This document shows, piece by piece, positions 1 through 64,000 of a DNA stretch of 64,000 nt. Positions within the stretch are counted from its first letter, which is position 1; every line of letters begins with the position of its first letter. The notes below the pieces were generated by a model. That model did no database searches. It was not told the DNA's origin and was given only the letters and a program-made list of their open reading frames with translations. The translations under genes and the position numbers were made by a program. This stretch comes from Longimicrobium sp. (GTDB lineage: Bacteria; Gemmatimonadota; Gemmatimonadetes; Longimicrobiales; Longimicrobiaceae): positions 1-64,000 of the forward strand of contig DASUYB010000089.1 in NCBI GenBank assembly GCA_036377595.1. Reading direction: 5' to 3'.

Positions 1-714
1 CCGGTGCCGCTGTTCCCCGGCTTCGACACGCTGGGCACGCTCGAGCACATCATGACCACGGGGCACGAGCACACCTGGTTCATCCTCACCCAGAAGATCA
101 TCGAAAAGGAGTTCGCGCTCAGCGGCAGCGAGCAGAACCCCGACCTCACCGGCAAGAACGTGCGCATGGTGCTGGGCCGCGCGCTTCCCGGCGCGCCCGC
201 CCCGGTGGAGGCGTTCAAGCAGAAGGGCGCCGACTTCGTGGTGGAGAAGAACCTGCCCGACCTGGTGCGCCGGATGAACGCGCTGACCCCCGAGCCGCTG
301 CTGGACCCCGCGCAGGTGGAGCGCGAGGTGCGCGCGCGCGACCGCGAGCTCGACAACGTGTTCACCAAGGACGCGCAGCTCACCGCCATCCACGGCGCGC
401 GCAACTACCTGGGCGACAAGCTGATTCGCGTGGCCAAGCCGCATCGCCTGCTCGACCCGAAAGCCGGCCCGCTGATCGCCGTGCGCCTGCACATCCTCAC
501 CCGCAAAACGCTGGGCGGGCTGGAGACGGACCTTTCCTCGCGCGTGCTGCGGGAGGACGGCGAGCCGCTCTCCGGCCTGTACGCCGCGGGCGAGGCGGCC
601 GGCTTCGGCGGCGGGGGGATGCACGGCTACCGCGCGCTGGAAGGCACCTTCCTGGGCGGCTGCATCTTCTCCGGCCGCGCGGCGGGGCGCGCCGCGGCGG
701 GCGCGGTGGGGTGA
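1..714 (+). CDS. FAD-binding dehydrogenase, C-terminal part (runs off left edge)
   Basis: The frame is open at the left window edge, so the gene begins outside. About 237 residues are visible. They match the C-terminal half of FAD-dependent dehydrogenases of the 3-ketosteroid-dehydrogenase/fumarate-reductase flavoprotein group. The closing segment LYAAGEAAGFGGGGMHGYRA followed by LEGTFLGGCIFSGR is the conserved second FAD-contact region that ends in a helix next to the isoalloxazine ring. The N-terminal Rossmann GxGxxG is outside the window. The substrate cannot be told from this part. The gene stands alone on this side: the next 200 bases hold a dispersed repeat and the neighbouring genes are on the other strand. 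Confidence 0.8.
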   Translation, partial: PVPLFPGFDTLGTLEHIMTTGHEHTWFILTQKIIEKEFALSGSEQNPDLTGKNVRMVLGRALPGAPAPVEAFKQKGADFVVEKNLPDLVRRMNALTPEPLLDPAQVEREVRARDRELDNVFTKDAQLTAIHGARNYLGDKLIRVAKPHRLLDPKAGPLIAVRLHILTRKTLGGLETDLSSRVLREDGEPLSGLYAAGEAAGFGGGGMHGYRALEGTFLGGCIFSGRAAGRAAAGAVG

Positions 715-787
715 TGCGGACGGAGGAGAAAGGTGCCGAGTCGGGTGAAGCATTGGCGGGTCTGACCGAATCTCCGTGCTGACGCAA

Positions 788-858
788 TGATAGATCCTTC
801 GGCCTGCGAACGCTTGCGCAGACGCTGATTGCGGTCTGGCCGGCCTCAGGATGACGTC
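788..858. repeat. Dispersed intergenic repeat, half copy (GATCCTTCGG...CAGGATGAC type)
   Basis: GATCCTTCGGCCTGCGA near the left end and CCTCAGGATGACGTC at the right end match the right arms of longer palindromic elements at 35249-35432, 45381-45572 and 54728-54914. Only one arm is present here. Confidence 0.6.
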
Positions 859-931
859 GGCGTGGGATCGGTCCGGGTGCATCAACCCAATTCCCGGATT
901 CCGTATGATCATCCTATGATTGAGACAAAGC

Positions 932-967
932 GACGGGGCGGGAGGCCGCGCCGCCTCCCGCCCCGTC
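932..967 (-). terminator. Hairpin after the first CsbD gene
   Basis: A perfect 15-bp stem (932-946 with 953-967) and 6-base loop lies just downstream of the minus-strand CsbD stop. The following tract on that strand is only weakly T-rich (GCTTTGTCT). A similar GC stem (about 1439-1469) follows the second CsbD gene. Confidence 0.6.
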
Positions 968-982
968 CATCCGTCGGCCCGG

Positions 983-1252
983 TCAGCGGTCGCGACCGAT
1001 GGCTCTCTGGGCCTTCCCGAAGGTTTCCTGGATCTTCCCCTTCACCTGGTCGAGCTTGCCTTCCCGCTCCAGGCCCTCGGCCCGGGCACCGAGCTCCTCC
1101 TTCACCCGCCCCTTCACCTGGTCGAGCTTGCCCTCGCGCTCCAGGTCCTCGGCGCGGGCGCCGATCTCCTCCTTCACCCGCCCCCGCACATCCGTGGCGC
1201 GGCCCTCGAGCTGGTTCCCGACGCCCTTTCTGGTCATGTCGCGGTCCGCCAT
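983..1252 (-). CDS. CsbD-family stress-response protein with internal duplication
   Basis: An 89-residue, very hydrophilic, charged, alpha-helical protein of the CsbD type (small general-stress proteins of unknown biochemical role). The start MADRDMTRKG is chosen because GAGGT lies about 7 bases upstream; the open frame extends further 5' without support. Residues about 24-70 contain two nearly identical copies of the segment GRVKEE(I/L)GARAE(D/G)LEREGKLDQVK, so it is longer than the usual roughly 65-residue family member. It sits beside a second, normal-length CsbD gene on the same strand, each with its own GC hairpin, suggesting separate transcripts. The function is inferred only from the family. 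Confidence 0.8.
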   Translation of the reverse strand: MADRDMTRKGVGNQLEGRATDVRGRVKEEIGARAEDLEREGKLDQVKGRVKEELGARAEGLEREGKLDQVKGKIQETFGKAQRAIGRDR

Positions 1253-1490
1253 CGCACTACCTCGCTGTGAGAGTTCTCCGGCACCGAGGGGGGTGGGGAG
1301 GCCGCGCAAGGACGATACCCCACACCCGCGATGTGAACGGGGCTATCTTCAGGTCTGCCAAGAACGTACAACGCGAAACCCGGCGCAGGCGCGGGCGCTT
1401 GGATCCCCCTCCGGGGATCTCGGACCTCCGCACGAGACGGGGCGGGAAGCCGCGCGGCCTCCCGCCCCGAATTCCGTCACCGCGCCCCGG

Positions 1491-1694
1491 TCAGAGGTTG
1501 CGGCCGACGTCCTCCTCACCCTTGCCGAAGGTGTCCTGCAGCTTCCCCTTCAGCCGGTCGAGCTTGCCCTCGGCCTGGAGGCTCTCGTCGCCGGTCAGGC
1601 CCCCGACCGCGTCCTTCACGCGGCCCTTGAGGTCCTCGCCCTTGCCCTCGAGCTGGTTCTCCACGCCCTCGTTGATCATGTCGCGGTCCGGCAT
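1491..1694 (-). CDS. CsbD-family stress-response protein
   Basis: A 67-residue CsbD-like protein with the family pattern near the N-terminus (NQLEGKGEDLKGRVKDAVG) and a second helix EGKLDRLKGKLQDTFGK. The start MPDRDMINEG is supported by GGGAGGTGG a few bases upstream. It lies 240 bases upstream of a duplicated paralogue (983-1252) on the same strand. It is likely a cytoplasmic stress protein. No partner is visible. Confidence 0.85.
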   Translation of the reverse strand: MPDRDMINEGVENQLEGKGEDLKGRVKDAVGGLTGDESLQAEGKLDRLKGKLQDTFGKGEEDVGRNL

Positions 1695-1820
1695 CACTCC
1701 ACCTCCCAGGTGATAGGTCTCCGTCACCGGCAGGCGGAGGGGAGTGCAAAGCCTGTACCGCACCCGCCCGACGTGAGCGGAGTCATCCCCTTACGATTGC
1801 ATCACTTGCACGGCGTCCAA

Positions 1821-2519
1821 TCACGCCGCCGGCGCGGGCTCGTGGATCCCCTCCAGCCGCAGCGCGCCGGGCGCCAGCGGGTGCGCCTTCAGCAGCTGGG
1901 CGTAGTAGACGAGGTTGCGGGCGAGGTTCCGCGCCATGGCCGGCGAGGCGGGGTTGCGCAGGCGCTTCTCGCGGTCGTCCGCGGGCGGGAAGCCCACCTC
2001 GCCCACCCAGTACGCGGCGCACTCGGGCGGCAGGGTGAAGCCCATCCAGGTGAGCACCATCATGATGCTCCCCATCGTGGCCAGCGCGCCGTCCTCGCTG
2101 CCGGTGATCACGATCCCCGCCACCTTGTTGTACAGCGCGCTGCGCCCCGAGGCGTGGTACTCCTCGTCGAGCGCGTCCAGTCGCTCGATGGCGCGCTGCA
2201 TCAGGCTCGACCGCCCGCCCCACCACACCGGCGTGGCGAAGAGGACCACGTCGGCCGCCTTCAGCAGCCCCACGATCTCCGGCCACCCGTCGTCGTCCGA
2301 CTCGCGGAAGCCCAGCCCCACGGGGATGTTGCGGTCCGCCAGCCGCACCACGTCGGCGTGGACGGGCGCGTGCTCGCGCATGGCGTCGAGCACCAGGTCG
2401 GCGAGCTCGGCGGTGTTGGAGATGCCGGGCGCGTGCTTGAGCGAGCCGTTCAGCACCAGCACGCGCAGCTCGCGCGCGGCCGGCATGGGGCACGGAAGAT
2501 GGGGCTTCGGCTTGTACAT
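1821..2519 (-). CDS. Flavodoxin-fold NAD(P)H-dependent oxidoreductase
   Basis: 232 residues. The segment LRVLVLNGSLKHAPGISNT (about 18-36) is the FMN phosphate-binding loop of the NADPH-dependent FMN reductase/flavodoxin-like family. LFATPVWWGGRSSLMQRAIE (about 93-112) is the conserved loop that packs on the isoalloxazine ring. GIVITGSEDGA follows in the core strand. The predicted role is a cytoplasmic flavin or quinone reductase using NAD(P)H; the substrate is unknown. A GGAG sequence lies about 10 bases upstream of the start. It stands alone, with no recognisable partner. Confidence 0.75.
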   Translation of the reverse strand: MYKPKPHLPCPMPAARELRVLVLNGSLKHAPGISNTAELADLVLDAMREHAPVHADVVRLADRNIPVGLGFRESDDDGWPEIVGLLKAADVVLFATPVWWGGRSSLMQRAIERLDALDEEYHASGRSALYNKVAGIVITGSEDGALATMGSIMMVLTWMGFTLPPECAAYWVGEVGFPPADDREKRLRNPASPAMARNLARNLVYYAQLLKAHPLAPGALRLEGIHEPAPAA

Positions 2520-2877
2520 CGGCGGGATCTCCGAGAAAACGCGGGGATGACGGACGGGCGTGAATCACACCGCGTTTGGAGATCACGCCGCCGCAGCCGG
2601 TTACAGTCGACGGCAGGCGGGAACAAACGCTCCACTTGGAATTGTGGCGCCCGCGCACCACCTTGGTGCGGCTGCACCAGCGCGGTTCAGCCGCCGCGAA
2701 TGGGACATCAGGTTCTAAGTACAATCCCACCAATTACTTAGAAATGTCGAGCCAGGCGCCGTGAGATGGCGCCGGGCTTGCCGCGACCAGCGACCGTGCG
2801 ATTCCCATCGCCACACCACCACCCGACCTGTCCTGCCGGGTGACGGACGTCTCACTCAGCTCCAGGAGATCCCACGC
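2520..2877. other. Intergenic region between flavin reductase and subtilase genes
   Basis: 358 bases between divergent genes. It contains a lower-GC stretch (about 2715-2750, including two related TTAGAA/TACTTAG words) that could hold promoters. I could not assign -35/-10 boxes with confidence. Long frames crossing it are shadows. Confidence 0.4.
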
Positions 2878-4188
2878 ATGGCACGTCTCCACACTGCGGC
2901 CGTGGCCGCGCTGGTGCTGGCCGCCGCCTGCGCCGACGGCGGCGACACGGCGCTGGCCCCGACCACCGACGGACCGCAGCCCTTCGCGATGAAGGCCGTT
3001 CCCGAGCAGGTGATGCCGGGCGAGGTGCTGGTGAAGATGAAGCCGGGGATGAGCGCCTCGGTGCTCAGCGCCGCCCACGGGCTGCGCCTGAGCGCCACCG
3101 GCTACGCCGCCGCGTTCACCGTGCTGCAGGCCGAGGTCGGGCAGGAGCGCGCGGTGGCCGCCGAGCTGGCGAAGGACCCGCGCGTGCAGTGGGCCGAGCC
3201 CAACTACCTGCGCCATGTCGACGCCATCAATCCCAACCTGTGGGCGTTCTTCAACCCCGGCGGACTGAACATGACGTTCACGTCCGGGAAGAACTCCGGG
3301 CAGCCCATCGGTCCGAGCTACGCCTCGACGCTGGACTCCGACATGGACAACATCGAGGGGTACGCGGCGGGCGGCAGCGACGTGGTGATCGGCAGCATCG
3401 ACACCGGCGTGGACCTGACGCACCCCGAGTTCACCGGGCGCCTGATCGCCGGGCAGGACTGGTACAACAACGACAACAACCCGGCCGACGACGACGGCCA
3501 CGGCACGCACACCACCGGCACCATGGCCGGCGCCACGGTGGGCGTCGCCGGCGTCTCGGGCGCCGCGGCGCACGTCCGCGTGTACGTGCAGAAGGTGTGC
3601 GGCCGCCGCGGCTGCCCGGTGAGCGCCACGGCCAGCGCCATCCGTGCCGCCGCCGACTATCCGGGGATGGTGGCGGTGAACGTGTCGATCGGCGGCGCCG
3701 GGCTGTCGAGCGCCGAGGCCGACGCCATCGCCTACGCCACCGGCAAGAACGTGCTGGTGATCGCGTCGGCGGGGAACAGCAACGTGGGCACGGTGGAGTG
3801 CCCCGCCTGCGACCCCAACGCCATCTCGGTGGCCGCCACCACCTGGGCAGACCAGAAGGCGCCGTACTCCAACTGGGGCTCGGGGCTGGACATCAGCGCG
3901 CCGGGCGGCAGCTGCTACAGCAACACCACGTCCAACGGGTGCATCTACAGCGCGTACAAGGGCGGCGGATACGCCTGGATGCAGGGCACGTCGATGGCGG
4001 CTCCGCAGGTCACCGGCACGGCCGGCGTGGTGGCCTCGGTCACCGGCCTGCGCGGCGCCGCGCTGCGCAGCCGCATCCTGGGCACCGCCGACGACAAGGG
4101 CGCCAACGGCTACGACACCACCTTCGGCAACGGCCGCCTGAACACCTACCGCGCGGTCACCAACAGCTCGCTGGCCGCGGGGCTGTAA
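2878..4188 (+). CDS. Secreted subtilisin-family (S8) serine protease with I9 propeptide
   Basis: 436 residues. The start MARLHTAAVA is chosen for AGGAG 8 bases upstream. Residues 1-19 form a signal peptide ending LAAAC, a weak lipobox, so it may be a lipoprotein. An inhibitor_I9-like propeptide follows (about 40-115: GEVLVKMKPG ... VQWAEPNYL). The catalytic triad is complete: D175 in GSIDTGVDLTHPEF, H208 in DGHGTHTTG and S372 in GTSMAAPQ. The oxyanion Asn is N300 in SAGNSN. Several Cys pairs (KVCGRRGC, ECPAC, SCYSN...GCIYS) suggest disulfides and export. It is monocistronic: a strong terminator follows 24 bases after the stop. Confidence 0.93.
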   Translation: MARLHTAAVAALVLAAACADGGDTALAPTTDGPQPFAMKAVPEQVMPGEVLVKMKPGMSASVLSAAHGLRLSATGYAAAFTVLQAEVGQERAVAAELAKDPRVQWAEPNYLRHVDAINPNLWAFFNPGGLNMTFTSGKNSGQPIGPSYASTLDSDMDNIEGYAAGGSDVVIGSIDTGVDLTHPEFTGRLIAGQDWYNNDNNPADDDGHGTHTTGTMAGATVGVAGVSGAAAHVRVYVQKVCGRRGCPVSATASAIRAAADYPGMVAVNVSIGGAGLSSAEADAIAYATGKNVLVIASAGNSNVGTVECPACDPNAISVAATTWADQKAPYSNWGSGLDISAPGGSCYSNTTSNGCIYSAYKGGGYAWMQGTSMAAPQVTGTAGVVASVTGLRGAALRSRILGTADDKGANGYDTTFGNGRLNTYRAVTNSSLAAGL

Positions 4189-4212
4189 GCCTCTCCGGTC
4201 TCCGCGGACAAG

Positions 4213-4254
4213 ACGGCGAGGCCGCACCTCCGGGTGCGGCCTCGCCGTTTTTTT
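4213..4254 (+). terminator. Rho-independent terminator of the subtilase gene
   Basis: A 16-bp perfect stem (4213-4228 with 4233-4248) with loop TCCG is followed by a run of seven or eight T. Confidence 0.93.
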
Positions 4255-4440
4255 GGTGCGAGAGTGCGAAAGTGCGAGAGTGCGAGAGTGCGAGAGTGCG
4301 AGAGTGCGAGAGTGCGAGAGAGTGCGCCAGTTCCGGCGCGAACTGCCGCACTCAGCACTCAGCCTCAGCACTCTCGCACCTTCGCACCTTCGCACCTTCG
4401 CACCTTCGCACCTTCGCACCTTCGCACCTTCTCACTCTCA
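4255..4440. repeat. Palindrome of 8-bp tandem words (GTGCGAGA / CGCACCTT)
   Basis: The left arm (about 4256-4328) is a run of GTGCGAGA units. The right arm (about 4370-4438) is a run of CGCACCTT units, the near-complement of the left. It lies between the convergent subtilase and ABC ATPase genes. Each arm is internally more uniform than the two arms are to each other. Confidence 0.85.
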
Positions 4441-5166
4441 CGCCGTCGCCAGCATCGCCGCCGGGTGCTCGTGCCCCTCGGGGAGCGCGTCGACCACGCG
4501 GCCATCGAACAGGTGGATGGTGCGCTCGGCGTACTCGGCGTAGCGCGGGTCGTGCGTCACCATCACGATGGTCGAGCCCTGGCGGTGAAGGTCGGCCAGC
4601 AGGTCCATCACGTGGCCGCCGTTGGCCGAGTCCAGGTTCCCCGTCGGCTCGTCGGCCAGGAGGACGGAGGGTCCGCCGGCGATGGCCCGCGCCACGGCCA
4701 CGCGCTGCTGCTGGCCGCCGGAGAGCTGCGACGGGTAGTGCTTCGTCCGGTGGTCCATCCCCACCTTCTGCAGCGCCTCGGCCACGCGCGCGCGGCGCTC
4801 GGCGGCGCCCATCCCGCGGTAGGTCAGCGGCAGCTCCACGTTCTCGGCCACCGTCAGGTCGCCGATCAGGTTGAACGCCTGGAAGATGAAGCCGATCTCG
4901 CGGTTGCGGATCGTGGCCCGCTGCGCCGGGGTCAGCCGCGCCACCGGCTGCCCGTTCAGCACGTGCTCGCCCGCGGTGGGCGAGTCGAGCAGGCCGAGGA
5001 TGGACAGCAGCGTGGTCTTGCCGCACCCCGACGGGCCGGCGATGGACACGTACTCGCCGCGGCGGATGTCCAGGCTCACGCCGGCCAGCGCGTGCGTCTC
5101 CACCTCCTCGGTCAGGAACACGCGGGTCACGTCCGCCATCCGGATCAGGGCGTCGTTCGCTTTCAT
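4438..5166 (-). CDS. ABC transporter ATPase, LolD/MacB type
   Basis: 242 residues with all nucleotide-binding motifs: Walker [10 protein letters not shown] (44-52), Q-loop [10 protein letters not shown], signature [16 protein letters not shown], Walker [13 protein letters not shown] and H-loop [18 protein letters not shown]. The TGNLDS sequence and overall pattern place it in the MacB/LolD/FtsE group, whose members drive periplasmic mechanotransmission rather than classic import. GGAG lies about 10 bases before the ATG. The gene follows its permease (5228-7639) by 61 bases on the same strand, so they form one ABC unit. Its last bases reach the tandem-repeat palindrome at 4255-4440. Confidence 0.92.
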
Positions 5167-5227
5167 CGTTCTTTATCTCCGGTCTCAAGTCGGTGCGCCG
5201 GCCCGCGCGGGGCCGGCGCGGTTCGGT

Positions 5228-7639
5228 TCACTCGTAGCGGAGCGCCACCATGGGGTCCACGCGGGTGGCGCGGCGCGCGGGGATCCACGACGCGGCCAAG
5301 GCCGACAGGATCAGCACCGCGAAGGTGACGCCCACCACCACCGGGTCCAGGAAGCTCACCTGGAAGAGGATGATCTTGAGCCCGCTGGAGAGCAGGAACG
5401 CCAGACCCGAGCCGAGCAACAGCCCGATCGCCAGCTGAATGGCCCCCTGGCGCATCACCAGCCGCACCACGTCGGCGGGCTGCGCCCCCAGCGCCATGCG
5501 CACGCCCATCTCGCGGGTGCGGCGCGCCACGTTGAAGGCCATCACCCCGTACAGCCCCACGGCGGCCAGCACCAGCGCCACCGCGCCCATGATCATGAAC
5601 AGCGCCCCGAACACCCGGTAGAACCAGGTCTGCTCGTCGATCCGCTCCTGCAGCGTCTTGACGAAGTAGATGGGAAGGTCGGGGTCCATGCTGCCCACCA
5701 GGCCCCGCACCGGCGCCGTCATGCTCCCCGGCGTCACGCCGCGCGGGCGGATCACGACGGAGACGAAGCGCTGCGGCGACTGGGCGAAGGGAACGTAAAC
5801 CGACTCGGGATCCTCGTTCTCGGGCCCGTCGTTCCACATGTCGGGCACCACGCCCACGATCGTCCGCCACGGCTCGGTGCTCTTCGAGTCGCCGAAGCGC
5901 ACGCGCCGGCCGATGGGGCTCTCGCGCCCGAAGTGCTTCACCGCGAACGCGTGGTTCACGATCGCCACCGGCACCCCCGCCTGCGTGTCGGAGGTGTTGA
6001 AGTCTCGCCCGTCGACCGACACCTGGAAGGTGCGGAAGTACCCCGGGTAGGTGTTGATGAAGTGCGCTTCGGGAATGTCGCGGTCCTGCGCGTACACCTT
6101 TCCCTCCACCATCATGGAGATGGTCGGCGCGCCGAGCCCGGGAAGCATCCCGGTCAGCGTGTAGCTCTCCACCCCCTGCACCTCGGCCAGGCGCTGGTAG
6201 AGCTGGTCGTAGAAGCGGATCTGCGCCGCGCTGTCGCGGTAAGCGGTCTCCGGCAGCCCCACGCGCGCGGTGAAGATCGACCGGGTGGGGAAGCCGTAGT
6301 CCATGTTGCGCAGCTTGGTCACGCTCTTGATCGTCAGGCCGGCAGCGACGAGGAGGCCGACGGAGAGCGCGATCTCGAACACCACCAGCGCGCGCGACAG
6401 GCGGCCCCCGCGGAAGCTGCTGGACCCGCGCGACTCGTCCTTCAGCACCTCGTTGACGTTGGCGCCCGACGCGCGGATCGCGGGAAGGACGCCGGCGACG
6501 AAGGTGGCGAAGAGGGTGATCGCCAGCACGAACAGGAGGATCGGGCCGTCGATCCGGATGTCGATCCAGAAGGGCGGCTCGGTGCTGGCGATGGCCGCGT
6601 TGAACAGCTTCACCCCCTCGGCGGCCAGGCCCACGCCGAGAACGGCGGCCACGATCGCCATCGCCAGCGGCTCGGTGAGGAACTGGAGGATGACGCGGCC
6701 GCGGCTGGCGCCCATTGCCGTGCGGATCCCCACCTCCTTGGCGCGCATGGCGGCCTGGGAGAGGAGGAGATTCGCCACGTTGGCGCAGGCGATCAGCAGC
6801 ACCAGGAAGACGGCGAAGAGCATGGTCTGCAGCAGCCTGGTCGGCTCGTCGCCGATGAAGCTCTTGGTGTACGGCTCCACATAGGCGGAGATGTCCTTGT
6901 TGCTCTCGGGATACTGCGCGGCCAGGCGCCGGGCGATCCCCCGCATCTCCACGTTGGCGCGGTCGATCGTCATCCCTTCCTTCAGCCGCGCGAACACGAA
7001 CAGGTCGGTGCCGTCGCCGCGCTTGGCGGGAAGCGCCTGGCGGAGCGGAAGCCACAGCTTCTCGCTGGCGGGGAAGGCGAAGCGCGGCGGCATCACGCCG
7101 ATGACCTCGGCCTGCTCGCCGTTGACGCGGATGGTGCGGCCGATGACGCCGCGGTCGCCGCCGTAGCGGCTCTGCCACAGCTCGTAGCCCAGGATGGCCA
7201 CGGCGGGCGCGCCCACGGCGTCCTCGCCGGGGCGGAAGGTGCGGCCCAGATACGGCTTGGCGCGCAGGAGCTGGAAGGCGTTGGCGCTCAGGTAGGCGCC
7301 GTCGAAGCGCTCGGGCTTCTCGGCGCCGCTCACGTTCATGGTGCCGTTGGTGAACGCGGCCACGCCCTCGAACACGTGCTGCTGCGCGCGGTAGTCGGCG
7401 AAGTCGTGCAGCGTGACGGAAAGCTCGTGCTGGTCGCGCACCGGGTTCTCGCGGCGGACGCTGACCACGCGCTCGCCGTGCTCGAAGGGGAGCCCGCGCA
7501 TCAGCGCGCCATACACGATGCTGAACATCGTGGTGGTCAGCCCGATCCCCAGCGCCAGGGTCACGACCGACACGGCCGAGAACCCCGGGTTGTGGAGGAG
7601 CTTCCGCGCGCCGTAGCGGAGGTCCTGTAGAAGGCTCAT
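5228..7639 (-). CDS. ADOP-type ABC permease (two fused MacB/FtsX modules)
   Basis: 803 residues starting MSLLQDLRYGARKLLHNPGF; the longer frame upstream lacks family similarity. The N-terminal QDLRYGARKLLHNPGFSAVS plus VTLALGIGLTTTMFSIV is the hallmark of the 'acidobacterial duplicated orphan permease' family. Two copies of a MacB periplasmic domain and FtsX four-helix module follow. The first FtsX region is at about 305-440 (ANVANLLLSQAAMRAKEVGI). The second is at about 690-800 (GLYGVMAFNVARRTREMGVR, ending DPMVALRYE). It presumably partners the ATPase gene just downstream. The exported substrate is unknown; family roles include drug or peptide efflux and envelope stress. Confidence 0.9.
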   Translation of the reverse strand: MSLLQDLRYGARKLLHNPGFSAVSVVTLALGIGLTTTMFSIVYGALMRGLPFEHGERVVSVRRENPVRDQHELSVTLHDFADYRAQQHVFEGVAAFTNGTMNVSGAEKPERFDGAYLSANAFQLLRAKPYLGRTFRPGEDAVGAPAVAILGYELWQSRYGGDRGVIGRTIRVNGEQAEVIGVMPPRFAFPASEKLWLPLRQALPAKRGDGTDLFVFARLKEGMTIDRANVEMRGIARRLAAQYPESNKDISAYVEPYTKSFIGDEPTRLLQTMLFAVFLVLLIACANVANLLLSQAAMRAKEVGIRTAMGASRGRVILQFLTEPLAMAIVAAVLGVGLAAEGVKLFNAAIASTEPPFWIDIRIDGPILLFVLAITLFATFVAGVLPAIRASGANVNEVLKDESRGSSSFRGGRLSRALVVFEIALSVGLLVAAGLTIKSVTKLRNMDYGFPTRSIFTARVGLPETAYRDSAAQIRFYDQLYQRLAEVQGVESYTLTGMLPGLGAPTISMMVEGKVYAQDRDIPEAHFINTYPGYFRTFQVSVDGRDFNTSDTQAGVPVAIVNHAFAVKHFGRESPIGRRVRFGDSKSTEPWRTIVGVVPDMWNDGPENEDPESVYVPFAQSPQRFVSVVIRPRGVTPGSMTAPVRGLVGSMDPDLPIYFVKTLQERIDEQTWFYRVFGALFMIMGAVALVLAAVGLYGVMAFNVARRTREMGVRMALGAQPADVVRLVMRQGAIQLAIGLLLGSGLAFLLSSGLKIILFQVSFLDPVVVGVTFAVLILSALAASWIPARRATRVDPMVALRYE

Positions 7640-7831
7640 GGGTCCGGCTCTGCTGTAGGGGTGCGGAGCGCGCGGGTCGCCGCCCCGGGCCCGGTCGGCC
7701 GGGCGAGAGTGGAGGGAGGCCCGGTGCCGGTGTTCTGAGATTGCGCTGGCCCCTACGGGAGCACCCGGACGGAGGTTTCGCTCCCCCGCGGATTCGTTCC
7801 ACCGCGGCACGAAGCGGCCATGACGGGGATG

Positions 7832-7875
7832 AAAAAACGAGGAGGAGCGATCAGGTTCGATCTCTCCCTCCTCTT
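7832..7875 (-). terminator. Probable terminator of the small antitoxin-like gene
   Basis: An imperfect GAGGAGGAG/CTCCCTCCTC stem is followed, in minus-strand direction, by six T (AAAAAA at 7832-7837 on the plus strand). Confidence 0.55.
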
Positions 7876-7923
7876 CACTTCTCTCGCGCGATAATCACGC
7901 GGAGCGCCAATCACCAAAAACGC

Positions 7924-8139
7924 TTACATAGTTTCGTCTTCACCGTAGATGTCGCGGATGCTGTGCGAGCCTGCCATGCGTCGCACACCCTCGAGCACCT
8001 CTGCTTTGAAGGCGATCATATCGAGCGCGGCGTCGACCGTCTCGGATGCCGTCCTGGTTCCGAGGATCTTCTGTACACGCTCGAGCTTGTCCTGTGAAAT
8101 CCGCATGGTTTTGCGGACGATGCGCTCGGGCCGATGCAT
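7924..8139 (-). CDS. Small antitoxin-like protein (VapB-like), no adjacent toxin
   Basis: 71 residues. GGAGAG lies about 5 bases before the ATG. The core RISQDKLERVQKILGTRTASETVDAALDMIAF resembles the N-terminal strand-helix-helix DNA-binding unit of VapB/ribbon-helix-helix antitoxins. The acidic tail (IYGEDETM) could be the toxin-binding end. No toxin gene lies on either side: downstream is a terminator, and upstream, 14 bases away, is a receiver-domain gene. It may be a solitary antitoxin or a simple regulator. Identification is by pattern only. Confidence 0.55.
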   Translation of the reverse strand: MHRPERIVRKTMRISQDKLERVQKILGTRTASETVDAALDMIAFKAEVLEGVRRMAGSHSIRDIYGEDETM

Positions 8140-8153
8140 GGTCTCTCCACCGG

Positions 8154-8525
8154 TTACGCGGGGCCGATGCGGGTGCGGACGTCGGCGAGGAAGTGGGGCG
8201 GGAGGACGGGCTTGATGAGCACGCCGTCGAACCCCTCGCGCTCCAGCCCCTCGCGGTCGATGGAGAGCGCCATCGCCGTCAGCATCACCACGGGAATGTG
8301 GCGGGTGCGCGCGTCGGACTTGATCAGGCGCGTGGCCTCGCGGCCGTCCATCACCGGCATGGCCAGGTCCATCACCACCAGGTCGGGATGGTGCTGCAGC
8401 ACCATCTCCACCGCCTCGCGGCCGTTGCGCGCGCCGAGCGTGCGGTAGCCCTCGCGCTCCAGCATCAGCTGCAGCGCGACGCGGTTGTCCTCGTGGTCGT
8501 CGGCCAGCAGGACGGTTTTCGGCAT
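8154..8525 (-). CDS. Stand-alone response-regulator receiver protein (CheY/DivK-like)
   Basis: 123 residues, a single receiver domain with no output domain. Acidic pocket D9-D10 (LLADDHEDNR), phospho-acceptor D53 (LVVMDLAMPVMDG), conserved T83 (MLTAMA) and K105 (LIKPV) are all present, so it should be phosphorylated by a histidine kinase. No kinase is encoded nearby. The MPVMDGREATRLIKSD segment is typical of single-domain regulators that signal through protein contact. The start MPKTVLLADD is chosen because the family begins here; upstream residues are unsupported. Confidence 0.88.
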   Translation of the reverse strand: MPKTVLLADDHEDNRVALQLMLEREGYRTLGARNGREAVEMVLQHHPDLVVMDLAMPVMDGREATRLIKSDARTRHIPVVMLTAMALSIDREGLEREGFDGVLIKPVLPPHFLADVRTRIGPA

Positions 8526-8681
8526 CGCGGCGCGGTTCGGGAGGGTGGTGCCCGTGTGTGGCGGTATGCGGAAGGTGACCAGCGCCGCGCCGCCGCGCAA
8601 GCGCCCGCCGCCCTGCATCGCAGGCCTCGCCCGACGCGCAAGAACGGCGCCGTCAAAGTAACGGAGTGTACGCCCTTGCAC

Positions 8682-9245
8682 TTACGCGAACAGGTCCTCC
8701 TGCACCCCGGGCGTGGCGGGGTAGATGACGGTGCCGTCGCCGCGGACGAGCGCGTGCTCGGAGAGCCGGGCCGGTGCCGCCCCACCCGGCCCGGTGATGT
8801 CCTCGACGGGGATGCCGCGGGCCAGCAGCGCGTCGGTGATCAGCCGCCGGTGGCAGCGCCAGGGGACGGCCTCGGCGCACATGATCGTCGTCCTGCGCTC
8901 GCGCGAGAGGGAGATCAGCCGGTCCAGCGCGGCGCGGAACCCGGGCGTGGCCATGTAGTCGGCGTAGGCGCGGAAGGCATCGTTGCGCCACGCCGTGTTC
9001 GGCGACGCCGCCACGGCCTCGCCGCTCCGCCGGCCGCCCAGCAGCTCGGCGTGCACGTAGCCGATCCCCGCCTCGGCGAGCGAGGCTGCCAGCTGCGCGC
9101 TGCCGAACTGCGGGTGCCGCCGCGAGCCGGGAAAGCGCCGCACGTCCACCAGCAGCTCGATCCCGTTCTCCCGCAGCAGCGCGATGAACTGCTCGATCGT
9201 CCGCGTGCTGTGCCCGATGGTGTAGATCGTCGCTGCGTCGTCCAT
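8682..9245 (-). CDS. DUF488-family protein
   Basis: 187 residues. The N-terminal TIYTIGHSTRTIEQFIALL and then LVDVRRFPGSRRHPQF are the two signature segments of DUF488. MCAEAVPWRCHRRLITDAL in the C-terminal half carries the conserved Cys/His motif (C..CHR). The family is widespread and of unproven function; a nucleic-acid or redox-related role has been suggested. It reads away from the small gene at 9491 with a 245-base divergent spacer. Confidence 0.88.
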   Translation of the reverse strand: MDDAATIYTIGHSTRTIEQFIALLRENGIELLVDVRRFPGSRRHPQFGSAQLAASLAEAGIGYVHAELLGGRRSGEAVAASPNTAWRNDAFRAYADYMATPGFRAALDRLISLSRERRTTIMCAEAVPWRCHRRLITDALLARGIPVEDITGPGGAAPARLSEHALVRGDGTVIYPATPGVQEDLFA

Positions 9246-9363
9246 CGCCCTCGCGCTGTTGTGATCCTCCCGATCCTACCCGAAGCGCAGGTTGCGTGCA
9301 CAAACCGGACGGGTGGACGCGCTCCGCGGTGATGCGCTGCCGGAGAAATCACCATCTCCCGCA

Positions 9364-9380
9364 TGTACAAAGCTTGTACA
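9364..9380. promoter_or_regulatory. 17-bp palindrome TGTACAA-AGC-TTGTACA, possible operator
   Basis: A perfect 7-bp inverted repeat with a 3-bp spacer lies in the divergent spacer between DUF488 (9245, minus) and the small gene at 9491 (plus). The geometry suits a dimeric HTH regulator. No regulator gene adjoins it. Confidence 0.4.
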
Positions 9381-9490
9381 CGCCAATGACGCTCAACTCG
9401 GGATTCCGCTTCGACTTACCGAATCCGTACAGCGGCCCGATGCTTGCGTTTCGCCCGCGGCGCACCCTGTGGACCCGCTGGTCGAGGACG

Positions 9491-9730
9491 ATGAGGACGC
9501 TGCAAGACAACGAAGGACGGACCTGGCGCGCGTGGCACGTGCGCCCGCAGAGCGGGGTCCTGAAGGGATCGTCGCCCGAGCTGGCTCAGGGGTGGCTGTG
9601 CTTCGAGACGGACGGCGAGAAGCGCCGCCTGCCGCAACCGCGGGCCGACTGGGAGTCGATTCCCGACGCGGAGCTATTGGAGTTGCTGGCGCAGGCCGGC
9701 CTGGTGCCGAGCAAGCGGGTGCCTGCCTGA
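9491..9730 (+). CDS. Small conserved hypothetical protein
   Basis: 79 residues from the ATG at 9491 (MRTLQDNEGRTWRAWHV). In-frame ATGs at 9386 and 9296 would add 35 or 65 residues that look like translated spacer. The protein contains an Arg/Trp-rich N-terminal half, a hydrophobic patch AQGWLCFETDGEKRRL and a C-terminal helix DAELLELLAQAGLV. No signal peptide or catalytic motif is visible. I do not recognise a named domain. The start is uncertain. Confidence 0.55.
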   Translation: MRTLQDNEGRTWRAWHVRPQSGVLKGSSPELAQGWLCFETDGEKRRLPQPRADWESIPDAELLELLAQAGLVPSKRVPA

Positions 9731-9893
9731 GCGGGATGTGATCGAACCTCACGAGGGGCGGCGGTCCGGAGAACCGGGCCGCCGCCTCTTCGTCTCGACC
9801 ACCATCACTCCCGCTGGTGAGGGCGGGTCGCAAACCGTAGTTTGCACCGCCGTCCATCCCCCGATCTCCACCCGATTCCGCGAGGGCTTGCCC

Positions 9894-11984
9894 GTGCTCG
9901 TTCGCTTCGCCGTGCCCGCGGCGCTGCTGGCGTCCGCCGCCGCGCTCCACGCCCAGCAGATGCCGGGCTACTCCGCCGACGCCGCCGCGCGCGAGCAGCG
10001 CGTCGAGGCCGCCGCCGTGGCCGCCACCCGCCCCGACCGGGCGTCGGCGCACTCGCGCGCGCTCTCGGCCGAGGTGCACGTGGCCGGCACCCCCGCGCAG
10101 GCGCGCACCCGCGACTACGTGGTCGACCAGATGCGGCGGATGGGGCTGGAGACGGAGGTGCGGCGCTACCGCGTCTTCCTTCCGCACGCCACCGCCGTGC
10201 ACGTCTGGCGCGTCTCCCCCGATCCCCGCGAGCTCACGCTGGCCGAGCCCGCCGTCCCGGGGGACAGCACGTCGGGGCTCTGGCAGTATCCCACGGTGAA
10301 CGGCTCCAGCGCGCCCGGCGACGTGCGCGGCGAGGTGGTCTACGTCAACTACGGGCTGGTGGAGGACTACGCGAAGCTCGACTCGCTCGGCGTCTCCGTG
10401 CGCGGGAAGATCGCCGTGGCGCGCTACGGGCGGAGCTTCCGGGGGATCAAGGCGCGCGAGGCGGGGCGGCACGGCGCGGTGGGGCTCGTCATCTACAGCG
10501 ATCCCGCCGACGACGGCTACGTGCGCGGCGACGTCTATCCCGAGGGCCCCATGCGCAACGAGCGCGGGGTGCAGCGCGGGAGCATCCTCAACACCGACGG
10601 CGATCCGACCACGCCGGGCTGGGCCTCCACCGACAGCGCGCGGCGGGTGACGCCGGACGTCCCGCGCATCCCCGTGGTCCCCGTCTCCTACGCCAACGCG
10701 GCGGAGCTGCTGCGCGGCGTGCGGGGGACGGGCGTGCCGCAGACGTGGCAGGGCGGGCTCCCCTTCCGCTACCACGTGGGGCCGGGACCGGTGGTCGCGC
10801 GCATCCAGGTGGAGACGGACGCGGCGAGCAACGCGTACAAGGAGATCTGGGACACCTTCGGCGTCATCCGCGGAAGCGAGCTCCCCGACGAGATCGTGAT
10901 GGTGGGCGGCCACCGCGACGCCTGGAGCCCCGGCGCGGCCGACAACGTGAGCGGCACGGTGAGCGTGCTGGAGTCCGCCCGCGCGATCATGGACCAGGTG
11001 CGCGCCGGCCACCGCCCGCGCCGCACCATCGTCTTCGCCACGTGGGACGCGGAGGAGTGGGGGCTGGTGGGCTCGACCGAGTACGTGGAGGAGGATTCCG
11101 CGCGGCTGATGCGCGGCGCGGTGGCGTACCTCAACCAGGACGTGGCCGCGCAGGGGACGGCGTTCAACGGAGGGGGATCGCCCTCGCTGCGCGCGACGCT
11201 GCGCGACGTGGCGCGGCTCGTCCCCGACCCCTCGGGCAGCGGGAACGTGTACGAGGTGTGGCGCAAGCGCTCGAACCTCCCCGACTCGGCCGAGGTGTCG
11301 ATGGGGAACCCGGGCGGGGGCTCGGACTTCGCCGGCTTCTACAACCACCTGGGGATTCCCATCACCGACTGGGGGTTCGGCGGGCCGGGCGGCGTCTACC
11401 ACTCGCAGTACGACTCGTACGCGTGGATGAGCCGCTTCGGCGACCCCGGCTTCCTCTACCACGCGGCATCGGCCTCCGTCGGCGCGGCGCTGCTGCTGCG
11501 CCTGGCGAACGCCGAGATCCTGCCCTACGACTACGCCGAGTTCGCGCGCACCATGCGCGGCTACCTCCCCGACGTGCAGCAGATGCTGAAGGGAAAGGGG
11601 TGGGATACGACGACGGTGGCCCCGCTGCGCACGGCCATCGACGGGATGGAGGCCGCCGCGCGCGACTTCGCCACCGCGCGCGACCGGGCGCTGGCGGGCG
11701 CGCTGCCGTCCGCGCGGCGCGACGCGACCAATCGCGCGCTGCTGGGCGTGGAGCGCGCGCTCACGCGGCCGGAGGGACTGAAGGGGCGCGAATGGTTCCG
11801 CAACCTGATCTACGCATCGGACCCGGACAACGGCTACTCCGACATGGTCTTCCCCGGCGTCGCCACCGCCGTGCGCGGCGGCGAGCGCCCGCTGGCCGAG
11901 AGCGAGCTGGCCGACCTCGCCCGCCGCTTCGCCGCGGCAACGGCGGCGCTGCGCGAGGCGACCCAGGCGCTGAGTGGGAGCTGA
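9894..11984 (+). CDS. Secreted M28 metallopeptidase, glutamate carboxypeptidase II-like
   Basis: 696 residues from a GTG at 9894, chosen because GAGG lies 8 bases upstream and a signal peptide follows (LVRFAVPAALLASAAALHAQ). Domain order matches GCPII/PSMA-type enzymes: a PA domain inserted at about 130-290 (GKIAVARYGRSFRGIKAREA), the M28 core at about 310-540, and a C-terminal TfR-type dimerisation helical domain. Di-zinc ligands are H340 and the Asp of the ADN motif (GGHRDAW...GAADN), E387/E388 (WDAEEWGLVGSTEY), the Asp of NQD and H503 (YHSQYDS). It probably trims peptides in the periplasm or outside. It is monocistronic. Confidence 0.92.
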   Translation: MLVRFAVPAALLASAAALHAQQMPGYSADAAAREQRVEAAAVAATRPDRASAHSRALSAEVHVAGTPAQARTRDYVVDQMRRMGLETEVRRYRVFLPHATAVHVWRVSPDPRELTLAEPAVPGDSTSGLWQYPTVNGSSAPGDVRGEVVYVNYGLVEDYAKLDSLGVSVRGKIAVARYGRSFRGIKAREAGRHGAVGLVIYSDPADDGYVRGDVYPEGPMRNERGVQRGSILNTDGDPTTPGWASTDSARRVTPDVPRIPVVPVSYANAAELLRGVRGTGVPQTWQGGLPFRYHVGPGPVVARIQVETDAASNAYKEIWDTFGVIRGSELPDEIVMVGGHRDAWSPGAADNVSGTVSVLESARAIMDQVRAGHRPRRTIVFATWDAEEWGLVGSTEYVEEDSARLMRGAVAYLNQDVAAQGTAFNGGGSPSLRATLRDVARLVPDPSGSGNVYEVWRKRSNLPDSAEVSMGNPGGGSDFAGFYNHLGIPITDWGFGGPGGVYHSQYDSYAWMSRFGDPGFLYHAASASVGAALLLRLANAEILPYDYAEFARTMRGYLPDVQQMLKGKGWDTTTVAPLRTAIDGMEAAARDFATARDRALAGALPSARRDATNRALLGVERALTRPEGLKGREWFRNLIYASDPDNGYSDMVFPGVATAVRGGERPLAESELADLARRFAAATAALREATQALSGS

Positions 11985-12002
11985 GGTTCCAAACAGATTG
12001 GG

Positions 12003-12083
12003 CTCACGCAGAGTTAGCAGGGTCAGCAGTAATCAGCAGCGGTTTCCCTGCTGTTTCTGCTGACCCTGCTGACTCTGCGTGAG
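12003..12083. repeat. Palindrome of CAGCAGGGTTAG-type words
   Basis: CTCACGCAGAGTTAGCAGGG at the left end is mirrored by CCCTGCTGACTCTGCGTGAG at the right end. The interior is made of related AGCAG/CTGCT words. A close relative lies at 62104-62174. Confidence 0.85.
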
Positions 12084-12182
12084 ACATTACGGTCTGTCCC
12101 AATCTTCTGGCGGAACTCGGCCGCGCACCCTATGTACACGGGTGCCACCATCCCTCGTCATCTCCAACCGCGGTAACTCACG

Positions 12183-14222
12183 ATGATCCGATCGCGAATC
12201 GGGCTGGCCGCCGCGCTCGCCACCCTCGCCGCCGGCACGACGGCGGCGGTGCGCGCGCCGGACGGCGTGGCGGCGGTACCGCGCGGCGCCGCCTGCGCCG
12301 ACACCACCGGCCTGGCGTGCCGGGACTTCTACTCCTTCGCCAACCAGGCGTGGCTCGACAGCACCAGGATCCCCGCCATCTACCCCGCCTGGGGCGCGTT
12401 CTACGAGCTGGCGGAGAACAACGAGAACGTGCTGAAGACGGTGCTCGAGGACGCCGCCGCGCACCGCGGCGACGCGTCGAACCCCTACGCCAGGCTGGGG
12501 ACCTTCTACGCCGCCTGCATGGACTCCGCGGCCGCCGAGGCCGCCGGCGCCGCGCCGCTGCAGGCCGTGCTCGCGCGCATCGCCGCGGCGAACACGCCGG
12601 CCGCCATCGCCGCCGAAGCCGCGCGGCTGCGTCGGTCGGGGGTGGGCGCGCTCTGGTCCATCGCCGGCGGGCAGGACGACAAGGCCAGCGACCGGGTGGT
12701 GCTGCAGATCGCCCAGTCGGGGCTGGGGCTGCCCGACCGCGACTACTACCTGAAGACCGACTCGGCCTCCGTCGCGCTGCGCAGCGAGTACGTGGTCCAC
12801 GTCGCGCGCATGCTGGAGCTGGCCGGCGAGACGCCCGCGAAGGCGAGGGACGACGCGCAGAAGATCCTGCGCATCGAGACGGCGCTGGCGCAGGCGTCGA
12901 TGACGCGGGTGCAGCAGCGCGACCCCAACGCCATCTACCACAAGCTGTCGATGGCGCAGCTGCGCGCGCTGGCGCCGGGCTTCGACTGGACGGCGTACCT
13001 GCGCGAGGTGGGCGCGCCCACGGTGGACAGCGTGCTCGTCCGCCAGCCCGACTTCGTCTCCGCGGCTGGGCGGCTGCTGACCACCGCGCCCGTGGCCGAC
13101 TGGCAGGCGTACCTGCGCTGGCAGTTGGTGAACCAGGAAGCCGCGCGGCTGTCGTCCGCGTTCGTGAACCAGAACTTCGCGTTCGGCAAGCGCTTCACCG
13201 GCGCCACCGAGCTGCAGCCGCGCTGGAAGCGGTGCATGTACGAGGCCGACAACGGGCTGGGCGAGCTGCTGGGGCAGGCGTACGTGGCGAAGGCGTTCAC
13301 CCCCGAGGCCAAGTCGCGCGCCGACGAGATGGTGCGGAACCTCCGCGCCGCGCTGGCCGAGCGCATCCGCGGGCTGGCGTGGATGTCGGCCGCCACCAAG
13401 CAGGCGGCGCTGGCCAAGCTCGAGGCGTTCATGCCCAAGATCGGCTACCCCGACCGCTGGCGCGACTACTCGGCGCTCGAGGTGCGGACGGGTGCGTACG
13501 CCGCCAACGCGATGGAGGCCGACCGATTCGAGTTCGACCGCCGGATGCGCAGGATTGGCCGCCCGGTGGACCGCGCGGAGTGGGGAATGACGCCGCCCAC
13601 GGTGAACGCCTACTACAACCCGTCGCTGAACGAGATCGTGTTCCCCGCGGGGATCCTGCAGCCGCCCTTCTTCGATCCCGCCGCGGACGACGCCACCAAC
13701 TACGGGGCGATGGGCGCGGTGATCGGGCACGAGGCCACGCACGGCTTCGACGACCAGGGGCGGCAGTACGACGCGGTGGGCAACCTGCGCGACTGGTGGA
13801 CGCCCGAGGACGCGGCGCGCTACAACGCGCAGGCCGACCGCATCATCGCGCAGTTCAGCGGCTACGTGGCGGTCGACACCATGCACCTGAACGGGCGGCT
13901 GACCGCGGGCGAGAACATCGCCGACCTGGGCGGGCTGACCATCGCCTACGCGGCGCTGCAGAAGGCGCTCGAGGGGAAGCCGCGCACGGTGATCGGCGGC
14001 TTCACCCCCGAGCAGCGCTTCTTCCTGGGATGGGCGAAGGTGTGGCGCGAGCTGCGCCGCCCCGAGTACCAGCGGATGCTGACGACCATCGACCCGCACT
14101 CGCCCAGCCAGTGGCGGGTGAACGGGCCGCTCAGCAACATGCCCGAGTTCGCGCGCGCGTTCGGGTGCGGCGCCGGCGACCCCATGGTGCGCGCCGACCC
14201 GCTCCGCGTGCAGATCTGGTGA
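12183..14222 (+). CDS. M13-family (neprilysin-like) metallopeptidase
   Basis: 679 residues, close to the family's normal size. An N-terminal signal sequence (MIRSRIGLAAALATLAAGTT) is followed by the M13_N domain (CRDFYSFANQAWLDSTRIP) and the catalytic domain. Zinc ligands are H516 and H520 in VIGHEATHGFDDQG and E577 in GENIADLGG; E517 is the catalytic base. The substrate-binding NAYYNPSLNEIVFPAG segment precedes them. The C-terminus holds FARAFGC and a near-terminal W; the usual CxxW is altered to end LRVQIW. A periplasmic or secreted oligopeptidase role is likely. A terminator follows 25 bases after the stop. Confidence 0.94.
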   Translation: MIRSRIGLAAALATLAAGTTAAVRAPDGVAAVPRGAACADTTGLACRDFYSFANQAWLDSTRIPAIYPAWGAFYELAENNENVLKTVLEDAAAHRGDASNPYARLGTFYAACMDSAAAEAAGAAPLQAVLARIAAANTPAAIAAEAARLRRSGVGALWSIAGGQDDKASDRVVLQIAQSGLGLPDRDYYLKTDSASVALRSEYVVHVARMLELAGETPAKARDDAQKILRIETALAQASMTRVQQRDPNAIYHKLSMAQLRALAPGFDWTAYLREVGAPTVDSVLVRQPDFVSAAGRLLTTAPVADWQAYLRWQLVNQEAARLSSAFVNQNFAFGKRFTGATELQPRWKRCMYEADNGLGELLGQAYVAKAFTPEAKSRADEMVRNLRAALAERIRGLAWMSAATKQAALAKLEAFMPKIGYPDRWRDYSALEVRTGAYAANAMEADRFEFDRRMRRIGRPVDRAEWGMTPPTVNAYYNPSLNEIVFPAGILQPPFFDPAADDATNYGAMGAVIGHEATHGFDDQGRQYDAVGNLRDWWTPEDAARYNAQADRIIAQFSGYVAVDTMHLNGRLTAGENIADLGGLTIAYAALQKALEGKPRTVIGGFTPEQRFFLGWAKVWRELRRPEYQRMLTTIDPHSPSQWRVNGPLSNMPEFARAFGCGAGDPMVRADPLRVQIW

Positions 14223-14246
14223 TCTTCCTTCTCGGAAGATGAGAAT

Positions 14247-14285
14247 CGAGGCGGTGGAGAAGCATCTCCGCCGCCTCGGTTTTTC
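14247..14285 (+). terminator. Rho-independent terminator of the M13 peptidase gene
   Basis: CGAGGCGGTGGAGA pairs with TCTCCGCCGCCTCG (one G-U), loop AGCA, then GGTTTTTCTT. Confidence 0.88.
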
Positions 14286-14300
14286 TTGAACTGCTTTGGA

Positions 14301-14362
14301 TCACACGGAGGGAACGGAGGAAACGGAGTTAGTTCCTCCGTTACCTCCGTTTCCTCCGTGTG
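14301..14362. repeat. Palindrome of CGGAGGAAA words
   Basis: TCACACGGAGGGAACGGAGG at the left is mirrored by CCTCCGTTTCCTCCGTGTGA at the right. It lies between convergent genes (M13 peptidase and MgtE). A close relative is at 31396-31460. Confidence 0.88.
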
Positions 14363-14552
14363 ACATCCTTCTTTTTGAAGATCGGGGGGATGGAGATCGG
14401 CTTCTCCGGCGCTTCATCCCACCCGGGGCCAGGGGATGTCTTCTCGTCCCACGGGTGCGGGATCTCGACCTTTTCCGCCGGCGGACCGGGGCGCTTTCGC
14501 GGTTGATTCGATCCGAACACGATTCCCCTCCTTCCTGCGAACCTCGAAGAAA
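14363..14552. other. Spacer between two palindromes, no gene seen
   Basis: Short open frames here lack codon structure and ribosome sites. The segment separates two different palindromic repeats. Confidence 0.4.
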
Positions 14553-14625
14553 TCTCTCACAGAGGGCACAGAGGTCACAGAGAACAGAAGCGCCTCTCTG
14601 TGTTCTCTGTGTCCTCCGTGAGAGA
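14553..14625. repeat. Palindrome of CACAGAGG/CTCTGTG words
   Basis: TCTCTCACAGAGGGCACAGA at the left is mirrored by CTCTGTGTCCTCCGTGAGAGA-type sequence at the right. It is the second palindrome in the MgtE/M13 convergent spacer. Confidence 0.85.
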
Positions 14626-14654
14626 CCTGCTTTTTCGATGCCAGACGCCGGACC

Positions 14655-15977
14655 TTACAGCAGCGTCCCGCCGAGGATCATCTGGGCGATGGAGAAGTAG
14701 ATGACCAGCCCGGTGACGTCCACCAGCGTGGCGACGAAGGGCGCGGACGAGTTCGCGGGGTCCAGTCCCAGGCGCCGGAGGACGAGGGGGAGCATCGAGC
14801 CCGTGACCGTGCCCCAGAGCACGATCCCCACCAGGCTGAACGCGACCACGGCCGCCACCAGCATGTAGTGCGGCCCGTAGACGTGGCCGACCGCCTGCCA
14901 CACGAGGATGCGCACGAAGCCGATGGCCGCCAGGATCAGCCCCAGCGCGAACCCGGTGGCCACCTCGCGCCGGATCACGCGCCACCAGTCGCGCAGCCGC
15001 ACCTCGCCCAGCGCCATGGCGCGGATCACCAGCGTGCTGGCCTGGCTCCCCGTGTTGCCGCCGGACGAGATCATCAGCGGGACGAACGAGGCGAGCACGA
15101 CGGCGCGGGCGATCTCGTCCTGGAAGTGCGCCATCGCCGTGGCCGTCAGCATCTCGCCGATGAAGAGGACGACCAGCCAGACGCCGCGCTTGCGCACCAT
15201 CGCCGCCAGGCCCACGTCGAAGTAGGGCGCGTCCAGCGCCTCCATCCCGCCGGCCTTCTGGATGTCCTCGGTGGCCTCTTCCTGCACCACGTCGACGATG
15301 TCGTCGACGGTCACGATCCCCTTCATCCGCCCCTGCGAGTCGAGCACGGGAAGGGCGAGGAGGTCGTTCTCGGCCAGCAGCAGCGAGAGCGCCTCCTGGT
15401 CCATGTGCTCGGGGACGGTCACCAGCTCCGTCTCCATCACCTCGTGGATCGGCCGGTCGCCGGGAGAGGCGAAGAGCTCGCGGAAGGAGACCACGCCCTG
15501 CAGCCGCTGCTCGGCGTCGAGCACGTAGGCGTAGTAGATGGTCTCCAGGCGGCGGCGGGCCTGGCGGCGGAGGTAGGTAATGGCCTCGTCCACCGTCATC
15601 TCGCGCCGCACGCGCGCGAAGCGGGGGCTCATCAGCCCGCCGGCCTCGTCCTCCTCGTACGCCAGCAGCGCGCTGACCTCGCGCCGGGTGACCGGGTCCA
15701 GGAAGTCGATCACGTGGACGCGGTCGTCCGGATCCAGCTCCTGCACCAGGTCGGCCGCGTCGTCGGGCGGGAGGAGGCGCACCCAGCGGCGGCGCGCGCC
15801 CTCGCGCAGCTCCATCAGCAGCTCCGCCTGGTCGCGCGTGCTGAGCCCCAGGAAGAAGTCGTCCGCCTCGTCCGCGGGCAGCAGCGTGAACCCCTCCGCG
15901 CGCTCGTCGCGGGAGAGGATCGGCCACACGTCCTGCAGCTCTTCGGCGGTCAGCGCTTCGGAGGCCGGCGGAATCAT
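14655..15977 (-). CDS. mgtE: MgtE magnesium channel
   Basis: 440 residues with the full family architecture. The cytosolic MgtE_N superhelical domain (about 1-125) is rich in acidic residues. Two CBS domains follow (about 130-255; VPEHMDQEALSLLLAENDLL, GRMKGIVTVDDIVDVV), and the five-helix pore domain (about 270-440) includes PLMISSGGNTGSQASTLVIR. The dimeric channel conducts Mg2+ and is gated by Mg2+ bound between the N and CBS domains. CorA and an SPW protein lie upstream on the same strand, separated by a palindromic repeat. Confidence 0.94.
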   Translation of the reverse strand: MIPPASEALTAEELQDVWPILSRDERAEGFTLLPADEADDFFLGLSTRDQAELLMELREGARRRWVRLLPPDDAADLVQELDPDDRVHVIDFLDPVTRREVSALLAYEEDEAGGLMSPRFARVRREMTVDEAITYLRRQARRRLETIYYAYVLDAEQRLQGVVSFRELFASPGDRPIHEVMETELVTVPEHMDQEALSLLLAENDLLALPVLDSQGRMKGIVTVDDIVDVVQEEATEDIQKAGGMEALDAPYFDVGLAAMVRKRGVWLVVLFIGEMLTATAMAHFQDEIARAVVLASFVPLMISSGGNTGSQASTLVIRAMALGEVRLRDWWRVIRREVATGFALGLILAAIGFVRILVWQAVGHVYGPHYMLVAAVVAFSLVGIVLWGTVTGSMLPLVLRRLGLDPANSSAPFVATLVDVTGLVIYFSIAQMILGGTLL

Positions 15978-16072
15978 CCGGTTCGGTCGCGGTCGGCTAC
16001 GGGTTCGGAGACGGCGGAGCTTCGGCGGGCGTACGATACCCGCGGGGGCGCGGGCGCACCAGCGTTTTCAAG

Positions 16073-16163
16073 CGCGGAAGTGCGTCAGTGCCGAAGTGCA
16101 TCAGTGCGCCGCCTTGCGATGAGTGAACGCACTCACGCACTTCCGCACTCTCGCACTCTTCCG
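16073..16163. repeat. Palindrome of AGTGCGTC/CGCACTC words
   Basis: The left arm has GGAAGTGCGTCAGTGC words and the right arm GCACTCACGCACTTCCGCAC words. It lies between corA and mgtE, both on the minus strand. Related words occur at 29547-29610 and 35183-35215. Confidence 0.8.
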
Positions 16164-16164
16164 C

Positions 16165-17286
16165 TCAGATCCACTTCTTCCGGCGGAAGTATACGTACAG
16201 CCCCAGGCCGACGGTCAGCATCACCCCGATGGCCCACGCGTAGCCGTACTGCCACGACAGCTCCGGCATCACGTGGAAGTTCATCCCGTAGATCCCCGCC
16301 ACGACCGCGACGGCCATCAGGATGATCGACCACGCCGCCATCAGCCGCATGGTGATGTTGAGCTGGTTGGAGACCACCGACAGCTGCGCCTCCATCGCCC
16401 CCGTCAGCAGGTCGCGCAGCGTGTCCAGCTCCTCCACCACGCGCATGAGGTGGTCGTGCACGTCCTGGAAGTACAGCATCAGGTCGGCCGACAGGAACGG
16501 CAGGTCGCGGCGCAGCAGGGTGGAGAGGAGGTCGCGCTCGGGGCCCAGCACCTTGCGGAAGAGCGTCATCTCCCGCCGCACGTTCAGCAGCCGCTCCAGC
16601 CCGCCGGGATCGTGCCCCGTGAAGATCTGCCCCTCCATCTCCTCCACGCGGTCGGCGAAGTGGTCCATCACCGGGAAGTAGTGGTCCACGATGCTGTCCA
16701 TGATCGCGTGGCCCAGCACCCCGACCGAGTGGAACGCCCTGGGGTCCGCGCGCCAGCGGGCCAGCACCTCGCCGAACTCGTGCACCTTGTGGTCGTGCAC
16801 GGTCACGATGTAGCGCCGGCCCAGGAAGATGTGCACCTCGTGCAGCGCCATCCGCTCGCGCTGGGGGTTGAACGCGGCGGCGTAGAGGACCAGGAAGTAG
16901 TAGCCGGGATAGCGGTCGAGCTTGGGGCGCTGCCGGCCGCGCACGCAGTCCTCCACCGCGAGGGGATGGAAGTGCAGCCGCTCGCGCAGGAGCTGCTCCT
17001 CGCCGGGCCCCGGGCAGGCGATGTCGATCCAGACGAGCGGCGCCTCGCGGTCGTCGGCGCTGCGGGCCTCCTGGCAGCGGTCGAACAGCGCCAGCCCGTC
17101 TTCCAGCGGCACCGCGTGCACGCCGCTGCCGTTGTCGGCGTAGCAGACGGTGCGCGACCTGGTGGGCTGGTCGGCCTCGGTCAGCTCGCGCGCGTGGAAG
17201 TGGCGGTCGGCGGGGAGCGACGGCTCCGGCCCGCCGAACCCCATCTCGTCGGCGGGGATGATGTCACCGCGCGCGGCGCCGCTCAT
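16165..17286 (-). CDS. corA: CorA-family magnesium/cobalt transporter
   Basis: 373 residues. A long cytosolic alpha/beta plus stalk-helix region (1-about 305) is followed by two C-terminal membrane helices. The diagnostic GMN motif is present as YGMNF (333-337) at the end of TM1, and the short basic tail RRKKWI closes the protein. The pentameric channel imports Mg2+ down its gradient. The 5' end overlaps the SPW gene by 23 bases, indicating co-transcription. Its location next to mgtE puts two unrelated Mg2+ channels side by side. Confidence 0.93.
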   Translation of the reverse strand: MSGAARGDIIPADEMGFGGPEPSLPADRHFHARELTEADQPTRSRTVCYADNGSGVHAVPLEDGLALFDRCQEARSADDREAPLVWIDIACPGPGEEQLLRERLHFHPLAVEDCVRGRQRPKLDRYPGYYFLVLYAAAFNPQRERMALHEVHIFLGRRYIVTVHDHKVHEFGEVLARWRADPRAFHSVGVLGHAIMDSIVDHYFPVMDHFADRVEEMEGQIFTGHDPGGLERLLNVRREMTLFRKVLGPERDLLSTLLRRDLPFLSADLMLYFQDVHDHLMRVVEELDTLRDLLTGAMEAQLSVVSNQLNITMRLMAAWSIILMAVAVVAGIYGMNFHVMPELSWQYGYAWAIGVMLTVGLGLYVYFRRKKWI

Positions 17287-17626
17287 AGCCCGGTACGGTG
17301 TCGGTGATCACGGCCACGGCGATCTCCAGCAGCCCCAGCGCCACGTGGGGGATCCACACCTCGGTGTCGAAGCCGAACAGCCAGGGGCTGACCGCCAGCA
17401 GCACGCCCGAGATCCCGTCCAGCCAGAGATGGACGGGCATCTGCAGGCGCTTGACGACGCCGAGCTCGTAGTCGGTGAACAGGGAGTAGACGATGGCCGC
17501 GCCGCCCAGCGCGACGAAGATCCACGTCTGCGGGCCCGGCCCGAAGCGCAGGACGAACGGGAGCGCGATCATCAGCGCGCCCACCGTGTAGTCCAGCACG
17601 CCGTGGGTGCGGGTGGGAATCCGCAT
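17264..17626 (-). CDS. SPW-repeat membrane protein
   Basis: 120 residues with four hydrophobic helices. The second pair carries VSPWLFGF, the SPW motif; the first half has the corresponding ALPFVLRFG. GGAGG lies 8 bases before the ATG, so this start is firm. The family is of unknown function. It is upstream of, and overlaps, corA, so it probably shares that gene's expression. Confidence 0.85.
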   Translation of the reverse strand: MRIPTRTHGVLDYTVGALMIALPFVLRFGPGPQTWIFVALGGAAIVYSLFTDYELGVVKRLQMPVHLWLDGISGVLLAVSPWLFGFDTEVWIPHVALGLLEIAVAVITDTVPGYERRRAR

Positions 17627-17737
17627 CAGCGTTCCTCCATTGGGGGGGATTTGCGATTCGCCCGTTTACGCGGCGGGCGATTGCAAGGGGCGCGCCCTAA
17701 CTGCAGTGCTGAGTGCTGAGTCGAACTTCGCGCGGCA

Positions 17738-18649
17738 TCAGCTCCAGCGCTCGATGATGCCGTCCGCCGCGTCCGCGGGGAAGACGTCGGGGTGCAGCCA
17801 GGCGGCGAGCGCCTCGATCCCCGCGACCACGCGCGGGCCGGAGCGGCTGAAGTACGCGCTGTGGCCGATCGCCGCCGCGCCACGCTCGATCGCGCGCGGG
17901 GCGAGCGCGTGCAGCCGCTCGCGCGCGCGATCCGCGTCCACCCGCGCCTGCTCCAGTGCGTAGCCGCAGGGAACGAGGAGGAGGCGGTCGGGATCGAGTC
18001 CCTCGACGTCCGACCACGGCACCTCCACCGAGTGCCCGCCCGGCGCGCCGATCAGCCCGTCCCCACCCGCGATGTCGATCATCTCGGGGATCCAGTGGCC
18101 GGGCGCGAACGGCGGGTCCAGCCACTCCAGCGCCAGCACCCGCGGCCGCGCCCGCCCGGCGACGGCATTGCGGACGCAATCGATGCGCGCGCGGAGGCCG
18201 GCCGCGGTCTCGTCGCCGCGCGCGGGCTCGCCGGCCGCGTCCGCCACCTGCTCGACGGAGTCGATGATCTCGTCCAGCGTGTGCGCGTCGAGCGACAGCA
18301 CGTGGGGACGGTGCGGCAGCGCGGCAACGGCGTCGTGCACCGACGGCGTGGGGACGGCGCACACCTCGCACACGGCCTGGGTGAGGATCAGCTCAGGGCG
18401 CGAGTCGGCCAGCGCGCGGGCGTCGATCTCGTAGACGCTGCCGAACTCCTGCATGCAGCGCCGCACCTCCGCGTCGATCTCGCCGCTGGTCAGCCCCGAC
18501 GGGTCGAAGCGCACGCGGCTGAGCCGGGGGAGGCCGAGCGCCTCGGGCGGCCAGTCGCACTCGTGCGAGATGGCCACGAGCCCGTCCTGCAGCCCCAGCT
18601 CGTACACGATCTCCGTTGCGCTCGACAGCAGCGACGCGATCCGCACCAT
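17738..18649 (-). CDS. Cobalamin-binding periplasmic-type protein (BtuF-like)
   Basis: About 303 residues beginning MVRIASLLSSATEIVYELGL, the standard opening of BtuF/helical-backbone substrate-binding proteins. Later elements are VAISHECDWP, ELILTQAVCEVCAVP and a C-terminal lobe with VLALEWLDPPFAPGHWIPEM. GGAGGA abuts the ATG, so the next codon, GTG, may be the true start. No signal peptide is visible, unlike classical BtuF, and no permease or ATPase is encoded nearby. It may bind corrinoid or another metal chelate inside the cell. Its 5' end faces thyX across 145 bases. Confidence 0.8.
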   Translation of the reverse strand: MVRIASLLSSATEIVYELGLQDGLVAISHECDWPPEALGLPRLSRVRFDPSGLTSGEIDAEVRRCMQEFGSVYEIDARALADSRPELILTQAVCEVCAVPTPSVHDAVAALPHRPHVLSLDAHTLDEIIDSVEQVADAAGEPARGDETAAGLRARIDCVRNAVAGRARPRVLALEWLDPPFAPGHWIPEMIDIAGGDGLIGAPGGHSVEVPWSDVEGLDPDRLLLVPCGYALEQARVDADRARERLHALAPRAIERGAAAIGHSAYFSRSGPRVVAGIEALAAWLHPDVFPADAADGIIERWS

Positions 18650-18794
18650 TCCTCCGCCGTTCGGGTGTGCCGCCACAACCTGCGCGCGCGCCGTTCCCCC
18701 GCGCAAGCGAAACGGTGGCGCGCGACCCGTTGTCCGCGCGGCGGCGGCGGCCTAGTTTCCGCGCCCACCCGCACCGTCCACGGAGCCGACCCCC

Positions 18795-19577
18795 ATGCAG
18801 ATCATCCGCCAGCCCCGCGTCACCGTCATCGCGCGCCAGCAGTTCACCGTGCCGCCGCACATCAACTGGCGCAGCGACAGCGAGGTGGCCGGCGAGGCCC
18901 TGGCGGAGTTCGCAGGCCGGCTCTGCTACCTCAGCTTCGGCGAGGACGCGGGACTGGAGGGCGGCCACAAGACCATCCCCGGCCGTACGACGAACCAGGC
19001 CTATCTCGCGAACATCCTGAAGACGAAGCACGGCAGTGTGCTCGAGCACGCCGTCTGGAGCTTCCTGTTCGAAGGAGTCAGCCGTTCGCTGACGCACGAG
19101 TTGATCCGGCACAGGGCAGGCATGGGATACAGTCAGCTGAGCCAGAGGTACGTGGACGAGTCGGAGATCGGGTTCGTGCTCCCGCCGGAGATCGAGGAGG
19201 GCACGCCCGAGTTCGAGACATGGCGGCAGGCATGTGAGCGCTCGCTGGCTTCCTATCAGCAACTCCTTGCCGGGGTAGCGGAGAAGGTTGGCGATGAAGG
19301 CCCGGCAACGATGAGGAAGAAGCGCGCGCGGCAGGCTGCACGCTCAGTGCTGCCCAACTCGGCAGAGACGAAGATCGTAGCTACCGGGAACGCCCGCGCA
19401 CTGCGCCACTTCTGCGAAATGCGAGGCGCAGGGAATGCAGATCTGGAGATTCGCCGTCTCGCGGGTGCGGTGCTGCGCGTGCTGCATCAGGAAGCACCAA
19501 ATATGTTTGGCGACCTCCGCTTGGTTCCCAGCTCAGACGGGATCGACACGATCGAGACGGAGTTTTCAAAGGTCTGA
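18795..19577 (+). CDS. thyX: FAD-dependent thymidylate synthase ThyX
   Basis: 260 residues. ThyX makes dTMP from dUMP using methylene-tetrahydrofolate and FADH2. The ThyX signature is present as RHRAGMGYSQLSQRYVDES; it has eight rather than the usual seven residues between RHR and the conserved Ser. ARSVLPNSAETKIVATGNAR is the conserved C-terminal dUMP/FAD-binding segment with Arg. The first 90 codons have the genome's high GC, while the rest, like the following gene, is clearly lower. No thyA is visible in the window. Confidence 0.92.
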   Translation: MQIIRQPRVTVIARQQFTVPPHINWRSDSEVAGEALAEFAGRLCYLSFGEDAGLEGGHKTIPGRTTNQAYLANILKTKHGSVLEHAVWSFLFEGVSRSLTHELIRHRAGMGYSQLSQRYVDESEIGFVLPPEIEEGTPEFETWRQACERSLASYQQLLAGVAEKVGDEGPATMRKKRARQAARSVLPNSAETKIVATGNARALRHFCEMRGAGNADLEIRRLAGAVLRVLHQEAPNMFGDLRLVPSSDGIDTIETEFSKV

Positions 19578-19630
19578 GGCCGTAATCACAGCAAGTCCAA
19601 CCTCTCTCCTTATCTCACCAGGCTCAAGCC

Positions 19631-20620
19631 GTGAGCACCCCGCGCGTTCCGCATACGCTCTGGACAGAACGCGCGGGTATTATCGCTGTTGCTTCCGAGA
19701 TCAACCGGCTCGGGTTGATCTGGCGTGAGCAGCCCTCCGTCGACGTCGGTATCGACGGTCAGATTGAACTGGTGGATCCAAACGGCCGTGCAACGGGCAG
19801 GATCGTAGCCGTTCAGGTGAAGAGCGGACCTTCCTTTTTCAAGGATGACGGCGAGCACTGGATGTTTCATCCTGACGAGAAACACCGGTTCTATTGGGAA
19901 ATCTTCCCGCTACCGGTGCTTCTGATGCTCCATTCACCGGCTGACGGAATCACATACTGGGTCGACGCGCGTCAAGCATTACGGAGTACGCCGGCCGAAG
20001 CTATCAAGGTGCCCAAGAACAACCAGCTTCAGAGCGCAACCGCTGCAGATCTCTTCTATACGGCTGGACATCCGACCCAGTCCCTCCTCGAGCTTCCGGC
20101 GGTAATCGACGCCCTCTGCAGGGCGAGAACCGCTTCGGCAACGTTCCATCTCACGTATTTCGACTTGTTTGTAAACGGACTTACGAACATCGCCAATGCC
20201 ATCTACTTCGGGATGGATTTAGCAATGGAAGTAGCGGAAGCAAAGCTTCCCGAGGATGTAGAGTGGATGTCGTTCGGTTCGGAAGCGCATGATTTCTTGT
20301 TCGGATTCCTGAACTTCCTCGTCGAGCAGAATCTTGCGACTGTAGACGTGTCCAGCTGTCTGGTCGATTGGAATACGCGGGGGTTGCTTCCAAAAACCAT
20401 CGCCCCGCTCACCTCGCGAGGACGCGCGCTGGTCCGGGTCATCTGGGAATTACAGGAACGATTTCAACGTGAGGGTCGCCTCGACGTTCCTCCCGGGCTG
20501 GGAGTCGCCCAGGAGGATTTCGTCCGGATGGAGTTCACTGCCTCGCACTATTATCGGATCCCGCTGATCACTGCGTTCCAGCAGCTCATCCGAGAAGAAT
20601 CGGATCGAGCCACCTCATAG
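19631..20620 (+). CDS. DUF4365-domain protein, putative PD-(D/E)XK-type nuclease fold
   Basis: 329 residues from a GTG, without a clear ribosome site. The N-terminal third (about 1-160) has the DUF4365 pattern: E18/E23-type helix, then DVGIDGQIELVD and IVAVQVKSGPSFF. The D...D-G-Q...Q-V-K arrangement resembles the PD-(D/E)XK nuclease core. The remaining 170 residues are unassigned. GC content is visibly lower (about 55%) than in flanking genes, suggesting recent acquisition. It follows thyX by 53 bases and ends 6 bases into the convergent kinase gene. DUF4365 proteins often occur in accessory or defence settings, but none is shown here. Confidence 0.7.
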   Translation: MSTPRVPHTLWTERAGIIAVASEINRLGLIWREQPSVDVGIDGQIELVDPNGRATGRIVAVQVKSGPSFFKDDGEHWMFHPDEKHRFYWEIFPLPVLLMLHSPADGITYWVDARQALRSTPAEAIKVPKNNQLQSATAADLFYTAGHPTQSLLELPAVIDALCRARTASATFHLTYFDLFVNGLTNIANAIYFGMDLAMEVAEAKLPEDVEWMSFGSEAHDFLFGFLNFLVEQNLATVDVSSCLVDWNTRGLLPKTIAPLTSRGRALVRVIWELQERFQREGRLDVPPGLGVAQEDFVRMEFTASHYYRIPLITAFQQLIREESDRATS

Positions 20621-21154
20621 CTCCTCATCGCGCTGTAGGCGCTCCAGAATAACCGCCAGCTCCGCCACAGCCTCCTCCAGCGGCCGCGAGGTGTCGATGA
20701 CGGGGAGGGCGAGCGCGTCGGCCTGGCCGCGGAGGTAGGCGGCCCAGCAGTCCATGTCGCGGGTCGCAAGCTCGGGCTGGCAGCGGGGGCCGTGCAGCCG
20801 CGCGTTGCGTTCCGCGTGGCCGCAGTCGGCCAGCGCGATCTGCCAGCGCCGCGCGCCCAGCCGCACCAGGTGGTCGCGCGCCATGCTCGCCCGCACCTGC
20901 CCGTCCAGCACCGCCACGCGCACGCCGTCGTCGTTGCGCAGCAGACGGGCGATCCACTCCGCCGTCATCGCCGACTGCCACCCGTCCCCGCTCCCGAAGC
21001 GGCGCACCATCTCCTCCGGCGAGGGGACGCCGATGGAGTCGAAGAAGTAGCATCCCACGCCCGGCAGTCGCAGGGCGTCGAGCGCATGGACGAGCGTCGT
21101 CTTCCCCGCGCCGGACGCGCCGGTGAGGACGAGGATTGCGGGTTGGGGATTCAT
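20615..21154 (-). CDS. P-loop ATPase/kinase of AAA_33 or adenylylsulfate-kinase-like fold
   Basis: 179 residues. The Walker A motif is ILVLTGASGAGKTTLVHAL (7-25). A possible Walker B-like strand is VRVAVLDGQVRAS, and there is a lid region rich in Arg. Size and layout resemble small-molecule kinases or toxin-like zeta kinases, but the substrate is not evident. It converges on the DUF4365 gene with a 6-base overlap of 3' ends and returns to the high-GC codon use of the genome. Confidence 0.7.
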   Translation of the reverse strand: MNPQPAILVLTGASGAGKTTLVHALDALRLPGVGCYFFDSIGVPSPEEMVRRFGSGDGWQSAMTAEWIARLLRNDDGVRVAVLDGQVRASMARDHLVRLGARRWQIALADCGHAERNARLHGPRCQPELATRDMDCWAAYLRGQADALALPVIDTSRPLEEAVAELAVILERLQRDEEL

Positions 21155-21269
21155 CGGGATGGAGATTTGGACGACGTCGGCTCTGCCGCGAATGGGCAGG
21201 CGTACGGCTCCGCTTGGGATGGCGTTTCAGCGGGAAGATGCCGAGGGCGGGAGTGGAGATCGTATCTCC

Positions 21270-23084
21270 TTACGCGACCACACGGTCCTTCCCGAGGCGC
21301 TTGGCTTCGTAGAGCTTGCGGTCGGCGTCGGCGAGGAACGTCTCGGGCGTGGGGTGCCGGCCCGCCTCGGCCACGCCCGCGCTGATGGTGACGGCGAGCC
21401 CCGGATGCACCGTCTCCCAGGCGTGCTCGCGGACCAGGCGGCAGACCTTCTCGCTCGCCGCGGCCGCCTGCTCCAGCGTGGTGGCGGGGAAGAGGACGAC
21501 GAACTCCTCGCCGCCGAAACGCGCCACCACGTCGCTCTGGCGCACGTGCTGGCGCAGGATGCCTGCGACGGCGCGCAGCACCTCGTCGCCCACGGCGTGC
21601 GAGCAGGTGTCGTTGATGCGCTTGAAATCGTCGAGGTCGCAGATCATCACGCTCAGCGGCTGCACGCCGCGCACGGCCAGCGGCAGCGCCTCGGCCAGGC
21701 GCTGGTCCAGGTAGCGACGGTTGAACGCGCCGGTCAGCGGGTCGCGGATGGTGAGCGCGTGCAGCTCGCGGTTGCGCTCCTCCAGCTCTGCCTGCGCGCG
21801 GGCCAGCGCCGCCTCGGCCTCCTTCCGCTCGGCGATCTCGCGCTCCAGTTCGATGGTGCGCAGGCGGTGGATCTCGCGCTCCTGCAGCGCCCGCTCGGTG
21901 TCGAACTGCACCATCATCGCCGCCATCTTCGCGTTCGCCTGCTCCTGCAGGTGCTGCACGCGCAGCTCGTCGAAGCGCTCGAAATAACGCAGCGCCTCCT
22001 CGAACCGCCCCATCGCCGCGTACGCGCGCGAGAAGCGCCGCTGCAGCTGCGCGGTGTGCGAGGGCGGCCGCTCGGTGCGGACGAACAGCGCCTGCGCCTG
22101 CTCGTAGCACGCCAACGCCTCGGCGGGTCGGCCGCGGTGCAGGTGCACGTCGCCCTGCACCCACACGGCGTCGGCATAGTAGCCCACGTGCAGGGGAGCG
22201 TCCGCGAGCGCGTCGAGCGAGCGGACGATCGAGGCTTCCGCCGCGTCCACGTCGCCGCGCTCGAGCAGGAGCTTCGTCAGCCCCAACCGGCCCAGCGCAG
22301 CGCCGGCGGCGTCTCCCTCGCGCTCGTACAGCTCCAGGCAGCCGCGGTAGTATTCCTCCGCCGCCGCGAGATCCTCCAGCTCCTCGGCGGCGATCCCCAT
22401 GCGGTACAGCGTGCGCGCGGTGTTGAGCGGATAGCGGTCGCCCATGCTCTCCAGCGCCACGCGGTAGTAGGAGAGCGCGCGCTCGAACTGGTCCATGTTG
22501 CTGTAGACGATGGCGATGCGGCCGACCAGCTCGGCGCGCTCCCACCGCCCCTCGTCGTCGGCGTCGCCCGCCCATCCGCCGGCGGTGGACTCGTGCAGCT
22601 CCAGCGCCTGCAGCAGCAGCGGAAGCGCCTTCACGAAGCCGCCCTGCGCGGTGAGCACGGTGCCCATCACCCGCAGCGCGCGCGCCTCCTCGTCCGGCCG
22701 GCCCGCCGCGCGCGCGGCCTCGATGGCGTCGCCCGCGTGGCGGAGCGCGAGGTCGAAGTCGTACGTCGACGCGCGGTTGGCGGCGAGCTCGACCAGCACC
22801 TCGCAGCGCAGGGCGTCGTCCCCCGCGCGCTCGCAGCGGGCGAGCGCGTCGTGCAGGATCTCCCGCGCGCGCGGCACCTCCGCCGCGACGGCGGAGAGGC
22901 ACGCGCCCAGCGCCGCCATCGCCCGCCGCTCCATCTCCGCATCGCCGAGCTTTTGCGCGGCAACGAGCGCGCGCTCGGCCAGCCCGCGCGCAGCCTCGGG
23001 CTCGCGGTGGCGGATGGCCAGCGCGCGGGCGCGGAGCGTCGCGGCGTTCTCCTGGTCTGCGGCGGAGATGAGCGCGGGAGCCAT
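21270..23084 (-). CDS. TPR-GGDEF diguanylate cyclase
   Basis: 604 residues. The start is set at MAPALISAADQENAA; the frame upstream is low-complexity shadow. Residues about 10-410 are tandem tetratricopeptide repeats (e.g. RALSYYRVALESMGDRYPLN and AAEEYYRGCLELYEREG). A coiled coil follows (about 410-460, EREIAERKEAEAALARAQAE), then a GGDEF domain. The active-site motif is GGEEF (524-528) and an inhibitory I-site RQSD lies five residues before it (515-518). It should therefore synthesise c-di-GMP with product inhibition. It has no membrane segment, so it is probably a cytoplasmic enzyme controlled through the TPR scaffold. Confidence 0.9.
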   Translation of the reverse strand: MAPALISAADQENAATLRARALAIRHREPEAARGLAERALVAAQKLGDAEMERRAMAALGACLSAVAAEVPRAREILHDALARCERAGDDALRCEVLVELAANRASTYDFDLALRHAGDAIEAARAAGRPDEEARALRVMGTVLTAQGGFVKALPLLLQALELHESTAGGWAGDADDEGRWERAELVGRIAIVYSNMDQFERALSYYRVALESMGDRYPLNTARTLYRMGIAAEELEDLAAAEEYYRGCLELYEREGDAAGAALGRLGLTKLLLERGDVDAAEASIVRSLDALADAPLHVGYYADAVWVQGDVHLHRGRPAEALACYEQAQALFVRTERPPSHTAQLQRRFSRAYAAMGRFEEALRYFERFDELRVQHLQEQANAKMAAMMVQFDTERALQEREIHRLRTIELEREIAERKEAEAALARAQAELEERNRELHALTIRDPLTGAFNRRYLDQRLAEALPLAVRGVQPLSVMICDLDDFKRINDTCSHAVGDEVLRAVAGILRQHVRQSDVVARFGGEEFVVLFPATTLEQAAAASEKVCRLVREHAWETVHPGLAVTISAGVAEAGRHPTPETFLADADRKLYEAKRLGKDRVVA

Positions 23085-23281
23085 CGGGGCAGATCTGTCG
23101 GCGGAGACGCGCGGGAGGAGGGGATTGCACCGCGCGCGGCTGCGGAGGGCGTAGTAATAGTTTCCCGCGGGCTCGAACGGAAGCCTCGTCGCTCGCGGCG
23201 GCGCTCTTGACCGGCGTCGCCGTTGCGTATCCCTTCCCCGGGGATCGCGCGATCCCAATCTCTCACGTACTGGGGATTTCG

Positions 23282-23803
23282 ATGGGGCTGTTCGACTTCC
23301 TCCGCAAGCGCGGCGGCGATGATCGCGCCGCGGCGACGCCCGCGCCCGGCGAGTTGCCGACGCCGCTGTCGGAGCTGATGGCGCGGGTGATGGAGGACGG
23401 GTCCGACGCGTCGTGGCGCGCGTTCGGCGAGGCGTTCCTCCGCTCGCGCGTGGGCGTTGTCGCCAGCGACGTGCCCGCCCCGGGCGAAGATCCCCCGCGT
23501 GGGCGGCCGATCGCGCCGATGCCGCCGGGCGGCGGATCGTACGTCGTGCCCGCGGGCCGGGCCGGGCTCGGGAAGGCGGCCACGCCGGACGGGCGGGTGA
23601 TGATCCTGGCCTGCGCGGACCGCGATGCGTTCGTACGGAAGTTCCACGCTCGCTTCAACCGCGAGGTCATGGGGCGCGATCTCGCCCAGGTCGCGCTCGC
23701 CATCCCCGACTGCGAGGGGATCCTGCTGAACAGCGCCGCCAGCCTCCATTCCATCGCCCTCGACCGCACGCGGCTCACGAGCCTGCTCGAGCAGCGACCG
23801 TGA
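23282..23803 (+). CDS. SseB-like N-terminal-domain protein
   Basis: 173 residues starting MGLFDFLRKRGGDD, with a GGGG-type site about 7 bases upstream. The C-terminal half (RVMILACADRDAFVRKFHAR ... CEGILLNSAASLHSIALDR) matches the SseB N-terminal domain pattern, a small alpha/beta domain of uncertain role found in many bacteria. The N-terminal leader GLFDFLRKR followed by a Pro/Ala linker is typical of such proteins. It stands alone between the divergent GGDEF gene and a dispersed repeat. Confidence 0.6.
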   Translation: MGLFDFLRKRGGDDRAAATPAPGELPTPLSELMARVMEDGSDASWRAFGEAFLRSRVGVVASDVPAPGEDPPRGRPIAPMPPGGGSYVVPAGRAGLGKAATPDGRVMILACADRDAFVRKFHARFNREVMGRDLAQVALAIPDCEGILLNSAASLHSIALDRTRLTSLLEQRP

Positions 23804-23857
23804 TCTCCCGTGCACCCATACGGGCCTTGGCGAAACTGCTGTCACTTCCGCGCTGAG

Positions 23858-23945
23858 AGTCGCGAGCGAAGCGAGCCCAGGTCCCTCCCCAAGTCGGTTT
23901 TGGGGGAGGGACAGGCGCGAAGCGCCAGGGAGAGGGCGCGGGAGC
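23858..23945. repeat. Dispersed repeat with CCCTCCCC...TTTTGGGGGAGGG stem, copy 1
   Basis: This copy is nearly identical, over about 85 bases and in inverted orientation, to 29666-29753. Shared words include GCGAGCGAAGCGAGCCC, TCGGTTTTGGGGGAGGGAC and GGCGCGAAGCGCC. A shorter relative is at 49456-49510. Confidence 0.8.
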
Positions 23946-24054
23946 GGCGCCGCGCGCAACGCGGACGATCGCCAGCGGATCGAGCGTGCGCTCCGGGCCC
24001 GCGCAGCGTAGGTTGTCGGCGTCCGCGGGGAAGTCTTCGTCACCCCGAGTCGGC

Positions 24055-24083
24055 TTGACACCCCCGCGGACCCGGCCTAAACT
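24055..24083 (+). promoter_or_regulatory. Sigma70-type promoter of the paa operon
   Basis: A perfect -35 TTGACA (24055-24060), 17-base spacer and -10 TAAACT (24078-24083). Predicted start at about 24090, giving a leader of roughly 155 bases before paaA. Confidence 0.8.
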
Positions 24084-24091
24084 ACCGCCGC

Positions 24092-24105
24092 CGAACGAGC
24101 GTTCG
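24092..24105. promoter_or_regulatory. PaaR-like TetR operator CGAACG-AG-CGTTCG
   Basis: A perfect 6-bp inverted repeat with a 2-base spacer starts 8 bases after the -10 box, where a bound repressor would block initiation. It fits the CNAACGNNCGTTNG pattern that I recall for the phenylacetate-degradation repressor PaaR (TetR family). No paaR gene is in the window. Confidence 0.7.
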
Positions 24106-24244
24106 AACGAGACTCCTTGGCGAGGGTAAAAGGGGCGCGGGCACGGCCTTCGCGGCTGCCCGCGTCCGGTGTTTCCCCGCCGGAGACGGGGGGAGATTGT
24201 TCAGTGTCCGAGCAAAACCATCCAACGATACGGGAGACCAGCGG

Positions 24245-25189
24245 ATGGCCCGCTACACCGATGAAGAGCTGAAGGAGAAGGTCCACAACGGCTTCATCGT
24301 CGAGTACCCCGACGAGATGACCGAGGGATACAAGAGCGCGCTGATCGTGCAGCTGCTGGTGCAGGCCGACACCGAGCTGATCTCCGCGCCGGCGTACTTC
24401 GGCGCCAGCCGCGACGCGCCGTCGACGAACACCATGGTCTCGGCCACGGCCATCATCCAGGACGAGCTGGCGCACGCCAACATCGCGTACCGGCTGCTGG
24501 AGGACCTGGGGCTCGACAAGGAGCAGCTCGTCTACGGCCGCGAGCCGCACGAGTTCAAGCACCCCTACGGCTTCGACCACCCGCTCGACAACTGGGCGGA
24601 GCTGGTGGTGGCCAACGGGCTGTACGACCGCGCCGGCATCACCCTGCTGGGCGACGTCTACAAGAACACCAGCTACGGCCCGCTCAAGCGCGCGCTGGTG
24701 AAGGTGGACCAGGAGGAGACCTTCCATCTCCGCCACGGCGAGATGTGGATGAAGCGCCTCTCCAAGGCCGGCGGCGAGGCCAAGGCGCAGATCCAGCGCG
24801 CGGTGGACTGGATGTTCCCCATGGCCGTGGAGTGGTTCGGGCTGCCCGACGACATGAAGCGCCATTCCGGCCAGTTGGAGTACAAGCTGAAGGGGATGAC
24901 CAACGACGAGCTGCGCCAGACGTGGATGAAGTCCACGGTGCCGCTCTGCGAGGGGATCGGCATCGACGTTCCAGCGCACTGGAGCGACGAGGAGCAGAAG
25001 TTCGTGCTCGACTATCCGTTCCCGTGCGAGTACGACGAGAGCGAGAAGCGCTGGCTGTTCGACGAGGGCGAGATCTCCTGGTCGAAGGTTTTCGAGCGCT
25101 GGAAGGGGCGCGGGCCCGCGAACAAGCGGTACGTGGAGATGATCCAGGAGGGCCGCGGCTTCCGCCACCAGCTGGAGATGGCCGCCTGA
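24245..25189 (+). CDS. paaA: Phenylacetyl-CoA epoxygenase catalytic subunit PaaA
   Basis: 314 residues, with GGGAGA 8 bases before the ATG. PaaA is the di-iron subunit that epoxidises the aromatic ring of phenylacetyl-CoA. The ferritin-like iron ligands are visible: the Glu of QADTELISAPAYF, ExxH in QDELAHANIAYR, a Glu/Asp in the third helix (around DNWAEL) and ExxH in QEETFHLRHGEMW. It heads a five-gene operon behind a strong promoter and a TetR-type operator. Its stop overlaps the start of the DUF59 gene (TGATG). Confidence 0.95.
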   Translation: MARYTDEELKEKVHNGFIVEYPDEMTEGYKSALIVQLLVQADTELISAPAYFGASRDAPSTNTMVSATAIIQDELAHANIAYRLLEDLGLDKEQLVYGREPHEFKHPYGFDHPLDNWAELVVANGLYDRAGITLLGDVYKNTSYGPLKRALVKVDQEETFHLRHGEMWMKRLSKAGGEAKAQIQRAVDWMFPMAVEWFGLPDDMKRHSGQLEYKLKGMTNDELRQTWMKSTVPLCEGIGIDVPAHWSDEEQKFVLDYPFPCEYDESEKRWLFDEGEISWSKVFERWKGRGPANKRYVEMIQEGRGFRHQLEMAA

Positions 25190-25596
25190 TGGCCGCCTGC
25201 GCATCGTCCGCATCGCGCTTCGCGGCGGAGGGTGACGGGGGGACGGCGCTGCTGGACGCGCCGTCCGCGTACCCCGTCCCCTTCGACGAGCGCACCGGCC
25301 CGCTGTGGGACGCGCTCCGCGAGGTGATGGACCCCGAGATTCCCATCTCCCTCGTGGACCTCGGCCTGATCTACGACGTCCGGCAGGAGGGGAACCGGGT
25401 GGAGGTGGACCTCACCTTCACCGCCACGGCGTGCCCGTGCATGGCCTTCATCCACTTCGACATCCAGGACCGGCTGCAGCGCGAGCCGGGGGTCGACGAG
25501 GTGAAGGTGAACGAGGTCTGGTCGCCCGCGTGGACCAAGGCGCGCATCACCCCCGAGGGCCGCGAGACGCTGCGGACCTTCGGCGTGTCGATGTAG
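25189..25596 (+). CDS. paaD: PaaD-like DUF59 (MIP18) protein lacking the zinc-ribbon half
   Basis: 135 residues. The DUF59 core LREVMDPEIPISLVDLGLIYDV, then DLTFTATACPCMAFIHFDI, matches the N-terminal domain of PaaD, which helps assemble or maintain the epoxygenase metal centre. Typical PaaD proteins continue into a C-terminal zinc ribbon. Here the protein stops after VSM, and the ribbon is encoded separately at 26863-27054. It is translationally coupled to paaA (TGATG). A repeat element separates it from paaB. Confidence 0.85.
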   Translation: MAACASSASRFAAEGDGGTALLDAPSAYPVPFDERTGPLWDALREVMDPEIPISLVDLGLIYDVRQEGNRVEVDLTFTATACPCMAFIHFDIQDRLQREPGVDEVKVNEVWSPAWTKARITPEGRETLRTFGVSM

Positions 25597-25608
25597 ATGA
25601 ACAACTGA

Positions 25609-25709
25609 AAGTCCTAAGTCCTTAGTCCCAAGTCCTAAGTGGATCCGCTGCGCGGGATTGGGCTCAAGGACGAAGCACTCAGGACTTAGGACCCAGGACT
25701 CAGGACTTC
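25609..25709. repeat. Palindrome of AGTCCTA/TAGGACT words inside the paa operon
   Basis: The left arm is made of AGTCCTAAGTCCTTAGTCC words and the right arm of GGACTTAGGACCCAGGACTC words, around a 30-base GC-rich centre. It occupies nearly all of the paaD-paaB spacer and leaves paaB without a recognisable ribosome site. Confidence 0.85.
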
Positions 25710-25718
25710 TTCTCCCCG

Positions 25719-26015
25719 ATGAAAGAGCCCGTATTCGAAGTGTTCGCGCGCAAGTCGCGCGAGGAGCCGCTGCGGCACATCGGCTGGGTCAACGCCATGG
25801 ACGGCGACCTGGCCCGCGTGTACGCGTGGAAGACCTACGACGAGCAGAACTGGGCGGAGATGTGCGTGATCCCGCGCTCCGCCATCATCCCCGTGGACCC
25901 CGACGAGAGCCAGTTCGTGACCGCGGCGAAGAGCGACGGCGAGGACGAGATCGTCCACAGCCGCGGCACCGGCAGCTACGGTGGCGGCGACGTGGCCGGC
26001 AAGGAGGGGCGATGA
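25719..26015 (+). CDS. paaB: Phenylacetyl-CoA epoxygenase subunit PaaB
   Basis: 98 residues, the usual size. The sequence PVFEVFARKSREEPLRHIGW, then VYAWKTYDEQNWAEMCVIPR, is the conserved PaaB core. PaaB is a small structural subunit thought to bridge the complex and the reductase PaaE. No Shine-Dalgarno is seen because the upstream palindrome ends 10 bases before the ATG. The stop overlaps the paaC start (ATGA). Confidence 0.93.
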   Translation: MKEPVFEVFARKSREEPLRHIGWVNAMDGDLARVYAWKTYDEQNWAEMCVIPRSAIIPVDPDESQFVTAAKSDGEDEIVHSRGTGSYGGGDVAGKEGR

Positions 26016-26860
26016 CCGAGACGCTCGCCGCGGCCACGTACGAGGCCGCCGACCAGCTCCCCGCCGACGCGCGCGCGGCGCTGCGCGACCTGGTGCTGGC
26101 GCTGGCCGACAGCAAGCGCGTGCTGGGGCTGCGCTACAGCGACCGGATGCTGGGCTCGCCCACGCTCGAGGCGGGGATCGCCGCGTCGTCGATGGCCCAG
26201 GACGAGTGGGGGCACGCGCGGCTGACCTACGCGCTGCTGGGCGACCTGGGCGACGACCCCAAGGCGCTGGAGCACGAGCGCGACGCCGCCGAGTACCGCA
26301 GCATCGGCACGCTCGACGCCGACCTCGACGGGTGGAACGGGATGACGGCCGCCGGGCTGCTGATCGACATGGCGCTGACCGCGCAGTACGCGGCGCTGGT
26401 CGACAGCCGCTACACGCCCGTGCGCAACCGCGTGCAGAAGCTGCTGGACGAGGAGAAGTTCCACTTCCAGTACGCCGCCGGCTGGGCGCGCCGCATCGCC
26501 CAGGCACCGGAGCTGCGCGACGGGCTGGCCGCCGCGCTGGCGAAGGCGCTCCCCGAGGCGCTCCGCTGGCTGGGCCGCGACGACGCGCCGGGGATCCGCC
26601 GGCTGGTGGAGGAGGGGATCGTCCGCGACCTGCCGTCGGACCGGCGCTCGCGCTTCCTGGCGCGCGTCGGGCCGGTGCTGGAGGAGATCGGGATGGCCGG
26701 CGCGCTGGGCGTGGTCCGCGACGCGGGCGAGTGGACGTACGCCGGCGAGCTGGACTGGAGCGGGTGGGACGACGCCACGCGCCGCGCCGGCGGCTCGCTG
26801 GACGAGCAGACGGCGGCCCGCGCGCGCGGCGACAAGAACCGCGCCCTGCTGATGGACTGA
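26012..26860 (+). CDS. paaC: Phenylacetyl-CoA epoxygenase structural subunit PaaC
   Basis: 282 residues, with AGGAGG 5 bases before the ATG, which overlaps the paaB stop. This is a ferritin-like helical protein (LADSKRVLGLRYSDRMLGSP, SSMAQDEWGHARLTYALLGD, EEKFHFQYAAGWARR) that pairs with PaaA as the inactive partner subunit. It is followed 2 bases later by the zinc-ribbon gene. The epoxygenase reductase gene paaE is not present in this cluster. Confidence 0.93.
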   Translation: MTETLAAATYEAADQLPADARAALRDLVLALADSKRVLGLRYSDRMLGSPTLEAGIAASSMAQDEWGHARLTYALLGDLGDDPKALEHERDAAEYRSIGTLDADLDGWNGMTAAGLLIDMALTAQYAALVDSRYTPVRNRVQKLLDEEKFHFQYAAGWARRIAQAPELRDGLAAALAKALPEALRWLGRDDAPGIRRLVEEGIVRDLPSDRRSRFLARVGPVLEEIGMAGALGVVRDAGEWTYAGELDWSGWDDATRRAGGSLDEQTAARARGDKNRALLMD

Positions 26861-26862
26861 CG

Positions 26863-27054
26863 ATGGAGCCCGCCACCCGCGAGGCCGGCACCCCGCCGGA
26901 GCACGCCCCCTGCCCCTTCTGCGAGGGGACGGACACGCGGCTGCTCAACCCGTTCGGCGGGCAGCTGTCGATGGCACAGTACTGGTGCAATCGCTGCCGC
27001 ACCGGCTTCGAGTACATCAAGTGGGAAGACGACGGAGAGGGATTCGACTCCTGA
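26863..27054 (+). CDS. Zinc-ribbon protein equivalent to the C-terminal half of PaaD
   Basis: 63 residues. C17-x2-C20 (APCPFCEGTDT) and C42-x2-C45 (WCNRCRTGFEYIKW) form a zinc ribbon. The spacing and following aromatic residues match the C-terminal domain of canonical PaaD (CPxC...CxxC-x-F-x-Y). As the last gene of the operon, 2 bases after paaC, it looks like the second part of a split paaD whose DUF59 part is at 25189-25596. The two products presumably act together. Confidence 0.85.
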   Translation: MEPATREAGTPPEHAPCPFCEGTDTRLLNPFGGQLSMAQYWCNRCRTGFEYIKWEDDGEGFDS

Positions 27055-27077
27055 TCCGACACGAAATATCCAAGCAG

Positions 27078-27111
27078 CGGCCCGGCGGAGACCCTCTCCG
27101 CCGGGCCGTTT
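27078..27111 (+). terminator. Terminator of the paa operon
   Basis: CGGCCCGGCGGAG pairs perfectly with CTCCGCCGGGCCG (loop ACCCT), then TTTCG. Confidence 0.8.
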
Positions 27112-27114
27112 CGC

Positions 27115-27356
27115 ATTCATCTCACGTGCGCTCCGTTCACGCCACGGCCGGATCATCGGACAACCCTTCTCATCTATTCTACTTTAAATGACGGTAAATA
27201 TTGTTGTCTGAAGGATGGCTCAGATTGCATCTGTAGCAGCCACTCGTGGATGAATCCAACTGTTTCTACCGGTGAATGTGGCTGTTGATCGGAATTTATA
27301 CAGATAGAATGCACGGAGTCACCAAGCCGCGCGATGCCAATCAGTTGCAGACACAC
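27115..27356. other. Lower-GC spacer with one doubtful 60-codon frame
   Basis: This segment is visibly AT-richer than its neighbours. A minus-strand frame 27174-27356 (GTG start, no ribosome site) could be a gene remnant, but nothing in it is recognisable. Confidence 0.35.
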
Positions 27357-27385
27357 TTGCGGAAGTTGTACAGTGTCGCTATCCT
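27357..27385 (+). promoter_or_regulatory. Possible promoter of the GRAS gene
   Basis: TTGCGG (27357-27362), 17-base spacer and TATCCT (27380-27385), about 180 bases before the start at 27566. Confidence 0.4.
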
Positions 27386-27565
27386 GTACGCTGGATGTTG
27401 CGGCTGAATGGGTGCGGTCTACCCGATCCGCCGCTCCGCTGGTACCGGTTCGGCCTGCCCCGCCCCGCTGCCACGCAATCCCGCAGACAGATCATTCACT
27501 TTCCGCCCTCGCGTGTCCCCGGCTGGAGACGCGATGGGAGCCACACAACGTCCTAGGGAGAGACG

Positions 27566-29785
27566 ATGGACACTCGCAAGTACGCAACCCTGCTCTCGGT
27601 GGCCCAGGAAGCCCAGGCCGGACGCGAGGCCTCGGCGCGCGCGCTGCTCGACCGCGTGGTGAAGGAGCGCATGGACGCGGGGGGCGGCGCCGGCGACCTG
27701 CACTTCTACCTCTTCGCCCGCGCGCTGTCGAAGCGGCTGTCGTCGGAGAAGACGGAGGAGATCAACCTGTACCTGCGCCAGTTCCAGGACACGCAGATCT
27801 CCCTGTTCAACCTCCTCGCGCGCCATCTCCCCACCGTGGCGCTGACCGCGCCGCTGGCCAACCAGCTGCTGGCGCGCTTCGTGGGCGGCCACGAGGAGGT
27901 CACTATCTTCGACATCGGCATCGGCTCGGGGCACCAGGAGATCGCCATGCTGCGGCTCCTGGCCGCGCAGCACCGCCTCCCCCAGCGGCTGAACGTCGTG
28001 GCCGTCGAGCCCGACGCGGGGAGCCTGATCGAGGCGCAGATGGGGCTGTTCGAGGCCAGCGTGGAGCTGGGCTTCGAGCTGGAGTTCGTCCCCGTGCACA
28101 AGGTGGTGGAGGACATGACCGAGGCCGAGTGGGCCGAGCTGGCGGTGTTCGACTGCCCGCTGGTGGTGAACGCCTCGTTCGCGGCGCACCACATCCAGTG
28201 CACCGAGGGGTCGCGCCTGCGCGACCAGATCTTTTGCCGCATCCGCGAGCTGGACCCCAACGCGGTGGTGCTGGCCGAGCCCAGCTCCAACCACCACACC
28301 GCCAGCCTGGTCGAGCGCTTCAAGGCCTCCTGGCACCACTTCGGGCTGACCTTCCGGCTGATCGACGAGCTGGAGGTGGAGCCGCACGAGGCCGCGGCGA
28401 TGAAGATGTTCTTCGCGCGCGAGATCGAGGACATCGTGGCCAACGGCGAGGCCACGCGCTACGAGCGCCACGAGCCGGCGGAGGTCTGGGTGGAGCGCCT
28501 GCGCCGCGCCGGCTTCACCCCGTACGCCGACTTCGAGTTCGCGCGCGAGACGCGGCACGACCTGGTGCGCGTGGCCCCGCGCGAGGGCTACATCGGGCTC
28601 GATTACGCCGACGAGACGCTGGTGGCGGTGATCTGCGCCACCTCGGGTGTTCCCGCCGCCCCGCGCGTGCGCCGCGTCCACCGCGCCCGCGCGTTTACTC
28701 CATCCCGCTGCTCCGCCGGTCTCCAGGTTGGCCGCGGGGTTCCGAATCAGCCGCTTTGGCCGGAGCGGGACGAAGGGGACTGCATGGAAAGTAAATGGCT
28801 CCCGTACAAGGTGTTACACTTGACGGTAGCAGGTGCGCCCGGCATATTCCACGCTCTGTCCGTGACATCGGGTGCCGGAGCACGCTCCGGCGCCGAACGA
28901 AGCCCCCTCCCGCCTCCCTTGCGCGCGCGTCCGGTGCCGTCCCGGGCCGCCGCGGGCACCCCCCTCCGGGAAGCACGATCCTTCAGACAGGACGTACAGG
29001 ACCTTGAGCGACGACGTGCGCGTACCCGCAGACGCCACCGTGAGCGGTGGCAACATCCTTTCCATGCTGGCGGCGATGGGTCCGTTCCGGAAGCGCGGCG
29101 AGCAGATCCTGGAGGAGTACGGCATCCACGGCGTGGACGTGGAGAAATGGTATCCCCTTCCCGCCTACGTGCAGTCGCTGCGCACCATCGGGCAGAAGAT
29201 GGGGCCCAACACGCTGCTGCAGATCGGCAAGCAGATCCCCCACCACGTGCCGCTGCCGCCGGGGCTGGACACCTTCGAGAAGGTGCTGGCGTCGTTCGGG
29301 ATCGCCTTCGACATGAACCACCGCGGGATCACGCCCGGCGCGATCAGCTACCGGCTGCAGAGCGAGCGCTCGGCCGACATCACCACCGGCACGCCCTATC
29401 CATGCGAGTTCGACCGCGGCGTGATCCAGGGGTTCTTCCAGGTGCTGCTGAGCAAGCGGGTGACCGTGCAGCACGGCGACGGGGGATGCAAGAACGAAGG
29501 CGCGGCGACGTGCACGCATCACGTGGTGGTGCCGCTGGCATGACCGAAGTGCGTGAGTGCGTGAGTGCGGAAGTGCGAGGGTACGGATGTACGGAAGTGC
29601 TGAGTGCTGACGAAAATGGCCCTGCTCGCCGAGTGGCGAGCAGGGCCGTTTCCATTGCGCGCGGCGCCCTCTCCCTGGCGCTTCGCGCCTGTCCCTCCCC
29701 CAAAACCGACTGGGGGAGGGACCCGGGCTCGCTTCGCTCGCGGCGACTCAGCGCGGTCCGGGTGAGGGCCTACCGCAGGCGGTAG
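27566..29785 (+). CDS. Bacterial GRAS-family (methyltransferase-fold) protein; coding signal ends near 28690 but frame stays open to 29785
   Basis: Residues 1 to about 375 (27566-28690) match the GRAS family best known from plant transcription factors such as DELLA/SCARECROW. The VHIID-like core is VTIFDIGIGSGHQEIAML (from residue 112), followed by LNVVAVEP. Other matches are LVERF (RVER position), MKMFFAREIEDIVANGE (PFYRE/SAW-like), and YERHEPAEVWVERLRRAGF. The fold is a Rossmann methyltransferase; bacterial members may modify small molecules. The start has GGGAGAGAC upstream. Beyond about 28690 codon structure is lost, yet no in-frame stop occurs until 29785, crossing the next gene out of frame. 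Either a frameshift lies near 28650-28700 or the long read-through is real. Confidence 0.75.
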   Translation: MDTRKYATLLSVAQEAQAGREASARALLDRVVKERMDAGGGAGDLHFYLFARALSKRLSSEKTEEINLYLRQFQDTQISLFNLLARHLPTVALTAPLANQLLARFVGGHEEVTIFDIGIGSGHQEIAMLRLLAAQHRLPQRLNVVAVEPDAGSLIEAQMGLFEASVELGFELEFVPVHKVVEDMTEAEWAELAVFDCPLVVNASFAAHHIQCTEGSRLRDQIFCRIRELDPNAVVLAEPSSNHHTASLVERFKASWHHFGLTFRLIDELEVEPHEAAAMKMFFAREIEDIVANGEATRYERHEPAEVWVERLRRAGFTPYADFEFARETRHDLVRVAPREGYIGLDYADETLVAVICATSGVPAAPRVRRVHRARAFTPSRCSAGLQVGRGVPNQPLWPERDEGDCMESKWLPYKVLHLTVAGAPGIFHALSVTSGAGARSGAERSPLPPPLRARPVPSRAAAGTPLREARSFRQDVQDLERRRARTRRRHRERWQHPFHAGGDGSVPEARRADPGGVRHPRRGRGEMVSPSRLRAVAAHHRAEDGAQHAAADRQADPPPRAAAAGAGHLREGAGVVRDRLRHEPPRDHARRDQLPAAERALGRHHHRHALSMRVRPRRDPGVLPGAAEQAGDRAARRRGMQERRRGDVHASRGGAAGMTEVRECVSAEVRGYGCTEVLSADENGPARRVASRAVSIARGALSLALRACPSPKTDWGRDPGSLRSRRLSAVRVRAYRRR
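28820..28848 (+). promoter_or_regulatory. Promoter for the V4R-like gene
   Basis: TTGACG (28820-28825), 17-base spacer and CATATT (28843-28848), 155 bases before the start at 29004. Its position supports the GRAS coding region ending before this point. Confidence 0.6.
29004..29543 (+). CDS. Small V4R/heme-sensor-like protein
   Basis: 179 residues from a TTG (GACAGGACGTACAGGACC upstream); GTG codons at 29016 and 29040 are alternatives. The region GGNILSMLAAMGPFRKRGEQ to ISYRLQSER is alpha-helical. The C-terminal end QHGDGGCKNEGAATCTHHV, with two Cys and two His, resembles the metal-binding tail of V4R (4-vinyl-reductase-type) and related small-molecule sensor domains. This is pattern recognition, not a firm family assignment. 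It follows the GRAS gene on the same strand but has its own promoter. A strong terminator follows. Confidence 0.65.
   Translation: MSDDVRVPADATVSGGNILSMLAAMGPFRKRGEQILEEYGIHGVDVEKWYPLPAYVQSLRTIGQKMGPNTLLQIGKQIPHHVPLPPGLDTFEKVLASFGIAFDMNHRGITPGAISYRLQSERSADITTGTPYPCEFDRGVIQGFFQVLLSKRVTVQHGDGGCKNEGAATCTHHVVVPLA
29547..29610. repeat. AGTGCGTG/AGTGCTG word repeat
   Basis: A run of GAAGTGCGTGAGTGCG-type words without a clear complementary arm. It shares words with 16073-16163 and 35183-35215. Confidence 0.75.
29616..29652 (+). terminator. Terminator of the V4R-like gene
   Basis: TGGCCCTGCTCGCC pairs with GGCGAGCAGGGCCG, loop GAGT, then TTTCC. Confidence 0.8.
29666..29753. repeat. Dispersed repeat with CCCTCCCC stem, copy 2 (inverted)
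   Basis: This is the reverse complement of 23858-23945 with few differences over about 85 bases. Confidence 0.8.
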
Positions 29786-30759
29786 CTCAGCTCGAAGGTG
29801 CCGTAGGTGTGGGGCGTGGGCTGCGTCTCGTACTGGCGGGCCTGGGTGAGGGCGCGGTACTCCAGGGTGAGGCCGCCCAGCCGCGCGCCCGCGCCCACCT
29901 CGTACTGCCAGAGGAACGGGCGCCGCGCCACGCTGGGGCTGCCGCCCGCGCCGTCCAGGAACAGGTCGCGCGCCACGGCGTCCTCGCGCACGCGGGCGAT
30001 GGCGTACACCGACGCGGGGCCCGCGCGGCGGTCGGCGGCGCGGCTCCACGGGTGCGGCACGTTCCACCCCGCCCGCAGCGTGGCGCCCGCGTGCGCGCCC
30101 ACGTGCACGTTCCCGGCGTCGGCGCCCCACTCAGGCGCGAGGGTGGCGACTCGAACATCCCCCGAGCGCAGGTCGGCAAGGATGCGCGACTCGTCGTAGC
30201 GCACCACGATCCCCGGCTCGAAGCGGAGCTGGTTGTCCCATCCCTCCGGGTCCCAGAATCCCGCCAGCCGGTGCCAGCCGGTGTGGATCGCCTTTCCCAG
30301 CGAGGGCGGGCCGGTCACCCCGATCTCCACCCCCACCGAGCGGCGGCCGGCGGCGGTGAGGACGTTCCCCGTCGCCGACAGGTAGAGCCACCCCGCGTAC
30401 GGGCGCTCGCCGGGGACGGGCTCGGCGGCGTCGACGCGCGGGGTGAACAGCTTCTGCCCGAACGCGAAGGTGGTGCTGGTGCACGCGCTGTCGGCGGACT
30501 CGCCGCCGGAGCAGCGGGCGGAGCGCGGCGCCAGCTTCCCCGCCCACAGCGGCCCGCCGGCGATCTCCATCGACAGGTCCACGCCGTTGGTGTAGTCGTG
30601 GTCCGGCCGGCTGTCTACGGGGATCCAGAAGTCGTACGCGTCGTTGTCCAGCGACAGCCGGACGTCGCGCACCTGCGCCGACGCGGGCGCGGCGGCCAGC
30701 GCCAGCGCGAACGCGAGCACGGCACGGCCGGGGCCGCGTCTGTGTGAGCCTGCTTTCAT
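29770..30759 (-). CDS. LpxR-like lipid A deacylase (outer membrane)
   Basis: 329 residues from MKAGSHRRGPGRAVLAFALA, a signal peptide with cleavage after ASA. Conserved LpxR-type segments are present: SLDNDAYDFWIPVDSRPDHD with YTNGVDLS, PYAGWLYLSATGN, GKAIHTGWHR and a final beta strand ending FELSYRLR. Enzymes of this group are 12-stranded barrels that remove the 3'-acyloxyacyl group of lipid A. The Asn/Asp of LDND and the His of GKAIH are the likely catalytic positions. It converges on the V4R-like gene across two repeats. Confidence 0.82.
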   Translation of the reverse strand: MKAGSHRRGPGRAVLAFALALAAAPASAQVRDVRLSLDNDAYDFWIPVDSRPDHDYTNGVDLSMEIAGGPLWAGKLAPRSARCSGGESADSACTSTTFAFGQKLFTPRVDAAEPVPGERPYAGWLYLSATGNVLTAAGRRSVGVEIGVTGPPSLGKAIHTGWHRLAGFWDPEGWDNQLRFEPGIVVRYDESRILADLRSGDVRVATLAPEWGADAGNVHVGAHAGATLRAGWNVPHPWSRAADRRAGPASVYAIARVREDAVARDLFLDGAGGSPSVARRPFLWQYEVGAGARLGGLTLEYRALTQARQYETQPTPHTYGTFELSYRLR

Positions 30760-31088
30760 TCGGGGAACCTGCCTGGGGAACCGGTCCGGAGCCTCGGTCG
30801 CCGATGCGCGGAGGGGACGCGGATGCCGCGCTCGCATGGGGAGCGCGCGACAAAGGTAATGCATCTCCTCGCAACGACCAACCGCCTCACAGCGAACGCG
30901 CGTCGGCCGCAATCTCTGACGACACGCCATCTCACCATCACCCTCGGGCCAGGGATACGAGCGTCACGTCACGGTTGGATCTCCGTCTCACCATCTCCTG
31001 AACACGTCCGTGAAGTGCTTGCGTGGCATGGGGTTGGCAGAACAGAAGGGATCGGGAGACGAGGGGAACCGGACCAGGGGAGGAGACG
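30760..31088. other. Divergent spacer between LpxR-like and Rho_N-like genes
   Basis: 329 bases that must hold both promoters. No convincing -35/-10 pair was resolved. GGGGAGGAGACG at the right end is the ribosome site of the next gene. Confidence 0.4.
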
Positions 31089-31385
31089 ATGCCGAGAGGG
31101 TGGAGCAGCAAGGACGAGCGGATGTACGACCACATCAAGGACAGCAGCCGCGAGCGCGGGATGAGCGAGGACCGCGCGGAGGAGATCGCCGCGCGGACCG
31201 TGAACAAGCAGCGCCGCGAGGAAGGGCGCACGCCCAACCGGACCACGCAGGGCACCGGCAACCCCAACCGCGGCTACGAGGCGCGCAGCCGCGACGAGCT
31301 GTACAACATCGCGAAGGAGAAGGACATCCCCGGGCGCAGCAAGATGGACAAGGACGAGCTGATCCGCGCCATCCGCGGGAAGTAA
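31089..31385 (+). CDS. Small Rho_N-like (Rho termination factor N-terminal domain) protein
   Basis: 98 residues; GGAGGAGACG precedes the ATG, so the start is firm. The N-terminal half MPRGWSSKDERMYDHIKDSS resembles ChaB/plasmid-stabilisation-like small proteins. The C-terminal half has SRDELYNIAKEKDIPGRSK plus MDKDELIRAIRGK, the SAP/Rho_N helix-extended-loop-helix that binds single-stranded nucleic acid. It is very basic and acidic, without Cys. A nucleic-acid-binding role is inferred. A palindrome begins 11 bases after the stop. Confidence 0.75.
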   Translation: MPRGWSSKDERMYDHIKDSSRERGMSEDRAEEIAARTVNKQRREEGRTPNRTTQGTGNPNRGYEARSRDELYNIAKEKDIPGRSKMDKDELIRAIRGK

Positions 31386-31395
31386 CGGAAGATAG

Positions 31396-31460
31396 CTCAC
31401 ACGGAGGGAACGGAGGAAACGGAGGAGGTCTTTCCGTTCCCTCCGTTCCCTCCGTGTGAG
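31396..31460. repeat. Palindrome of CGGAGGAAA words (second copy)
   Basis: CTCACACGGAGGGAACGGAG is mirrored by CCGTTCCCTCCGTGTGAG. It is a near copy of 14301-14362. Confidence 0.88.
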
Positions 31461-31566
31461 ACTTCCAGGATCGCCTGACCGTGCGCGTTGCTCGCCCTTT
31501 CGCGCGGGCGTATCTTCGCATCCGTGCGCAGGATGAGCGCGCGAGCCACCCCGATCGACACGACCG

Positions 31567-32367
31567 ATGCCGTCCCAGATCGCGCCCGCCACCCTCGAAG
31601 GGTGGTACGCGCTGCACCAGATGTTCTCCATCGACTGGCCGCTGGGCAGCCGCGCCGCCGCCTTCGCCGACGAGGCGCGCGCGCTGTTCGAGCGGCTGAA
31701 CGCCTCCGCCGGCGAGGGATGGAGCGAGCCGGTCCGTCTCGTCGGCGCGAGCGGCGCCGACTTCATGTTCATCCACTTCCGCCCCACCCTCGACGCGCTG
31801 GCCGAGGTGCAGCGCACCATCGCCACCTCCGACGTGGGCCGCGCGCTGACGCTGGTCTACGAGTACCTCTCCGTCACCGAGGCGGGGCTGTACCACGCCA
31901 CGGCCGAGGCGGCGGGGCTGGGCGAGCCCGAGTCGGACGCCTTCAGGCAGCACCTCGCCACCGTCACGGCGGCCGAGGCCGGGTCGGCGCACGTGAAGAC
32001 GCGGCTCTTTCCGCAGGTGCCCGAGGGGATGCGCTACGTGTCGTTCTATCCCATGACGAAACGACGCGGCGCCGGGCAGAACTGGTACGCGCTCGACGTG
32101 CGCGAGCGCAGCCGGCTGATGCGCGACCACGGGATGACGGGGCGGCGCTACGCCGGGCGCGTGTTCCAGGTGATCACCGGCAGCATCGGGCTGGACGACT
32201 GGGAGTGGGGCGTGACGCTGTTCGCGCGCGACCCGCTGGACTTCAAGCGGCTGGTCACCGAGATGCGCTTCGACGAGGCCAGCGCGGTGTACGGCGAATT
32301 CGGCCGCTTCTTCACGGGCATCCGATTTGCTCCCCCGGAGTGGGGCGGCATGCTCGGCGCGGGCTGA
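31567..32367 (+). CDS. hemQ: HemQ/chlorite-dismutase-family coproheme decarboxylase
   Basis: 266 residues. The C-terminal half carries the family core: VSFYPMTKRRGAGQNWYALD, then RSRLMRDHGMTGRRYAGRV, QVITGSIGLDDWEWGVTLF and VYGEFGRFFTGIR. Y161 in FYPMTK fits the reactive tyrosine of coproheme decarboxylases. H188 in MRDHGMTG fits the proximal heme-ligand region. The enzyme converts coproheme to heme b in the coproporphyrin-dependent pathway. No other heme genes are adjacent. No ribosome site is evident before the ATG. Confidence 0.9.
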   Translation: MPSQIAPATLEGWYALHQMFSIDWPLGSRAAAFADEARALFERLNASAGEGWSEPVRLVGASGADFMFIHFRPTLDALAEVQRTIATSDVGRALTLVYEYLSVTEAGLYHATAEAAGLGEPESDAFRQHLATVTAAEAGSAHVKTRLFPQVPEGMRYVSFYPMTKRRGAGQNWYALDVRERSRLMRDHGMTGRRYAGRVFQVITGSIGLDDWEWGVTLFARDPLDFKRLVTEMRFDEASAVYGEFGRFFTGIRFAPPEWGGMLGAG

Positions 32368-32525
32368 ACGCCGCGCCCACGCGCCCTCCCGGACGGCCTC
32401 CAGACGCCCGGGCCCGGTCGGGGTCCGGGCGTTCCTGCGAGCCCCGGCCTCGCATCGACTCAGACGCGATCTCCACGGGTGCCCGTGCTGGCGTGGCACT
32501 CCGGACGCCCCGTATCTTGCGCCGC

Positions 32526-33308
32526 ATGGACCTGAACCGAAGCCTCACCGCGCTGGGCGCCGCCACGCTGCGCATGTTCGGCGGCGTGGGCGTGTTCAGC
32601 CGCTTCACCGCCGAGGCGTCGCGCTCCGCCGGCAACGTGCGCACCTGGGGCCCGCTGCTCGTCGGGCAGATGCGGCGCCTGGGGGTGGACTCGCTGCCCA
32701 TCGCCCTGTTCCTGTCCGCGTTCACGGGGATCGTGCTGGCGCTGCAGGCCAGCTACACCTTTACCGGGGCCGTGCCGCTGTACTTCGTGGGCACGCTGGT
32801 GGAGAAGACGATGGTGCTGGAGCTGGGCCCCGTACTCACCGGCCTGGCGCTGGCCGGCCGCATCGGCGCCAACATCGCCGCCGAGCTGGGAACGATGCGC
32901 GTGTCGGAGCAGATCGACGCGCTGGAGACGATGGCGTACGACCCGGTGGCCTACCTCGTCGTCCCACGCGTGCTGGCGGGGATGCTGATGTTTCCCATCA
33001 TCGTGATCTTCGCCAACCTGGTGGCCATCTTCTTCGGCCTCGTCACCAGCATGGCGCTACTGGAGATGAGCGCGCAGACCTTCATCCGCGGGCTGCGGCT
33101 CTTCTACCGGCACTTCGACATCATCTACTCGGTCATCAAGTCGTTCTCGTTCGGGTTCGTGATCACCCTGGTGGGGTGCTACCAGGGGTTCCACACGCGG
33201 GGCGGCGCCGAGGGCGTGGGGATCAGCACCACGCGCGCGGTGGTGATCTCGGGGATGCTGATCCTGGTGCTGGACGCCTTCTGGGCCGCCACGATCCTGA
33301 AACAGTGA
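32526..33308 (+). CDS. mlaE: MlaE-type ABC lipid-transport permease
   Basis: 260 residues, start MDLNRSLTALGAATLRMFGG. The MlaE/YrbE core is clear: LFLSAFTGIVLALQASYTF, ELGPVLTGLALAGRIGANIA, AELGTMRVSEQIDALETMAY and FVITLVGCYQGFHTRGGAEGV. It is the inner-membrane subunit of the Mla system that moves phospholipids between inner and outer membranes. Its stop overlaps the mlaF start (GTGA), and mlaF in turn overlaps mlaD, so the three are translationally coupled. Confidence 0.93.
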   Translation: MDLNRSLTALGAATLRMFGGVGVFSRFTAEASRSAGNVRTWGPLLVGQMRRLGVDSLPIALFLSAFTGIVLALQASYTFTGAVPLYFVGTLVEKTMVLELGPVLTGLALAGRIGANIAAELGTMRVSEQIDALETMAYDPVAYLVVPRVLAGMLMFPIIVIFANLVAIFFGLVTSMALLEMSAQTFIRGLRLFYRHFDIIYSVIKSFSFGFVITLVGCYQGFHTRGGAEGVGISTTRAVVISGMLILVLDAFWAATILKQ

Positions 33309-34084
33309 GCATCGAGCTGCGCGACGTCCATAAGGCGTTCGGCCCCAAGCGGGTGCTGCGCGGCCTGTCGCTGGACGTGGAGGAGGGCGAGACGGTGTCG
33401 CTGGTGGGCTTCTCGGGCGCGGGGAAGTCGGTGGCGCTCAAGCACATCAACGGCCTCCTCCGCCCCGACCGGGGCACGGTGTTCGTGGACGGGCAGGAGG
33501 TGCCGCGGCTGCCGCGCGAGGAGCTGTACCGGCTGCGGCTGAACATCGGCTACGTGTTCCAGTTCGCGGCGCTGTTCGACAGCATGACCGTGGCCGAGAA
33601 CATCATGATGGGGCTGGTGAAGAAGGGGGGCTTGAGCGAGGGGGAGATGCGCGAGCGGATCGCCCAGTCGCTGGCGCTGGTGGACCTCTCGGGCTACGAG
33701 GACCGCTTTCCCGCCGAGCTCTCGGGCGGGCAGCGCAAGCGCGCGGGGCTGGCGCGGGCCATCGCCTATCGCCCCAAGTACCTGCTGTACGACGAGCCGA
33801 CCAGCGGGCTGGACCCGGTGACCACCACGGTGATCGACCGGCTGATCATGCGGATGAAGGAGGAGCTGGGGGTCACCAGCCTGGTGATCACCCACGACAT
33901 GAAGAGCGCGTACTCCATCAGCGACCGCATCGCCATGCTCTACGAGGGGCGGGTGGTGGAGGTGGGCACGCCCGACGAGATCCGGAGCAGCGAAAACGAG
34001 ACGGTCCGGAGCTTCGTGGAGGGCCGCCCCGACCTGGCGCACGACGCCGAGCAGCCGCTGGAGCAGCCACGGAGGGATGCATGA
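33305..34084 (+). CDS. mlaF: MlaF-type ABC ATPase
   Basis: 259 residues from a GTG overlapping the mlaE stop. Walker A is GFSGAGKS (35-42), signature LSGGQRKRAGLARAIA, Walker B LLYDEPTSGLDP and H-loop VITHDMKSAY. The IGYVFQFAALFDSMTVAENI segment is typical of MlaF rather than importer ATPases. It powers phospholipid movement with MlaE and MlaD. Confidence 0.94.
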   Translation: MSIELRDVHKAFGPKRVLRGLSLDVEEGETVSLVGFSGAGKSVALKHINGLLRPDRGTVFVDGQEVPRLPREELYRLRLNIGYVFQFAALFDSMTVAENIMMGLVKKGGLSEGEMRERIAQSLALVDLSGYEDRFPAELSGGQRKRAGLARAIAYRPKYLLYDEPTSGLDPVTTTVIDRLIMRMKEELGVTSLVITHDMKSAYSISDRIAMLYEGRVVEVGTPDEIRSSENETVRSFVEGRPDLAHDAEQPLEQPRRDA

Positions 34085-35178
34085 AGCTGAAGAACGAGGC
34101 GCTGGTGGGGATGGTGGTGATCGCCGGCATCCTGGTGGCCCTGGCCGGCGCCATCTGGCTCTCGGGGAAGTCGTTCGGCACCCCCACGCGCGAGCTGTCC
34201 GCCGTGTTCGCCGAGGTGGGCGTGCTGGCCGAAGGGAGCCCCGTGAAGTACCGCGGGGTGAAGGTGGGGCGGGTGACGCACATCGAGCTGGCCCCGCGCG
34301 GCGACGGCGTGCTCGTCTCCATGGCGGTGGACGAGCGCGTGGTGCTCCCCCGCGACCCGGGCGTGCTGGTGGAGCCCGAGTCGTTCTTCGGCGACTGGCA
34401 GGCGGCCATCGTGTCGCGCTCGGCGTGGAAGACGCTGGACTTCGTGCAGATGCCCGGCGTGCGCGCGCTTCCCGGCGCCACCATGCCCGACATCACCCAG
34501 CTGACAGCGGTGGCGGCCGACATCGCGGGGAACCTGCAGACGCTCTCCGACCGCATCGGGCTGGCGTTCACCGAGCAGACGGCGCTCGACATCCGCCGCA
34601 CGGTGGGGAACGTGGAGGACATCTCCGGCCAGCTGAAGGGCTTCATCGACCAGCAGACGCGCCTCTACGGGCAGGTCGGGCAGAACGTGCTGGACGCCAC
34701 GGGGAACATCCGCACGGCCACCACCGAGTTCACGCTGACCGCGCGCGACGTGCGGCGCAACTTCAACTCGGGCGACGTGCAGCAGATCCTGGGGAACGCG
34801 CGGCAGGCCAGCGCCAACCTGGAGCAGTTCAGCCGGCAGCTGAACACGGCGGCCAGCGGCGTCCCCGGGCTCGTCGCCAGGACGGACACCACCATCCGCA
34901 CCTTCGGGCAGACGGCGACGACGCTGAACAGCACCATCCAGGGGATGCAGCCCGGGCTGGCGCAGGTGGCGCCCACGCTGGCCCAGGCGCAGCAGGCGAT
35001 GACCACGCTGAACCAGGCGATCCAGAAGATCAACGAGGGGAACGGCACGATGGGCCGCCTGATCGCCGACCCGGCGCTGTACGAGGAGACGCAGCGCGCC
35101 ATCCAGACGCTGCAGCGGCTGATGGCGGACATCCAGCAGAATCCCGGGAAGTACATCGGGCAGCTGCAGGTGTTCTGA
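34081..35178 (+). CDS. mlaD: MlaD-type MCE-domain protein
   Basis: 365 residues; the ATG overlaps the mlaF stop. An N-terminal membrane anchor (VGMVVIAGILVALAGAIWLS) is followed by one MCE domain (about 37-115; LSAVFAEVGVLAEGSPVKYR, GVKVGRVTHIEL). A long helical tail (about 130-365) is rich in Gln/Thr heptads. The tail is longer than in E. coli MlaD, as in many non-proteobacterial homologues, and may form a needle across the periplasm. No mlaB or mlaC gene follows. Confidence 0.92.
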   Translation: MKLKNEALVGMVVIAGILVALAGAIWLSGKSFGTPTRELSAVFAEVGVLAEGSPVKYRGVKVGRVTHIELAPRGDGVLVSMAVDERVVLPRDPGVLVEPESFFGDWQAAIVSRSAWKTLDFVQMPGVRALPGATMPDITQLTAVAADIAGNLQTLSDRIGLAFTEQTALDIRRTVGNVEDISGQLKGFIDQQTRLYGQVGQNVLDATGNIRTATTEFTLTARDVRRNFNSGDVQQILGNARQASANLEQFSRQLNTAASGVPGLVARTDTTIRTFGQTATTLNSTIQGMQPGLAQVAPTLAQAQQAMTTLNQAIQKINEGNGTMGRLIADPALYEETQRAIQTLQRLMADIQQNPGKYIGQLQVF

Positions 35179-35182
35179 AGTG

Positions 35183-35215
35183 GTGAGTGCGTGAGTGCGT
35201 GAGTGCGTGAGTGCG
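35183..35215. repeat. Tandem GAGTGCGT array
   Basis: Four direct copies of an 8-bp unit immediately after mlaD. No opposing arm is present. Confidence 0.85.
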
Positions 35216-35248
35216 TCGAGCCTTGGTGCATCCAGCCCCACGCGCAAA

Positions 35249-35432
35249 GACGTCATCCTGAGGGAGCGCCGCACCGACCCGGCGTCCGCACCGAATTCCG
35301 GCGCTCCCGAAGGATCTATCGCCGGCCCACGAGCGACAGCCGGGCTCACGCGCGGAGGCAGGCCACGGATCCTTCGGCCTGCGACCTTCGGCGCCGGCGC
35401 GATGACGGTGTGGCCGGCCTCGGGCTGACGTC
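35249..35432. repeat. Palindromic dispersed element (GACGTCATCCTGAGG ... GATCCTTCGG ... )
   Basis: The left arm is GACGTCATCCTGAGGGAGCG...CCGAAGGATCTAT. The right arm is GGATCCTTCGGCCTGCGA...CCTCGGGCTGACGTC. It belongs to the family at 788-858, 45381-45572 and 54728-54914 and fills the mlaD-lysC spacer. Confidence 0.8.
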
Positions 35433-35508
35433 CGTCGGTGGCGCGGAGGCCCGACACGGCGACGTGGCGAAGAGCAGGTTCTGACCGTCAACACATCACC
35501 TGATCCAT

Positions 35509-36780
35509 ATGCTGCTGGTCCAGAAGTACGGGGGAACGTCGGTGGGGTCGCCGGAGCGGATCCGCGCGGTGGCGATGCGCGTGGCGAACGCGCGCCGGCG
35601 CGGGCACGACCTTGTGGTCGTCGTCTCCGCGATGGGCGACACGACGGACGACCTGACGACGCTCGCCTCGCTGGTGACGGGACGCGAGCGGCCGCAGGAC
35701 GAGCATCCACGCGAGATGGACATGCTGCTGACCGCCGGTGAGCGCATCGCCGCGGCGCTGCTGACCATGGCCATCCGCGAGCAGGGCTTCGAGGCACGCT
35801 CGTTCACCGGCAGCCAAGCCGCCATCATCACCGACACGCGCCACACCGCCGCCCGCATCCGCGAGGTGAAGGCCGGCCGCGTGCGCGAGGCGCTGGACGA
35901 CGGCTGCATCGCCATCGTCGCCGGCTTCCAGGGCGTGTCGACGGAGAAGGAGATCACCACGCTCGGCCGCGGCGGGTCGGACACCACCGCCGTCGCGCTC
36001 GCCGCCGCGCTGGGGGCGGACGCGTGCGAGATCTACACCGACGTCGACGGCGTCTACACGGCCGACCCGCGGCGCGTCCCCGGCGCGCGGGTGATCCGCC
36101 AGCTGACGCACGCGGAGATGATGGAGATGGCGGCCAACGGGGCGCAGGTCATGCATGGCCGCGCGGTGGACATCGGCGACCGCTTCGGCGTGGACATCCG
36201 CGTGCTGAGCAGCTTCGTGGACGACGGCGGCGACGGGGAGCGCGGGACCCTCATCACCCACAGGGCGCGGACGATGGAAGAGATGGTGGTGACCGGGGTT
36301 GCGCCGAAAGGCGGGCAGGCCAAGCTGGTCCTGCGCGGGCTGGCCCCGGGGATGCAAACGCAGACGGTGCTGCTGGAGGCGCTGGCCGCCGCCGGCATCA
36401 GCGTGGACATGGTCAACGAGAGCTTCGCCGGCGATGGGCGGATGCAGCTGCAGCTGACCGTACCCGAGGAAAGCGCGTCGCAGGCCGAGGAAGTGCTGCG
36501 CGGGGCGCTGGAGCCGCTGGGCGGCGGGCACGTGGCCGCGCACACCGGCCTCTCGCGCATCGCGCTGGTAGGGAACGGGATGACGGGGCGGCCGGGCGTC
36601 TACGCCAGGGCGTACCGCGCGCTGCTCGACGCGGGGATCGAGGTGCAGGGCGTCTCCACCTCGTCCATCTCCATCACCGTCCTGGTCCCCACGGAGCGCG
36701 AGACCGAGGCGGTGCAGGCGCTGCACGGCGCCTTCCGGCTGGAGGAAGCGGGCACGGCCGCCGGGGTCGCGGAACGATAA
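35509..36780 (+). CDS. lysC: Aspartate kinase
   Basis: 423 residues. The kinase signature KYGGTSVGSPERI is at 6-18, VVSAMGDTTDDL follows, and the aspartate/ATP site is FQGVSTEKEITTLGRGGSDT. Two C-terminal ACT domains (about 280-410) make it a lysine/threonine-regulated enzyme type (QTVLLEALAAAGISVDMVNE; YRALLDAGIEVQGVSTSSIS). It makes aspartyl phosphate, the first step to lysine, threonine, methionine and diaminopimelate. asd follows 12 bases later, giving the first two pathway steps in one operon. Confidence 0.94.
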   Translation: MLLVQKYGGTSVGSPERIRAVAMRVANARRRGHDLVVVVSAMGDTTDDLTTLASLVTGRERPQDEHPREMDMLLTAGERIAAALLTMAIREQGFEARSFTGSQAAIITDTRHTAARIREVKAGRVREALDDGCIAIVAGFQGVSTEKEITTLGRGGSDTTAVALAAALGADACEIYTDVDGVYTADPRRVPGARVIRQLTHAEMMEMAANGAQVMHGRAVDIGDRFGVDIRVLSSFVDDGGDGERGTLITHRARTMEEMVVTGVAPKGGQAKLVLRGLAPGMQTQTVLLEALAAAGISVDMVNESFAGDGRMQLQLTVPEESASQAEEVLRGALEPLGGGHVAAHTGLSRIALVGNGMTGRPGVYARAYRALLDAGIEVQGVSTSSISITVLVPTERETEAVQALHGAFRLEEAGTAAGVAER

Positions 36781-36792
36781 AAGGGGAGAACG

Positions 36793-37800
36793 ATGCACGT
36801 TGCGGTACTGGGTGCCACGGGCGCGGTGGGACGGACCATGCTGGACGTCCTGGCCGAGCGGCGGATCAAGGTCGATCGCCTGACGGCGCTGGCCTCGGAG
36901 CGCTCCGCGGGGAAGACGGTGCGCTTCGGCGGGCGCGACGTGACCGTAGAGGCGCCGCGCCCGGGCATCTTCCAGGGCGTGGACGTGGCGCTCTTCTCCG
37001 CCGGCGCCACGCGCTCGAAGGAGTGGGGCCCGCGCGCGGCGGACGAGGGCGCGGTGGTGATCGACAACTCGTCCGCCTGGCGGATGGATCCCGACGTCCC
37101 CCTGGTGGTTCCCGAGGTGAACATGGCCGCGGCGGAAGAGCGGCCGAAGGGGATCATCGCCAACCCCAACTGCTCCACCATCCAGATGGTCGTCGCCCTC
37201 CAGGCGGTGCGGCGGGCGGCGGGGCTCGCGCGCGTGGTGGCCACCACCTACCAGTCCGCCAGCGGCGCGGGCGAGACGGGGCGCGACGCGCTGCTGCGGG
37301 AGCTCGAGGGCGAGGGGCTGCAGGCGGTGAAGCTCGGCGCGCCGGTGGACGGCTCTCCCTTCACTCGCCGCATCGCGGGGAACGTGGTGCCGCAGATCGG
37401 CGACTTCGACGACGAGGGGTGGACGGGCGAGGAGCGGAAGATGATCAACGAGACCCGCAAGATCCTCGGCCTTCCCGACCTTCCCGTCGCCGCGACCTGC
37501 GTGCGCGTTCCCGTCGAGGTCGGCCACAGCGTGCAGGTGATGGTGGAGACGGAGAAGGAGATGCTGCTGGACTCGCTCCGCCGCGCGCTGGTGGTGTTCC
37601 CCGGGATCCTGATGGCGGGGGGGCCGGAGTCGTTCCCCACGCCGCTGGAGATCGCGGGGCGCAACGAGGTGTTCGTGGGCCGGCTGCGGAGCGACCCCGA
37701 CCTGCCGCGCACCTTCCACCTCTGGGTGGTGGCCGACAACCTGCGCAAGGGCGCGGCGACCAACGCCGTGCAGATCCTGGAGCGGCTGGGCGGTGGGTAA
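36793..37800 (+). CDS. asd: Aspartate-semialdehyde dehydrogenase
   Basis: 335 residues, with GGGGAGAACG before the ATG. The N-terminal NADP-binding loop is VLGATGAVGRTMLDVL. The catalytic cysteine is C127 in IANPNCSTIQM. Further conserved segments are TYQSASGAGETG, the RVPV of TCVRVPVEVGHS with the catalytic His, and DNLRKGAATNAVQI at the C-terminus. It reduces aspartyl phosphate from LysC. The 3' end overlaps the Nudix gene by 8 bases. Confidence 0.94.
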   Translation: MHVAVLGATGAVGRTMLDVLAERRIKVDRLTALASERSAGKTVRFGGRDVTVEAPRPGIFQGVDVALFSAGATRSKEWGPRAADEGAVVIDNSSAWRMDPDVPLVVPEVNMAAAEERPKGIIANPNCSTIQMVVALQAVRRAAGLARVVATTYQSASGAGETGRDALLRELEGEGLQAVKLGAPVDGSPFTRRIAGNVVPQIGDFDDEGWTGEERKMINETRKILGLPDLPVAATCVRVPVEVGHSVQVMVETEKEMLLDSLRRALVVFPGILMAGGPESFPTPLEIAGRNEVFVGRLRSDPDLPRTFHLWVVADNLRKGAATNAVQILERLGGG

Positions 37801-38356
37801 GCGGCGCGGACGCGGCGGGCGCGGCGGCGCCATCCGGCCGGTGGTGGAGACCAGCGCGGGCGGGGTCATCTACCGCTGGAGGGACGGCGCCGCGCACGTG
37901 CTGCTGATCCGCGACCGCTACCACCACTGGGGCTTCCCCAAGGGCCACCTCGAGGGAGCGGAGACCGCCGCCGACGCCGCGCTCCGCGAGGTCGTCGAGG
38001 AGACGGGGCTGCAGGAGCTGCGTCTCGGTCCCGAGCTGCGCACGATCGACTGGTTCTTCCGCTTCCGCGGCCGCCTGATCCACAAGTACTGCCACTTCTA
38101 CCTGATCGAATCTCCCGAAGGCGACACCTGTCCCCAGCTGGAGGAGGGGATCACCGAGTGCGTGTGGCTGCCGCTGCACGAGGCCATCGCCAGCATCAGC
38201 TACGACAACGCGCGCGAGGTGCTGGAGATCGCCGCGCGGCTGCTGCTGGGCGATGGGCGGCCGGCGAATCCTCCCGGCCGCGACGGCGGCGACCCGCTGG
38301 ACCTGCACGCGGCGGAGGAGCTGGTGGAGGTGATGGAGGCGGACCGGCGATCCTGA
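37793..38356 (+). CDS. Nudix hydrolase
   Basis: 187 residues from a GTG inside the end of asd. The Nudix box GHLEGAETAADAALREVVEE with TGL fits GX5EX7REUXEEXGU exactly. The HHWGFPKGHLEGAE context and the ETSAGGVIYR opening resemble diadenosine-polyphosphate or dinucleotide hydrolases of the bis(5'-nucleosyl)-tetraphosphatase type. Overlap with asd implies co-expression with lysC-asd. The exact substrate is unknown. A GC hairpin follows at 38378-38413. Confidence 0.87.
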   Translation: MGKRRGRGGRGGAIRPVVETSAGGVIYRWRDGAAHVLLIRDRYHHWGFPKGHLEGAETAADAALREVVEETGLQELRLGPELRTIDWFFRFRGRLIHKYCHFYLIESPEGDTCPQLEEGITECVWLPLHEAIASISYDNAREVLEIAARLLLGDGRPANPPGRDGGDPLDLHAAEELVEVMEADRRS

Positions 38357-38377
38357 TCGAGCTCACCTCGAGCGAAG

Positions 38378-38413
38378 ACGACGGCCTCGCGCGGAAACGC
38401 GTGAGGCCGTCGT
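38378..38413. terminator. Hairpin between convergent Nudix and OMP genes
   Basis: ACGACGGCCTCGCGCG pairs with CGCGTGAGGCCGTCGT around GAAA, with one G-U. There is no long T-tract; it may serve both directions. Confidence 0.55.
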
Positions 38414-38488
38414 GCTTACGGACGGGTGACGATTCGTCGCGGCCCCCTCCCCAGCGCAGCGGCGGAAGGGTCCGTCCCCGCTTCCGCG

Positions 38489-39313
38489 TCAGCGTCCGGC
38501 GCGTGAGTACGGGTGCTCCAGGCTCAGGTAGAGGAACACGCCGCGCTCGCCGCGGCTGGGTCCGATGCCGATGGGCACCGCCACGCCCGGAACCACCTGC
38601 AGCCCCGAGGGGAAGTCGATGGCGAAGCGGACGCCGGGGGAAAGGAGGAGGCTGCTCGCGGCGGCGCGCTCACCGGGGCCGGTGACCTCCTCCTCGCGCG
38701 TCCAGGCCGCCTCCAGCAGCAGGTTCGCCTTCGGATGGACGAGCCAGACCAGGCTCTGGCCCAGGTTCACGCCGGTGGTGCGCGCCTCGTTCCCGTCCGC
38801 GTCGCGGGCGGCGGGCGTCAGCGTGGCCCCGGCGTTGGTGTGGGCCACGACGCCGGCGGAGAGGGTGAGGCTGACCGGGAGGTTCACCTGCACGGCCGCC
38901 CCGCCCGCTCCCCTCCCACGGGCGGCGTCGCCCGTGGGAAGGAGCACGCTCAGCCGCGGCGCCACCGCCAGCGGTCCGCCGGCGGCGCCGGCGAGCTGGT
39001 AGCGGTAGTGGAGCGCGACGTCGCCCACCCCCACCCCGCCGCCGGACGCCCCGCCCGCGTTCTGGAAGGGAAGCGTGAAGCTCGCCTGATGGCGCCGCCC
39101 GAAGAGCGGCCACTCCTGCGTGAAGCCGTACTCCCACGAGCGCCCTCCCCTGGTCAGGGAGACGGCGCTGATGTGCTGCACGACCCCCGACTCCTGGTTG
39201 TAGGCCTCCTCGATCAGGAAGCTGTTGTCCTGGATCGGGGCGGGCGGCGCCGACTGCGCGCGCGCGGACGGCGCCGCGAGCAGGAGGAGGGCGACCGGCA
39301 GAGTACGCTTCAT
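38489..39313 (-). CDS. Outer-membrane-barrel protein of the phenol/MetA-pathway type, in metal operon
   Basis: 274 residues. A signal peptide (MKRTLPVALLLLAAPSARAQ) is followed by alternating amphipathic beta strands ending RGVFLYLSLEHPYSRAGR. NSFLIEEAYNQESGVVQHIS, then RSWEYGFTQEWPLFGRRHQ, resembles the 'MetA-pathway of phenol degradation' barrel family, a loosely defined set of OMPs. It is the last gene of dtxR-like/mco/zip/omp, 25 bases after the ZIP gene. In that setting it may be the outer-membrane pore or receptor for the same metal. Function is inferred. Confidence 0.72.
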   Translation of the reverse strand: MKRTLPVALLLLAAPSARAQSAPPAPIQDNSFLIEEAYNQESGVVQHISAVSLTRGGRSWEYGFTQEWPLFGRRHQASFTLPFQNAGGASGGGVGVGDVALHYRYQLAGAAGGPLAVAPRLSVLLPTGDAARGRGAGGAAVQVNLPVSLTLSAGVVAHTNAGATLTPAARDADGNEARTTGVNLGQSLVWLVHPKANLLLEAAWTREEEVTGPGERAAASSLLLSPGVRFAIDFPSGLQVVPGVAVPIGIGPSRGERGVFLYLSLEHPYSRAGR

Positions 39314-39338
39314 GGCAGGCGTTCCCGGAAACGTGGGT

Positions 39339-40568
39339 TCAGGCGGGCACGAGCAGCCCGGTGGCGTACATCACCAGCAGGCCGGCCAGCAGCCCGGCCG
39401 CGTTCAGCGGGCGCAGGAGCGCGCCGCCCTCGCGCCCGGCCAGCATGCGCCAGAGCACGAACACCACCTGCGCGATGGCGCCCACGCCCACGGCAAAGAA
39501 CAGCGTGGTCCAGAACGGCGAGTGGGTGAAGCCGCCGATCCACGCGCCCACCACCGTGGGCACCCCCGCCAGCGCGCCCAGCAGCAGCAGGCGGCCCGGC
39601 GCCGGCCGCTCGCGCGCGAGCGGGGCCACGATCCCCAGCCCCTCGGTGGTGTTGTGGATCAGGAAGCCCACCACCAGGAAGGTGCCCAGCGCGATCTCGC
39701 CCGTGGCGTAGGCGCTCCCGATCAGCAGCCCCTCGCCCAGGTTGTGCAGCCCGATCCCCGCCGCCACCAGCGTGGCCACGGCCCACGGCGTGGCGGCGCC
39801 CGCGCCGGACCTGCCGCGCCGCCCCAGCGCGCCCAGTGCCAGCGGCGTGCCCGCCACCCCCAGCAGCACCAGCCCGGTTCCCTGGTACGGACCGGGAACG
39901 CGCCCCGCGAACTCCAGCGCCTCGCCCAGCGCGTCGACCCCCAGGAACACCAGCAGCCCCACCGTCAGGCTCAGGAAGAAGTCGACCCAGCGGCGCTCGA
40001 GCGTGCGCAGGAAGGGGAGCCAGAGCAGCCCCAGGAAGACGGGGATCACCCCCGCGTAGATCCCCAGCAGCGCGAAGGTGCCCACGAAGCGGCCGCTGGC
40101 CCGCGGCGTCTCGGTGGCCACCGCCACCTCGCCGTCGAAGGTCAGCCCGGTGGCGGTCACCAGCTTCACCGCCACCGGCTCGCCCTCCACCCAGGGATAG
40201 GGGATGGTCACGGTGCGCCGCTCCAGCCGGCCCAGGGTGCGGCCGCCGTCGAGCGAGTGCGCCCACGCCGCGTCGTCCACCAGCACCTGCGCGATGGTCA
40301 CGGGCTCGGGCCCGCTGTTGACCACCGACACGCGCAGCTCGCCCGGCCGGGGAAGGGTGATCCGCTCCACCGTGAGCTCCTCGACGGGCGGAAAGCCCTT
40401 GCGGAACACGCCGACCGGGCCGAAGCGCAGGAAGGCCAGCACCAGCACGGCCAGCAGGAGGAGCGGGCCGGCGCCCTTCGCCCACCCCGGGAGCGCGCGC
40501 CGCGGGCCCGGCGCGGGAGGCGCGGCCTCTCCGCGCGGCCCGGGCGGCGCCGTCAGCGTCTCAGGCAT
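39339..40568 (-). CDS. ZIP-family metal transporter with extra N-terminal extracytoplasmic domain
   Basis: 409 residues. After one membrane helix (about 33-50) comes a roughly 100-residue beta-rich domain (about 60-160; VERITLPRPGELRVSVVNSG), which normal ZIP proteins lack. The ZIP helices follow, with both metal-site motifs: GIGLHNLGEGLLIGSA and GFLIHNTTEGLGIVAPL. ZIP proteins carry Zn, Fe or Mn into the cytosol. The gene overlaps the multicopper oxidase by 8 bases, tying transport to an oxidase and a DtxR-type regulator. Confidence 0.88.
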   Translation of the reverse strand: MPETLTAPPGPRGEAAPPAPGPRRALPGWAKGAGPLLLLAVLVLAFLRFGPVGVFRKGFPPVEELTVERITLPRPGELRVSVVNSGPEPVTIAQVLVDDAAWAHSLDGGRTLGRLERRTVTIPYPWVEGEPVAVKLVTATGLTFDGEVAVATETPRASGRFVGTFALLGIYAGVIPVFLGLLWLPFLRTLERRWVDFFLSLTVGLLVFLGVDALGEALEFAGRVPGPYQGTGLVLLGVAGTPLALGALGRRGRSGAGAATPWAVATLVAAGIGLHNLGEGLLIGSAYATGEIALGTFLVVGFLIHNTTEGLGIVAPLARERPAPGRLLLLGALAGVPTVVGAWIGGFTHSPFWTTLFFAVGVGAIAQVVFVLWRMLAGREGGALLRPLNAAGLLAGLLVMYATGLLVPA

Positions 40569-41643
40569 GGGGCTCCTCCCGGACGTCGAACACGCCCGTC
40601 CACCCGAGCTCGGCGAACTCGCTCTGGTGCGCGTGGAACATGTACTTCCCCGGGTACTTGAACGAGAACTCCAGCACGGCGCGCTCGCCCTGGCAGAGCA
40701 TCACCGTGTCGGTGTACTCGTAGCGCTCCAGGTCTGTCCCCGTGCGGTAGCAGCGGAACAGGTTCCCGTGCAGGTGCAGCGAGTTGATCAGGTCGAACTC
40801 GGTCACGTTCACCAGGTACAGCCGCACCAGCTCGCCCAGGCGCACGGGGATGGGGTGCTTCTGGTAGTGGTGCGCCACCGTGTTCACCGCGTAAACCTCG
40901 TTCTCGCCGTCGAGGTTGGTGTCGAAGCCGTTCATCACCATCACCAGCTCGCGCGCCGGGGGGCGGCCGCCGCGGGGGTCGATGATGAAGGTGCCGTACA
41001 GCCCCTTGTGCAGATGGCGCTTGAGGGGAACGGCGTGGCAGTGGTAGAGGTGGAGGCCGAAGGGCTCGGCGTCGAACTCGTAGAGGAAGCTCCCCCCCGG
41101 CGGCACGATCTCGAACGAGCCGTCCATCCCGGCGGGGTGGATGCCGTGGAAGTGGATGGTGTGCGGGTGGCTGCCGGCGTTGGCGAAGCGCACGCGCAGG
41201 CGGTCGCCCTCGGTGCAGCGGATGGTGGGCCCCGGCACCTGGCCGTTGTACGTCCACGCGGGGAAGAAGACGCCCGGCGCCACCTCGATCTCGCGCTCCA
41301 TCGCCACGATCTCGTACTCGCGCAGCGTCTGCCCCGAGGCCAGGCGCGACACCTTGCCGCCGTCGAAGTGGCCCAGGAACGCCGCCGGGTCGAACCCGCC
41401 CGGCCGCAGCTCGCCCACGGCCATCATGCTCTCGTGCGAGCCATGCGCGCCCAGGTGGCCGCCGCCGGTCACTACGCCCGCCAACCCGGCGGCGGCGGCG
41501 TGCCGGGGAAGCGCCAGTGCGCCGGCGGCGGTGGCCAGCGCGGCGCCGCCCAGCACGCCCGCGCGCAGCAGCTCGCGGCGGGTGAGCCCGGGGGTAGAAA
41601 GCGCCGGCTCGACTCCGGCGGTGGGGCCGTCGTCCACGTACAT
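40561..41643 (-). CDS. Two-domain multicopper oxidase with Tat signal
   Basis: 360 residues. The Tat signal is TRRELLRAGVLGGAALATAA near residue 21. Two cupredoxin domains follow. Copper-ligand motifs are HPHTIHFHGIHP, HLYHCHAVPLKRHLHKG (type 1 Cys/His), NSLHLHGNLF and MFHAHQSEFAELGWTG. This two-domain layout, with the type 1 copper in domain 1, is related to copper nitrite reductases and small laccases. Export in folded form by Tat suits a copper enzyme. Operon partners (DtxR-type regulator, ZIP) suggest metal-ion oxidation or homeostasis rather than denitrification. Confidence 0.88.
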   Translation of the reverse strand: MYVDDGPTAGVEPALSTPGLTRRELLRAGVLGGAALATAAGALALPRHAAAAGLAGVVTGGGHLGAHGSHESMMAVGELRPGGFDPAAFLGHFDGGKVSRLASGQTLREYEIVAMEREIEVAPGVFFPAWTYNGQVPGPTIRCTEGDRLRVRFANAGSHPHTIHFHGIHPAGMDGSFEIVPPGGSFLYEFDAEPFGLHLYHCHAVPLKRHLHKGLYGTFIIDPRGGRPPARELVMVMNGFDTNLDGENEVYAVNTVAHHYQKHPIPVRLGELVRLYLVNVTEFDLINSLHLHGNLFRCYRTGTDLERYEYTDTVMLCQGERAVLEFSFKYPGKYMFHAHQSEFAELGWTGVFDVREEPHA

Positions 41644-41657
41644 CGTTCCTCTCTCGT

Positions 41658-42119
41658 TCAGGCCGCGCCGGGCGCGGCTCCCATGATGTCCGGCACCGTC
41701 CTCCGCACCGCACCCGGGCGGGCAGGGATCGGCGCGCCGTGCGGGTCGTGCTCGGGACTGCCGAGGAAGCGCGCCATCGCCTCGACGAGCTCGTCCGACG
41801 CGGCGTGCTCCAGCCGCTCGGCCTCGGGATGCACGGCGTCGGGGCGGAAGCCGAGGGTGCGCACCAGGAAGGTTTCCAGGATCCGGTGCCGCCGCAGCAC
41901 GCGGACGGCCTCGTGGCGCCCGCGCAGGGTGAGCCGGGCGCCGTGATACGGCTCGTAGTCCACCAGGCCGGCCTCGGCCAGGCGCTTCAGCATGGCTGTG
42001 GCCGCCGCCGCGCTCACGCCCAGCAGGTCGGCCAGCACCACCGTGCGCGCCTCCTCGGCCCGGTTGGCGAGCGCCAGCAGGGCCTTGAGATAGTCTTCGA
42101 CGGTGGCAGTCAGGCGCAT
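41658..42119 (-). CDS. DtxR/MntR-family metal-dependent repressor
   Basis: About 153 residues from MRLTATVEDYLKALLALANR (an upstream TTG at 42128 is possible). The winged-helix HTH is LADLLGVSAAAATAMLKRLA plus GLVDYEPYHGARLTLRGR. The metal-binding/dimerisation domain is EAVRVLRRHRILETFLVRTL, then HPEAERLEHAASDELVEAM, with the usual His/Glu ligands. No C-terminal SH3-like domain is present, as in MntR. It is first in the operon and a DtxR-like palindrome lies in its promoter, so autoregulation with Mn or Fe is likely. Confidence 0.9.
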   Translation of the reverse strand: MRLTATVEDYLKALLALANRAEEARTVVLADLLGVSAAAATAMLKRLAEAGLVDYEPYHGARLTLRGRHEAVRVLRRHRILETFLVRTLGFRPDAVHPEAERLEHAASDELVEAMARFLGSPEHDPHGAPIPARPGAVRRTVPDIMGAAPGAA

Positions 42120-42145
42120 GGGTATCAACAGGTCCGAAGTCTTTA

Positions 42146-42161
42146 TTTAGACTAATCTAAA
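42146..42161. promoter_or_regulatory. DtxR/MntR-type operator TTTAGACTAATCTAAA
   Basis: A 16-bp palindrome with only the central bases imperfect. It matches the general DtxR-family box (TTTAGGCTAGCCTAAA type). On the minus strand a TTGACG (42171-42176) lies just upstream, so the box covers the -10 region of the regulator/oxidase/ZIP operon. Confidence 0.82.
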
Positions 42162-42374
42162 ATTTTTCTTCGTCAAGACGCATCTACCGCAAAAATTCCA
42201 TCTCCTCTTGGTGAAGACGTCGATCGAAACAGATGCCTGTCGGGCTAGAAGCTTGCGCCGACGCGGGTTGCGGTGTGCGATGGAGGTCTGGAGCGATGGC
42301 CATGCGAGGAACTGCGAGCGGTGCCGGGAGAACCGTCTCCCGGCGCCGCTTCTTCATCCCCCTGCCCCGCCCTT

Positions 42375-42596
42375 TCAGGCGAAGCGGCGGCGGGCGTAGC
42401 GGGCGATGGGGACCAGCGCCGCGGCGGTGGTCAGCGCGTGGCCGGTCAGGCGCAGCGCGCGGTGGTCCTTGTCGCGCAGCTTCTTCCCCGCCCAGCGGCT
42501 GGCGCCCGCGACGGCCGCCGCCTGGAGGCCCTCCAGCGCCAGGAACGTAAGCCCGGCCCGCTTCGCCAGGTTCAGGATCCGTCTACGCTTGCCCAT
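42375..42596 (-). CDS. Small hypothetical membrane-associated protein
   Basis: 73 residues; GGAGG 8 bases before MGKRRRILNLAKRAG makes the start firm. A basic N-terminus is followed by two moderately hydrophobic helices (TFLALEGLQAAAVAGASRWA; GHALTTAAALVPIARYA). No family is recognised. It lies between the metal operon and the divergent 3D-domain gene. A short 5' frame extension upstream is unsupported. Confidence 0.65.
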   Translation of the reverse strand: MGKRRRILNLAKRAGLTFLALEGLQAAAVAGASRWAGKKLRDKDHRALRLTGHALTTAAALVPIARYARRRFA

Positions 42597-42721
42597 CTCG
42601 TTTCCTCCGTTGTAGTTACGGCATCTCTCGCTTGCCGTTTTCCATCGCAGGAAGCGTGCGCGATCCATCTCGCATCTGCTCCAGCAAACCGTCGCAGAGG
42701 GGAAACATGCGGATCATTTCA

Positions 42722-42750
42722 TTGCGGCGTCTCCATTGGGGACGTACTAT
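42722..42750 (+). promoter_or_regulatory. Probable promoter of the 3D-domain gene
   Basis: TTGCGG (42722-42727), 17-base spacer and TACTAT (42745-42750), about 165 bases before the start at 42916. Confidence 0.5.
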
Positions 42751-42915
42751 ACGCGCGCTTCCCCACCCCGCCATGGACCACCCGGGCGACGCGAACTCGG
42801 CGGCGCGTGGTGAAGCACTGCCGGTCTGGACATGGTGAGGGGAGCGCCGCGCCACCGTTGCGGTTTCGGGCGGAAGCGTGGTGGGGTGGATCCGAAACCT
42901 GTTCCCGGAGGGGAA

Positions 42916-43584
42916 ATGATCACGAACCGCGTCGACCACGATACCAATCAGCCGCGAAGACGGCTGCGGCCCGCGAAGGTGATGGCTCCCGCCTTCGTGC
43001 TGCTGATCTCCGCCACGGCCCTGGCCGAATGGGCCTGCGCGCCGCGCACCCGCACCGCCGCAGAGCCCGCCGGATCGAGCTCCTTCGTCTCCGCCGCGCA
43101 GGCCGCCGTCCTGCAGACCCCCGCACCCGATCCGCAGCCCGCCGCCGCGGCGCCCGCGCCCGCCCAGCCCGCCACGCTGGCCGAGCTCGACGCGCAGCTG
43201 GTGGCGCGCATGCGCCAGCAGATCACCGACGAGGTGACGGCGCAGATGCAGGGGCGCGTGGAGCAGGCGGCGGCCGAGGCGTTCCCGGTGCGCCAGCGGA
43301 TGGAGATGAGCTCCACCATGTACTGCCTGAAGGGGCACATGCGCACCGGCGTCCGCACCCGCGACGGGATGGCGGCGGGCGACCCGCGCGTGCTGCCGCT
43401 GGGCTCGGTGGTGCGGGTGAGCCGGCCGAACGGCGAGCTGATCGGCATCTTCGTGATCATGGACACGGGCGGCGCCATCAACGGCAACAAGATCGACCTG
43501 TACGTCGACTCCTGCCGCGAGGCCGAGCGCTGGGGCCGCCACCCGGTGGTCGCCGAGGTGCTGGACATCGGCAAGCGGATCTGA
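42916..43584 (+). CDS. 3D-domain (double-psi beta-barrel) envelope protein
   Basis: 222 residues; GGAGGGGAA precedes the ATG. A membrane anchor or signal segment (VMAPAFVLLISATALAEWAC) ends in a Cys that could be lipidated. A Pro/Ala linker and a helical stretch (about 90-130) follow. The C-terminal 3D domain has its three conserved Asp: VIMDTGGAINGNKIDLYVDS. The fold is shared with MltA lytic transglycosylases and Rpf-associated proteins, so a peptidoglycan role is plausible. It is monocistronic, with a strong terminator. Confidence 0.85.
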   Translation: MITNRVDHDTNQPRRRLRPAKVMAPAFVLLISATALAEWACAPRTRTAAEPAGSSSFVSAAQAAVLQTPAPDPQPAAAAPAPAQPATLAELDAQLVARMRQQITDEVTAQMQGRVEQAAAEAFPVRQRMEMSSTMYCLKGHMRTGVRTRDGMAAGDPRVLPLGSVVRVSRPNGELIGIFVIMDTGGAINGNKIDLYVDSCREAERWGRHPVVAEVLDIGKRI

Positions 43585-43599
43585 TCTCCGCCGATCGGG

Positions 43600-43646
43600 A
43601 ACGAGAAGACGGGCCCGGCGCATCCCGCGCCGGGCCCGTTCTCGTT
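43600..43646. terminator. Strong hairpin between 3D-domain and lipoprotein genes
   Basis: AACGAGAAGACGGGCCCGGC (to 43621) pairs with GCGCCGGGCCCGTTCTCGTT (43627-43646). It is suited to terminating both convergent genes. Confidence 0.8.
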
Positions 43647-43659
43647 GCCGCGGTGGAGG

Positions 43660-44160
43660 CTAGAAGTCCTCCGGGCCGTCGTATCCCACGTCCGAGGTCT
43701 TCGTCAGGACGAAGTGGCCGCTGCGCGTGGCCGGGATCGGCTGGTCTCTGGCGAGGCCCTCGTACGCCTCGAGGTAGCCCTCGATCTGCGTCGGGTGGAG
43801 CTCGCCGAAGCTGTGCCAGTCGCCCGAGAAGGAGAAGTGCACCCGCCCGTTCTCCACCTCGCCCTCCATCCGCCACGCCTCGGAGTTCAGCGTGTCGGGC
43901 TTCCCGGTCACCGGGTGCACGCAGATGCGGGGCGCCGGCTCGGACTCGCCGAAGACGTGGGACCCGTTCTGCCGCAGATGGAGGGTGATCTCCGCGTGGC
44001 AGTGCATGTTCGGGATGGTGTAGGGGAACATCCTGTACTCGGTGGCCGTGTACCGCCACGTGCCGGTCAGGGGCCCGTCGGGGGCGTCGCTCAGGGCGTT
44101 CTGGCAGGCGGGGAGGGCCAGCACGAGGGCCGCCACGGCGGCAATACGGAGCTTGGGCAT
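43660..44160 (-). CDS. Hypothetical lipoprotein
   Basis: 166 residues starting MPKLRIAAVAALVLALPACQ. The lipobox LPAC gives a mature N-terminus at C19. The mature part begins with a lipocalin-like opening (GPLTGTWRYTATEYRM) and continues with beta strands (HCHAEITLHLRQNGSHVFGE; NGRVHFSFSGDW), suggesting a small beta-barrel or sandwich. Two further Cys (C54, C80) could form a disulfide. No family is assigned. A minus-strand promoter lies at 44381-44409. Confidence 0.7.
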   Translation of the reverse strand: MPKLRIAAVAALVLALPACQNALSDAPDGPLTGTWRYTATEYRMFPYTIPNMHCHAEITLHLRQNGSHVFGESEPAPRICVHPVTGKPDTLNSEAWRMEGEVENGRVHFSFSGDWHSFGELHPTQIEGYLEAYEGLARDQPIPATRSGHFVLTKTSDVGYDGPEDF

Positions 44161-44380
44161 ATGGGTCGCCTCTTGAAGATAGCGTTCGGGAAGATGGTCT
44201 CGGTACCGGGGCCCGGGGCGGCGCCGCCCTTCGACCTGTAGAATTCGCCACCGCGGATTTTTATGACCCGTCACCGGAAGATTGGACATTCTGCTGTCGG
44301 TCCGCCTCGGGGGACGGGCGGCTGAAGCCGCGGCTACAGGAGATGGGAAGCCTCGCAAACCGCGCGAGGCTGTTTGGGAG

Positions 44381-44409
44381 ATTTTAAGGGCGGCCGACTC
44401 GTTTGTCAT
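44381..44409 (-). promoter_or_regulatory. Possible promoter of the lipoprotein gene
   Basis: On the minus strand, ATGACA (44409-44404), 17-base spacer and TAAAAT (44386-44381). The leader would be about 210 bases and includes a GCCTCGC/GCGAGGC hairpin at about 44350-44370. Confidence 0.45.
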
Positions 44410-44471
44410 AGAACCCATGCGCGGGGCATTGCAGGGGAAACGGAACCGCCGCTCCCTCCCCTCGTACGCGC

Positions 44472-45347
44472 ATGCCGATGCTTCCATCCCGCCGCGCCTC
44501 CGCCGTGATCGCCCTGTTCCTCCTGTTGCCGCCGGCGGCGGAGGCGCGCGCGCAGTGCGAGCACTGTGCCCCGCCCAGCGTGCGCGGCGAGGCGCTGTCG
44601 CTGGCGGGGAACGCGCTGATCGGCGGCGTTACGGCGGGGATCGGCGCGCGGCTGCGGGGACGGCCGTTCCTGCGCGCGTTCGCGGGGGGCGCGGCGGGCG
44701 GCGCGGTGACGTACGCGGGGAAGCGGATCGCCGCGGAGCACGTGGAGGGCGCCGGGTTCGCGGGGCGCGAGGTGGCGGCCGTGGGGTCGTCGATCTCCGC
44801 CAACGCGGCGGCGGGGCGCGGCGCGCTCGACCGGCTGGTGCTTCCCGTCGGCCCCGTGCGCGTGTACCTGGCCCCGCGCGGCGAGGGGCCGGCGGTGCGC
44901 GCGCGGGTCGACCTGGCCGCGGTGGCCGCCGCGGCGTTCGCGGCCACCGCGCGCGGCTCGCGCTTCGACGCGCGCGAGAGCCTGTCGTCGGGCGCGCTGG
45001 TCTTCCGCGTGCCCGGGGCGCTGGAGGAGGTGGGATACGACGGGCGGCACCTGGCCGGCGTGGTGCAGGTGCGCCAGGGCGGCGACTCGCTGCGGGCCGA
45101 GCGCACCGGGGCGCACGAGCGCGTGCACGTGATCCAGTACGACCAGTCGTTCATCCTCTGGGCCGCCCCCGCCGAGGCCGCGCTGATGGACCGCGCGCGC
45201 TGGAGCCGCGGTCTCCACCGCTGGATCGACCTGGGGATCAACGCGCCGGCGCTCGCCGGGCTGGGCGCCGTGGTGCCGTACCGCGCGCAGCCGTGGGAGA
45301 CCGAGGCCGTCTACCTCGCCCGCACGTCGGCGGGCGAGGCGCGGTGA
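44472..45347 (+). CDS. Secreted protein with HExxH motif, family unknown
   Basis: 291 residues with a signal peptide (ASAVIALFLLLPPAAEARAQ) and a CEHC motif right after cleavage. The middle is Ala/Gly-rich. The C-terminal third contains RTGAHERVHVIQYDQSFILW; HERVH fits the HExxH zinc-protease motif and is followed by Y-D. No third zinc ligand is obvious, though E296-type residues near the end (QPWETEAVYLA) could serve. I do not recognise the family. It could be a periplasmic metallopeptidase or a structural protein with a chance motif. Confidence 0.6.
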   Translation: MPMLPSRRASAVIALFLLLPPAAEARAQCEHCAPPSVRGEALSLAGNALIGGVTAGIGARLRGRPFLRAFAGGAAGGAVTYAGKRIAAEHVEGAGFAGREVAAVGSSISANAAAGRGALDRLVLPVGPVRVYLAPRGEGPAVRARVDLAAVAAAAFAATARGSRFDARESLSSGALVFRVPGALEEVGYDGRHLAGVVQVRQGGDSLRAERTGAHERVHVIQYDQSFILWAAPAEAALMDRARWSRGLHRWIDLGINAPALAGLGAVVPYRAQPWETEAVYLARTSAGEAR

Positions 45348-45380
45348 GGATGATGGTGCCGGCGCGGACACCCCCTCGGG

Positions 45381-45572
45381 TGTCATCCTGAGGGCGCATG
45401 CGCCGGCGCGTCCACCGCGCGGATGTCCGCGCGCCCGAAGGATCCAGCCGACGCGGCCGGAAGCTCCGCCCGGTAGCGCAAACATCTCCGCGGGATCGAG
45501 TAGATCCTTCGGTCGGCGCCAAGTCGGGGTGTGGACGCGAGTTGGGCGCGGCGCCTCCCTCAGGATGACATC
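45381..45572. repeat. Palindromic dispersed element (GTCATCCTGAGG family)
   Basis: The left arm starts TGTCATCCTGAGGGCG and includes CCCGAAGGATCCAGC. The right arm includes TAGATCCTTCGGTCGGCGCC and ends CCTCCCTCAGGATGACATC. The right arm is very close to that of 54728-54914. Confidence 0.82.
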
Positions 45573-45696
45573 GTTGCGGGAGCGCGATCACAGGCCCCCC
45601 GATATCATCCCCGGTCATAAAGATCAGCCGTCGCGCATTCAGTCTCCGCCGGGTCCGGACGCGGACGCGGCATCGAACATCGAATCCGGATCAACG

Positions 45697-48159
45697 GTGA
45701 AGGTTTCTTCCATCCTCGTCTCGCTGGTGATCGCGTCCGCCGCCGCCGGGCCGCCGCTGGGCGCGCAGGCGGTGACGCAGGCGCGGCCGGTGGCGGGCGC
45801 GGTGTCCGGCAGCATCGTGGACGCGCAGAGCGAGCTGCCGCTGGCCGGCGCGTCCGTGGCGCTGGAGGCGCGGGCGGGCGGCGCCGCGCGGTCCACGCGC
45901 ACCGACGCGGCGGGGCGGTACGCGTTCGACGGGGTGACGGCCGGCGAGTACACGCTGCGGGTGCAGCGCATCGGCTACGTGGCCGGCTCGGTGGACGTGG
46001 TGCTGCAGGGCGCGGCGAGCGCGTCCGTCTCCCTCGGCCTGCAGGTGCAGCCGGTGCGGCTCCAGCCCATCGCGGCCACCGGCAGCATCCCGGCCGCGCC
46101 CGCCAACCCGTTCGCCGCGCGCGAGGGAGCCGCGGACGCGGCGGGCGAGGCGCGGATGGAGGCCGAGCGGCGGCGGCAGCGGACGAACCTGGCCCCCGAC
46201 GTCCGCGTGCTGACCCGCGCCGACGTGGACGAGGCGGTGCCGCTGGCGGAGAGCGACCTCTTCCGGACCCTGCAGCGCCTTCCCGGCGTCTCCGCGCGCG
46301 ACGACTACAGCGCGGAGCTGTGGACGCGCGGCGGCTCGTGGGACCACACGCGCGTCTACTTCGACGGGCTGCCGCTCTTCAACCCCGTCCACTCCTCCGG
46401 CCTCTTCTCCGGGCCCAATACCGACGCCGTCGGCGCCGCCGCGCTCCACCCCGGCGCGCAGCCGCTGTCCACCGGCGGCGGCGCGGCGGCCACGCTCGAC
46501 GTCACCTCGCGCCGGGGCGGCGAGCGCGGGCCGGTCGCCGCGGCGGGCGAGCTGTCGCTGGCCAGCGCGCGGCTGGCGCTGGACGGGCGCGCGGGGCCGC
46601 AGTCGTGGATGATCGCCGCGCGCAGCAGCCACTTCGGGACGCTGACGCAGCAGGTGGAGAAGCACAGTCGCGACGAGGAAGTCTGGGTCACCCGCCACTT
46701 CGCCGACGTGGCCGCGCGGTACGACCTGCGGCTGGGGGATCGAAGCGGCGTCGAGGCGAGCGCGCTCTGGCAGCGCGACGTGGTGGGCGACGGCCCGCAG
46801 AGCGACTGGCTGCGCGAGAGCACGCCCACGTGGGGCAGTCTCGCCGCGCGCGCCACCCTCCGCGCGCCGCTCGGCGGGCTCGACGCGCGGGCGACGCTGG
46901 GCGGCAGCGGCTTCGGCGCCGAGGTGCGCGACCTCGGCAGCGCGGAGCCGCGCTCCGGCGGCCTCATCTCCTGGCCCACCCTGCTGGCCGCGGAAAGCAG
47001 CGTCCGCCACGGCTTCGCGGAGATGCGCGTCGAGCCCGCCGTATCTCCATCCACCGTCACACCCTGGGCGATGGGAATCGGCGCGGTCCGCGAGGAGGCG
47101 CGCTACGACGGCCCGCCCATCTACCCGCTCGACGAGTCGCTGCCGCCCCGCACGGTGGATCGCGACGCGGCGCTGACCTATGTCTACGCGTGGGGCGAGC
47201 GGCGCTGGAAGCCGGCGCGCACCCTCTCCGCCGAGGCGGGCGTGCGCGTGGAGGCGGGCGAGCGCGTCCCCGGCGCGGGCGCCGTGCGGATCGCGCCGCG
47301 GGCGGCGGCGCGGTGGCAGACGGGGCCAGAGCTGACCGTCTCCGCCGCGGCGGGGCGGAGCTGGCACACGCTGCAGGCGGGGCCGGAGCTGCAGGAGCAG
47401 GCCATCACCCAGCACCTCTGGCTCCTGGCGGGCGGCGACGTCCCCGCGCTGCGCAGCGACGTGGCGACCGTCGGCGCGGAGCGGTGGATGGGCGGCGGCT
47501 GGCTGGCCTCGGTCACGGGGTACGCGCGGCGCTCGACCGGCGTCGCCGTCCGGGACCCCGAGCCGGGGGTGGTGATCGGCCGCGGCTTCGTGGCGGGAAC
47601 GCTGGACGCGCGCGGGGCGGAGATCTCGCTGCGGCGCCTGGCCGGGCCGTGGACCGCGTCCGCCTCGTACTCGTGGGGCCGCGCGACCATGCGCGCGAGA
47701 GGATTCGCCTTCCCCGCGGAGACGGACCAGCGGCACACGCTCGACCTGGCCGCCCGCGTGCGCGTGCCCTTCGGCGTCCGGCTCGGCGCGGCGTTCTCGG
47801 CGGGGACGGGCGGCGCGTTCACCCGCTTCTACGGCGGCGTGGCCACCTGCCGGCCGAACCTGGGGTGCGAGTGGACGGAGCTCCCGAGCTCGGGCGAGCC
47901 TGGGGGGCTGCGCGCGCCGGCCTTCGCCAGCCTGGACCTGTCGGCCGAGTGGTCGCGGGAGATCGGGGGGATGCGGATCGGCGCGTACGCGCAGCTGCAC
48001 AACGCGCTGGACCGCGACAACCCCGCGCGCTACCACCGCAGCATCCGCTACGAGCGCTGCGGCTACGGCGCGCCCGACGGCAACGGAGGCTGCACCGACG
48101 ACGTGTGGGGACGCGGGCTGCCGCGCCTGCCGCTGGCCGGCCTGCGCGTGACCTTCTGA
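45697..48159 (+). CDS. TonB-dependent receptor with carboxypeptidase-regulatory-like N-domain
   Basis: 820 residues from a GTG. The signal segment (VKVSSILVSLVIASAAAGPP) is followed by a CarboxypepD_reg-like domain (about 32-110; VSGSIVDAQSELPLAGASVA, AGRYAFDGVTAGEYTLRVQR). Next come a plug domain (DVDEAVPLAESDLFRTLQRL, PGVSARDDYSAELWTRGGS) and a beta-barrel to the C-terminal LAGLRVTF, ending in aromatic F. It imports an unknown substrate across the outer membrane using TonB energy. Its stop overlaps the ECF sigma start, so receptor and regulator are translated together. Confidence 0.9.
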   Translation: MKVSSILVSLVIASAAAGPPLGAQAVTQARPVAGAVSGSIVDAQSELPLAGASVALEARAGGAARSTRTDAAGRYAFDGVTAGEYTLRVQRIGYVAGSVDVVLQGAASASVSLGLQVQPVRLQPIAATGSIPAAPANPFAAREGAADAAGEARMEAERRRQRTNLAPDVRVLTRADVDEAVPLAESDLFRTLQRLPGVSARDDYSAELWTRGGSWDHTRVYFDGLPLFNPVHSSGLFSGPNTDAVGAAALHPGAQPLSTGGGAAATLDVTSRRGGERGPVAAAGELSLASARLALDGRAGPQSWMIAARSSHFGTLTQQVEKHSRDEEVWVTRHFADVAARYDLRLGDRSGVEASALWQRDVVGDGPQSDWLRESTPTWGSLAARATLRAPLGGLDARATLGGSGFGAEVRDLGSAEPRSGGLISWPTLLAAESSVRHGFAEMRVEPAVSPSTVTPWAMGIGAVREEARYDGPPIYPLDESLPPRTVDRDAALTYVYAWGERRWKPARTLSAEAGVRVEAGERVPGAGAVRIAPRAAARWQTGPELTVSAAAGRSWHTLQAGPELQEQAITQHLWLLAGGDVPALRSDVATVGAERWMGGGWLASVTGYARRSTGVAVRDPEPGVVIGRGFVAGTLDARGAEISLRRLAGPWTASASYSWGRATMRARGFAFPAETDQRHTLDLAARVRVPFGVRLGAAFSAGTGGAFTRFYGGVATCRPNLGCEWTELPSSGEPGGLRAPAFASLDLSAEWSREIGGMRIGAYAQLHNALDRDNPARYHRSIRYERCGYGAPDGNGGCTDDVWGRGLPRLPLAGLRVTF

Positions 48160-48668
48160 TGGACGCGGCCGGGCTGTTCGCGGAGCACCACGCGCCGCTC
48201 TTCCGCTATCTCTCGCGCCTGACGGGAGATGCGGACGTGGCGGAGGACGCCGCGCAGGAAGCGTTCGTGCGGCTGATGGAGCGCCCCCCCGCGCCGGGAG
48301 AGACGCGCGCCTGGCTCTTCCGCGTGGGGACGAACGCGGCGTGGATGGCGCTGCGCACGCGCGGACGGCGCCGCCGGCTGCTCGAGTCCGCGCCCCTGCG
48401 CGCCCCGGTGGGCGACGCCCCGCCGGCGCCGGACGCGGCGGCGGAGACGGCGGAGGTGCGCACGAAGGTGCGGCGGGCGCTGGACGCGCTGGGCGAGCGC
48501 GAGCGGCAGATCCTGCTGATGCAGCAGGAGGGGTTCAAGTACCGGGAGATCGCGGAGGCGGTGGGCACCACCACCCAGTCGGTGGGAACGATGCTGGCCC
48601 GCGCGCTGAACAAGCTTGCCGCCGAGCTGCGGCTGGACGAGGAGGACGGATGGCACCCGACGCGCTGA
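48159..48668 (+). CDS. ECF RNA polymerase sigma factor
   Basis: 169 residues. Region 2 is LFRYLSRLTGDADVAEDAAQ with EAFVRLME. Region 4 is ALGERERQILLMQQEGFKYR with EIAEAVGTTTQSVGTMLARAL. The ATG overlaps the receptor stop (TGATG) and the 3' end overlaps the anti-sigma gene by 19 bases. This layout suggests cell-surface signalling or coupling of receptor production to sigma activity. The order, with the receptor first, differs from the usual fecI-fecR-fecA. Confidence 0.92.
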   Translation: MDAAGLFAEHHAPLFRYLSRLTGDADVAEDAAQEAFVRLMERPPAPGETRAWLFRVGTNAAWMALRTRGRRRRLLESAPLRAPVGDAPPAPDAAAETAEVRTKVRRALDALGERERQILLMQQEGFKYREIAEAVGTTTQSVGTMLARALNKLAAELRLDEEDGWHPTR

Positions 48669-49444
48669 CGAACGCGCACCCCGACGACGGGCTGCTGCTG
48701 CGGCTGATGGACGGCGAGGCGGACCCCGCCGAGCGCGCCGACGCCGCCCGGCACGTGGAGACGTGCATCGCCTGCCGCGAGCGGATGGCGCGCGTCCGCC
48801 TGCGCCGCGAGCGGCTCACGGCGATGCTGGCGGCGGCGGACTTCCCCATCCCCGGATCGATCGCGCCCGCATCGGCGAAGACGGAGCCGGAGGTGATCCC
48901 GCTGCGTGCGCGCCGCCCGGCGCCCGCGCGGCCGCGGGCGACGTGGCTCCGCGCGGCCGCCACCATCGTCCTCCTCCTCGCCGCCGCGGCGATGGCGACG
49001 CCGGCGCGCGCGTGGATCGCGCAGTGGCTGGGCGCGCGCTGGGCGGCGATCACGCACCGGGAGACCACGCCGCGCCCCGCGCCCGCACCGGCGCCGGCCG
49101 CTCCGGTGGCGCCGCAGACGCGCACGTCGGCGCAGGTGCGCTTCGTCCCCGCGGGGAGCGAGCTGCGGGTGGACGTCGCGCATCCGCAGGCGGCGGGCGC
49201 GCTGACGCTCGTTCCCGTCGCGGGCCCGTCCGCCGGCGCCGAAGTCGTCGGCGGCGACGAGGTGAACCTGCTGGTGATCCCCGCGGGCGTGCGCATCGGC
49301 AACGCGGACGGGACCGTCGCCAGCTACCGCATCACCGTCCCCGAAGCCGTCCGCCGCGTCCGCGTTCGCATCGCTGGCGGCGGCGAAGTAGTCGTCCCGC
49401 GCGCGGAGATCGGCGGCGGGCGAACGATTCCGCTCGCGCGGTAG
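48650..49444 (+). CDS. Anti-sigma factor with zinc-finger (zf-HC2) N-domain
   Basis: 264 residues; GGAGG precedes the ATG, inside the sigma gene. The N-terminus has the ZAS-type motif HVETCIACRERM (H-x3-C-x2-C), which binds the ECF sigma. One membrane helix follows (about 105-127; IVLLLAAAAMATPARAWIAQ). A periplasmic Ala/Pro linker leads to a beta-rich domain (about 165-264; AQVRFVPAGSELRVDVAHPQ). It should hold the upstream sigma factor inactive until a periplasmic signal arrives. Confidence 0.88.
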   Translation: MAPDALTNAHPDDGLLLRLMDGEADPAERADAARHVETCIACRERMARVRLRRERLTAMLAAADFPIPGSIAPASAKTEPEVIPLRARRPAPARPRATWLRAAATIVLLLAAAAMATPARAWIAQWLGARWAAITHRETTPRPAPAPAPAAPVAPQTRTSAQVRFVPAGSELRVDVAHPQAAGALTLVPVAGPSAGAEVVGGDEVNLLVIPAGVRIGNADGTVASYRITVPEAVRRVRVRIAGGGEVVVPRAEIGGGRTIPLAR

Positions 49445-49455
49445 GCATGAAATCA

Positions 49456-49510
49456 CCCTCCCCCCAGTCGGGTTTGGGGGGAGGGTCGCGCGAAGCGCGG
49501 GGAGGGGGGC
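49456..49510. repeat. Short CCCTCCCC...GGGGGAGGG repeat
   Basis: A CACCCTCCCCCCAGTCGG / GGTTTGGGGGGAGGGTC stem plus CGCGAAGCGCGG. It is a shortened relative of 23858-23945. Confidence 0.7.
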
Positions 49511-49619
49511 GGGGATGCCGCGGCCGCACCGTCCTCTGCGCCCCGCGCCCTGGGTATCCGTCGAAGATCCCGCCGCACGGTCGGTTGCGCCGCATCTGCG
49601 GGCGGGCGAAGTTCGTGGG

Positions 49620-50018
49620 GTGACGATCGAATTCATCATCGCCCACCCGGTCGTGGGGCTGCTGGCGCTGATCGGCGCCGCCGCGATCATCTACCGTCTC
49701 GCGCGCGCAACGCTCCGGCTGGGGCTGTCGACGCTGGAGAGCGCGTCCGCGGGCGGGCTGGTGGAGATCAGCATCCGCCACGGCGACCTGACCGGGATGG
49801 CCGAGCGCCAGGAGCAGGCCCGCATCGCCCGCCGCGCCCGCCTCCGCGCGATCCTCTTCGCACTGCTCTGGCTGGCACTCCTCGTCGTCCCCGTCGTGGC
49901 CGGCATCTCGCGTCCCGTCTTCGCCGCGGCCGCCCTCCTCTGGCTCCTCCCCCGCAAGCCCATCCGCCTCGCCACCGCGAATCCGACGCGGACCCGGGTT
50001 CCGCGCGAGAGCGACTGA
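49620..50018 (+). CDS. Hypothetical small membrane protein
   Basis: 132 residues from a GTG; upstream in-frame codons read through repeat sequence. Two or three hydrophobic helices are seen: FIIAHPVVGLLALIGAAAII, ILFALLWLALLVVPVVAGIS and VFAAAALLWLL. A charged cytoplasmic or loop stretch between them (RHGDLTGMAERQEQARIARR) could be a coiled helix. No family is recognised and no operon partner is present. Confidence 0.6.
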   Translation: MTIEFIIAHPVVGLLALIGAAAIIYRLARATLRLGLSTLESASAGGLVEISIRHGDLTGMAERQEQARIARRARLRAILFALLWLALLVVPVVAGISRPVFAAAALLWLLPRKPIRLATANPTRTRVPRESD

Positions 50019-50040
50019 TCCCGCCCGACCAACCTCTGTC

Positions 50041-50251
50041 GGGCGAATAAATTCGCTGCAACAACTACACGAAGTCCGCCTTCGCGGACTACTGGCCACG
50101 GTGTGGCCGCAATGCCGGTGCGCGCGACAAATTTCGGAGAGGTGCTCACCGAACTTCGTCGCGTGCACCGCTCTCTGGTCTGAGCCGAAGCTGGTAGTCC
50201 CCGCAGGGGGACTTCGTGTTGTTGTTGCCGCGAATTTATTCGCCCCCCCCA
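50041..50251. repeat. Long inverted-repeat element (GGCGAATAAATTCGC ... GCGAATTTATTCGCC)
   Basis: The left arm is 50041-50092: GGCGAATAAATTCGCTGCAA, then AACTACACGAAGTCCGCC. The right arm, 50193-50251, is its approximate complement: GTCCCC...GGGGACTTCGTGTTGTTG, then GCGAATTTATTCGCC. The 100-base centre holds no gene. The layout is MITE-like. Confidence 0.8.
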
Positions 50252-50410
50252 ACCGATTTCCATCCAACCCCTCCCCGTAGCCCCGATGCCGGTACGCGTC
50301 GTGCACGCGGTCCGCGGCCCGGAAAACCGCGCATTGCGACCGAGCAGAGGAGCGAGGATGGGCGAGGAGCACGTGAAGACGTTCGGCGCCGGTAAGGCTA
50401 CGTCCCGCTG

Positions 50411-51388
50411 ATGGCGATGCGCGTCGGCTACCACTGCAGTCACGAGCAGTACCCGCCGGGCGAGCTGCTGCGGCTCGTCACCCGGGCGGAGCGTGCGGGG
50501 TTCGAGTGCGCCATGTGCTCGGACCACTACATGCCCTGGAGCGAGACGGAGGGGCAGAGCGGCTTCGCGTGGAGCTGGCTGGGTGCCGCGCTGCAGGCCA
50601 CGAAGCTGCCGTTCGGCGTCGTCACCGTGCCGGGGGGATGGAGATACCACCCGGCGGTGCACGCCCAGGCGGCGGCCACGCTGGCGGAGATGTTCCCCGG
50701 GCGCTTCTGGATGGCGTGCGGGAGCGGCGAGCGGCTGAACGAGCACGTGGTGGGCGGCGAGTGGCCGCCGAAGGAGGAGCGCAACGCCCGCCTCCGCGAG
50801 GCGGTCGACATCATGCGCGCGCTCTGGGCGGGCGAGACGGTGACGCACCGCGGCCGCATCGCCGTGGACGAGGCGAAGCTCTACGTGCGCCCCGCCGAGC
50901 CGCCGAAGGTGATCGCCGCGGCGCTGAGCGCGGAGACGGCGGAGTGGGCGGGCGCGTGGGCCGACGGGCTGATCACCATCGTCGGCGAGCGGGACGGGAT
51001 GCGGGAGATCGTCGACGCGTTCCGCCGCGGCGGCGGCGAGGGGAAGCCGCTGTACCTGCAGGCGCAGCTCTCCTTCGCGCGGACGGACGACGAGGCGCTG
51101 GAGGCGGCGTGGCGGCAGTGGCGCGCGGCGATGTTCCCCAGCCCGGTCCTCGCCGAGCTCAAGCTCCCCGCGCACTTCGACGCCGCCGGCCAGCACGTGC
51201 GCCGCGACGACGTGGCGGCGAAGATGCGCATCTCCGCCGACCCCGCGCGCCATCTCGAATGGCTGCTGGGCGACGCGGAGATGGGGTTCGAGGAGATCGA
51301 TCTCCATTGCGTGAACCGCGCGGAGCAGGAGCGCTTCATCGACGTCTTCGGCGAGCGTGTGCTGCCGGAGCTGCGCAAGGTGGGGTGA
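50411..51388 (+). CDS. LLM-class flavin-dependent oxidoreductase (TIGR03885-like)
   Basis: 325 residues, a luciferase-like TIM barrel opening MAMRVGYHCSHEQYPPGELL and SDHYMPWSETEGQSGFAWSW. Other conserved segments are FGVVTVPGGWRYHPAVHAQA, FWMACGSGERLNEHVVGG and AEWAGAWADGLITIVGER. The pattern resembles the group of FMN- (non-F420-) dependent LLM enzymes related to F420-dependent glucose-6-phosphate dehydrogenases. The substrate is unknown. It precedes the GH13 glucosidase on the same strand, but 446 bases of repeats lie between them. Confidence 0.85.
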   Translation: MAMRVGYHCSHEQYPPGELLRLVTRAERAGFECAMCSDHYMPWSETEGQSGFAWSWLGAALQATKLPFGVVTVPGGWRYHPAVHAQAAATLAEMFPGRFWMACGSGERLNEHVVGGEWPPKEERNARLREAVDIMRALWAGETVTHRGRIAVDEAKLYVRPAEPPKVIAAALSAETAEWAGAWADGLITIVGERDGMREIVDAFRRGGGEGKPLYLQAQLSFARTDDEALEAAWRQWRAAMFPSPVLAELKLPAHFDAAGQHVRRDDVAAKMRISADPARHLEWLLGDAEMGFEEIDLHCVNRAEQERFIDVFGERVLPELRKVG

Positions 51389-51834
51389 GGTTTTCATCGC
51401 GATCCCAGCTGACATCGGGATTGGCGTGGGGAACGGCGGGGGCGCTTCGCGCGGGCCCTCATCCCCCCCGACCCCCCTTCTCCCGAACTGCAGGAGAAGG
51501 GGGGAGACCTCAGCACGGGGACAGGGTCCGGAGCGAGTTGGGATGTATCCGGTCCGCCGCGGTTGGCCCCCTCCCCCGCTGCGCAGGGGAGCCACTCAGC
51601 GCGGCGGCGATGGTGGCGCGGAAAGCGGGATTCGCCGCCACGATCGCATCGCACCGGATTATCGAGGTGCGCCGTGGGCTGCGGCGGCGCGCTCGAAGTT
51701 ACCCCCTCCCGTTATCGGGAGGGGGTACGCGGCCCCAGCCGCGGGGGGAGGGTCCGCGGGGGGAGGGTCCGCGGGGGGAGGGTCTCACGGGGGCCGCGCA
51801 GAAGATCTGAGATCAATCACGGAGCCGGAGGCGG
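51389..51834. repeat. Repeat-rich spacer with three 15-bp GTCCGCGGGGGGAGG tandems
   Basis: 446 bases. The left part has CCCCCCTTCTCCCG / GGAGAAGGGGGG stems. 51742-51786 holds three direct copies of a 15-bp G-rich unit, preceded by CCCTCCCGTTATCGGGAGGGG. Frames crossing it are repeat-driven. No gene is seen. Confidence 0.65.
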
Positions 51835-53448
51835 ATGGACGGGACGTATCTGTGGTGGCAGCGCGGGGTGGTCTACCAGGTGTACCCGCGCTCGTTCATG
51901 GACTCGGACGGCGACGGGGTGGGCGACCTCCCCGGTATCACCTCCAGGCTCGACCACCTGCGCTGGCTGGGCGTGGACGCGGTGTGGATCAGCCCGATCT
52001 ACCCCAGCCCCATGGCCGACTTCGGCTACGACGTGTCGGACTACTGCGGCATCCATCCGCTGTTCGGCACCATGGACGACTTCGACCGCCTCCTGCGCGA
52101 AGCCCACGCGCGCGGGCTGAAGGTGCTGCTCGACTTCGTCCCCAACCACTCGTCCGACCAGCACCCGTGGTTCCAGGAATCGCGCTCGTCGCGCGACAAC
52201 CCGAAGCGCGACTGGTACATCTGGCGCGATCCGGCTCCGGATGGCGGGCCGCCCAACAACTGGCTGAGCAACTTCGGCGGCCCGGCTTGGACGTTCGACG
52301 AAGCGACCGGCCAGTATTACTACCACGCCTTCCTCCCCGAGCAGCCCGACCTCAACTGGCGCAACCCCGAGGTCGTGGACGCGATGCTCGACGTGCTACG
52401 CTTCTGGCTCGATCGCGGCGTCGACGGGTTCCGGGTGGACGTGATCTGGCACCTGATCAAGGACGACGAGTTCCGCGACAACCCCGCGAACCCCGGCTTC
52501 CGCGCAGGCGACAACCCGTTCCACCAGTTCGCGCCCGTCTACACCACCGACCGCCCCGAGGTGCACGACGTGATCGGCCGCATGCGCGCGCTGTTCGACG
52601 AGTACGACGAGCGCGTGCTGATCGGCGAGATCTACCTCCCCGTGGAGCGGCTGGTGACGTATTACGGCGCGGACCTGAAGGGGGCGCACCTCCCCTTCAA
52701 CTTCCAGCTCATCCAGGCCCGCTGGGACGCGCGCGGCATCGCGGCGATGGTGGACGAGTACGACCGGGCCATTCCCGACGGCGGGTGGCCCAACTGGGTG
52801 CTGGGGAACCACGACCAGCACCGCATCGCCACGCGGGTTGGCGCGGAGCAGGCGCGGGTGGCCGCCGTGCTCCTGCTCACCCTGCGCGGCACGCCCACGC
52901 TGTACTACGGCGACGAGATCGGGATGCACGACGTTCCCATCCCCCCCGGCCGGGTGCAGGACCCGTTCGAGAAGAACGTCCCCGGCAAGGGCCTCGGCCG
53001 CGACCCCGAGCGCACGCCGATGCAGTGGAGCGCCGCGCCGAACGCCGGCTTCACCACCGGCGAGCCCTGGCTCCCCATCGCCGACGACTTCGCGGCGATC
53101 AACGTCGAGGCGGAGCGCGACGACCCGCGCTCGATGCTCTCGCTCTGCCGCCGGCTGATCGCGCTGCGGCGCGCGGAGCCGGCGCTGGCGGTCGGCGCCT
53201 ACCGCTCCGTCCGCGCCGACGGCGACGTGCTGGCGTACGTCCGCAGTGCGGGAGATGCGCACTTCCTGGTGGTGATGAACCTGGGCGCCGCGCCCACTGC
53301 CCTCCGCCGCCGCGAGGGCGACCCCGGCGGCACGGTGGCGCTGGGGACGGAGCTGGAGCGCGAAGGAAAGCGGGTCGAGGGAGATGTCGATCTGGCTGCA
53401 AACGAAGCGGTCGTGATCCGGCTGGACGCGGCGCCGCCGTCGCGATGA
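51835..53448 (+). CDS. GH13 alpha-glucosidase (oligo-1,6-glucosidase type)
   Basis: 537 residues, normal size for GH13 exo-glucosidases. The (beta/alpha)8 barrel begins WWQRGVVYQVYPRSFMDSDG. The catalytic residues are nucleophile D202 in GFRVDVIWH, acid/base E265 in LIGEIYLP and transition-state stabiliser D327 in LGNHDQHR. LLDFVPNHSSDQHPWF and TPTLYYGDEIGM are the other conserved GH13 regions. A C-terminal beta domain (about 460-537) follows. There is no signal peptide, so it acts on imported alpha-glucosides in the cytosol. Confidence 0.93.
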   Translation: MDGTYLWWQRGVVYQVYPRSFMDSDGDGVGDLPGITSRLDHLRWLGVDAVWISPIYPSPMADFGYDVSDYCGIHPLFGTMDDFDRLLREAHARGLKVLLDFVPNHSSDQHPWFQESRSSRDNPKRDWYIWRDPAPDGGPPNNWLSNFGGPAWTFDEATGQYYYHAFLPEQPDLNWRNPEVVDAMLDVLRFWLDRGVDGFRVDVIWHLIKDDEFRDNPANPGFRAGDNPFHQFAPVYTTDRPEVHDVIGRMRALFDEYDERVLIGEIYLPVERLVTYYGADLKGAHLPFNFQLIQARWDARGIAAMVDEYDRAIPDGGWPNWVLGNHDQHRIATRVGAEQARVAAVLLLTLRGTPTLYYGDEIGMHDVPIPPGRVQDPFEKNVPGKGLGRDPERTPMQWSAAPNAGFTTGEPWLPIADDFAAINVEAERDDPRSMLSLCRRLIALRRAEPALAVGAYRSVRADGDVLAYVRSAGDAHFLVVMNLGAAPTALRRREGDPGGTVALGTELEREGKRVEGDVDLAANEAVVIRLDAAPPSR

Positions 53449-53572
53449 AGATGGTCGCGGCGGACGGATGGGGATGACGATCGAGGCGGCGAAACCGGTC
53501 GATTCAAACCGCCGCAGGCCGTGGCGCATCCAACCCCCTGCGAACACCCTCCATTCACCCGCGGACCCTCCA

Positions 53573-54703
53573 ATGACCAGACTCTCTCTCCGCGCCGCGC
53601 TGCTCGCCTGCACGCTGGGCGGGATCGTCACCGCGCCCGCCGCGGCACAGGAAAGCACCATCGACCGCACCTTCCCGGCGCGCCCCGGCGGCACGCTGAA
53701 CCTGGACCTGCGCCCCGGCGGCTCCGTGCGCGTGGAGGCGTGGGACCGCGACGAGGTGCACGTGCAGGGCACGCTGGGCGGCCGCGACTGGCGCGAGCAG
53801 GTGGTCACCGCGCGGCCCACGGGCGACGGCGTGGAGCTCCGCGTCAGCTTCGAGGGCGAGCGGGAGAGCTACAGCACCGACAACCGCTTCGAGGTGCACG
53901 TGCCGCGGCGCTACTCGGTGCGGATGAGTTCCGGCGGCGGCGACCTGTCGGTGCGCGGGCTGGAGGGCGAGTTCTCCGGCAGCACCGGCGGCGGCGCCAT
54001 CCGGCTGGAGAACGTCTCGGGCGAGGCGCACCTGAGCACCGGCGGCGGTGGCATCAACGTCACCGACTCGCGGCTCGACGGCAACGTGTCCACGGGCGGC
54101 GGCAACGTCGTCTTCCGCAACGTCACCGGCAGCGTGAATGGGCGCACCGGCGGCGGATCGGTGACCCACGAGGATTCGCCGCGCTCCGGCACGGTCCGGC
54201 GCGCGTCGGCCTCGGGCGGCCGCGGGCGCACCATCGAGACGGGCGGTGGCGACGTGAACATCCCCTCGGCCGACGGCGACGTGCGCGCCTCCACCGGCGG
54301 CGGCGACATCACCATCGGCACGGTGGACGGCGGCGTCCGCGCCAGCACGGGCGGCGGCGACGTGCGCATCGCCTCCGCCGCGGGCGACCTGGAGCTGCGG
54401 ACGGGCGGCGGGTCGGTCGTGGCCACCCTCGTGCGCGGTGCCGACGTCGACATCACCTCCGGCGGCGGCGAGGTGACGCTGTACCTGCCGCGGGGCATCG
54501 GCGCCGAGTTCGAGATCGAGACGTCGACGCAGCGCAACCGCCGCCACGTGGTCATCGACGGCGATTTCCCGCTGCGGGTGACGGAAGACGACGACTGGGA
54601 CGACGACCACCGCCGCGTGCGCGCCACCGGCCGCACCGGCGACGGCAGCCATCGCATCGTCATCCGCACCGCCGGCGCCGACGTCCACATCCGCAGCCGG
54701 TGA
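53573..54703 (+). CDS. Secreted DUF4097 beta-strand-repeat protein
   Basis: 376 residues. The signal peptide TRLSLRAALLACTLGGIVTA...AAAQ is followed by about nine short repeats, roughly 18-22 residues each, with the core (S/R/E)TGGG(A/G/N/S/D)(I/V). This predicts a right-handed beta-helix or stacked adhesin-like fold (DUF4097). The C-terminus has an acidic loop EDDDWDDDHRR. It is probably periplasmic or surface exposed; function unknown. No ribosome site is obvious. It follows the glucosidase by 124 bases. Confidence 0.82.
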   Translation: MTRLSLRAALLACTLGGIVTAPAAAQESTIDRTFPARPGGTLNLDLRPGGSVRVEAWDRDEVHVQGTLGGRDWREQVVTARPTGDGVELRVSFEGERESYSTDNRFEVHVPRRYSVRMSSGGGDLSVRGLEGEFSGSTGGGAIRLENVSGEAHLSTGGGGINVTDSRLDGNVSTGGGNVVFRNVTGSVNGRTGGGSVTHEDSPRSGTVRRASASGGRGRTIETGGGDVNIPSADGDVRASTGGGDITIGTVDGGVRASTGGGDVRIASAAGDLELRTGGGSVVATLVRGADVDITSGGGEVTLYLPRGIGAEFEIETSTQRNRRHVVIDGDFPLRVTEDDDWDDDHRRVRATGRTGDGSHRIVIRTAGADVHIRSR

Positions 54704-54727
54704 TGCGATCGCGGCGATACACCGCCA

Positions 54728-54914
54728 GACGTCATCCCGAGGCCGGCCAGACCGTGACCGCGTCCGCGCCGTAGGTTGCAGGCCGAGGGATCTATAGCCT
54801 GCATCCGAGCACCAGCCAGGCTGTCGCTCGGATGCAGGCGATAGATCCTTCGGTCGGCGCCAAGCTCCGGCGCGGACGCAATGCCGGTGCGGCGCCTCCC
54901 TCAGGATGACGTCA
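54728..54914. repeat. Palindromic dispersed element (GTCATCCCGAGG family)
   Basis: The left arm is GACGTCATCCCGAGGCC...GAGGGATCTATAGCC. The right arm is GATAGATCCTTCGGTCGGCG...CCTCCCTCAGGATGACGTC. It contains an inner palindrome GCCTGCATCCGAGC / GCTCGGATGCAGGC. Confidence 0.82.
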
Positions 54915-54995
54915 TCGTGGGGGATTCCTCATCAAACAATACGGAAGGGCCCCGGCCAGTCAGCCGGGGCCCTTCGCATCCGCGCGCGATCGCCG

Positions 54996-56402
54996 TCAGG
55001 CGACCATCATCATCGGCTCCTCGAGGTAGCTCTTCAGCGTCTCCAGGAACTTGGCGCCAGTCGCGCCGTCGATCACGCGGTGGTCGCAGGACAGGGTCAC
55101 GCGCATGCGCTGGCGCACGGCCATGTCGCCGTTCTCATCCACCACCACCTTCGGCGAGATGGCGCCGACGGCCAGGATGGCGGCCTCGGGCGGGTTGATC
55201 ACCGCGGTGAACTCCTCGATCCCGAACATCCCCAGGTTGCTGATGGAGAAGGTGGAGCCCGTGTACTCCTCGGGCTTCAGCTTCTTCTCCCGCGCGCGCC
55301 CGGCCAGCTCGCGCACCTCCGTGGCGATCTCGGTGACGCCCTTCCGATCCGCGTCGCGCACCACGGGGGTGATGAGGCCCTCGTCCACCGCCACCGCCAC
55401 GCCCACGTGCACGGCGTCGTGGAAGCGGATGGCGTCGCCCGTCCACGCGGCATTGACCCATGGATGCTTCCGCAGCGCGGCGGCCACCGCCTTGATGATC
55501 AGGTCGTTGGGGCTGACCTTCACCCCCTCGTCCTTGAAGCGGTCGTTGATCTTCGCGCGCAGCCGCATCGCCTCGCCCATGTCGATCTCGACGGTGAGGA
55601 AGAAGTGCGGCACCGGGCCGATGGACTGCGTGAGCCGCTTCGCGATGGTCTTGCGCATCGGCGAGAGCGGGAGGTCGCGGTCGCCCGCACCCGGGGCGCC
55701 CGCCTGCACCGGCGCGGGCGCCGGGGCCGCCTCGGGCCGCGCCTCGGCGGGCGCCGGAGCCTCGGCCTGCGCGCCGCCCTGCATCGCGGCTTCGACGTCA
55801 CGCTTGATGATGCGGCCGCCGGGGCCGGAGCCCTGCACGCTGCCGATCTGCATCCCCGCCTCCGACGCAATCCTGCGCGCCAGCGGCGACGCCTTCACCC
55901 GCCCGTTCCCCGCCGCGTCGCCCCCCGCGGCCGCGCCGGCCTCCGCGGCGCCCGACGCGGGAGCGGCCGTCGGTGCCGCGCCCTTCGGCGTGCTCTCGGA
56001 GTCCTCCTCCGTCTGCCCCGCGGCAGCCACCGCAGCCGCGCCGCGGCCGACGTCGGACGACCCCTCCGCCATAGCCGCCGTCTCCTGCTTCGGCGCCTCG
56101 GCGGTGGACGCGGCCTGGCTCGCCTGCGCCTCGCCGCCGCCGGTGAGGGCGGAGACGTCCTCGTCCGCGCCCGCGATCACGGCGATGACGGTGCCGACGT
56201 TGGCGGTGTCGCCCTCGTTCAGCATGCGCTTACGCAGCACGCCCGAGCCGCGGGCCACCAGCTCCATCGTGGCCTTGTCGGTCTCGACCTCGGCCAGGAC
56301 GTCGCCCTCCTTGACGTGGTCGCCCTCGTTCTTCAGCCAGGTGGCCAGGCGCCCTTCCTCCATCGTGGGCGAGAGCGCCTCCATGTAGACCTTGGTCGCC
56401 AT
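54996..56402 (-). CDS. pdhC: Pyruvate dehydrogenase E2, dihydrolipoamide acetyltransferase
   Basis: 468 residues. The N-terminal lipoyl domain carries the lipoylated lysine K43 in VETDKATMELVA. An Ala/Pro-rich linker, the E1/E3-binding domain (KASPLARRIASEAGMQIGSV, QGSGPGGRIIKRDV) and the catalytic domain follow. The catalytic motif SCDHRVIDGATGAKFL is near the C-terminus. It passes the acetyl group from the lipoyl arm to CoA. It is last of the pdh genes; a palindromic repeat sits in the E1beta-E2 spacer. Lipoylation would need LipA, encoded at 59880-61004. Confidence 0.94.
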   Translation of the reverse strand: MATKVYMEALSPTMEEGRLATWLKNEGDHVKEGDVLAEVETDKATMELVARGSGVLRKRMLNEGDTANVGTVIAVIAGADEDVSALTGGGEAQASQAASTAEAPKQETAAMAEGSSDVGRGAAAVAAAGQTEEDSESTPKGAAPTAAPASGAAEAGAAAGGDAAGNGRVKASPLARRIASEAGMQIGSVQGSGPGGRIIKRDVEAAMQGGAQAEAPAPAEARPEAAPAPAPVQAGAPGAGDRDLPLSPMRKTIAKRLTQSIGPVPHFFLTVEIDMGEAMRLRAKINDRFKDEGVKVSPNDLIIKAVAAALRKHPWVNAAWTGDAIRFHDAVHVGVAVAVDEGLITPVVRDADRKGVTEIATEVRELAGRAREKKLKPEEYTGSTFSISNLGMFGIEEFTAVINPPEAAILAVGAISPKVVVDENGDMAVRQRMRVTLSCDHRVIDGATGAKFLETLKSYLEEPMMMVA

Positions 56403-56417
56403 CTTCTTTTTCAGTAG

Positions 56418-56497
56418 AAAGTGCCCAGTGCCAAGTGCCCAGTGCCCAGTGCGCGCAGGTCAGTTCCTGGGCACTGGGCACTGGGTACTGGGCACTT
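56418..56497. repeat. Palindrome of AGTGCCC/GGGCACT words, 'empty' copy
   Basis: The left arm is AAAGTGCCCAGTGCCAAGTG, then CCCAGTGCCCAGT. The right arm is CTGGGCACTGGGCACTGGG, then TACTGGGCACTT. The loop is about 15 bases. The left arm is identical over some 33 bases to 57498-57530. It occupies the E1beta-E2 spacer. Confidence 0.9.
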
Positions 56498-57476
56498 ATC
56501 GGTACAGCACCCGGTTCACCTTCTCCACCACCAGCTCGGCGCTGGGCTTCACCGCCTTCTCCAGCGCCTTGGCGTAGGGCATCGGCACGTCGGCCTGGGT
56601 CACGCGCAGCACCGGCGCGTCGAGCAGGTCGAACGCCTCCTCCTGGATCAGCGCCGCCACCGTCGCGGTGATCCCGCCGTGGGGCCACCCCTCCTCCAGC
56701 AGCACCGCGCGGTTCGTCTTCCCCACGGAGTTGAGGATCGCCTCGGTATCGAGCGGGCGGATGGAGCGGAGATCGACGACCTCGGCGTTCACCCCGTCCT
56801 TCTCCAGCATCCCCGCGGCCTGCAGCGCCACGTGGATCATCTTCCCGTGGGTGATGATGGAGACGTCGCTCCCCTCGCGCTTCACCTCGGCGACCCCGAG
56901 CGGGATGACGTAGTCGTCGTCCTCGGGGACCTCGCCCTTGAGGTTGTAGAGCATCTCGCCCTCGAACACGCAGACGGGGTCGTCGTCGCGGATGGCGGCC
57001 TTGAGCAGCCCCTTGGCGTCCGCCGGCGTGCCGGGGACCACCACCTTCACGCCGGGATAGTGGGCGACCTGGCTCTCCAGCGCTTGGGAGTGCTGCGCGG
57101 CGAGCTGGAGGGCGGCGCCGGTGGGGCCGCGGAAGGTGACCGGCATGCTGAACTGGCCGCCGCTCATCGACCTCATCTTGGCCGCGGAGTTGAAGATCTG
57201 GTCGAACGCCAGGATGGCGAAGTTCCAGGTCATGAACTCGATCACCGGCCGCACCCCCGTCATCGCCGCGCCCACACCCAGCCCCGCGAACCCGAGCTCG
57301 GTGATGGGCGTGTCGACCACGCGCATCTCGCCGTACTTGTCCAGCAGCCCCTTCGACACCTTGTAGGCGCCGTTGTACACGCCCACTTCCTCGCCCATCA
57401 GGAAGACGTCGGGGTCGCGCGCCATCTCTTCGTCGAGCGCCTGGTTCAGCGCCTCGCGATACGTGATCACCGCCAT
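56496..57476 (-). CDS. pdhB: Pyruvate dehydrogenase E1 component, beta subunit
   Basis: 326 residues. AVITYREALNQALDEEMARD at the start, VFLMGEEVGVYNGAYKVSKG with the catalytic-site Glu, and VVDTPITELGFAGLGVGAAM are standard E1beta signatures. The transketolase C domain follows (SIITHGKMIHVALQAAGMLE; LLEEGWPHGGITATVAALI). It pairs with E1alpha to form the ThDP site that decarboxylates pyruvate. The ATG lies 2 bases after the stop of the inserted four-helix-bundle gene. Confidence 0.94.
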   Translation of the reverse strand: MAVITYREALNQALDEEMARDPDVFLMGEEVGVYNGAYKVSKGLLDKYGEMRVVDTPITELGFAGLGVGAAMTGVRPVIEFMTWNFAILAFDQIFNSAAKMRSMSGGQFSMPVTFRGPTGAALQLAAQHSQALESQVAHYPGVKVVVPGTPADAKGLLKAAIRDDDPVCVFEGEMLYNLKGEVPEDDDYVIPLGVAEVKREGSDVSIITHGKMIHVALQAAGMLEKDGVNAEVVDLRSIRPLDTEAILNSVGKTNRAVLLEEGWPHGGITATVAALIQEEAFDLLDAPVLRVTQADVPMPYAKALEKAVKPSAELVVEKVNRVLYR

Positions 57477-57478
57477 CG

Positions 57479-57898
57479 TCAGCGATTCCTCTCCGTTAAA
57501 GTGCCCAGTGCCAAGTGCCCAGTGCCCAGTAACTGCTTATCTCTCTCCAGCGATTTACGCAGAGAGACGAGCATGCGGGTGATTTCCGAGCACTTCTCCA
57601 GCAAGGCACCGAAATCCTTTTCTCCGACGTACTCCAGGTCGCGCGCCAGATACAACTGACTCCGGACCTCGCCGGCAGATCCGCGCGCGAAGGTGATGAA
57701 GCGCGCGAACTCCGGCTTGCTGTTCCGCTCGAACCCTTCCGCGATGTTCGACATCACCGACACGGATGCGCGCTGGATCTGGTCTCTCAACCCAAAATCC
57801 CTCGCGAACCTGCCGCTGCCGGTTACCCGATAGATGTCCACGCACAGTTGCTTCGCCTTCTGCCATGCTTTCAGGTCCTCGAACCTCGAAACCGGCAA
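57479..57898 (-). CDS. Four-helix-bundle protein of the S23/IVP (Avd-like) family, inserted in the pdh operon
   Basis: 139 residues from a TTG with GGGAGG 6 bases upstream. The family core is plain: FEDLKAWQKAKQLCVDIYRV, FGLRDQIQRASVSVMSNIAE, GFERNSKPEFARFITFARGS and AGEVRSQLYLARDLEYV. These proteins were first seen encoded by 23S rRNA intervening sequences and resemble Avd of diversity-generating retroelements. The gene sits between E1alpha and E1beta and is flanked by both arms of the AGTGCCC palindrome. Its last codons (LLGTGHLALGTL) are written in repeat sequence. It ends 2 bases before the pdhB ATG. Its role here is unknown; insertion is likely. Confidence 0.87.
   Translation of the reverse strand: MPVSRFEDLKAWQKAKQLCVDIYRVTGSGRFARDFGLRDQIQRASVSVMSNIAEGFERNSKPEFARFITFARGSAGEVRSQLYLARDLEYVGEKDFGALLEKCSEITRMLVSLRKSLERDKQLLGTGHLALGTLTERNR
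57498..57530. repeat. AGTGCCC palindrome, left arm, next to the four-helix-bundle gene
   Basis: Identical over about 33 bases to the left arm of 56418-56497. It is read as the 3' end of the four-helix-bundle gene. Confidence 0.88.
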
Positions 57899-57920
57899 GC
57901 GAGCCTCCCGGGTTTGGGGT

Positions 57921-57953
57921 TACTGGGCACTGGGCACTTGGCACTGGGCACTT
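57921..57953. repeat. AGTGCCC palindrome, right arm, upstream of the four-helix-bundle gene
   Basis: TACTGGGCACTGGGCACTTG followed by GCACTGGGCACTT is the complement-type arm matching 57498-57530. It lies in the E1alpha/four-helix-bundle spacer. Confidence 0.88.
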
Positions 57954-57957
57954 CAGT

Positions 57958-59112
57958 TCAGCGATTCCTCATGTCGAAATAGAGCCTGCCGTTGACGTCC
58001 TCTTCGGCGTAGATGTCGGTGTAGACCTGGTCCACGCCCGGCTCGGGCGACTTGTCGGCGAACTCGGCGGCCTCCTCGGAGACGCGCTTGGCCTCGGCGT
58101 CCATCTCCTCGAGCTCCTTCTGGCTCAGGATCTCGTTGCGAGCCAGCAGCTCGCCGAAGATGGTGATGGGGTCGTTCGCCTTCTCCTTCTCCACGTCCTC
58201 CTTGGTCCGGTAGACGCCGGAGACGGGGTCGGACATCGAATGGCCCACGTAGCGGTAGGTGCGCGCCTCGATCAGCGTGGGCCCCTCGCCCGCCCGCGCG
58301 CGGTCCGAGGCTTCCTTAGCCACGCGGTACATGTCGAGCACGTCCATGCCGTCGGCGACGGCGCTCGGCATGGCGTAGGCGCTGGCCTTCTGCCAGATAT
58401 CGTAGAGCGACGCGGCGCGCTCCCACGCCGTGCCCATCCCGAAGCGGTTGTTCTCCACGATCAGCACGAGCGGGAGCTTCCAGAGCGCGGCCATGTTCAG
58501 CGACTCGTGGAAGGCGCCCTGGTTCACCGCCGCCTCGCCGCAGTAGACCTGCATCACCCGGTCTTCCTGCTTGTACTTGATCTTCCACGCCACGCCGAGG
58601 GCCAGCGGGATCTGCGCGCCCACGATGCCGTGGCCGCCCAGGTACCCCGTGTCGGCGCGGAACATGTGCATGGAGCCGCCCTTCCCCTTGCTGCACCCGT
58701 CGGCGCGGCCGTACAGCTCGGCCATCACCGCGCCGGGGTCCACGCCCTTCTGCAGCGCGTGCACGTGCTCGCGGTAGGCGGTCATCACGTAGTCGTCGTC
58801 GCGCAGCGCGTGGATGGCGCCGATGGCCACCGCCTCCTGGCCGATGTACAGGTGGCAGAAGCCGCCGATCTTCCCCAGCGCGTAGCTCTCGGCCGCCTTC
58901 TCCTCGAAGCGGCGGGCCAGGAGCATGTCGTACATCATCTGCCGCAGCGTATCGCGCTCCAGCCCCTGCAGCCGCTCCTCGTCGCTCTTCGGCTGCTGCT
59001 GCTCGGGCTGCGCGGCGGGCGCTCCGTCCTGGCGGAGCCCGGCATCGTCGTGGGAGGGCTCGGCCGCGCGGGCGACCGGCTGGCGGGTCTTGGTCTCAGG
59101 CATCGTATCCAT
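57958..59112 (-). CDS. pdhA: Pyruvate dehydrogenase E1 component, alpha subunit
   Basis: 384 residues. A Pro/Gln-rich leader (1-about 45) is followed by the E1alpha domain: LLARRFEEKAAESYALGKIG, GFCHLYIGQEAVAIGAIHAL, YREHVHALQKG, GGSMHMF and GGHGIVGAQIPLALGVAW. The ThDP/Mg motif reads CGEAAVNQGAFHESLNMAAL, then LPLVLIVENN, so Glu replaces the usual Asp of GDG. The phosphorylation-loop region YRYVGHSMSDP is conserved. It is first of the pdh genes. An alternative start is the second Met (59103). Confidence 0.94.
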   Translation of the reverse strand: MDTMPETKTRQPVARAAEPSHDDAGLRQDGAPAAQPEQQQPKSDEERLQGLERDTLRQMMYDMLLARRFEEKAAESYALGKIGGFCHLYIGQEAVAIGAIHALRDDDYVMTAYREHVHALQKGVDPGAVMAELYGRADGCSKGKGGSMHMFRADTGYLGGHGIVGAQIPLALGVAWKIKYKQEDRVMQVYCGEAAVNQGAFHESLNMAALWKLPLVLIVENNRFGMGTAWERAASLYDIWQKASAYAMPSAVADGMDVLDMYRVAKEASDRARAGEGPTLIEARTYRYVGHSMSDPVSGVYRTKEDVEKEKANDPITIFGELLARNEILSQKELEEMDAEAKRVSEEAAEFADKSPEPGVDQVYTDIYAEEDVNGRLYFDMRNR

Positions 59113-59171
59113 CTCGAACCAGTGATTTTCCCGGGTTCGTGTCGGTGATCTCGGATCGGTTAATCGCGCGT

Positions 59172-59408
59172 CTAAGCCGCGCGCGTAGGTGCTGCTGTGC
59201 CTTCTCCCGCGCGCGCTGCCCGCGCCCGCTCGGCGGCCACGCGCGGGTCAACGGCAGGCGGAAGCCCCAGCTCCCGCGCACCGTCTTCGCCCTCTCGGTT
59301 GATGAACTCGACGCGTTGCTCCGGCGTCATGTATGCCATCTTGCGGGACAGATCATCACGCAGCTCGCGCATCAGGCGCACAGCGTCGAACGGCTTCTCA
59401 GTCGTCAT
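59172..59408 (-). CDS. Probable antitoxin of the adjacent PIN toxin
   Basis: 78 residues. The N-terminal KPFDAVRLMRELRDDLSRKM plus AYMTPEQRVEFINRE matches a small family I know as partners of PIN-domain toxins (KPFDxVxxxREIRDxL...MTPEE). An Ala/Arg-rich tail follows. Its ATG overlaps the end of the PIN gene by 11 bases. The order is toxin first, antitoxin second, opposite to the classic vapBC layout. Confidence 0.72.
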   Translation of the reverse strand: MTTEKPFDAVRLMRELRDDLSRKMAYMTPEQRVEFINREGEDGARELGLPPAVDPRVAAERARAARAGEGTAAPTRAA

Positions 59409-59883
59409 CGTCCACCACCTCCTGCGGAGTGCGGATCTCCAGTGGCCGCAGTCCCGATCCGAGGTTCACGGCGTTGAAGCCCTTGATCCGCAGCAAGTTG
59501 ACCACATGCTTGAAGTTCCAGCTCACCAGCACGTCCACTTCGGCCAGCGTCGCCGCCGCGATGTGCTGCGCGTCGGCGGTCATTCGCTTGGGGATTACGC
59601 CGGCCGCGAGATAGAGCGCTGCAAGGCGCTCGCCCTCACTCGTCAGCTGCAACCGCTCGATGTGATCGTCCGGCACCCGGTTGAGCACTTCCTGCACTGC
59701 GGTGGGTGCATTCCGCAGTTCTCCGACAGTGACGCTGGACAACACGAGCACGTGCTCGCCCGACTCGAACTTGCTGAACAGATTCCGCGACGCGGCCTCG
59801 AACTCCGGATCGAGACAGCCGCCGATCACCGAAGTGTCGACGTAGATCCGCAGCCTGCCCGAGCCCGCCGGCGTCCCGCTCAC
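59398..59883 (-). CDS. PIN-domain (VapC-like) toxin coupled to lipA
   Basis: 161 residues from a GTG that overlaps the lipA stop (GTGA). PIN motifs are the first Asp D16 in [13 protein letters not shown], Glu in [12 protein letters not shown], Asp in [19 protein letters not shown] and the WNFKHVVN segment. The tail [20 protein letters not shown] is typical of the PIN group whose antitoxin lies downstream. It is probably an Mg2+-dependent RNase. Translation is coupled to lipoyl synthase, which is unusual for a toxin. Confidence 0.82.
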
Positions 59884-61004
59884 AGGCTCCCGAGCTGCAC
59901 CAGGCGCGGGGCGGGCGGGGTGACGAGCGAGGCGCGGAGGGCGGCCTCGGCCTCGTCGATGCGCACGTCGCCGTCCACGTCGGCCTCGACGATCTCGGTG
60001 ATGCGGCCGGGGCCGTCGGGGTCGATCGTGCGCGCCTGCTCGCGCGCGTGGTAGCTGGAGCGCACCAGCGGCCCGCTCTCCACGTGCCCGAAGCCCAGCT
60101 CGCGCTCGCCCGTCTCCTTCCACGCGCGGAACTCGTCGGGCGTGACCCAGCGGTCCAGCGGCACGTGGTGCTCGCTGGGGCGCAGGTACTGCCCTAGCGT
60201 GAGGATGTCGACACTCGCCTCGCGCAGGTCCTGCATCGACTGGCGGATCTCGTCTTCCGTCTCGCCCATCCCCAGGATGATGGCGCTCTTGGTCAGCTGC
60301 CGCGGGTTCATCCGCTTGACCGCGCCCAGCAGCGAGATCGACCGCCAGTACCGTCCGCCGGGACGCACCCAGCGCGAGAGGCGCTCGACGGTGTCGATGT
60401 TGTGCGCCAGGATCTCGGGCCCGGCCTCGACCACAGTGCGCAGCGCCGCCTCGTTCCCCTTGAAGTCGGGGATCAGCACCTCCACGGTGCACCCGGGGAC
60501 GCGCTCGTGGATCTGGCGGATGGTCTCGGCGTAGATGGCCGCGCCGCCGTCGGACAGCTCGTCGCGGTTCACCGAGGTGATCACCGCGTGCTCCAGCCCC
60601 ATCGCCGCCACCGAGTCGGCCACGCGCCGCGGCTCGTCCCGGTCCAGCTCGGTGGGCATCCCGTGGGCGACCGCGCAGTACTTGCACGCGCGGGTGCACA
60701 CGTCGCCCAGGATCATGAAGGTGGCGGTGCCGCTCTCCCAGCACTCGCCGATGTTGGGGCAGTGCGCCTCCTCGCAGACGGTGTGCAGCCCCTGCGAGCG
60801 CATCAGCCCCTTCAGCCGCAGGTAGTTGGCCCCGCCGGGCGCGCGCACCTTCAGCCACTCGGGCTTGCGCGCGCGGTGGTGCACCGGCTCGCGCCCCTCG
60901 GCGCGCGGCAGGTTCACCGTTCCCTTGCTCTTGACGATCCCGTTGTCCTTGCCCCGCGGCGCGTAGCCGCCGGGCGCAGGCACGTCGGGCGCCTGGGTGC
61001 TCAT
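59880..61004 (-). CDS. lipA: Lipoyl synthase
   Basis: 374 residues from [18 protein letters not shown], with a GGGAGAGGGAG site upstream. Auxiliary cluster cysteines are in [20 protein letters not shown] (C-x4-C-x5-C). The radical-SAM CxxxCxxC is [15 protein letters not shown]. The C-terminal RSSYHA motif supplies the Ser ligand. It inserts two sulfurs into octanoyl groups on E2/H proteins, so it serves the PDH E2 encoded downstream. No lipB is adjacent. Confidence 0.94.
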
Positions 61005-61300
61005 ATCTCCCTCTCCCGGGCGGCGCCGCCCCTCGGGCCGCCCACGGATCGAACGCCTGTAAAGCCGGCGCGGACACGGCACGGGTCCGGAGCCGAGCCC
61101 CGGACCGCATGGACCGTTCCGCGCCTGTGGCTCGGAAAAACGATGAAAGTTACTGTCCGTGCAGGGCGCGAGCAACCGCGCCCCCCGTCTCCACCCCGCG
61201 GCGGCGTTCGCGACATTCTGCGGTCGCGCCGCCGTCCGCGCCGCGCGATATTCGCTGGGAGCCTCCCGGTCCGCGCCGGTGTCCCCCGACCCTTTGCGCC

Positions 61301-62068
61301 ATGAGAACCGCGTCCCGCCCGTTCCTTCTCCTCCTCGCCGCCCTCCTCTGGTACCCCGCGCGTTCCGCGGCGGCGCAGGGGAGCGCCGTCGTCTTCACCG
61401 TTTTCGCGGCGGAGACGCAGGCGCCGCTGCCGGGCGCGCAGGTGTCGGTGGACGGGCGGGGGCGCGGCGTGGCAGACGCGCAGGGCGTCGTCCGCGTCGA
61501 AGGCCTCTCCCCCGGCCGCCACGGGGCCAGCGTGACGCTGATGGGCCGGATTCCGCGCGGCGTGCGGATCGACCTCACAGCGGGCGAGGAGCGCGAGGTG
61601 ATGGTGGTGATGGAGGCGCTCTCCGTGACGCTCGCGCCGCTGACCGCCGCCGCGCGCGCCCGCTCGCGCGACTGGCGCATCGAGGACTTCTACCGGCGCG
61701 CACAGAACTCCAGCACGGGCCGCTTCATCACCCGCGCGAAGATCGAGGAGCAGAACGCAATCCGCTTCACCGACCTGTTCTACGGGGTGCCGGGCGTGCG
61801 CGTGCAGCCGGGGCCCGACGGCAACACCGTCCGCTCCACGCGCGCGCTGTCGATGAGCCAGGGCGGCGACTGCCCGCCGCGCTTCTTCGTGGACGGCTTC
61901 CCCTACACGCTGAGCGGGCCGGTGGACGTGGAGTTCGGGGTGACGGAGATCGAGGGGGTGGAGATGTACTTCGGCAACGTCCCCGCGCAGTGGGGTGGAT
62001 CGAGCGCGATGTGCGGGGTGATCCTGGTATGGACGCGCACCTCCGCGGCGCCGGCGACGCGAAGCTGA
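61301..62068 (+). CDS. Barrel-less TonB plug protein with carboxypeptidase-regulatory-like domain
   Basis: 255 residues. Signal peptide ([20 protein letters not shown]), then a CarboxypepD_reg domain (about 30-105; [40 protein letters not shown]). A TonB-plug-like domain follows (about 135-250; [60 protein letters not shown]). The protein then ends; there is no beta-barrel, and no barrel is encoded downstream. It may be a decoy, a periplasmic binding protein or a decayed receptor. The full-length ATG and intact frame argue against recent decay. Confidence 0.8.
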
Positions 62069-62103
62069 CCGCCCTCCCGTGACGGATCCCGATAAACAGA
62101 AAG

Positions 62104-62174
62104 GCTCGCGCAGAGTCAGCAGGGTTAGCAGAGGGAACTGCGGTTCTCTGCTGACTCTGCTAACTCTGCGTAAG
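62104..62174. repeat. Palindrome of CAGCAGGGTTAG-type words (second copy)
   Basis: CTCGCGCAGAGTCAGCAGGG is mirrored by CTGACTCTGCTAACTCTGCG. It is related to 12003-12083 and lies between convergent genes. Confidence 0.85.
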
Positions 62175-62196
62175 ACCTTCTTTTAGCGGTGGAGAC

Positions 62197-62430
62197 TTAC
62201 GCGCCGTTGGCCGCCCGCGGCTCGCGGCGGAGGATGCGGGCCAGCGTGGGGCGGGAGATGCCGAGGAGCCGGGCCGCCGCGCTGCGGTTGCCGCCGGTGA
62301 GCTGCAGGGTCACCGCGGCGGCCTCGCGCTCGATCTCCTCCAGGCTCTTCCCCTCGTGCGGGATGCGGATCTCCGCCGCCGCGGGAAGGTTGGGCGACGC
62401 GCCCGAGCGCGCGGTGCGGTACTGCACCAC
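62197..62430 (-). CDS. Fis-type HTH-only protein
   Basis: 77 residues from a GTG. The C-terminal half, LEEIEREAAAVTLQLTGGNR with SAAARLLGISRPTLARILRR, is the HTH_8 (Fis) domain that ends NtrC-type sigma54 activators. No receiver or AAA+ domain precedes it. In-frame codons just upstream (LSAEGPAILAGNL) also look like an NtrC linker, so this may be the stump of a larger activator or a small DNA-bending protein. It lies downstream of the RiPP precursor on the same strand, after a strong hairpin. Confidence 0.65.
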   Translation of the reverse strand: MVQYRTARSGASPNLPAAAEIRIPHEGKSLEEIEREAAAVTLQLTGGNRSAAARLLGISRPTLARILRREPRAANGA

Positions 62431-62473
62431 CAGGTTCCCGGCCAGGATCGCCGGCCCCTCGGCCGAAAGCGCG

Positions 62474-62509
62474 AAGGGCCGCGGCTCGGGGTGAGCCGCG
62501 GCCCTTCGT
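62474..62509 (-). terminator. Hairpin between RiPP precursor and HTH gene
   Basis: GAAGGGCCGCGGCTC pairs with GAGCCGCGGCCCTTC around GGGGT. On the minus strand it follows the precursor stop by about 20 bases and is followed by GCGCTTTCGG. Confidence 0.7.
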
Positions 62510-62528
62510 TACTCCTGGAGGCGCCGCG

Positions 62529-62792
62529 TCAGAAGCCGCAGTGCTTGTAGTCGAGCGTGCAGCTCACCCACTCGGTCTCTTCGCCGCAGGTGTCGCCGGC
62601 GCTGTAGTAGCCACCGCCGCCACCGCAACCGGCGTAGCACGAGTAGAACGCCGAGCACCCGTCGCCGAGGTCCGAGGCGCCCGCCTCGGTGCCGGACTCG
62701 TGCGCGTTCACCGTACCGGTCGCGCGGTCGGTGGTGCGGGTGGTGAACGATTCCACGCTCAGGTCGTCGAGGTTCAGGCTCAGCTTCTTCAT
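62529..62792 (-). CDS. Pinensin-like RiPP (lanthipeptide-type) precursor
   Basis: 87 residues; AGAAGGA lies about 10 bases before the ATG. The leader MKKLSLNLDDLSVESFTT is the conserved opening of pinensin-type precursors from Bacteroidota and Longimicrobium. A Thr/Ala-rich stretch (GTVNAHESGTEAGASD) precedes a core with six Cys (46, 52, 56, 69, 78, 85), many Gly/Tyr/Ser and a C-terminal KHCGF. Ser/Thr/Cys content would allow lanthionine or disulfide rings. No dehydratase, cyclase, protease or exporter gene is in the window, so modification enzymes must act from elsewhere. The product is unknown. Confidence 0.8.
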   Translation of the reverse strand: MKKLSLNLDDLSVESFTTRTTDRATGTVNAHESGTEAGASDLGDGCSAFYSCYAGCGGGGGYYSAGDTCGEETEWVSCTLDYKHCGF

Positions 62793-63248
62793 GGTCCGGA
62801 TATCCTTCTCGGTTTCCCGTTGGGCCGATCCGGGCGCCACGCGCCCGTCGATCGATGCGGCAGCGTGCCGCTCCACGCCGCGCCGTGACGGAGGCGGGCA
62901 TTGCGCCGGTGAGCCCGGCGACGACCCCCGATAAGTCAGGATGTGTGCCGGGCCGGACCCCGCGACATTCTGCGTGTGAGGCGCTCTCCGTGCGGCGGAT
63001 CCGGGGTGCCGGGTTCCCGGTGGTGCAAGGCGTTTTTGCGGAACGAGATGGGGATTCAAGCAAACGCGCACGGAAACACTTATTTGTCCAATCCGGGAAA
63101 CATCTGTCAGAAAATTAGATCCTTACGAGTCCTGAGGAGAAGATGGTACAACGTGGGACGTCCGATCCACAGCCGGTGCGCCATTCCGGCATCTCCTACC
63201 CATGACGCGCGTGGCGGTGTGTGGGGAGTCGCGTCGCATTCGGGGGAA
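62793..63248. other. Spacer upstream of the RiPP precursor
   Basis: 456 bases with an AT-richer part (about 63060-63130). On the minus strand a weak CTGACA-17-ACAAAT pair near 63085-63115 could be the precursor promoter, leaving a leader of about 300 bases. No gene is supported. Confidence 0.35.
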
Positions 63249-64000
63249 TCACCTCGCCTCCCCGGATGGCTCCGGCTCCGCGGCAGGAACGTCCTGCGGC
63301 TCGGGCACGCGCGCGTCCAGCAGTAGCCGCGAATCGTCCGCGTCCACCGCGGCGATGAGATCGAGCCCGTTCGCGGCCAGGCGGCGCGCGGCGGCGGCGG
63401 GGCGCAGATCGCCGCGATCGAGCGACCACTGAGCGTGATGCGCGAGCAGAGCCGTCTCCACCGCACGCCCCAGCGTCATCGCGAAGCGTCGCGCACCCGC
63501 CTGCACCGCCGGCTCGCCCGCGCGGGTGGCGGCGCGCAGCCACTCCGCCGCGCGCTCGAGGGACCGCAGCGCCGCGCGCGTCGGCGCGCCGAGCGAGGGG
63601 TCGCGCACCTCCGACGCGCACCGCGCCACCTCGGCGACGAGCGGGTCCAGACCGCCCGCGTCCTGCAGCGCGCGCAGGGTGTCGAGGGAGAGCACGTTCG
63701 TCGTCCCCTCCCAGATCGTCAGCACCTGGCTGTCGCGCAGCAGCGTGGGCAGGCCGGTGTCCTCCACGTATCCCGCGCCGCCGAACGACTCCACGATCTC
63801 ACTGGCGACGGCCACCGACTGCCGCGCCGTGGTCAGCTTGGCGATGGGGGTGAGGATGCGGAGAAGCGCGCGGCCGGCGTCGTCCAGCTCGCCGGCCTCG
63901 GCGCGGCCGAGGAGCTCGACCACGCGGAAGGTCAGGTGCAGCGCGCCCTCGAGCTCCGCCTGCGCGCCGGCGAGGGTGTCCACGTGCAGCGGCAGCCCGG
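63249..64000 (-). CDS. Acyl-CoA dehydrogenase, AidB-like, C-terminal part (runs off right edge)
   Basis: The frame is open at the right edge; about 250 C-terminal residues are visible. AKLTTARQSVAVASEIVESF, then GGAGYVEDTGLPTLLRDSQV and LTIWEGTTNVLSLDTLRAL, is the conserved C-terminal helical domain, including the FAD/tetramer-contact IWEGTTN. The extra 100-residue tail is characteristic of AidB-related enzymes rather than short-chain acyl-CoA dehydrogenases. It is probably a flavoenzyme of fatty-acid or alkylation-damage metabolism. The N-terminal domain is outside the window. Confidence 0.87.
   Translation of the reverse strand, partial: GLPLHVDTLAGAQAELEGALHLTFRVVELLGRAEAGELDDAGRALLRILTPIAKLTTARQSVAVASEIVESFGGAGYVEDTGLPTLLRDSQVLTIWEGTTNVLSLDTLRALQDAGGLDPLVAEVARCASEVRDPSLGAPTRAALRSLERAAEWLRAATRAGEPAVQAGARRFAMTLGRAVETALLAHHAQWSLDRGDLRPAAAARRLAANGLDLIAAVDADDSRLLLDARVPEPQDVPAAEPEPSGEAR

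Follow-up and report, generated by a model that had tools for sequence, protein, structure and literature searches.

Introduction

Bacterial members of the GRAS family are already described, and they have been proposed as ancestors of the large family of plant regulators. RVER-type and SAW-type segments, the latter C-terminal, are among the named motifs of the family, and the hallmarks of class I SAM-dependent methyltransferases are a motif I of the form GxGxG and an acidic residue after strand 2. Bacterial GRAS proteins are placed among the Rossmann methyltransferases in the part of PMC5834537 that cites Zhang, Iyer and Aravind 2012. A search of open-licence papers for GRAS proteins in Gemmatimonadetes in connection with a methyltransferase found none.

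The gene studied here lies in a window of 64,000 nt, the whole stretch of Longimicrobium sp. DNA that was analysed. Its product resembles the described bacterial proteins in having a GRAS domain of Rossmann methyltransferase-like type and ~370 residues, but the stop codon that should follow is missing from the window sequence. Two Skermanella plasmid proteins, annotated as GRAS family proteins, align with the window protein at 29-31% and end just past the last conserved strand. They differ in their surroundings, since in Skermanella the GRAS gene lies next to one for a PAS-domain protein in the opposite orientation, whereas the neighbour in the window is a protein with a V4R/H-NOX fold (hereafter the partner).

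Results

The open reading frame on the forward strand begins with ATG at position 27566 and ends with TAG at 29785. It encodes 739 residues and contains no internal stop, in agreement with the initial annotation. Its coding character was scored per block of 30 codons with a codon log-odds model trained on the same contig. Each block up to 28645 scored between +11 and +29, whereas all blocks after it were negative, with a minimum of -43 within the next gene, which places the end of coding near 28,650. The transition is abrupt and lies slightly earlier than in the initial annotation, which had put it near 28690. The rest of the frame (28658-29785, forward strand, 376 codons including the stop) crosses a promoter-like site and the reading frame of the next gene. 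Pfam searches of this tail matched no family, and its frame over the partner gene is broken in three of the seven relatives read. Given the negative codon log-odds and the length of the homologues, which stop at 376-382 residues, we consider this stretch a fortuitous in-frame run-on and not a real tail. The run-on frame terminates 16 bases into the 3′ end of a gene for an LpxR-like outer membrane lipid A deacylase, located on the reverse strand at window positions 29770-30720.

Pfam, AlphaFold and Foldseek agreed on a complete Rossmann-type GRAS fold for residues 1-364 (27566-28657, forward strand). With a 376-residue query, the match to PF03514 (GRAS) scored 143.6 bits (cut-off 27) over residues 8-342, and a whole-genome search identified this match as the only one in the 7.2-Mb, 208-contig genome. 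The AlphaFold model, built from a four-row alignment, had a mean pLDDT of 85 and a pTM of 0.81 and comprised a helical cap and a Rossmann-like core; order ended at about residue 360, with pLDDT below 50 for residues 362-376. When the model was compared with known structures using Foldseek, the best 12 PDB matches were plant GRAS entries, with TM scores of 0.73-0.78 by query length, and methyltransferases followed after a gap (E ~1e-6). The likeness to plant GRAS proteins (SCL3, SCL7, RGA and the SCR/SHR structures) extends to sequence, as phmmer matched plant GRAS structures with E values down to 2e-13. The middle glycine of GxGxG, kept in the bacterial protein, is missing from the rice protein in the alignment. 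Family membership, which the initial annotation had proposed from motif-like segments, is thus confirmed by profile, sequence and predicted fold.

Of those segments, the RVER-like one is supported: R298, E300, R301 and H302 are kept in all seven aligned bacterial family members, the window protein included, and the segment reads RGERFD in both Skermanella proteins. As to the SAW-type segment, the model has C-terminal strands, but the letters SAW do not occur and the Pfam match extends only to 349 of 374. Motif I reads GIG(S/T)G in all seven family members and GIGxG in both Skermanella proteins, and nine of nine aligned GRAS proteins have E148 or D, the acidic residue that follows strand 2. Because the GIGSG motif I and this acidic residue are retained, the GRAS domain is likely to bind S-adenosylmethionine and to act on or sense a small molecule, a putative role like that of a small-molecule methyltransferase.

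The GRAS gene was found in eight of 21 genomes of the bacterial family, the genome of the window being counted, and in six of 395 genomes of a phylum-wide draw, all six in the same family. The closest relative, G003, shares 79% identity. Homologues align in frame with the window protein to about residue 364, a result that rejects a frameshift inside the GRAS domain. Six homologues have a complete C-terminus, and all six end with TGA at 376-382 residues: 382 in G003, 378 in G001, 377 in G008, 376 in G009, 378 in G016 and 376 in G010. The copy in G007 is split over two contigs and was left out of this count. This comparison of C-termini, suggested in the initial annotation, indicates that the annotated GRAS protein should end at about residue 365-380. 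That this is the true product, and that the frame became long through the loss of ~84 nt and a chance run-on, is jointly very probable in our judgement.

DNA alignment with G003 revealed that ~84 nt of that genome are absent from the window just past the GRAS domain, as one block of 84 or, in an affine alignment, as 9 plus 75. The alignments (with L002/L040) place the junction at 28658-28693 on the forward strand; what is missing there comprises the TGA of the relative and one arm of a hairpin. In G003 this hairpin (arms of 16 bp, loop of 4 nt) is located 23-58 nt past the TGA, and the window retains G003-like sequence only from about the far hairpin arm onward. Inverted repeats with arms of at least 7 were not found between window positions 28646 and 28800, and the best 50-nt fold reached -23.1 kcal/mol in the window versus -43.0 kcal/mol in G003. 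A hairpin with arms of at least 7 follows the GRAS stop in four of the six relatives, and in one of these four the longest overlaps the next promoter. In L041 and L044, ~40-150 nt past the GRAS stop, an inverted repeat surrounds the putative -35 element of the partner gene, with TTGACA in the loop, and is possibly an operator.

Since a stop is present at this place in the other relatives as well, the change lies on the side of the window, and either the organism or its assembly was affected. Its rarity was apparent from orthologous pairs between the window genome and G003: 60 genes were predicted on the G003 contig, 27 pairs passed 60% identity and 60% coverage, and the only pair differing by more than 25 residues at the C-terminus was that of the GRAS gene. 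We also considered a general loss of hairpins from this assembly. It was not seen for perfect hairpins with arms of at least 12, of which there were 36 in 284 kb of the contig (12.7 per 100 kb) and eight in 67 kb of G003 (11.9 per 100 kb); for arms of at least 14 the densities were 5.3 per 100 kb on the contig and 8.9 in G003. That the contig has no general lack of perfect hairpins speaks somewhat against a systematic hairpin artefact.

The frame is open downstream by chance because the DNA is 71% G+C and stops are rare. With their stop skipped, 20 of the 214 genes predicted along 284 kb of the contig would run on for at least 363 codons (the GRAS gene itself does not appear among the listed genes near it). 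In a second gene set, 21 of 232 genes had a run-on as long; a stricter version, which left out 20 genes because their next in-frame stop is also the end of another prediction, had 13 of 212. The six relatives have their second in-frame stop 13 to 305 codons past the first. Run-ons as long as 363 codons are no rarity in this genome, and it is the absence of the stop, not the length of the run-on, that stands out. The partner gene of G001 (L009, 1890-3173) is a second case of run-on in this GC-rich group; it extends to 427 codons, with its expected end near 2420.

The partner gene (29004-29543, forward strand) starts with TTG and encodes a protein of 179 residues with a V4R/H-NOX/Bet3-type fold, according to homologues, weak V4R matches and fold matches. 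Its frame is offset by 1 relative to that of the GRAS gene, and it scores +102 codon log-odds in its own frame. Window and G003 differ at 15, 8 and 30 of its codon positions 1, 2 and 3, a pattern that fits a protein read in the frame of the partner. The gene is preceded by a sigma-70-type promoter-like site (28820-28848, forward strand), in which TTGACG (28820-28825) and CATATT (28843-28848) are separated by 17 nt and which is conserved in the closest relative. Both the gene in another frame and the promoter-like site had been recognized in the initial annotation, and both stand. A perfect hairpin with 13-bp arms, likely a terminator, follows the partner gene at 29618-29647 (forward strand) and is crossed by the run-on frame.

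Homologues of the partner occur in nine of the 21 family genomes, that is, in the eight with a GRAS gene and in G006, which has no GRAS gene and carries a copy 49% identical behind paa-like genes. In the phylum-wide draw they occur in seven of 395 genomes, among them all six with GRAS. In eight of eight GRAS genomes the partner gene directly follows GRAS, downstream and in the same orientation (in G007 as inferred across a contig break). Upstream, paa-like (phenylacetyl-CoA oxygenase) genes were recognized by eye, with a Pfam check in the window, in the window, G003, G009, G010 and G007; they are absent from G016, and the contigs of G008 and G001 end before they could appear. G007 encodes a second partner-like protein, 35% identical and away from any GRAS gene (L048, 1234-1776). 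Partner relatives with 29-34% identity are found on Haloarcula, Halobellus and Leptolinea plasmids (archaeal and Chloroflexota; H3-H10) and are hypothetical where annotated. Two of these eight plasmid records were inspected; no annotated GRAS gene was found within ~5 kb, where most genes are 'hypothetical'.

V4R was weakly matched in all four partner members tested (best E 1e-4); the window partner scores 16.7 bits, under the Pfam cut-off of 31, and differs from V4R in standing alone. The partner model (moderate, pLDDT 67) matches H-NOX and TRAPP Bet3 structures with VIA Z scores of ~10-11.5; the H-NOX match, which has to be read with this pLDDT in mind, reaches Z 11.5 over 159 residues with an rmsd of 3.6. 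H-NOX proteins bind the haem propionates through a YxSxR motif. This motif was not found in the aligned partner members, which have YPC(E/D), or YPCE followed by other letters, and membership of the partner in the H-NOX family was accordingly rejected. His106, Cys134, Cys162 and Cys170 are kept in ten of ten aligned members.

Discussion

The observations are best explained by an ordinary bacterial GRAS gene whose stop was lost through a deletion or assembly gap of ~84 nt and whose frame runs on by chance, a reading that we consider highly probable. The ~84 nt would have been lost at a GC-rich palindrome, by a real deletion or by assembly dropout at the same place, and with them the stop codon and half of the hairpin behind it. 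As the stop codon is gone, the frame would then by chance meet no stop in the G+C-rich DNA that follows, nor in the partner gene, which is read in another frame. The initial annotation had offered a frameshift or sequence error near 28650-28700, a recoding event or a real 739-residue product. A sequence change in that interval is upheld, in the form of a missing segment and not of a frameshift, because the alignment with homologues keeps the frame as far as about residue 364; the other two proposals are rejected by the codon use of the tail, its want of domains and the stops of the homologues. A functional long frame, whether by programmed readthrough, by recoding or as a genuine protein of 739 residues that overlaps the next gene, has in its favour that the frame is open in the assembly. 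It is extremely improbable in view of anti-coding codon use all along the tail, in which no Pfam family was matched, and of relatives that have stops and, in three of seven, a broken tail frame over the partner. Draft sequence in 208 contigs could also contain a one-base error near 28650-28700 that hides a stop in another frame, but this too is very unlikely: the next other-frame stops, at 28792 and 28821, are not where relatives stop, that at 28629 falls within the conserved domain, and the segment with the relative's stop is absent from the window.

The favoured loss of ~84 nt can have occurred in the data or in the cell. If it is purely an artefact of assembly or consensus, the stop of the cell would lie ~15-20 codons past the domain and the assembler would have skipped a GC-rich hairpin, a version that we rate just below an even chance. 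What is missing falls at a perfect hairpin of the relative (16-bp arms), the assembly is in 208 contigs, and such a change affects only one of 27 orthologous pairs; on the other hand, other perfect GC-rich hairpins are present on the contig at similar density. If instead the strain has truly lost stop and terminator, it would produce a long disordered tail or rely on rescue of the run-on transcript, for example by trans-translation, and we place this version somewhat under an even chance. It agrees with an intact, in-frame GRAS domain and with an assembly from which hairpins are not generally lost; against it are the stop retained in six relatives and the run-on protein that the cell would still face. 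Palindromes are deletion hotspots, as a real deletion would need, and they favour assembly dropout as well, so the coincidence with the hairpin does not discriminate between the two. Under either version of the ~84-nt loss, the long tail is almost certainly meaningless, and recoding need not be invoked to settle the question of read-through.

A modestly interesting lead worth keeping is the pairing of GRAS with a V4R-fold protein. Its constancy suggests a sensor plus methyltransferase-like pair, and the partner, with its own promoter-like site, is probably a ligand or redox sensor working with the GRAS protein. That the two form a signalling module in this one family of Gemmatimonadota, with the GRAS methyltransferase under the control of a ligand-binding sensor, is an unlikely but testable proposal on the role of bacterial GRAS proteins. 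If true, such a module would be a bacterial counterpart of GRAS proteins controlled by ligand and receptor, as DELLA proteins are in plants.

Follow-up and report, generated by a model that had tools for sequence, protein, structure and literature searches.

A gene with a pinensin-like leader in Longimicrobium sp. probably belongs to a large, scattered set of class I lanthipeptide precursors modified in trans

A short open reading frame in a 64,000-nucleotide stretch of Longimicrobium DNA (hereafter the window, held on a 292-kb contig, C89) probably encodes a class I lanthipeptide precursor whose leader is pinensin-like. This precursor is one of a large set scattered through the genome and would be modified in trans, likeliest by the enzymes of a cluster located on a different contig (C103). 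The analysis described below shows by computation the gene itself and its family of leaders, the clusters of enzymes, an exact match in occurrence between leader and enzyme, a spacing bias in the cores and the conservation of an orthologue.

The open reading frame occupies the interval given in the original prediction, and its parts are as follows:

62529..62792, minus strand: precursor gene, 87 codons, with its ATG at 62792 and its stop at 62529-62531; the syntenic orthologue is G011:C80:23921-24232
62703..62792, minus strand: leader, residues 1-30, MKKLSLNLDDLSVESFTTRTTDRATGTVNA, fitting the family consensus MxKLxLxLDxLxVESFxTxxxxxxxGTVxA
62532..62702, minus strand: predicted core, residues 31-87, with six Cys and 10 Ser/Thr

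The translated protein (87 amino acids) reads MKKLSLNLDDLSVESFTTRTTDRATGTVNAHESGTEAGASDLGDGCSAFYSCYAGCGGGGGYYSAGDTCGEETEWVSCTLDYKHCGF. Its leader, which had been recognized as pinensin-type, matches the NCBIfam model NF038180 (leader_pinensin) with 22.8 bits (E 6.6e-5) when scored as protein and 24.2 bits when scored in the genomic frame, against a curated cut-off of 24 bits that eight other precursors of the same genome exceed. A regular expression shaped on the leader matched one place in the window; 60 second-order Markov randomizations of the window gave no match. A search with the plus-strand translation returned noise alone, and a search of the genome-contig database with the whole precursor gave no match. 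The six Cys ascribed to the core are present in the translation (positions 46, 52, 56, 69, 78 and 85), while the core would be longer than the proposed 40-45 residues: the conserved leader reaches approximately residue 30 (GTVNA), which would leave nearer 57 residues for the core.

When the target protein was used as a query against its own 7.2-Mb assembly, 134 places matched. A leader HMM, trained on motif matches and applied to the 1.29 Mb fetched around those places, identified no fewer than 215 ORFs with the leader (E<1e-6) and none in these stretches after Markov shuffling; a profile built from 58 leaders gave at least 150 matches in the genome. Nearly all of the leader-bearing ORFs (213 of 215) contain at least two Cys after residue 30. 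The precursors for which a leader start could be placed (also 213) are spread over 54 contigs, some in tandem arrays and many alone; since the assembly has an estimated contamination of 4.8%, a few may derive from another strain. One contig (C20, 11.7 kb; L052, G000) consists almost wholly of tandem precursors, 24 of them. The search for further precursors that had been recommended was thus productive, and the suggestion of a genome with many scattered precursors is borne out. The term 'orphan' needs qualifying: neither LanB nor LanC was found anywhere on C89, so that no modifying enzyme is nearby, but the precursor is not a lone one, because more than 200 same-leader genes and complete enzyme sets share its genome.

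Leader and core differ sharply in composition across the precursors of the target genome, with Cys rising from 0.1% of leader residues to 15.1% of core residues and Lys falling from 7.5% to 0.8%. The cores are hypervariable and rich in Cys and Thr. They carry 6.6 Cys on average, with six as the commonest count; the idea of a six-Cys core as exceptional was accordingly dropped, and the target is typical of its family. The end of the leader is conserved as well: 164 of the 166 aligned leaders have Ala or Gly two residues past GTV, which suggests that GTV-x-[A/G] may mark the cleavage point.

We analyzed the spacing between Ser/Thr and Cys in 111 non-redundant cores of the target genome (723 Cys), taking the expectation from shuffling of each core. 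Ser/Thr was found at position -5 of Cys 266 times against 128 expected (z 13.3) and at -1 296 times (z 14.9), with no excess at -4, -3 or -2. The -5 excess remained when only pairs with no intervening Cys were counted (143 versus 68 expected, z 9.7). It is partly coupled to the motif T/S-C-x-x-x-C, which occurs 97 times against 18 expected, and survives exclusion of that motif: where the Ser/Thr is not directly followed by Cys, the bias has a z of 6.3 in the target genome and 4.5 pooled elsewhere. Four further genomes (G007, G001, G017 and G014, two of them from other genera) replicated the pattern in their 67 non-redundant cores, at both -5 (188 versus 87 expected, pooled z 13.5) and -1 (222 versus 95 expected, z 16.4). 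The -5 spacing fits Ser/Thr-X4-Cys rings that would often overlap, and its doubling over expectation is indirect support for lanthionine rings of fixed size. The high Cys content of the cores would also agree with a secreted Cys-rich peptide that forms disulfides or binds a metal and uses its leader for export alone. We consider that very unlikely, given that 165 of 168 cores contain no fewer Ser/Thr than Cys, that the Ser/Thr-X4-Cys spacing recurs, and that the leader family co-occurs with LanB and LanC (below).

A search for the target locus in sister species by plug proteins placed it in one of them only (G011), where the same flanks, conserved at 76-89% DNA identity, enclose a 103-amino-acid precursor at the corresponding position. 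That orthologue has an additional segment holding three Cys, and its last part retains all six Cys of the target (GCSxYxSCxxGCGGGGxYxSxGDTCGxxTExxxCTxDYKHCG); with 29 of 46 core residues identical, the chance of keeping six of six is approximately 5% when taken alone. In the target, Ser/Thr stand at -5 of C52, C56, C69 and C78 and at -6 of C46 and C85; all six of these positions are also Ser/Thr in the orthologue (the -6 pairs being read from the sequences). The candidate ring pairs in the target would thus be S40-C46, S47-C52, S51-C56, S64-C69, T73-C78 and T79-C85. For the predicted core (residues 31-87) we calculated a mass of 5787.216 Da when unmodified and of 5679.153 Da with six dehydrations. 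Overall 50 of 87 residues are identical, with dN 0.36 and dS 0.35 for the whole pair and dN 0.29 and dS 0.39 for the core, and purifying selection is therefore weak at best.

The following elements surround the gene:

62803..62807, minus strand: ribosome-binding-like AAGGA, 11-15 nt 5' of the ATG (sequence read directly)
62472..62508, strand not assigned: strong GC hairpin with a 16-bp stem, directly 3' of the stop codon (z -4.6)
62197..62430, minus strand: neighboring Fis-type HTH_8 ORF, beyond the hairpin and with no match at the G011 locus

The hairpin is also found 3' of the stop codon in the G011 orthologue (z -6.0). It has no T tract, and so its role as a terminator is only putative; a canonical terminator was not found at the target. 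Lying beyond the hairpin and unmatched at the G011 locus, the HTH_8 ORF is probably outside the precursor system. A search for a common promoter motif upstream of the precursors returned just a Shine-Dalgarno signal and CACCTGC-like k-mers, the latter of which look like Thr-Cys codons of adjacent cores. A decayed or silent duplicate, in which the leader is intact, the core drifts and no product is made, would agree with the dN/dS near 1, with the gene standing alone in its position and with our failure to match a sigma-70-like promoter at the target. We nevertheless judge decay to be quite improbable, as the orthologue has kept its open frame, the six Cys, their Ser/Thr partners and the downstream hairpin, and the target ATG is preceded by a ribosome-binding-like site.

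Lanthipeptide enzymes, whose absence from the genome had been named as a refuting result, are present in two clusters, each with a split LanB, a LanC and an exporter; all three had been named as genes to look for. The C103 cluster encodes, in order, a glutamylation-type LanB (PF04738; best sequence match among PDB entries, 6ec7), a separate PF14028 protein, a LanC, ten precursors, an ABC exporter (lacking a C39 domain), an HlyD protein and an S8 subtilase, for which the best NCBIfam match, QhpE, is under that model's cut-off. The LanC matches PF05147 and is closest to the cyclase domains of LanM proteins (TIGR03897, 245.8 bits). Its zinc ligands C331, C378 and H379, together with H246, are invariant in eight sequences, as are its WCHG and CHG motifs, and its fold matches those of NisC, MadC and LanCL1. 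A LanB-type dehydratase (PF04738 plus PF14028, at both clusters) and a LanC cyclase with zinc ligands are as expected of class I, and the combination of a split LanB with a LanM-like LanC is that of the pinensin family. The genome also encodes a class III LanKC-like protein with RamC_N, kinase and LanC-like domains (L051:7034-9895; G000 C145) and a LanB N-domain-like protein of ∼1387 amino acids (L050:8647-12807; G000 C1), which neighbors an ABC transporter and a large NRPS-looking frame.

The second cluster (C98) comprises a separate split LanB and LanC, an ABC exporter, an S8 subtilase and two leader-related precursors. Its enzymes could make the same kind of peptide from the target, either alone or by sharing precursors with those of C103. 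This seems unlikely to us. The C98 precursors are of a CSxCSx type with atypical leaders, and this type also lies beside LanB in another genome (G013), where it is the only precursor; genomes with large standard-leader sets instead have enzymes of the C103 type (at least 52% identical). Precursors of this CSxCSx or CSGCSxC-run type, each beside its own split LanB, are located at L048:16825-17400 (G000 C98) and L162:11000-11242 (G013 C30).

The LanC of the C103 cluster continues for ∼245 residues past its cyclase domain, with no Pfam match above threshold in that part. A sequence search of this domain against the PDB returned nothing, and fold comparison alone was informative. An AlphaFold2 model of the C-terminal part (pLDDT 81) matched TglI of TglHI (Z 12.8, rmsd 7.4 over 211 residues; the PDB entry names TglHI, and we take the matched chain to be TglI) and NGO1945 (Z 11.2, rmsd 5.1 over 189). 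The last 115 residues matched two leader-bound RRE proteins, TbiB1 (Z 6.5, rmsd 2.6 over 88/88) and lasso B1 (Z 6.3, rmsd 2.4 over 85/85), and also PqqD (Z 6.1). Although Z values of about 6 are modest, the RRE matches form one functional group, and we predict from the model that the domain is RRE-like. This LanC, with its predicted TglI/NGO1945/RRE-like extension, is encoded at L046:13489-15600 (G000 C103:93488-95599), and the possible LanC-RRE fusion is conserved in at least seven genomes. In two papers on RREs (PMC7470986 and PMC12710340) we did not find an RRE described on a LanC. TglI and NGO1945 are partners of MNIO enzymes, a resemblance that would suit modification of the Cys by a different RiPP enzyme, such as one of the MNIO/DUF692 or radical SAM type; this appears highly improbable, as precursors lie within LanB/LanC operons in several genomes.

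The distribution of the leader further favors modification by split-LanB/LanC enzymes in trans. Within the bacterial family, 10 of 21 genomes contain it, in at least 150, at least 150, 149, 86, 78, 50, 20, 12, 5 and 1 copies, and PF04738 (LanB) is found in exactly the same 10; the other 11 lack both. Were the genomes independent, this match would be one arrangement in 352,716, a figure to be read with the caution that the counts come from related genomes, so that events are not fully independent. The split between genomes with both and with neither runs inside genera, namely g1 (7 versus 3) and g5 (1 versus 1). Plain LanC domains are more broadly distributed (13 genomes), and among 395 genomes of the phylum the leader occurs in only 10. 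The LanB-LanC-precursor arrangement is also present in G017, G007 and G001, with the ABC, HlyD and S8 genes where contigs are long enough, and parts of the C103 order recur in G014, G009 and G015, where contig ends interrupt it. Two genomes outside the family (G187 and G185) encode LanB, PF14028 and LanC with a single same-leader precursor, which may represent the state before expansion. Species of one genus (G010, G012 and G016 versus G011 and G014) range from no precursors to ∼150 or more, and these differences accompany gain or loss of LanB. The proposal of modification in trans is supported, and the shared leader and exact co-occurrence suggest that such enzymes act on the target.

We infer from these observations how the precursor might be bound, modified, cleaved and exported, that it may be expressed and active, and which cluster probably acts on it. 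The leader (LxLDxLxVESF...GTVxA) would be bound by LanB and by the RRE-like domain at the LanC C-terminus; the PF04738 protein of the split LanB would glutamylate Ser/Thr of the core, and the separate PF14028 protein would remove glutamate to leave dehydro-amino acids. LanC would couple Cys to Dha/Dhb and so close rings that mostly have the Ser/Thr-X4-Cys form, up to six of them in the target with S47-C52 and S51-C56 interlocked. The leader would be cut, perhaps after GTVNA and by the subtilase of the C103 cluster, and the product exported via ABC/HlyD. More tentatively, and with slightly less than even confidence, we suggest that a single split-LanB/LanC set with a cyclase-fused RRE serves more than 200 precursors per genome under one Ser/Thr-X4-Cys rule, building chains of interlocked rings at T-C-x-x-x-C.

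Pinensin-type clusters with a split LanB and a LanM-like LanC are known (PMC7268733). The pinensins of Chitinophaga pinensis (NF038180) share with the system described here a leader profile that the target matches close to its cut-off, glutamylation and elimination on separate proteins and the LanM-like LanC; they differ in that the present cores are longer, variable and Cys-rich, the precursors number in the hundreds and are scattered, the leader ends in GTVx[A/G] rather than GG, and the host is a member of the Gemmatimonadota. Thiopeptide split dehydratases (TbtB and PF14028 proteins) likewise pair a stand-alone glutamylation protein with a PF14028 partner, whereas here a LanC cyclase is present and the PF14028 protein scores 59.6 bits against a pyridine-synthase model with a cut-off of 325 bits. 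Large scattered sets have been described for the prochlorosins and synechococsins (29 and 79 precursors; PMC10783134, PMC9872173), in which few promiscuous enzymes (ProcM, SyncM) act on many precursors with a conserved leader and a hypervariable core. Those systems are class II (LanM), with Nif11 leaders, GG cleavage and varied ring topologies, whereas the present one has LanB/LanC and its own leader end, its precursors exceed 200 and a single spacing, Ser/Thr-X4-Cys, dominates. The best reading of the target set is a prochlorosin-like library, bigger than the 79-precursor case in the literature that we searched. Three lanthipeptide clusters have been listed for Longimicrobium terrae, with no precursor counts (PMC7291104), and our literature search, of partial coverage, found no report of this precursor set, nor of any such scattered set that is class I or as large. 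Because NCBIfam already holds a model of the leader, single members are probably annotated.

Cyclization of many unrelated cores by one enzyme set is rare in nature, and its best-known cases are class II. If a single enzyme set does serve these precursors, theirs would be the largest natural one-enzyme-set library of cyclic peptides of which we found a description, and class I would have its first example. With over 200 natural substrates and a spacing rule that can be read off, such a class I set would reveal how LanB and LanC combine fidelity to a leader with tolerance of the core, and would supply a large ready-made panel of substrates. It also poses an ecological question, namely why some species of Gemmatimonadota have hundreds of such peptides and sister species none.
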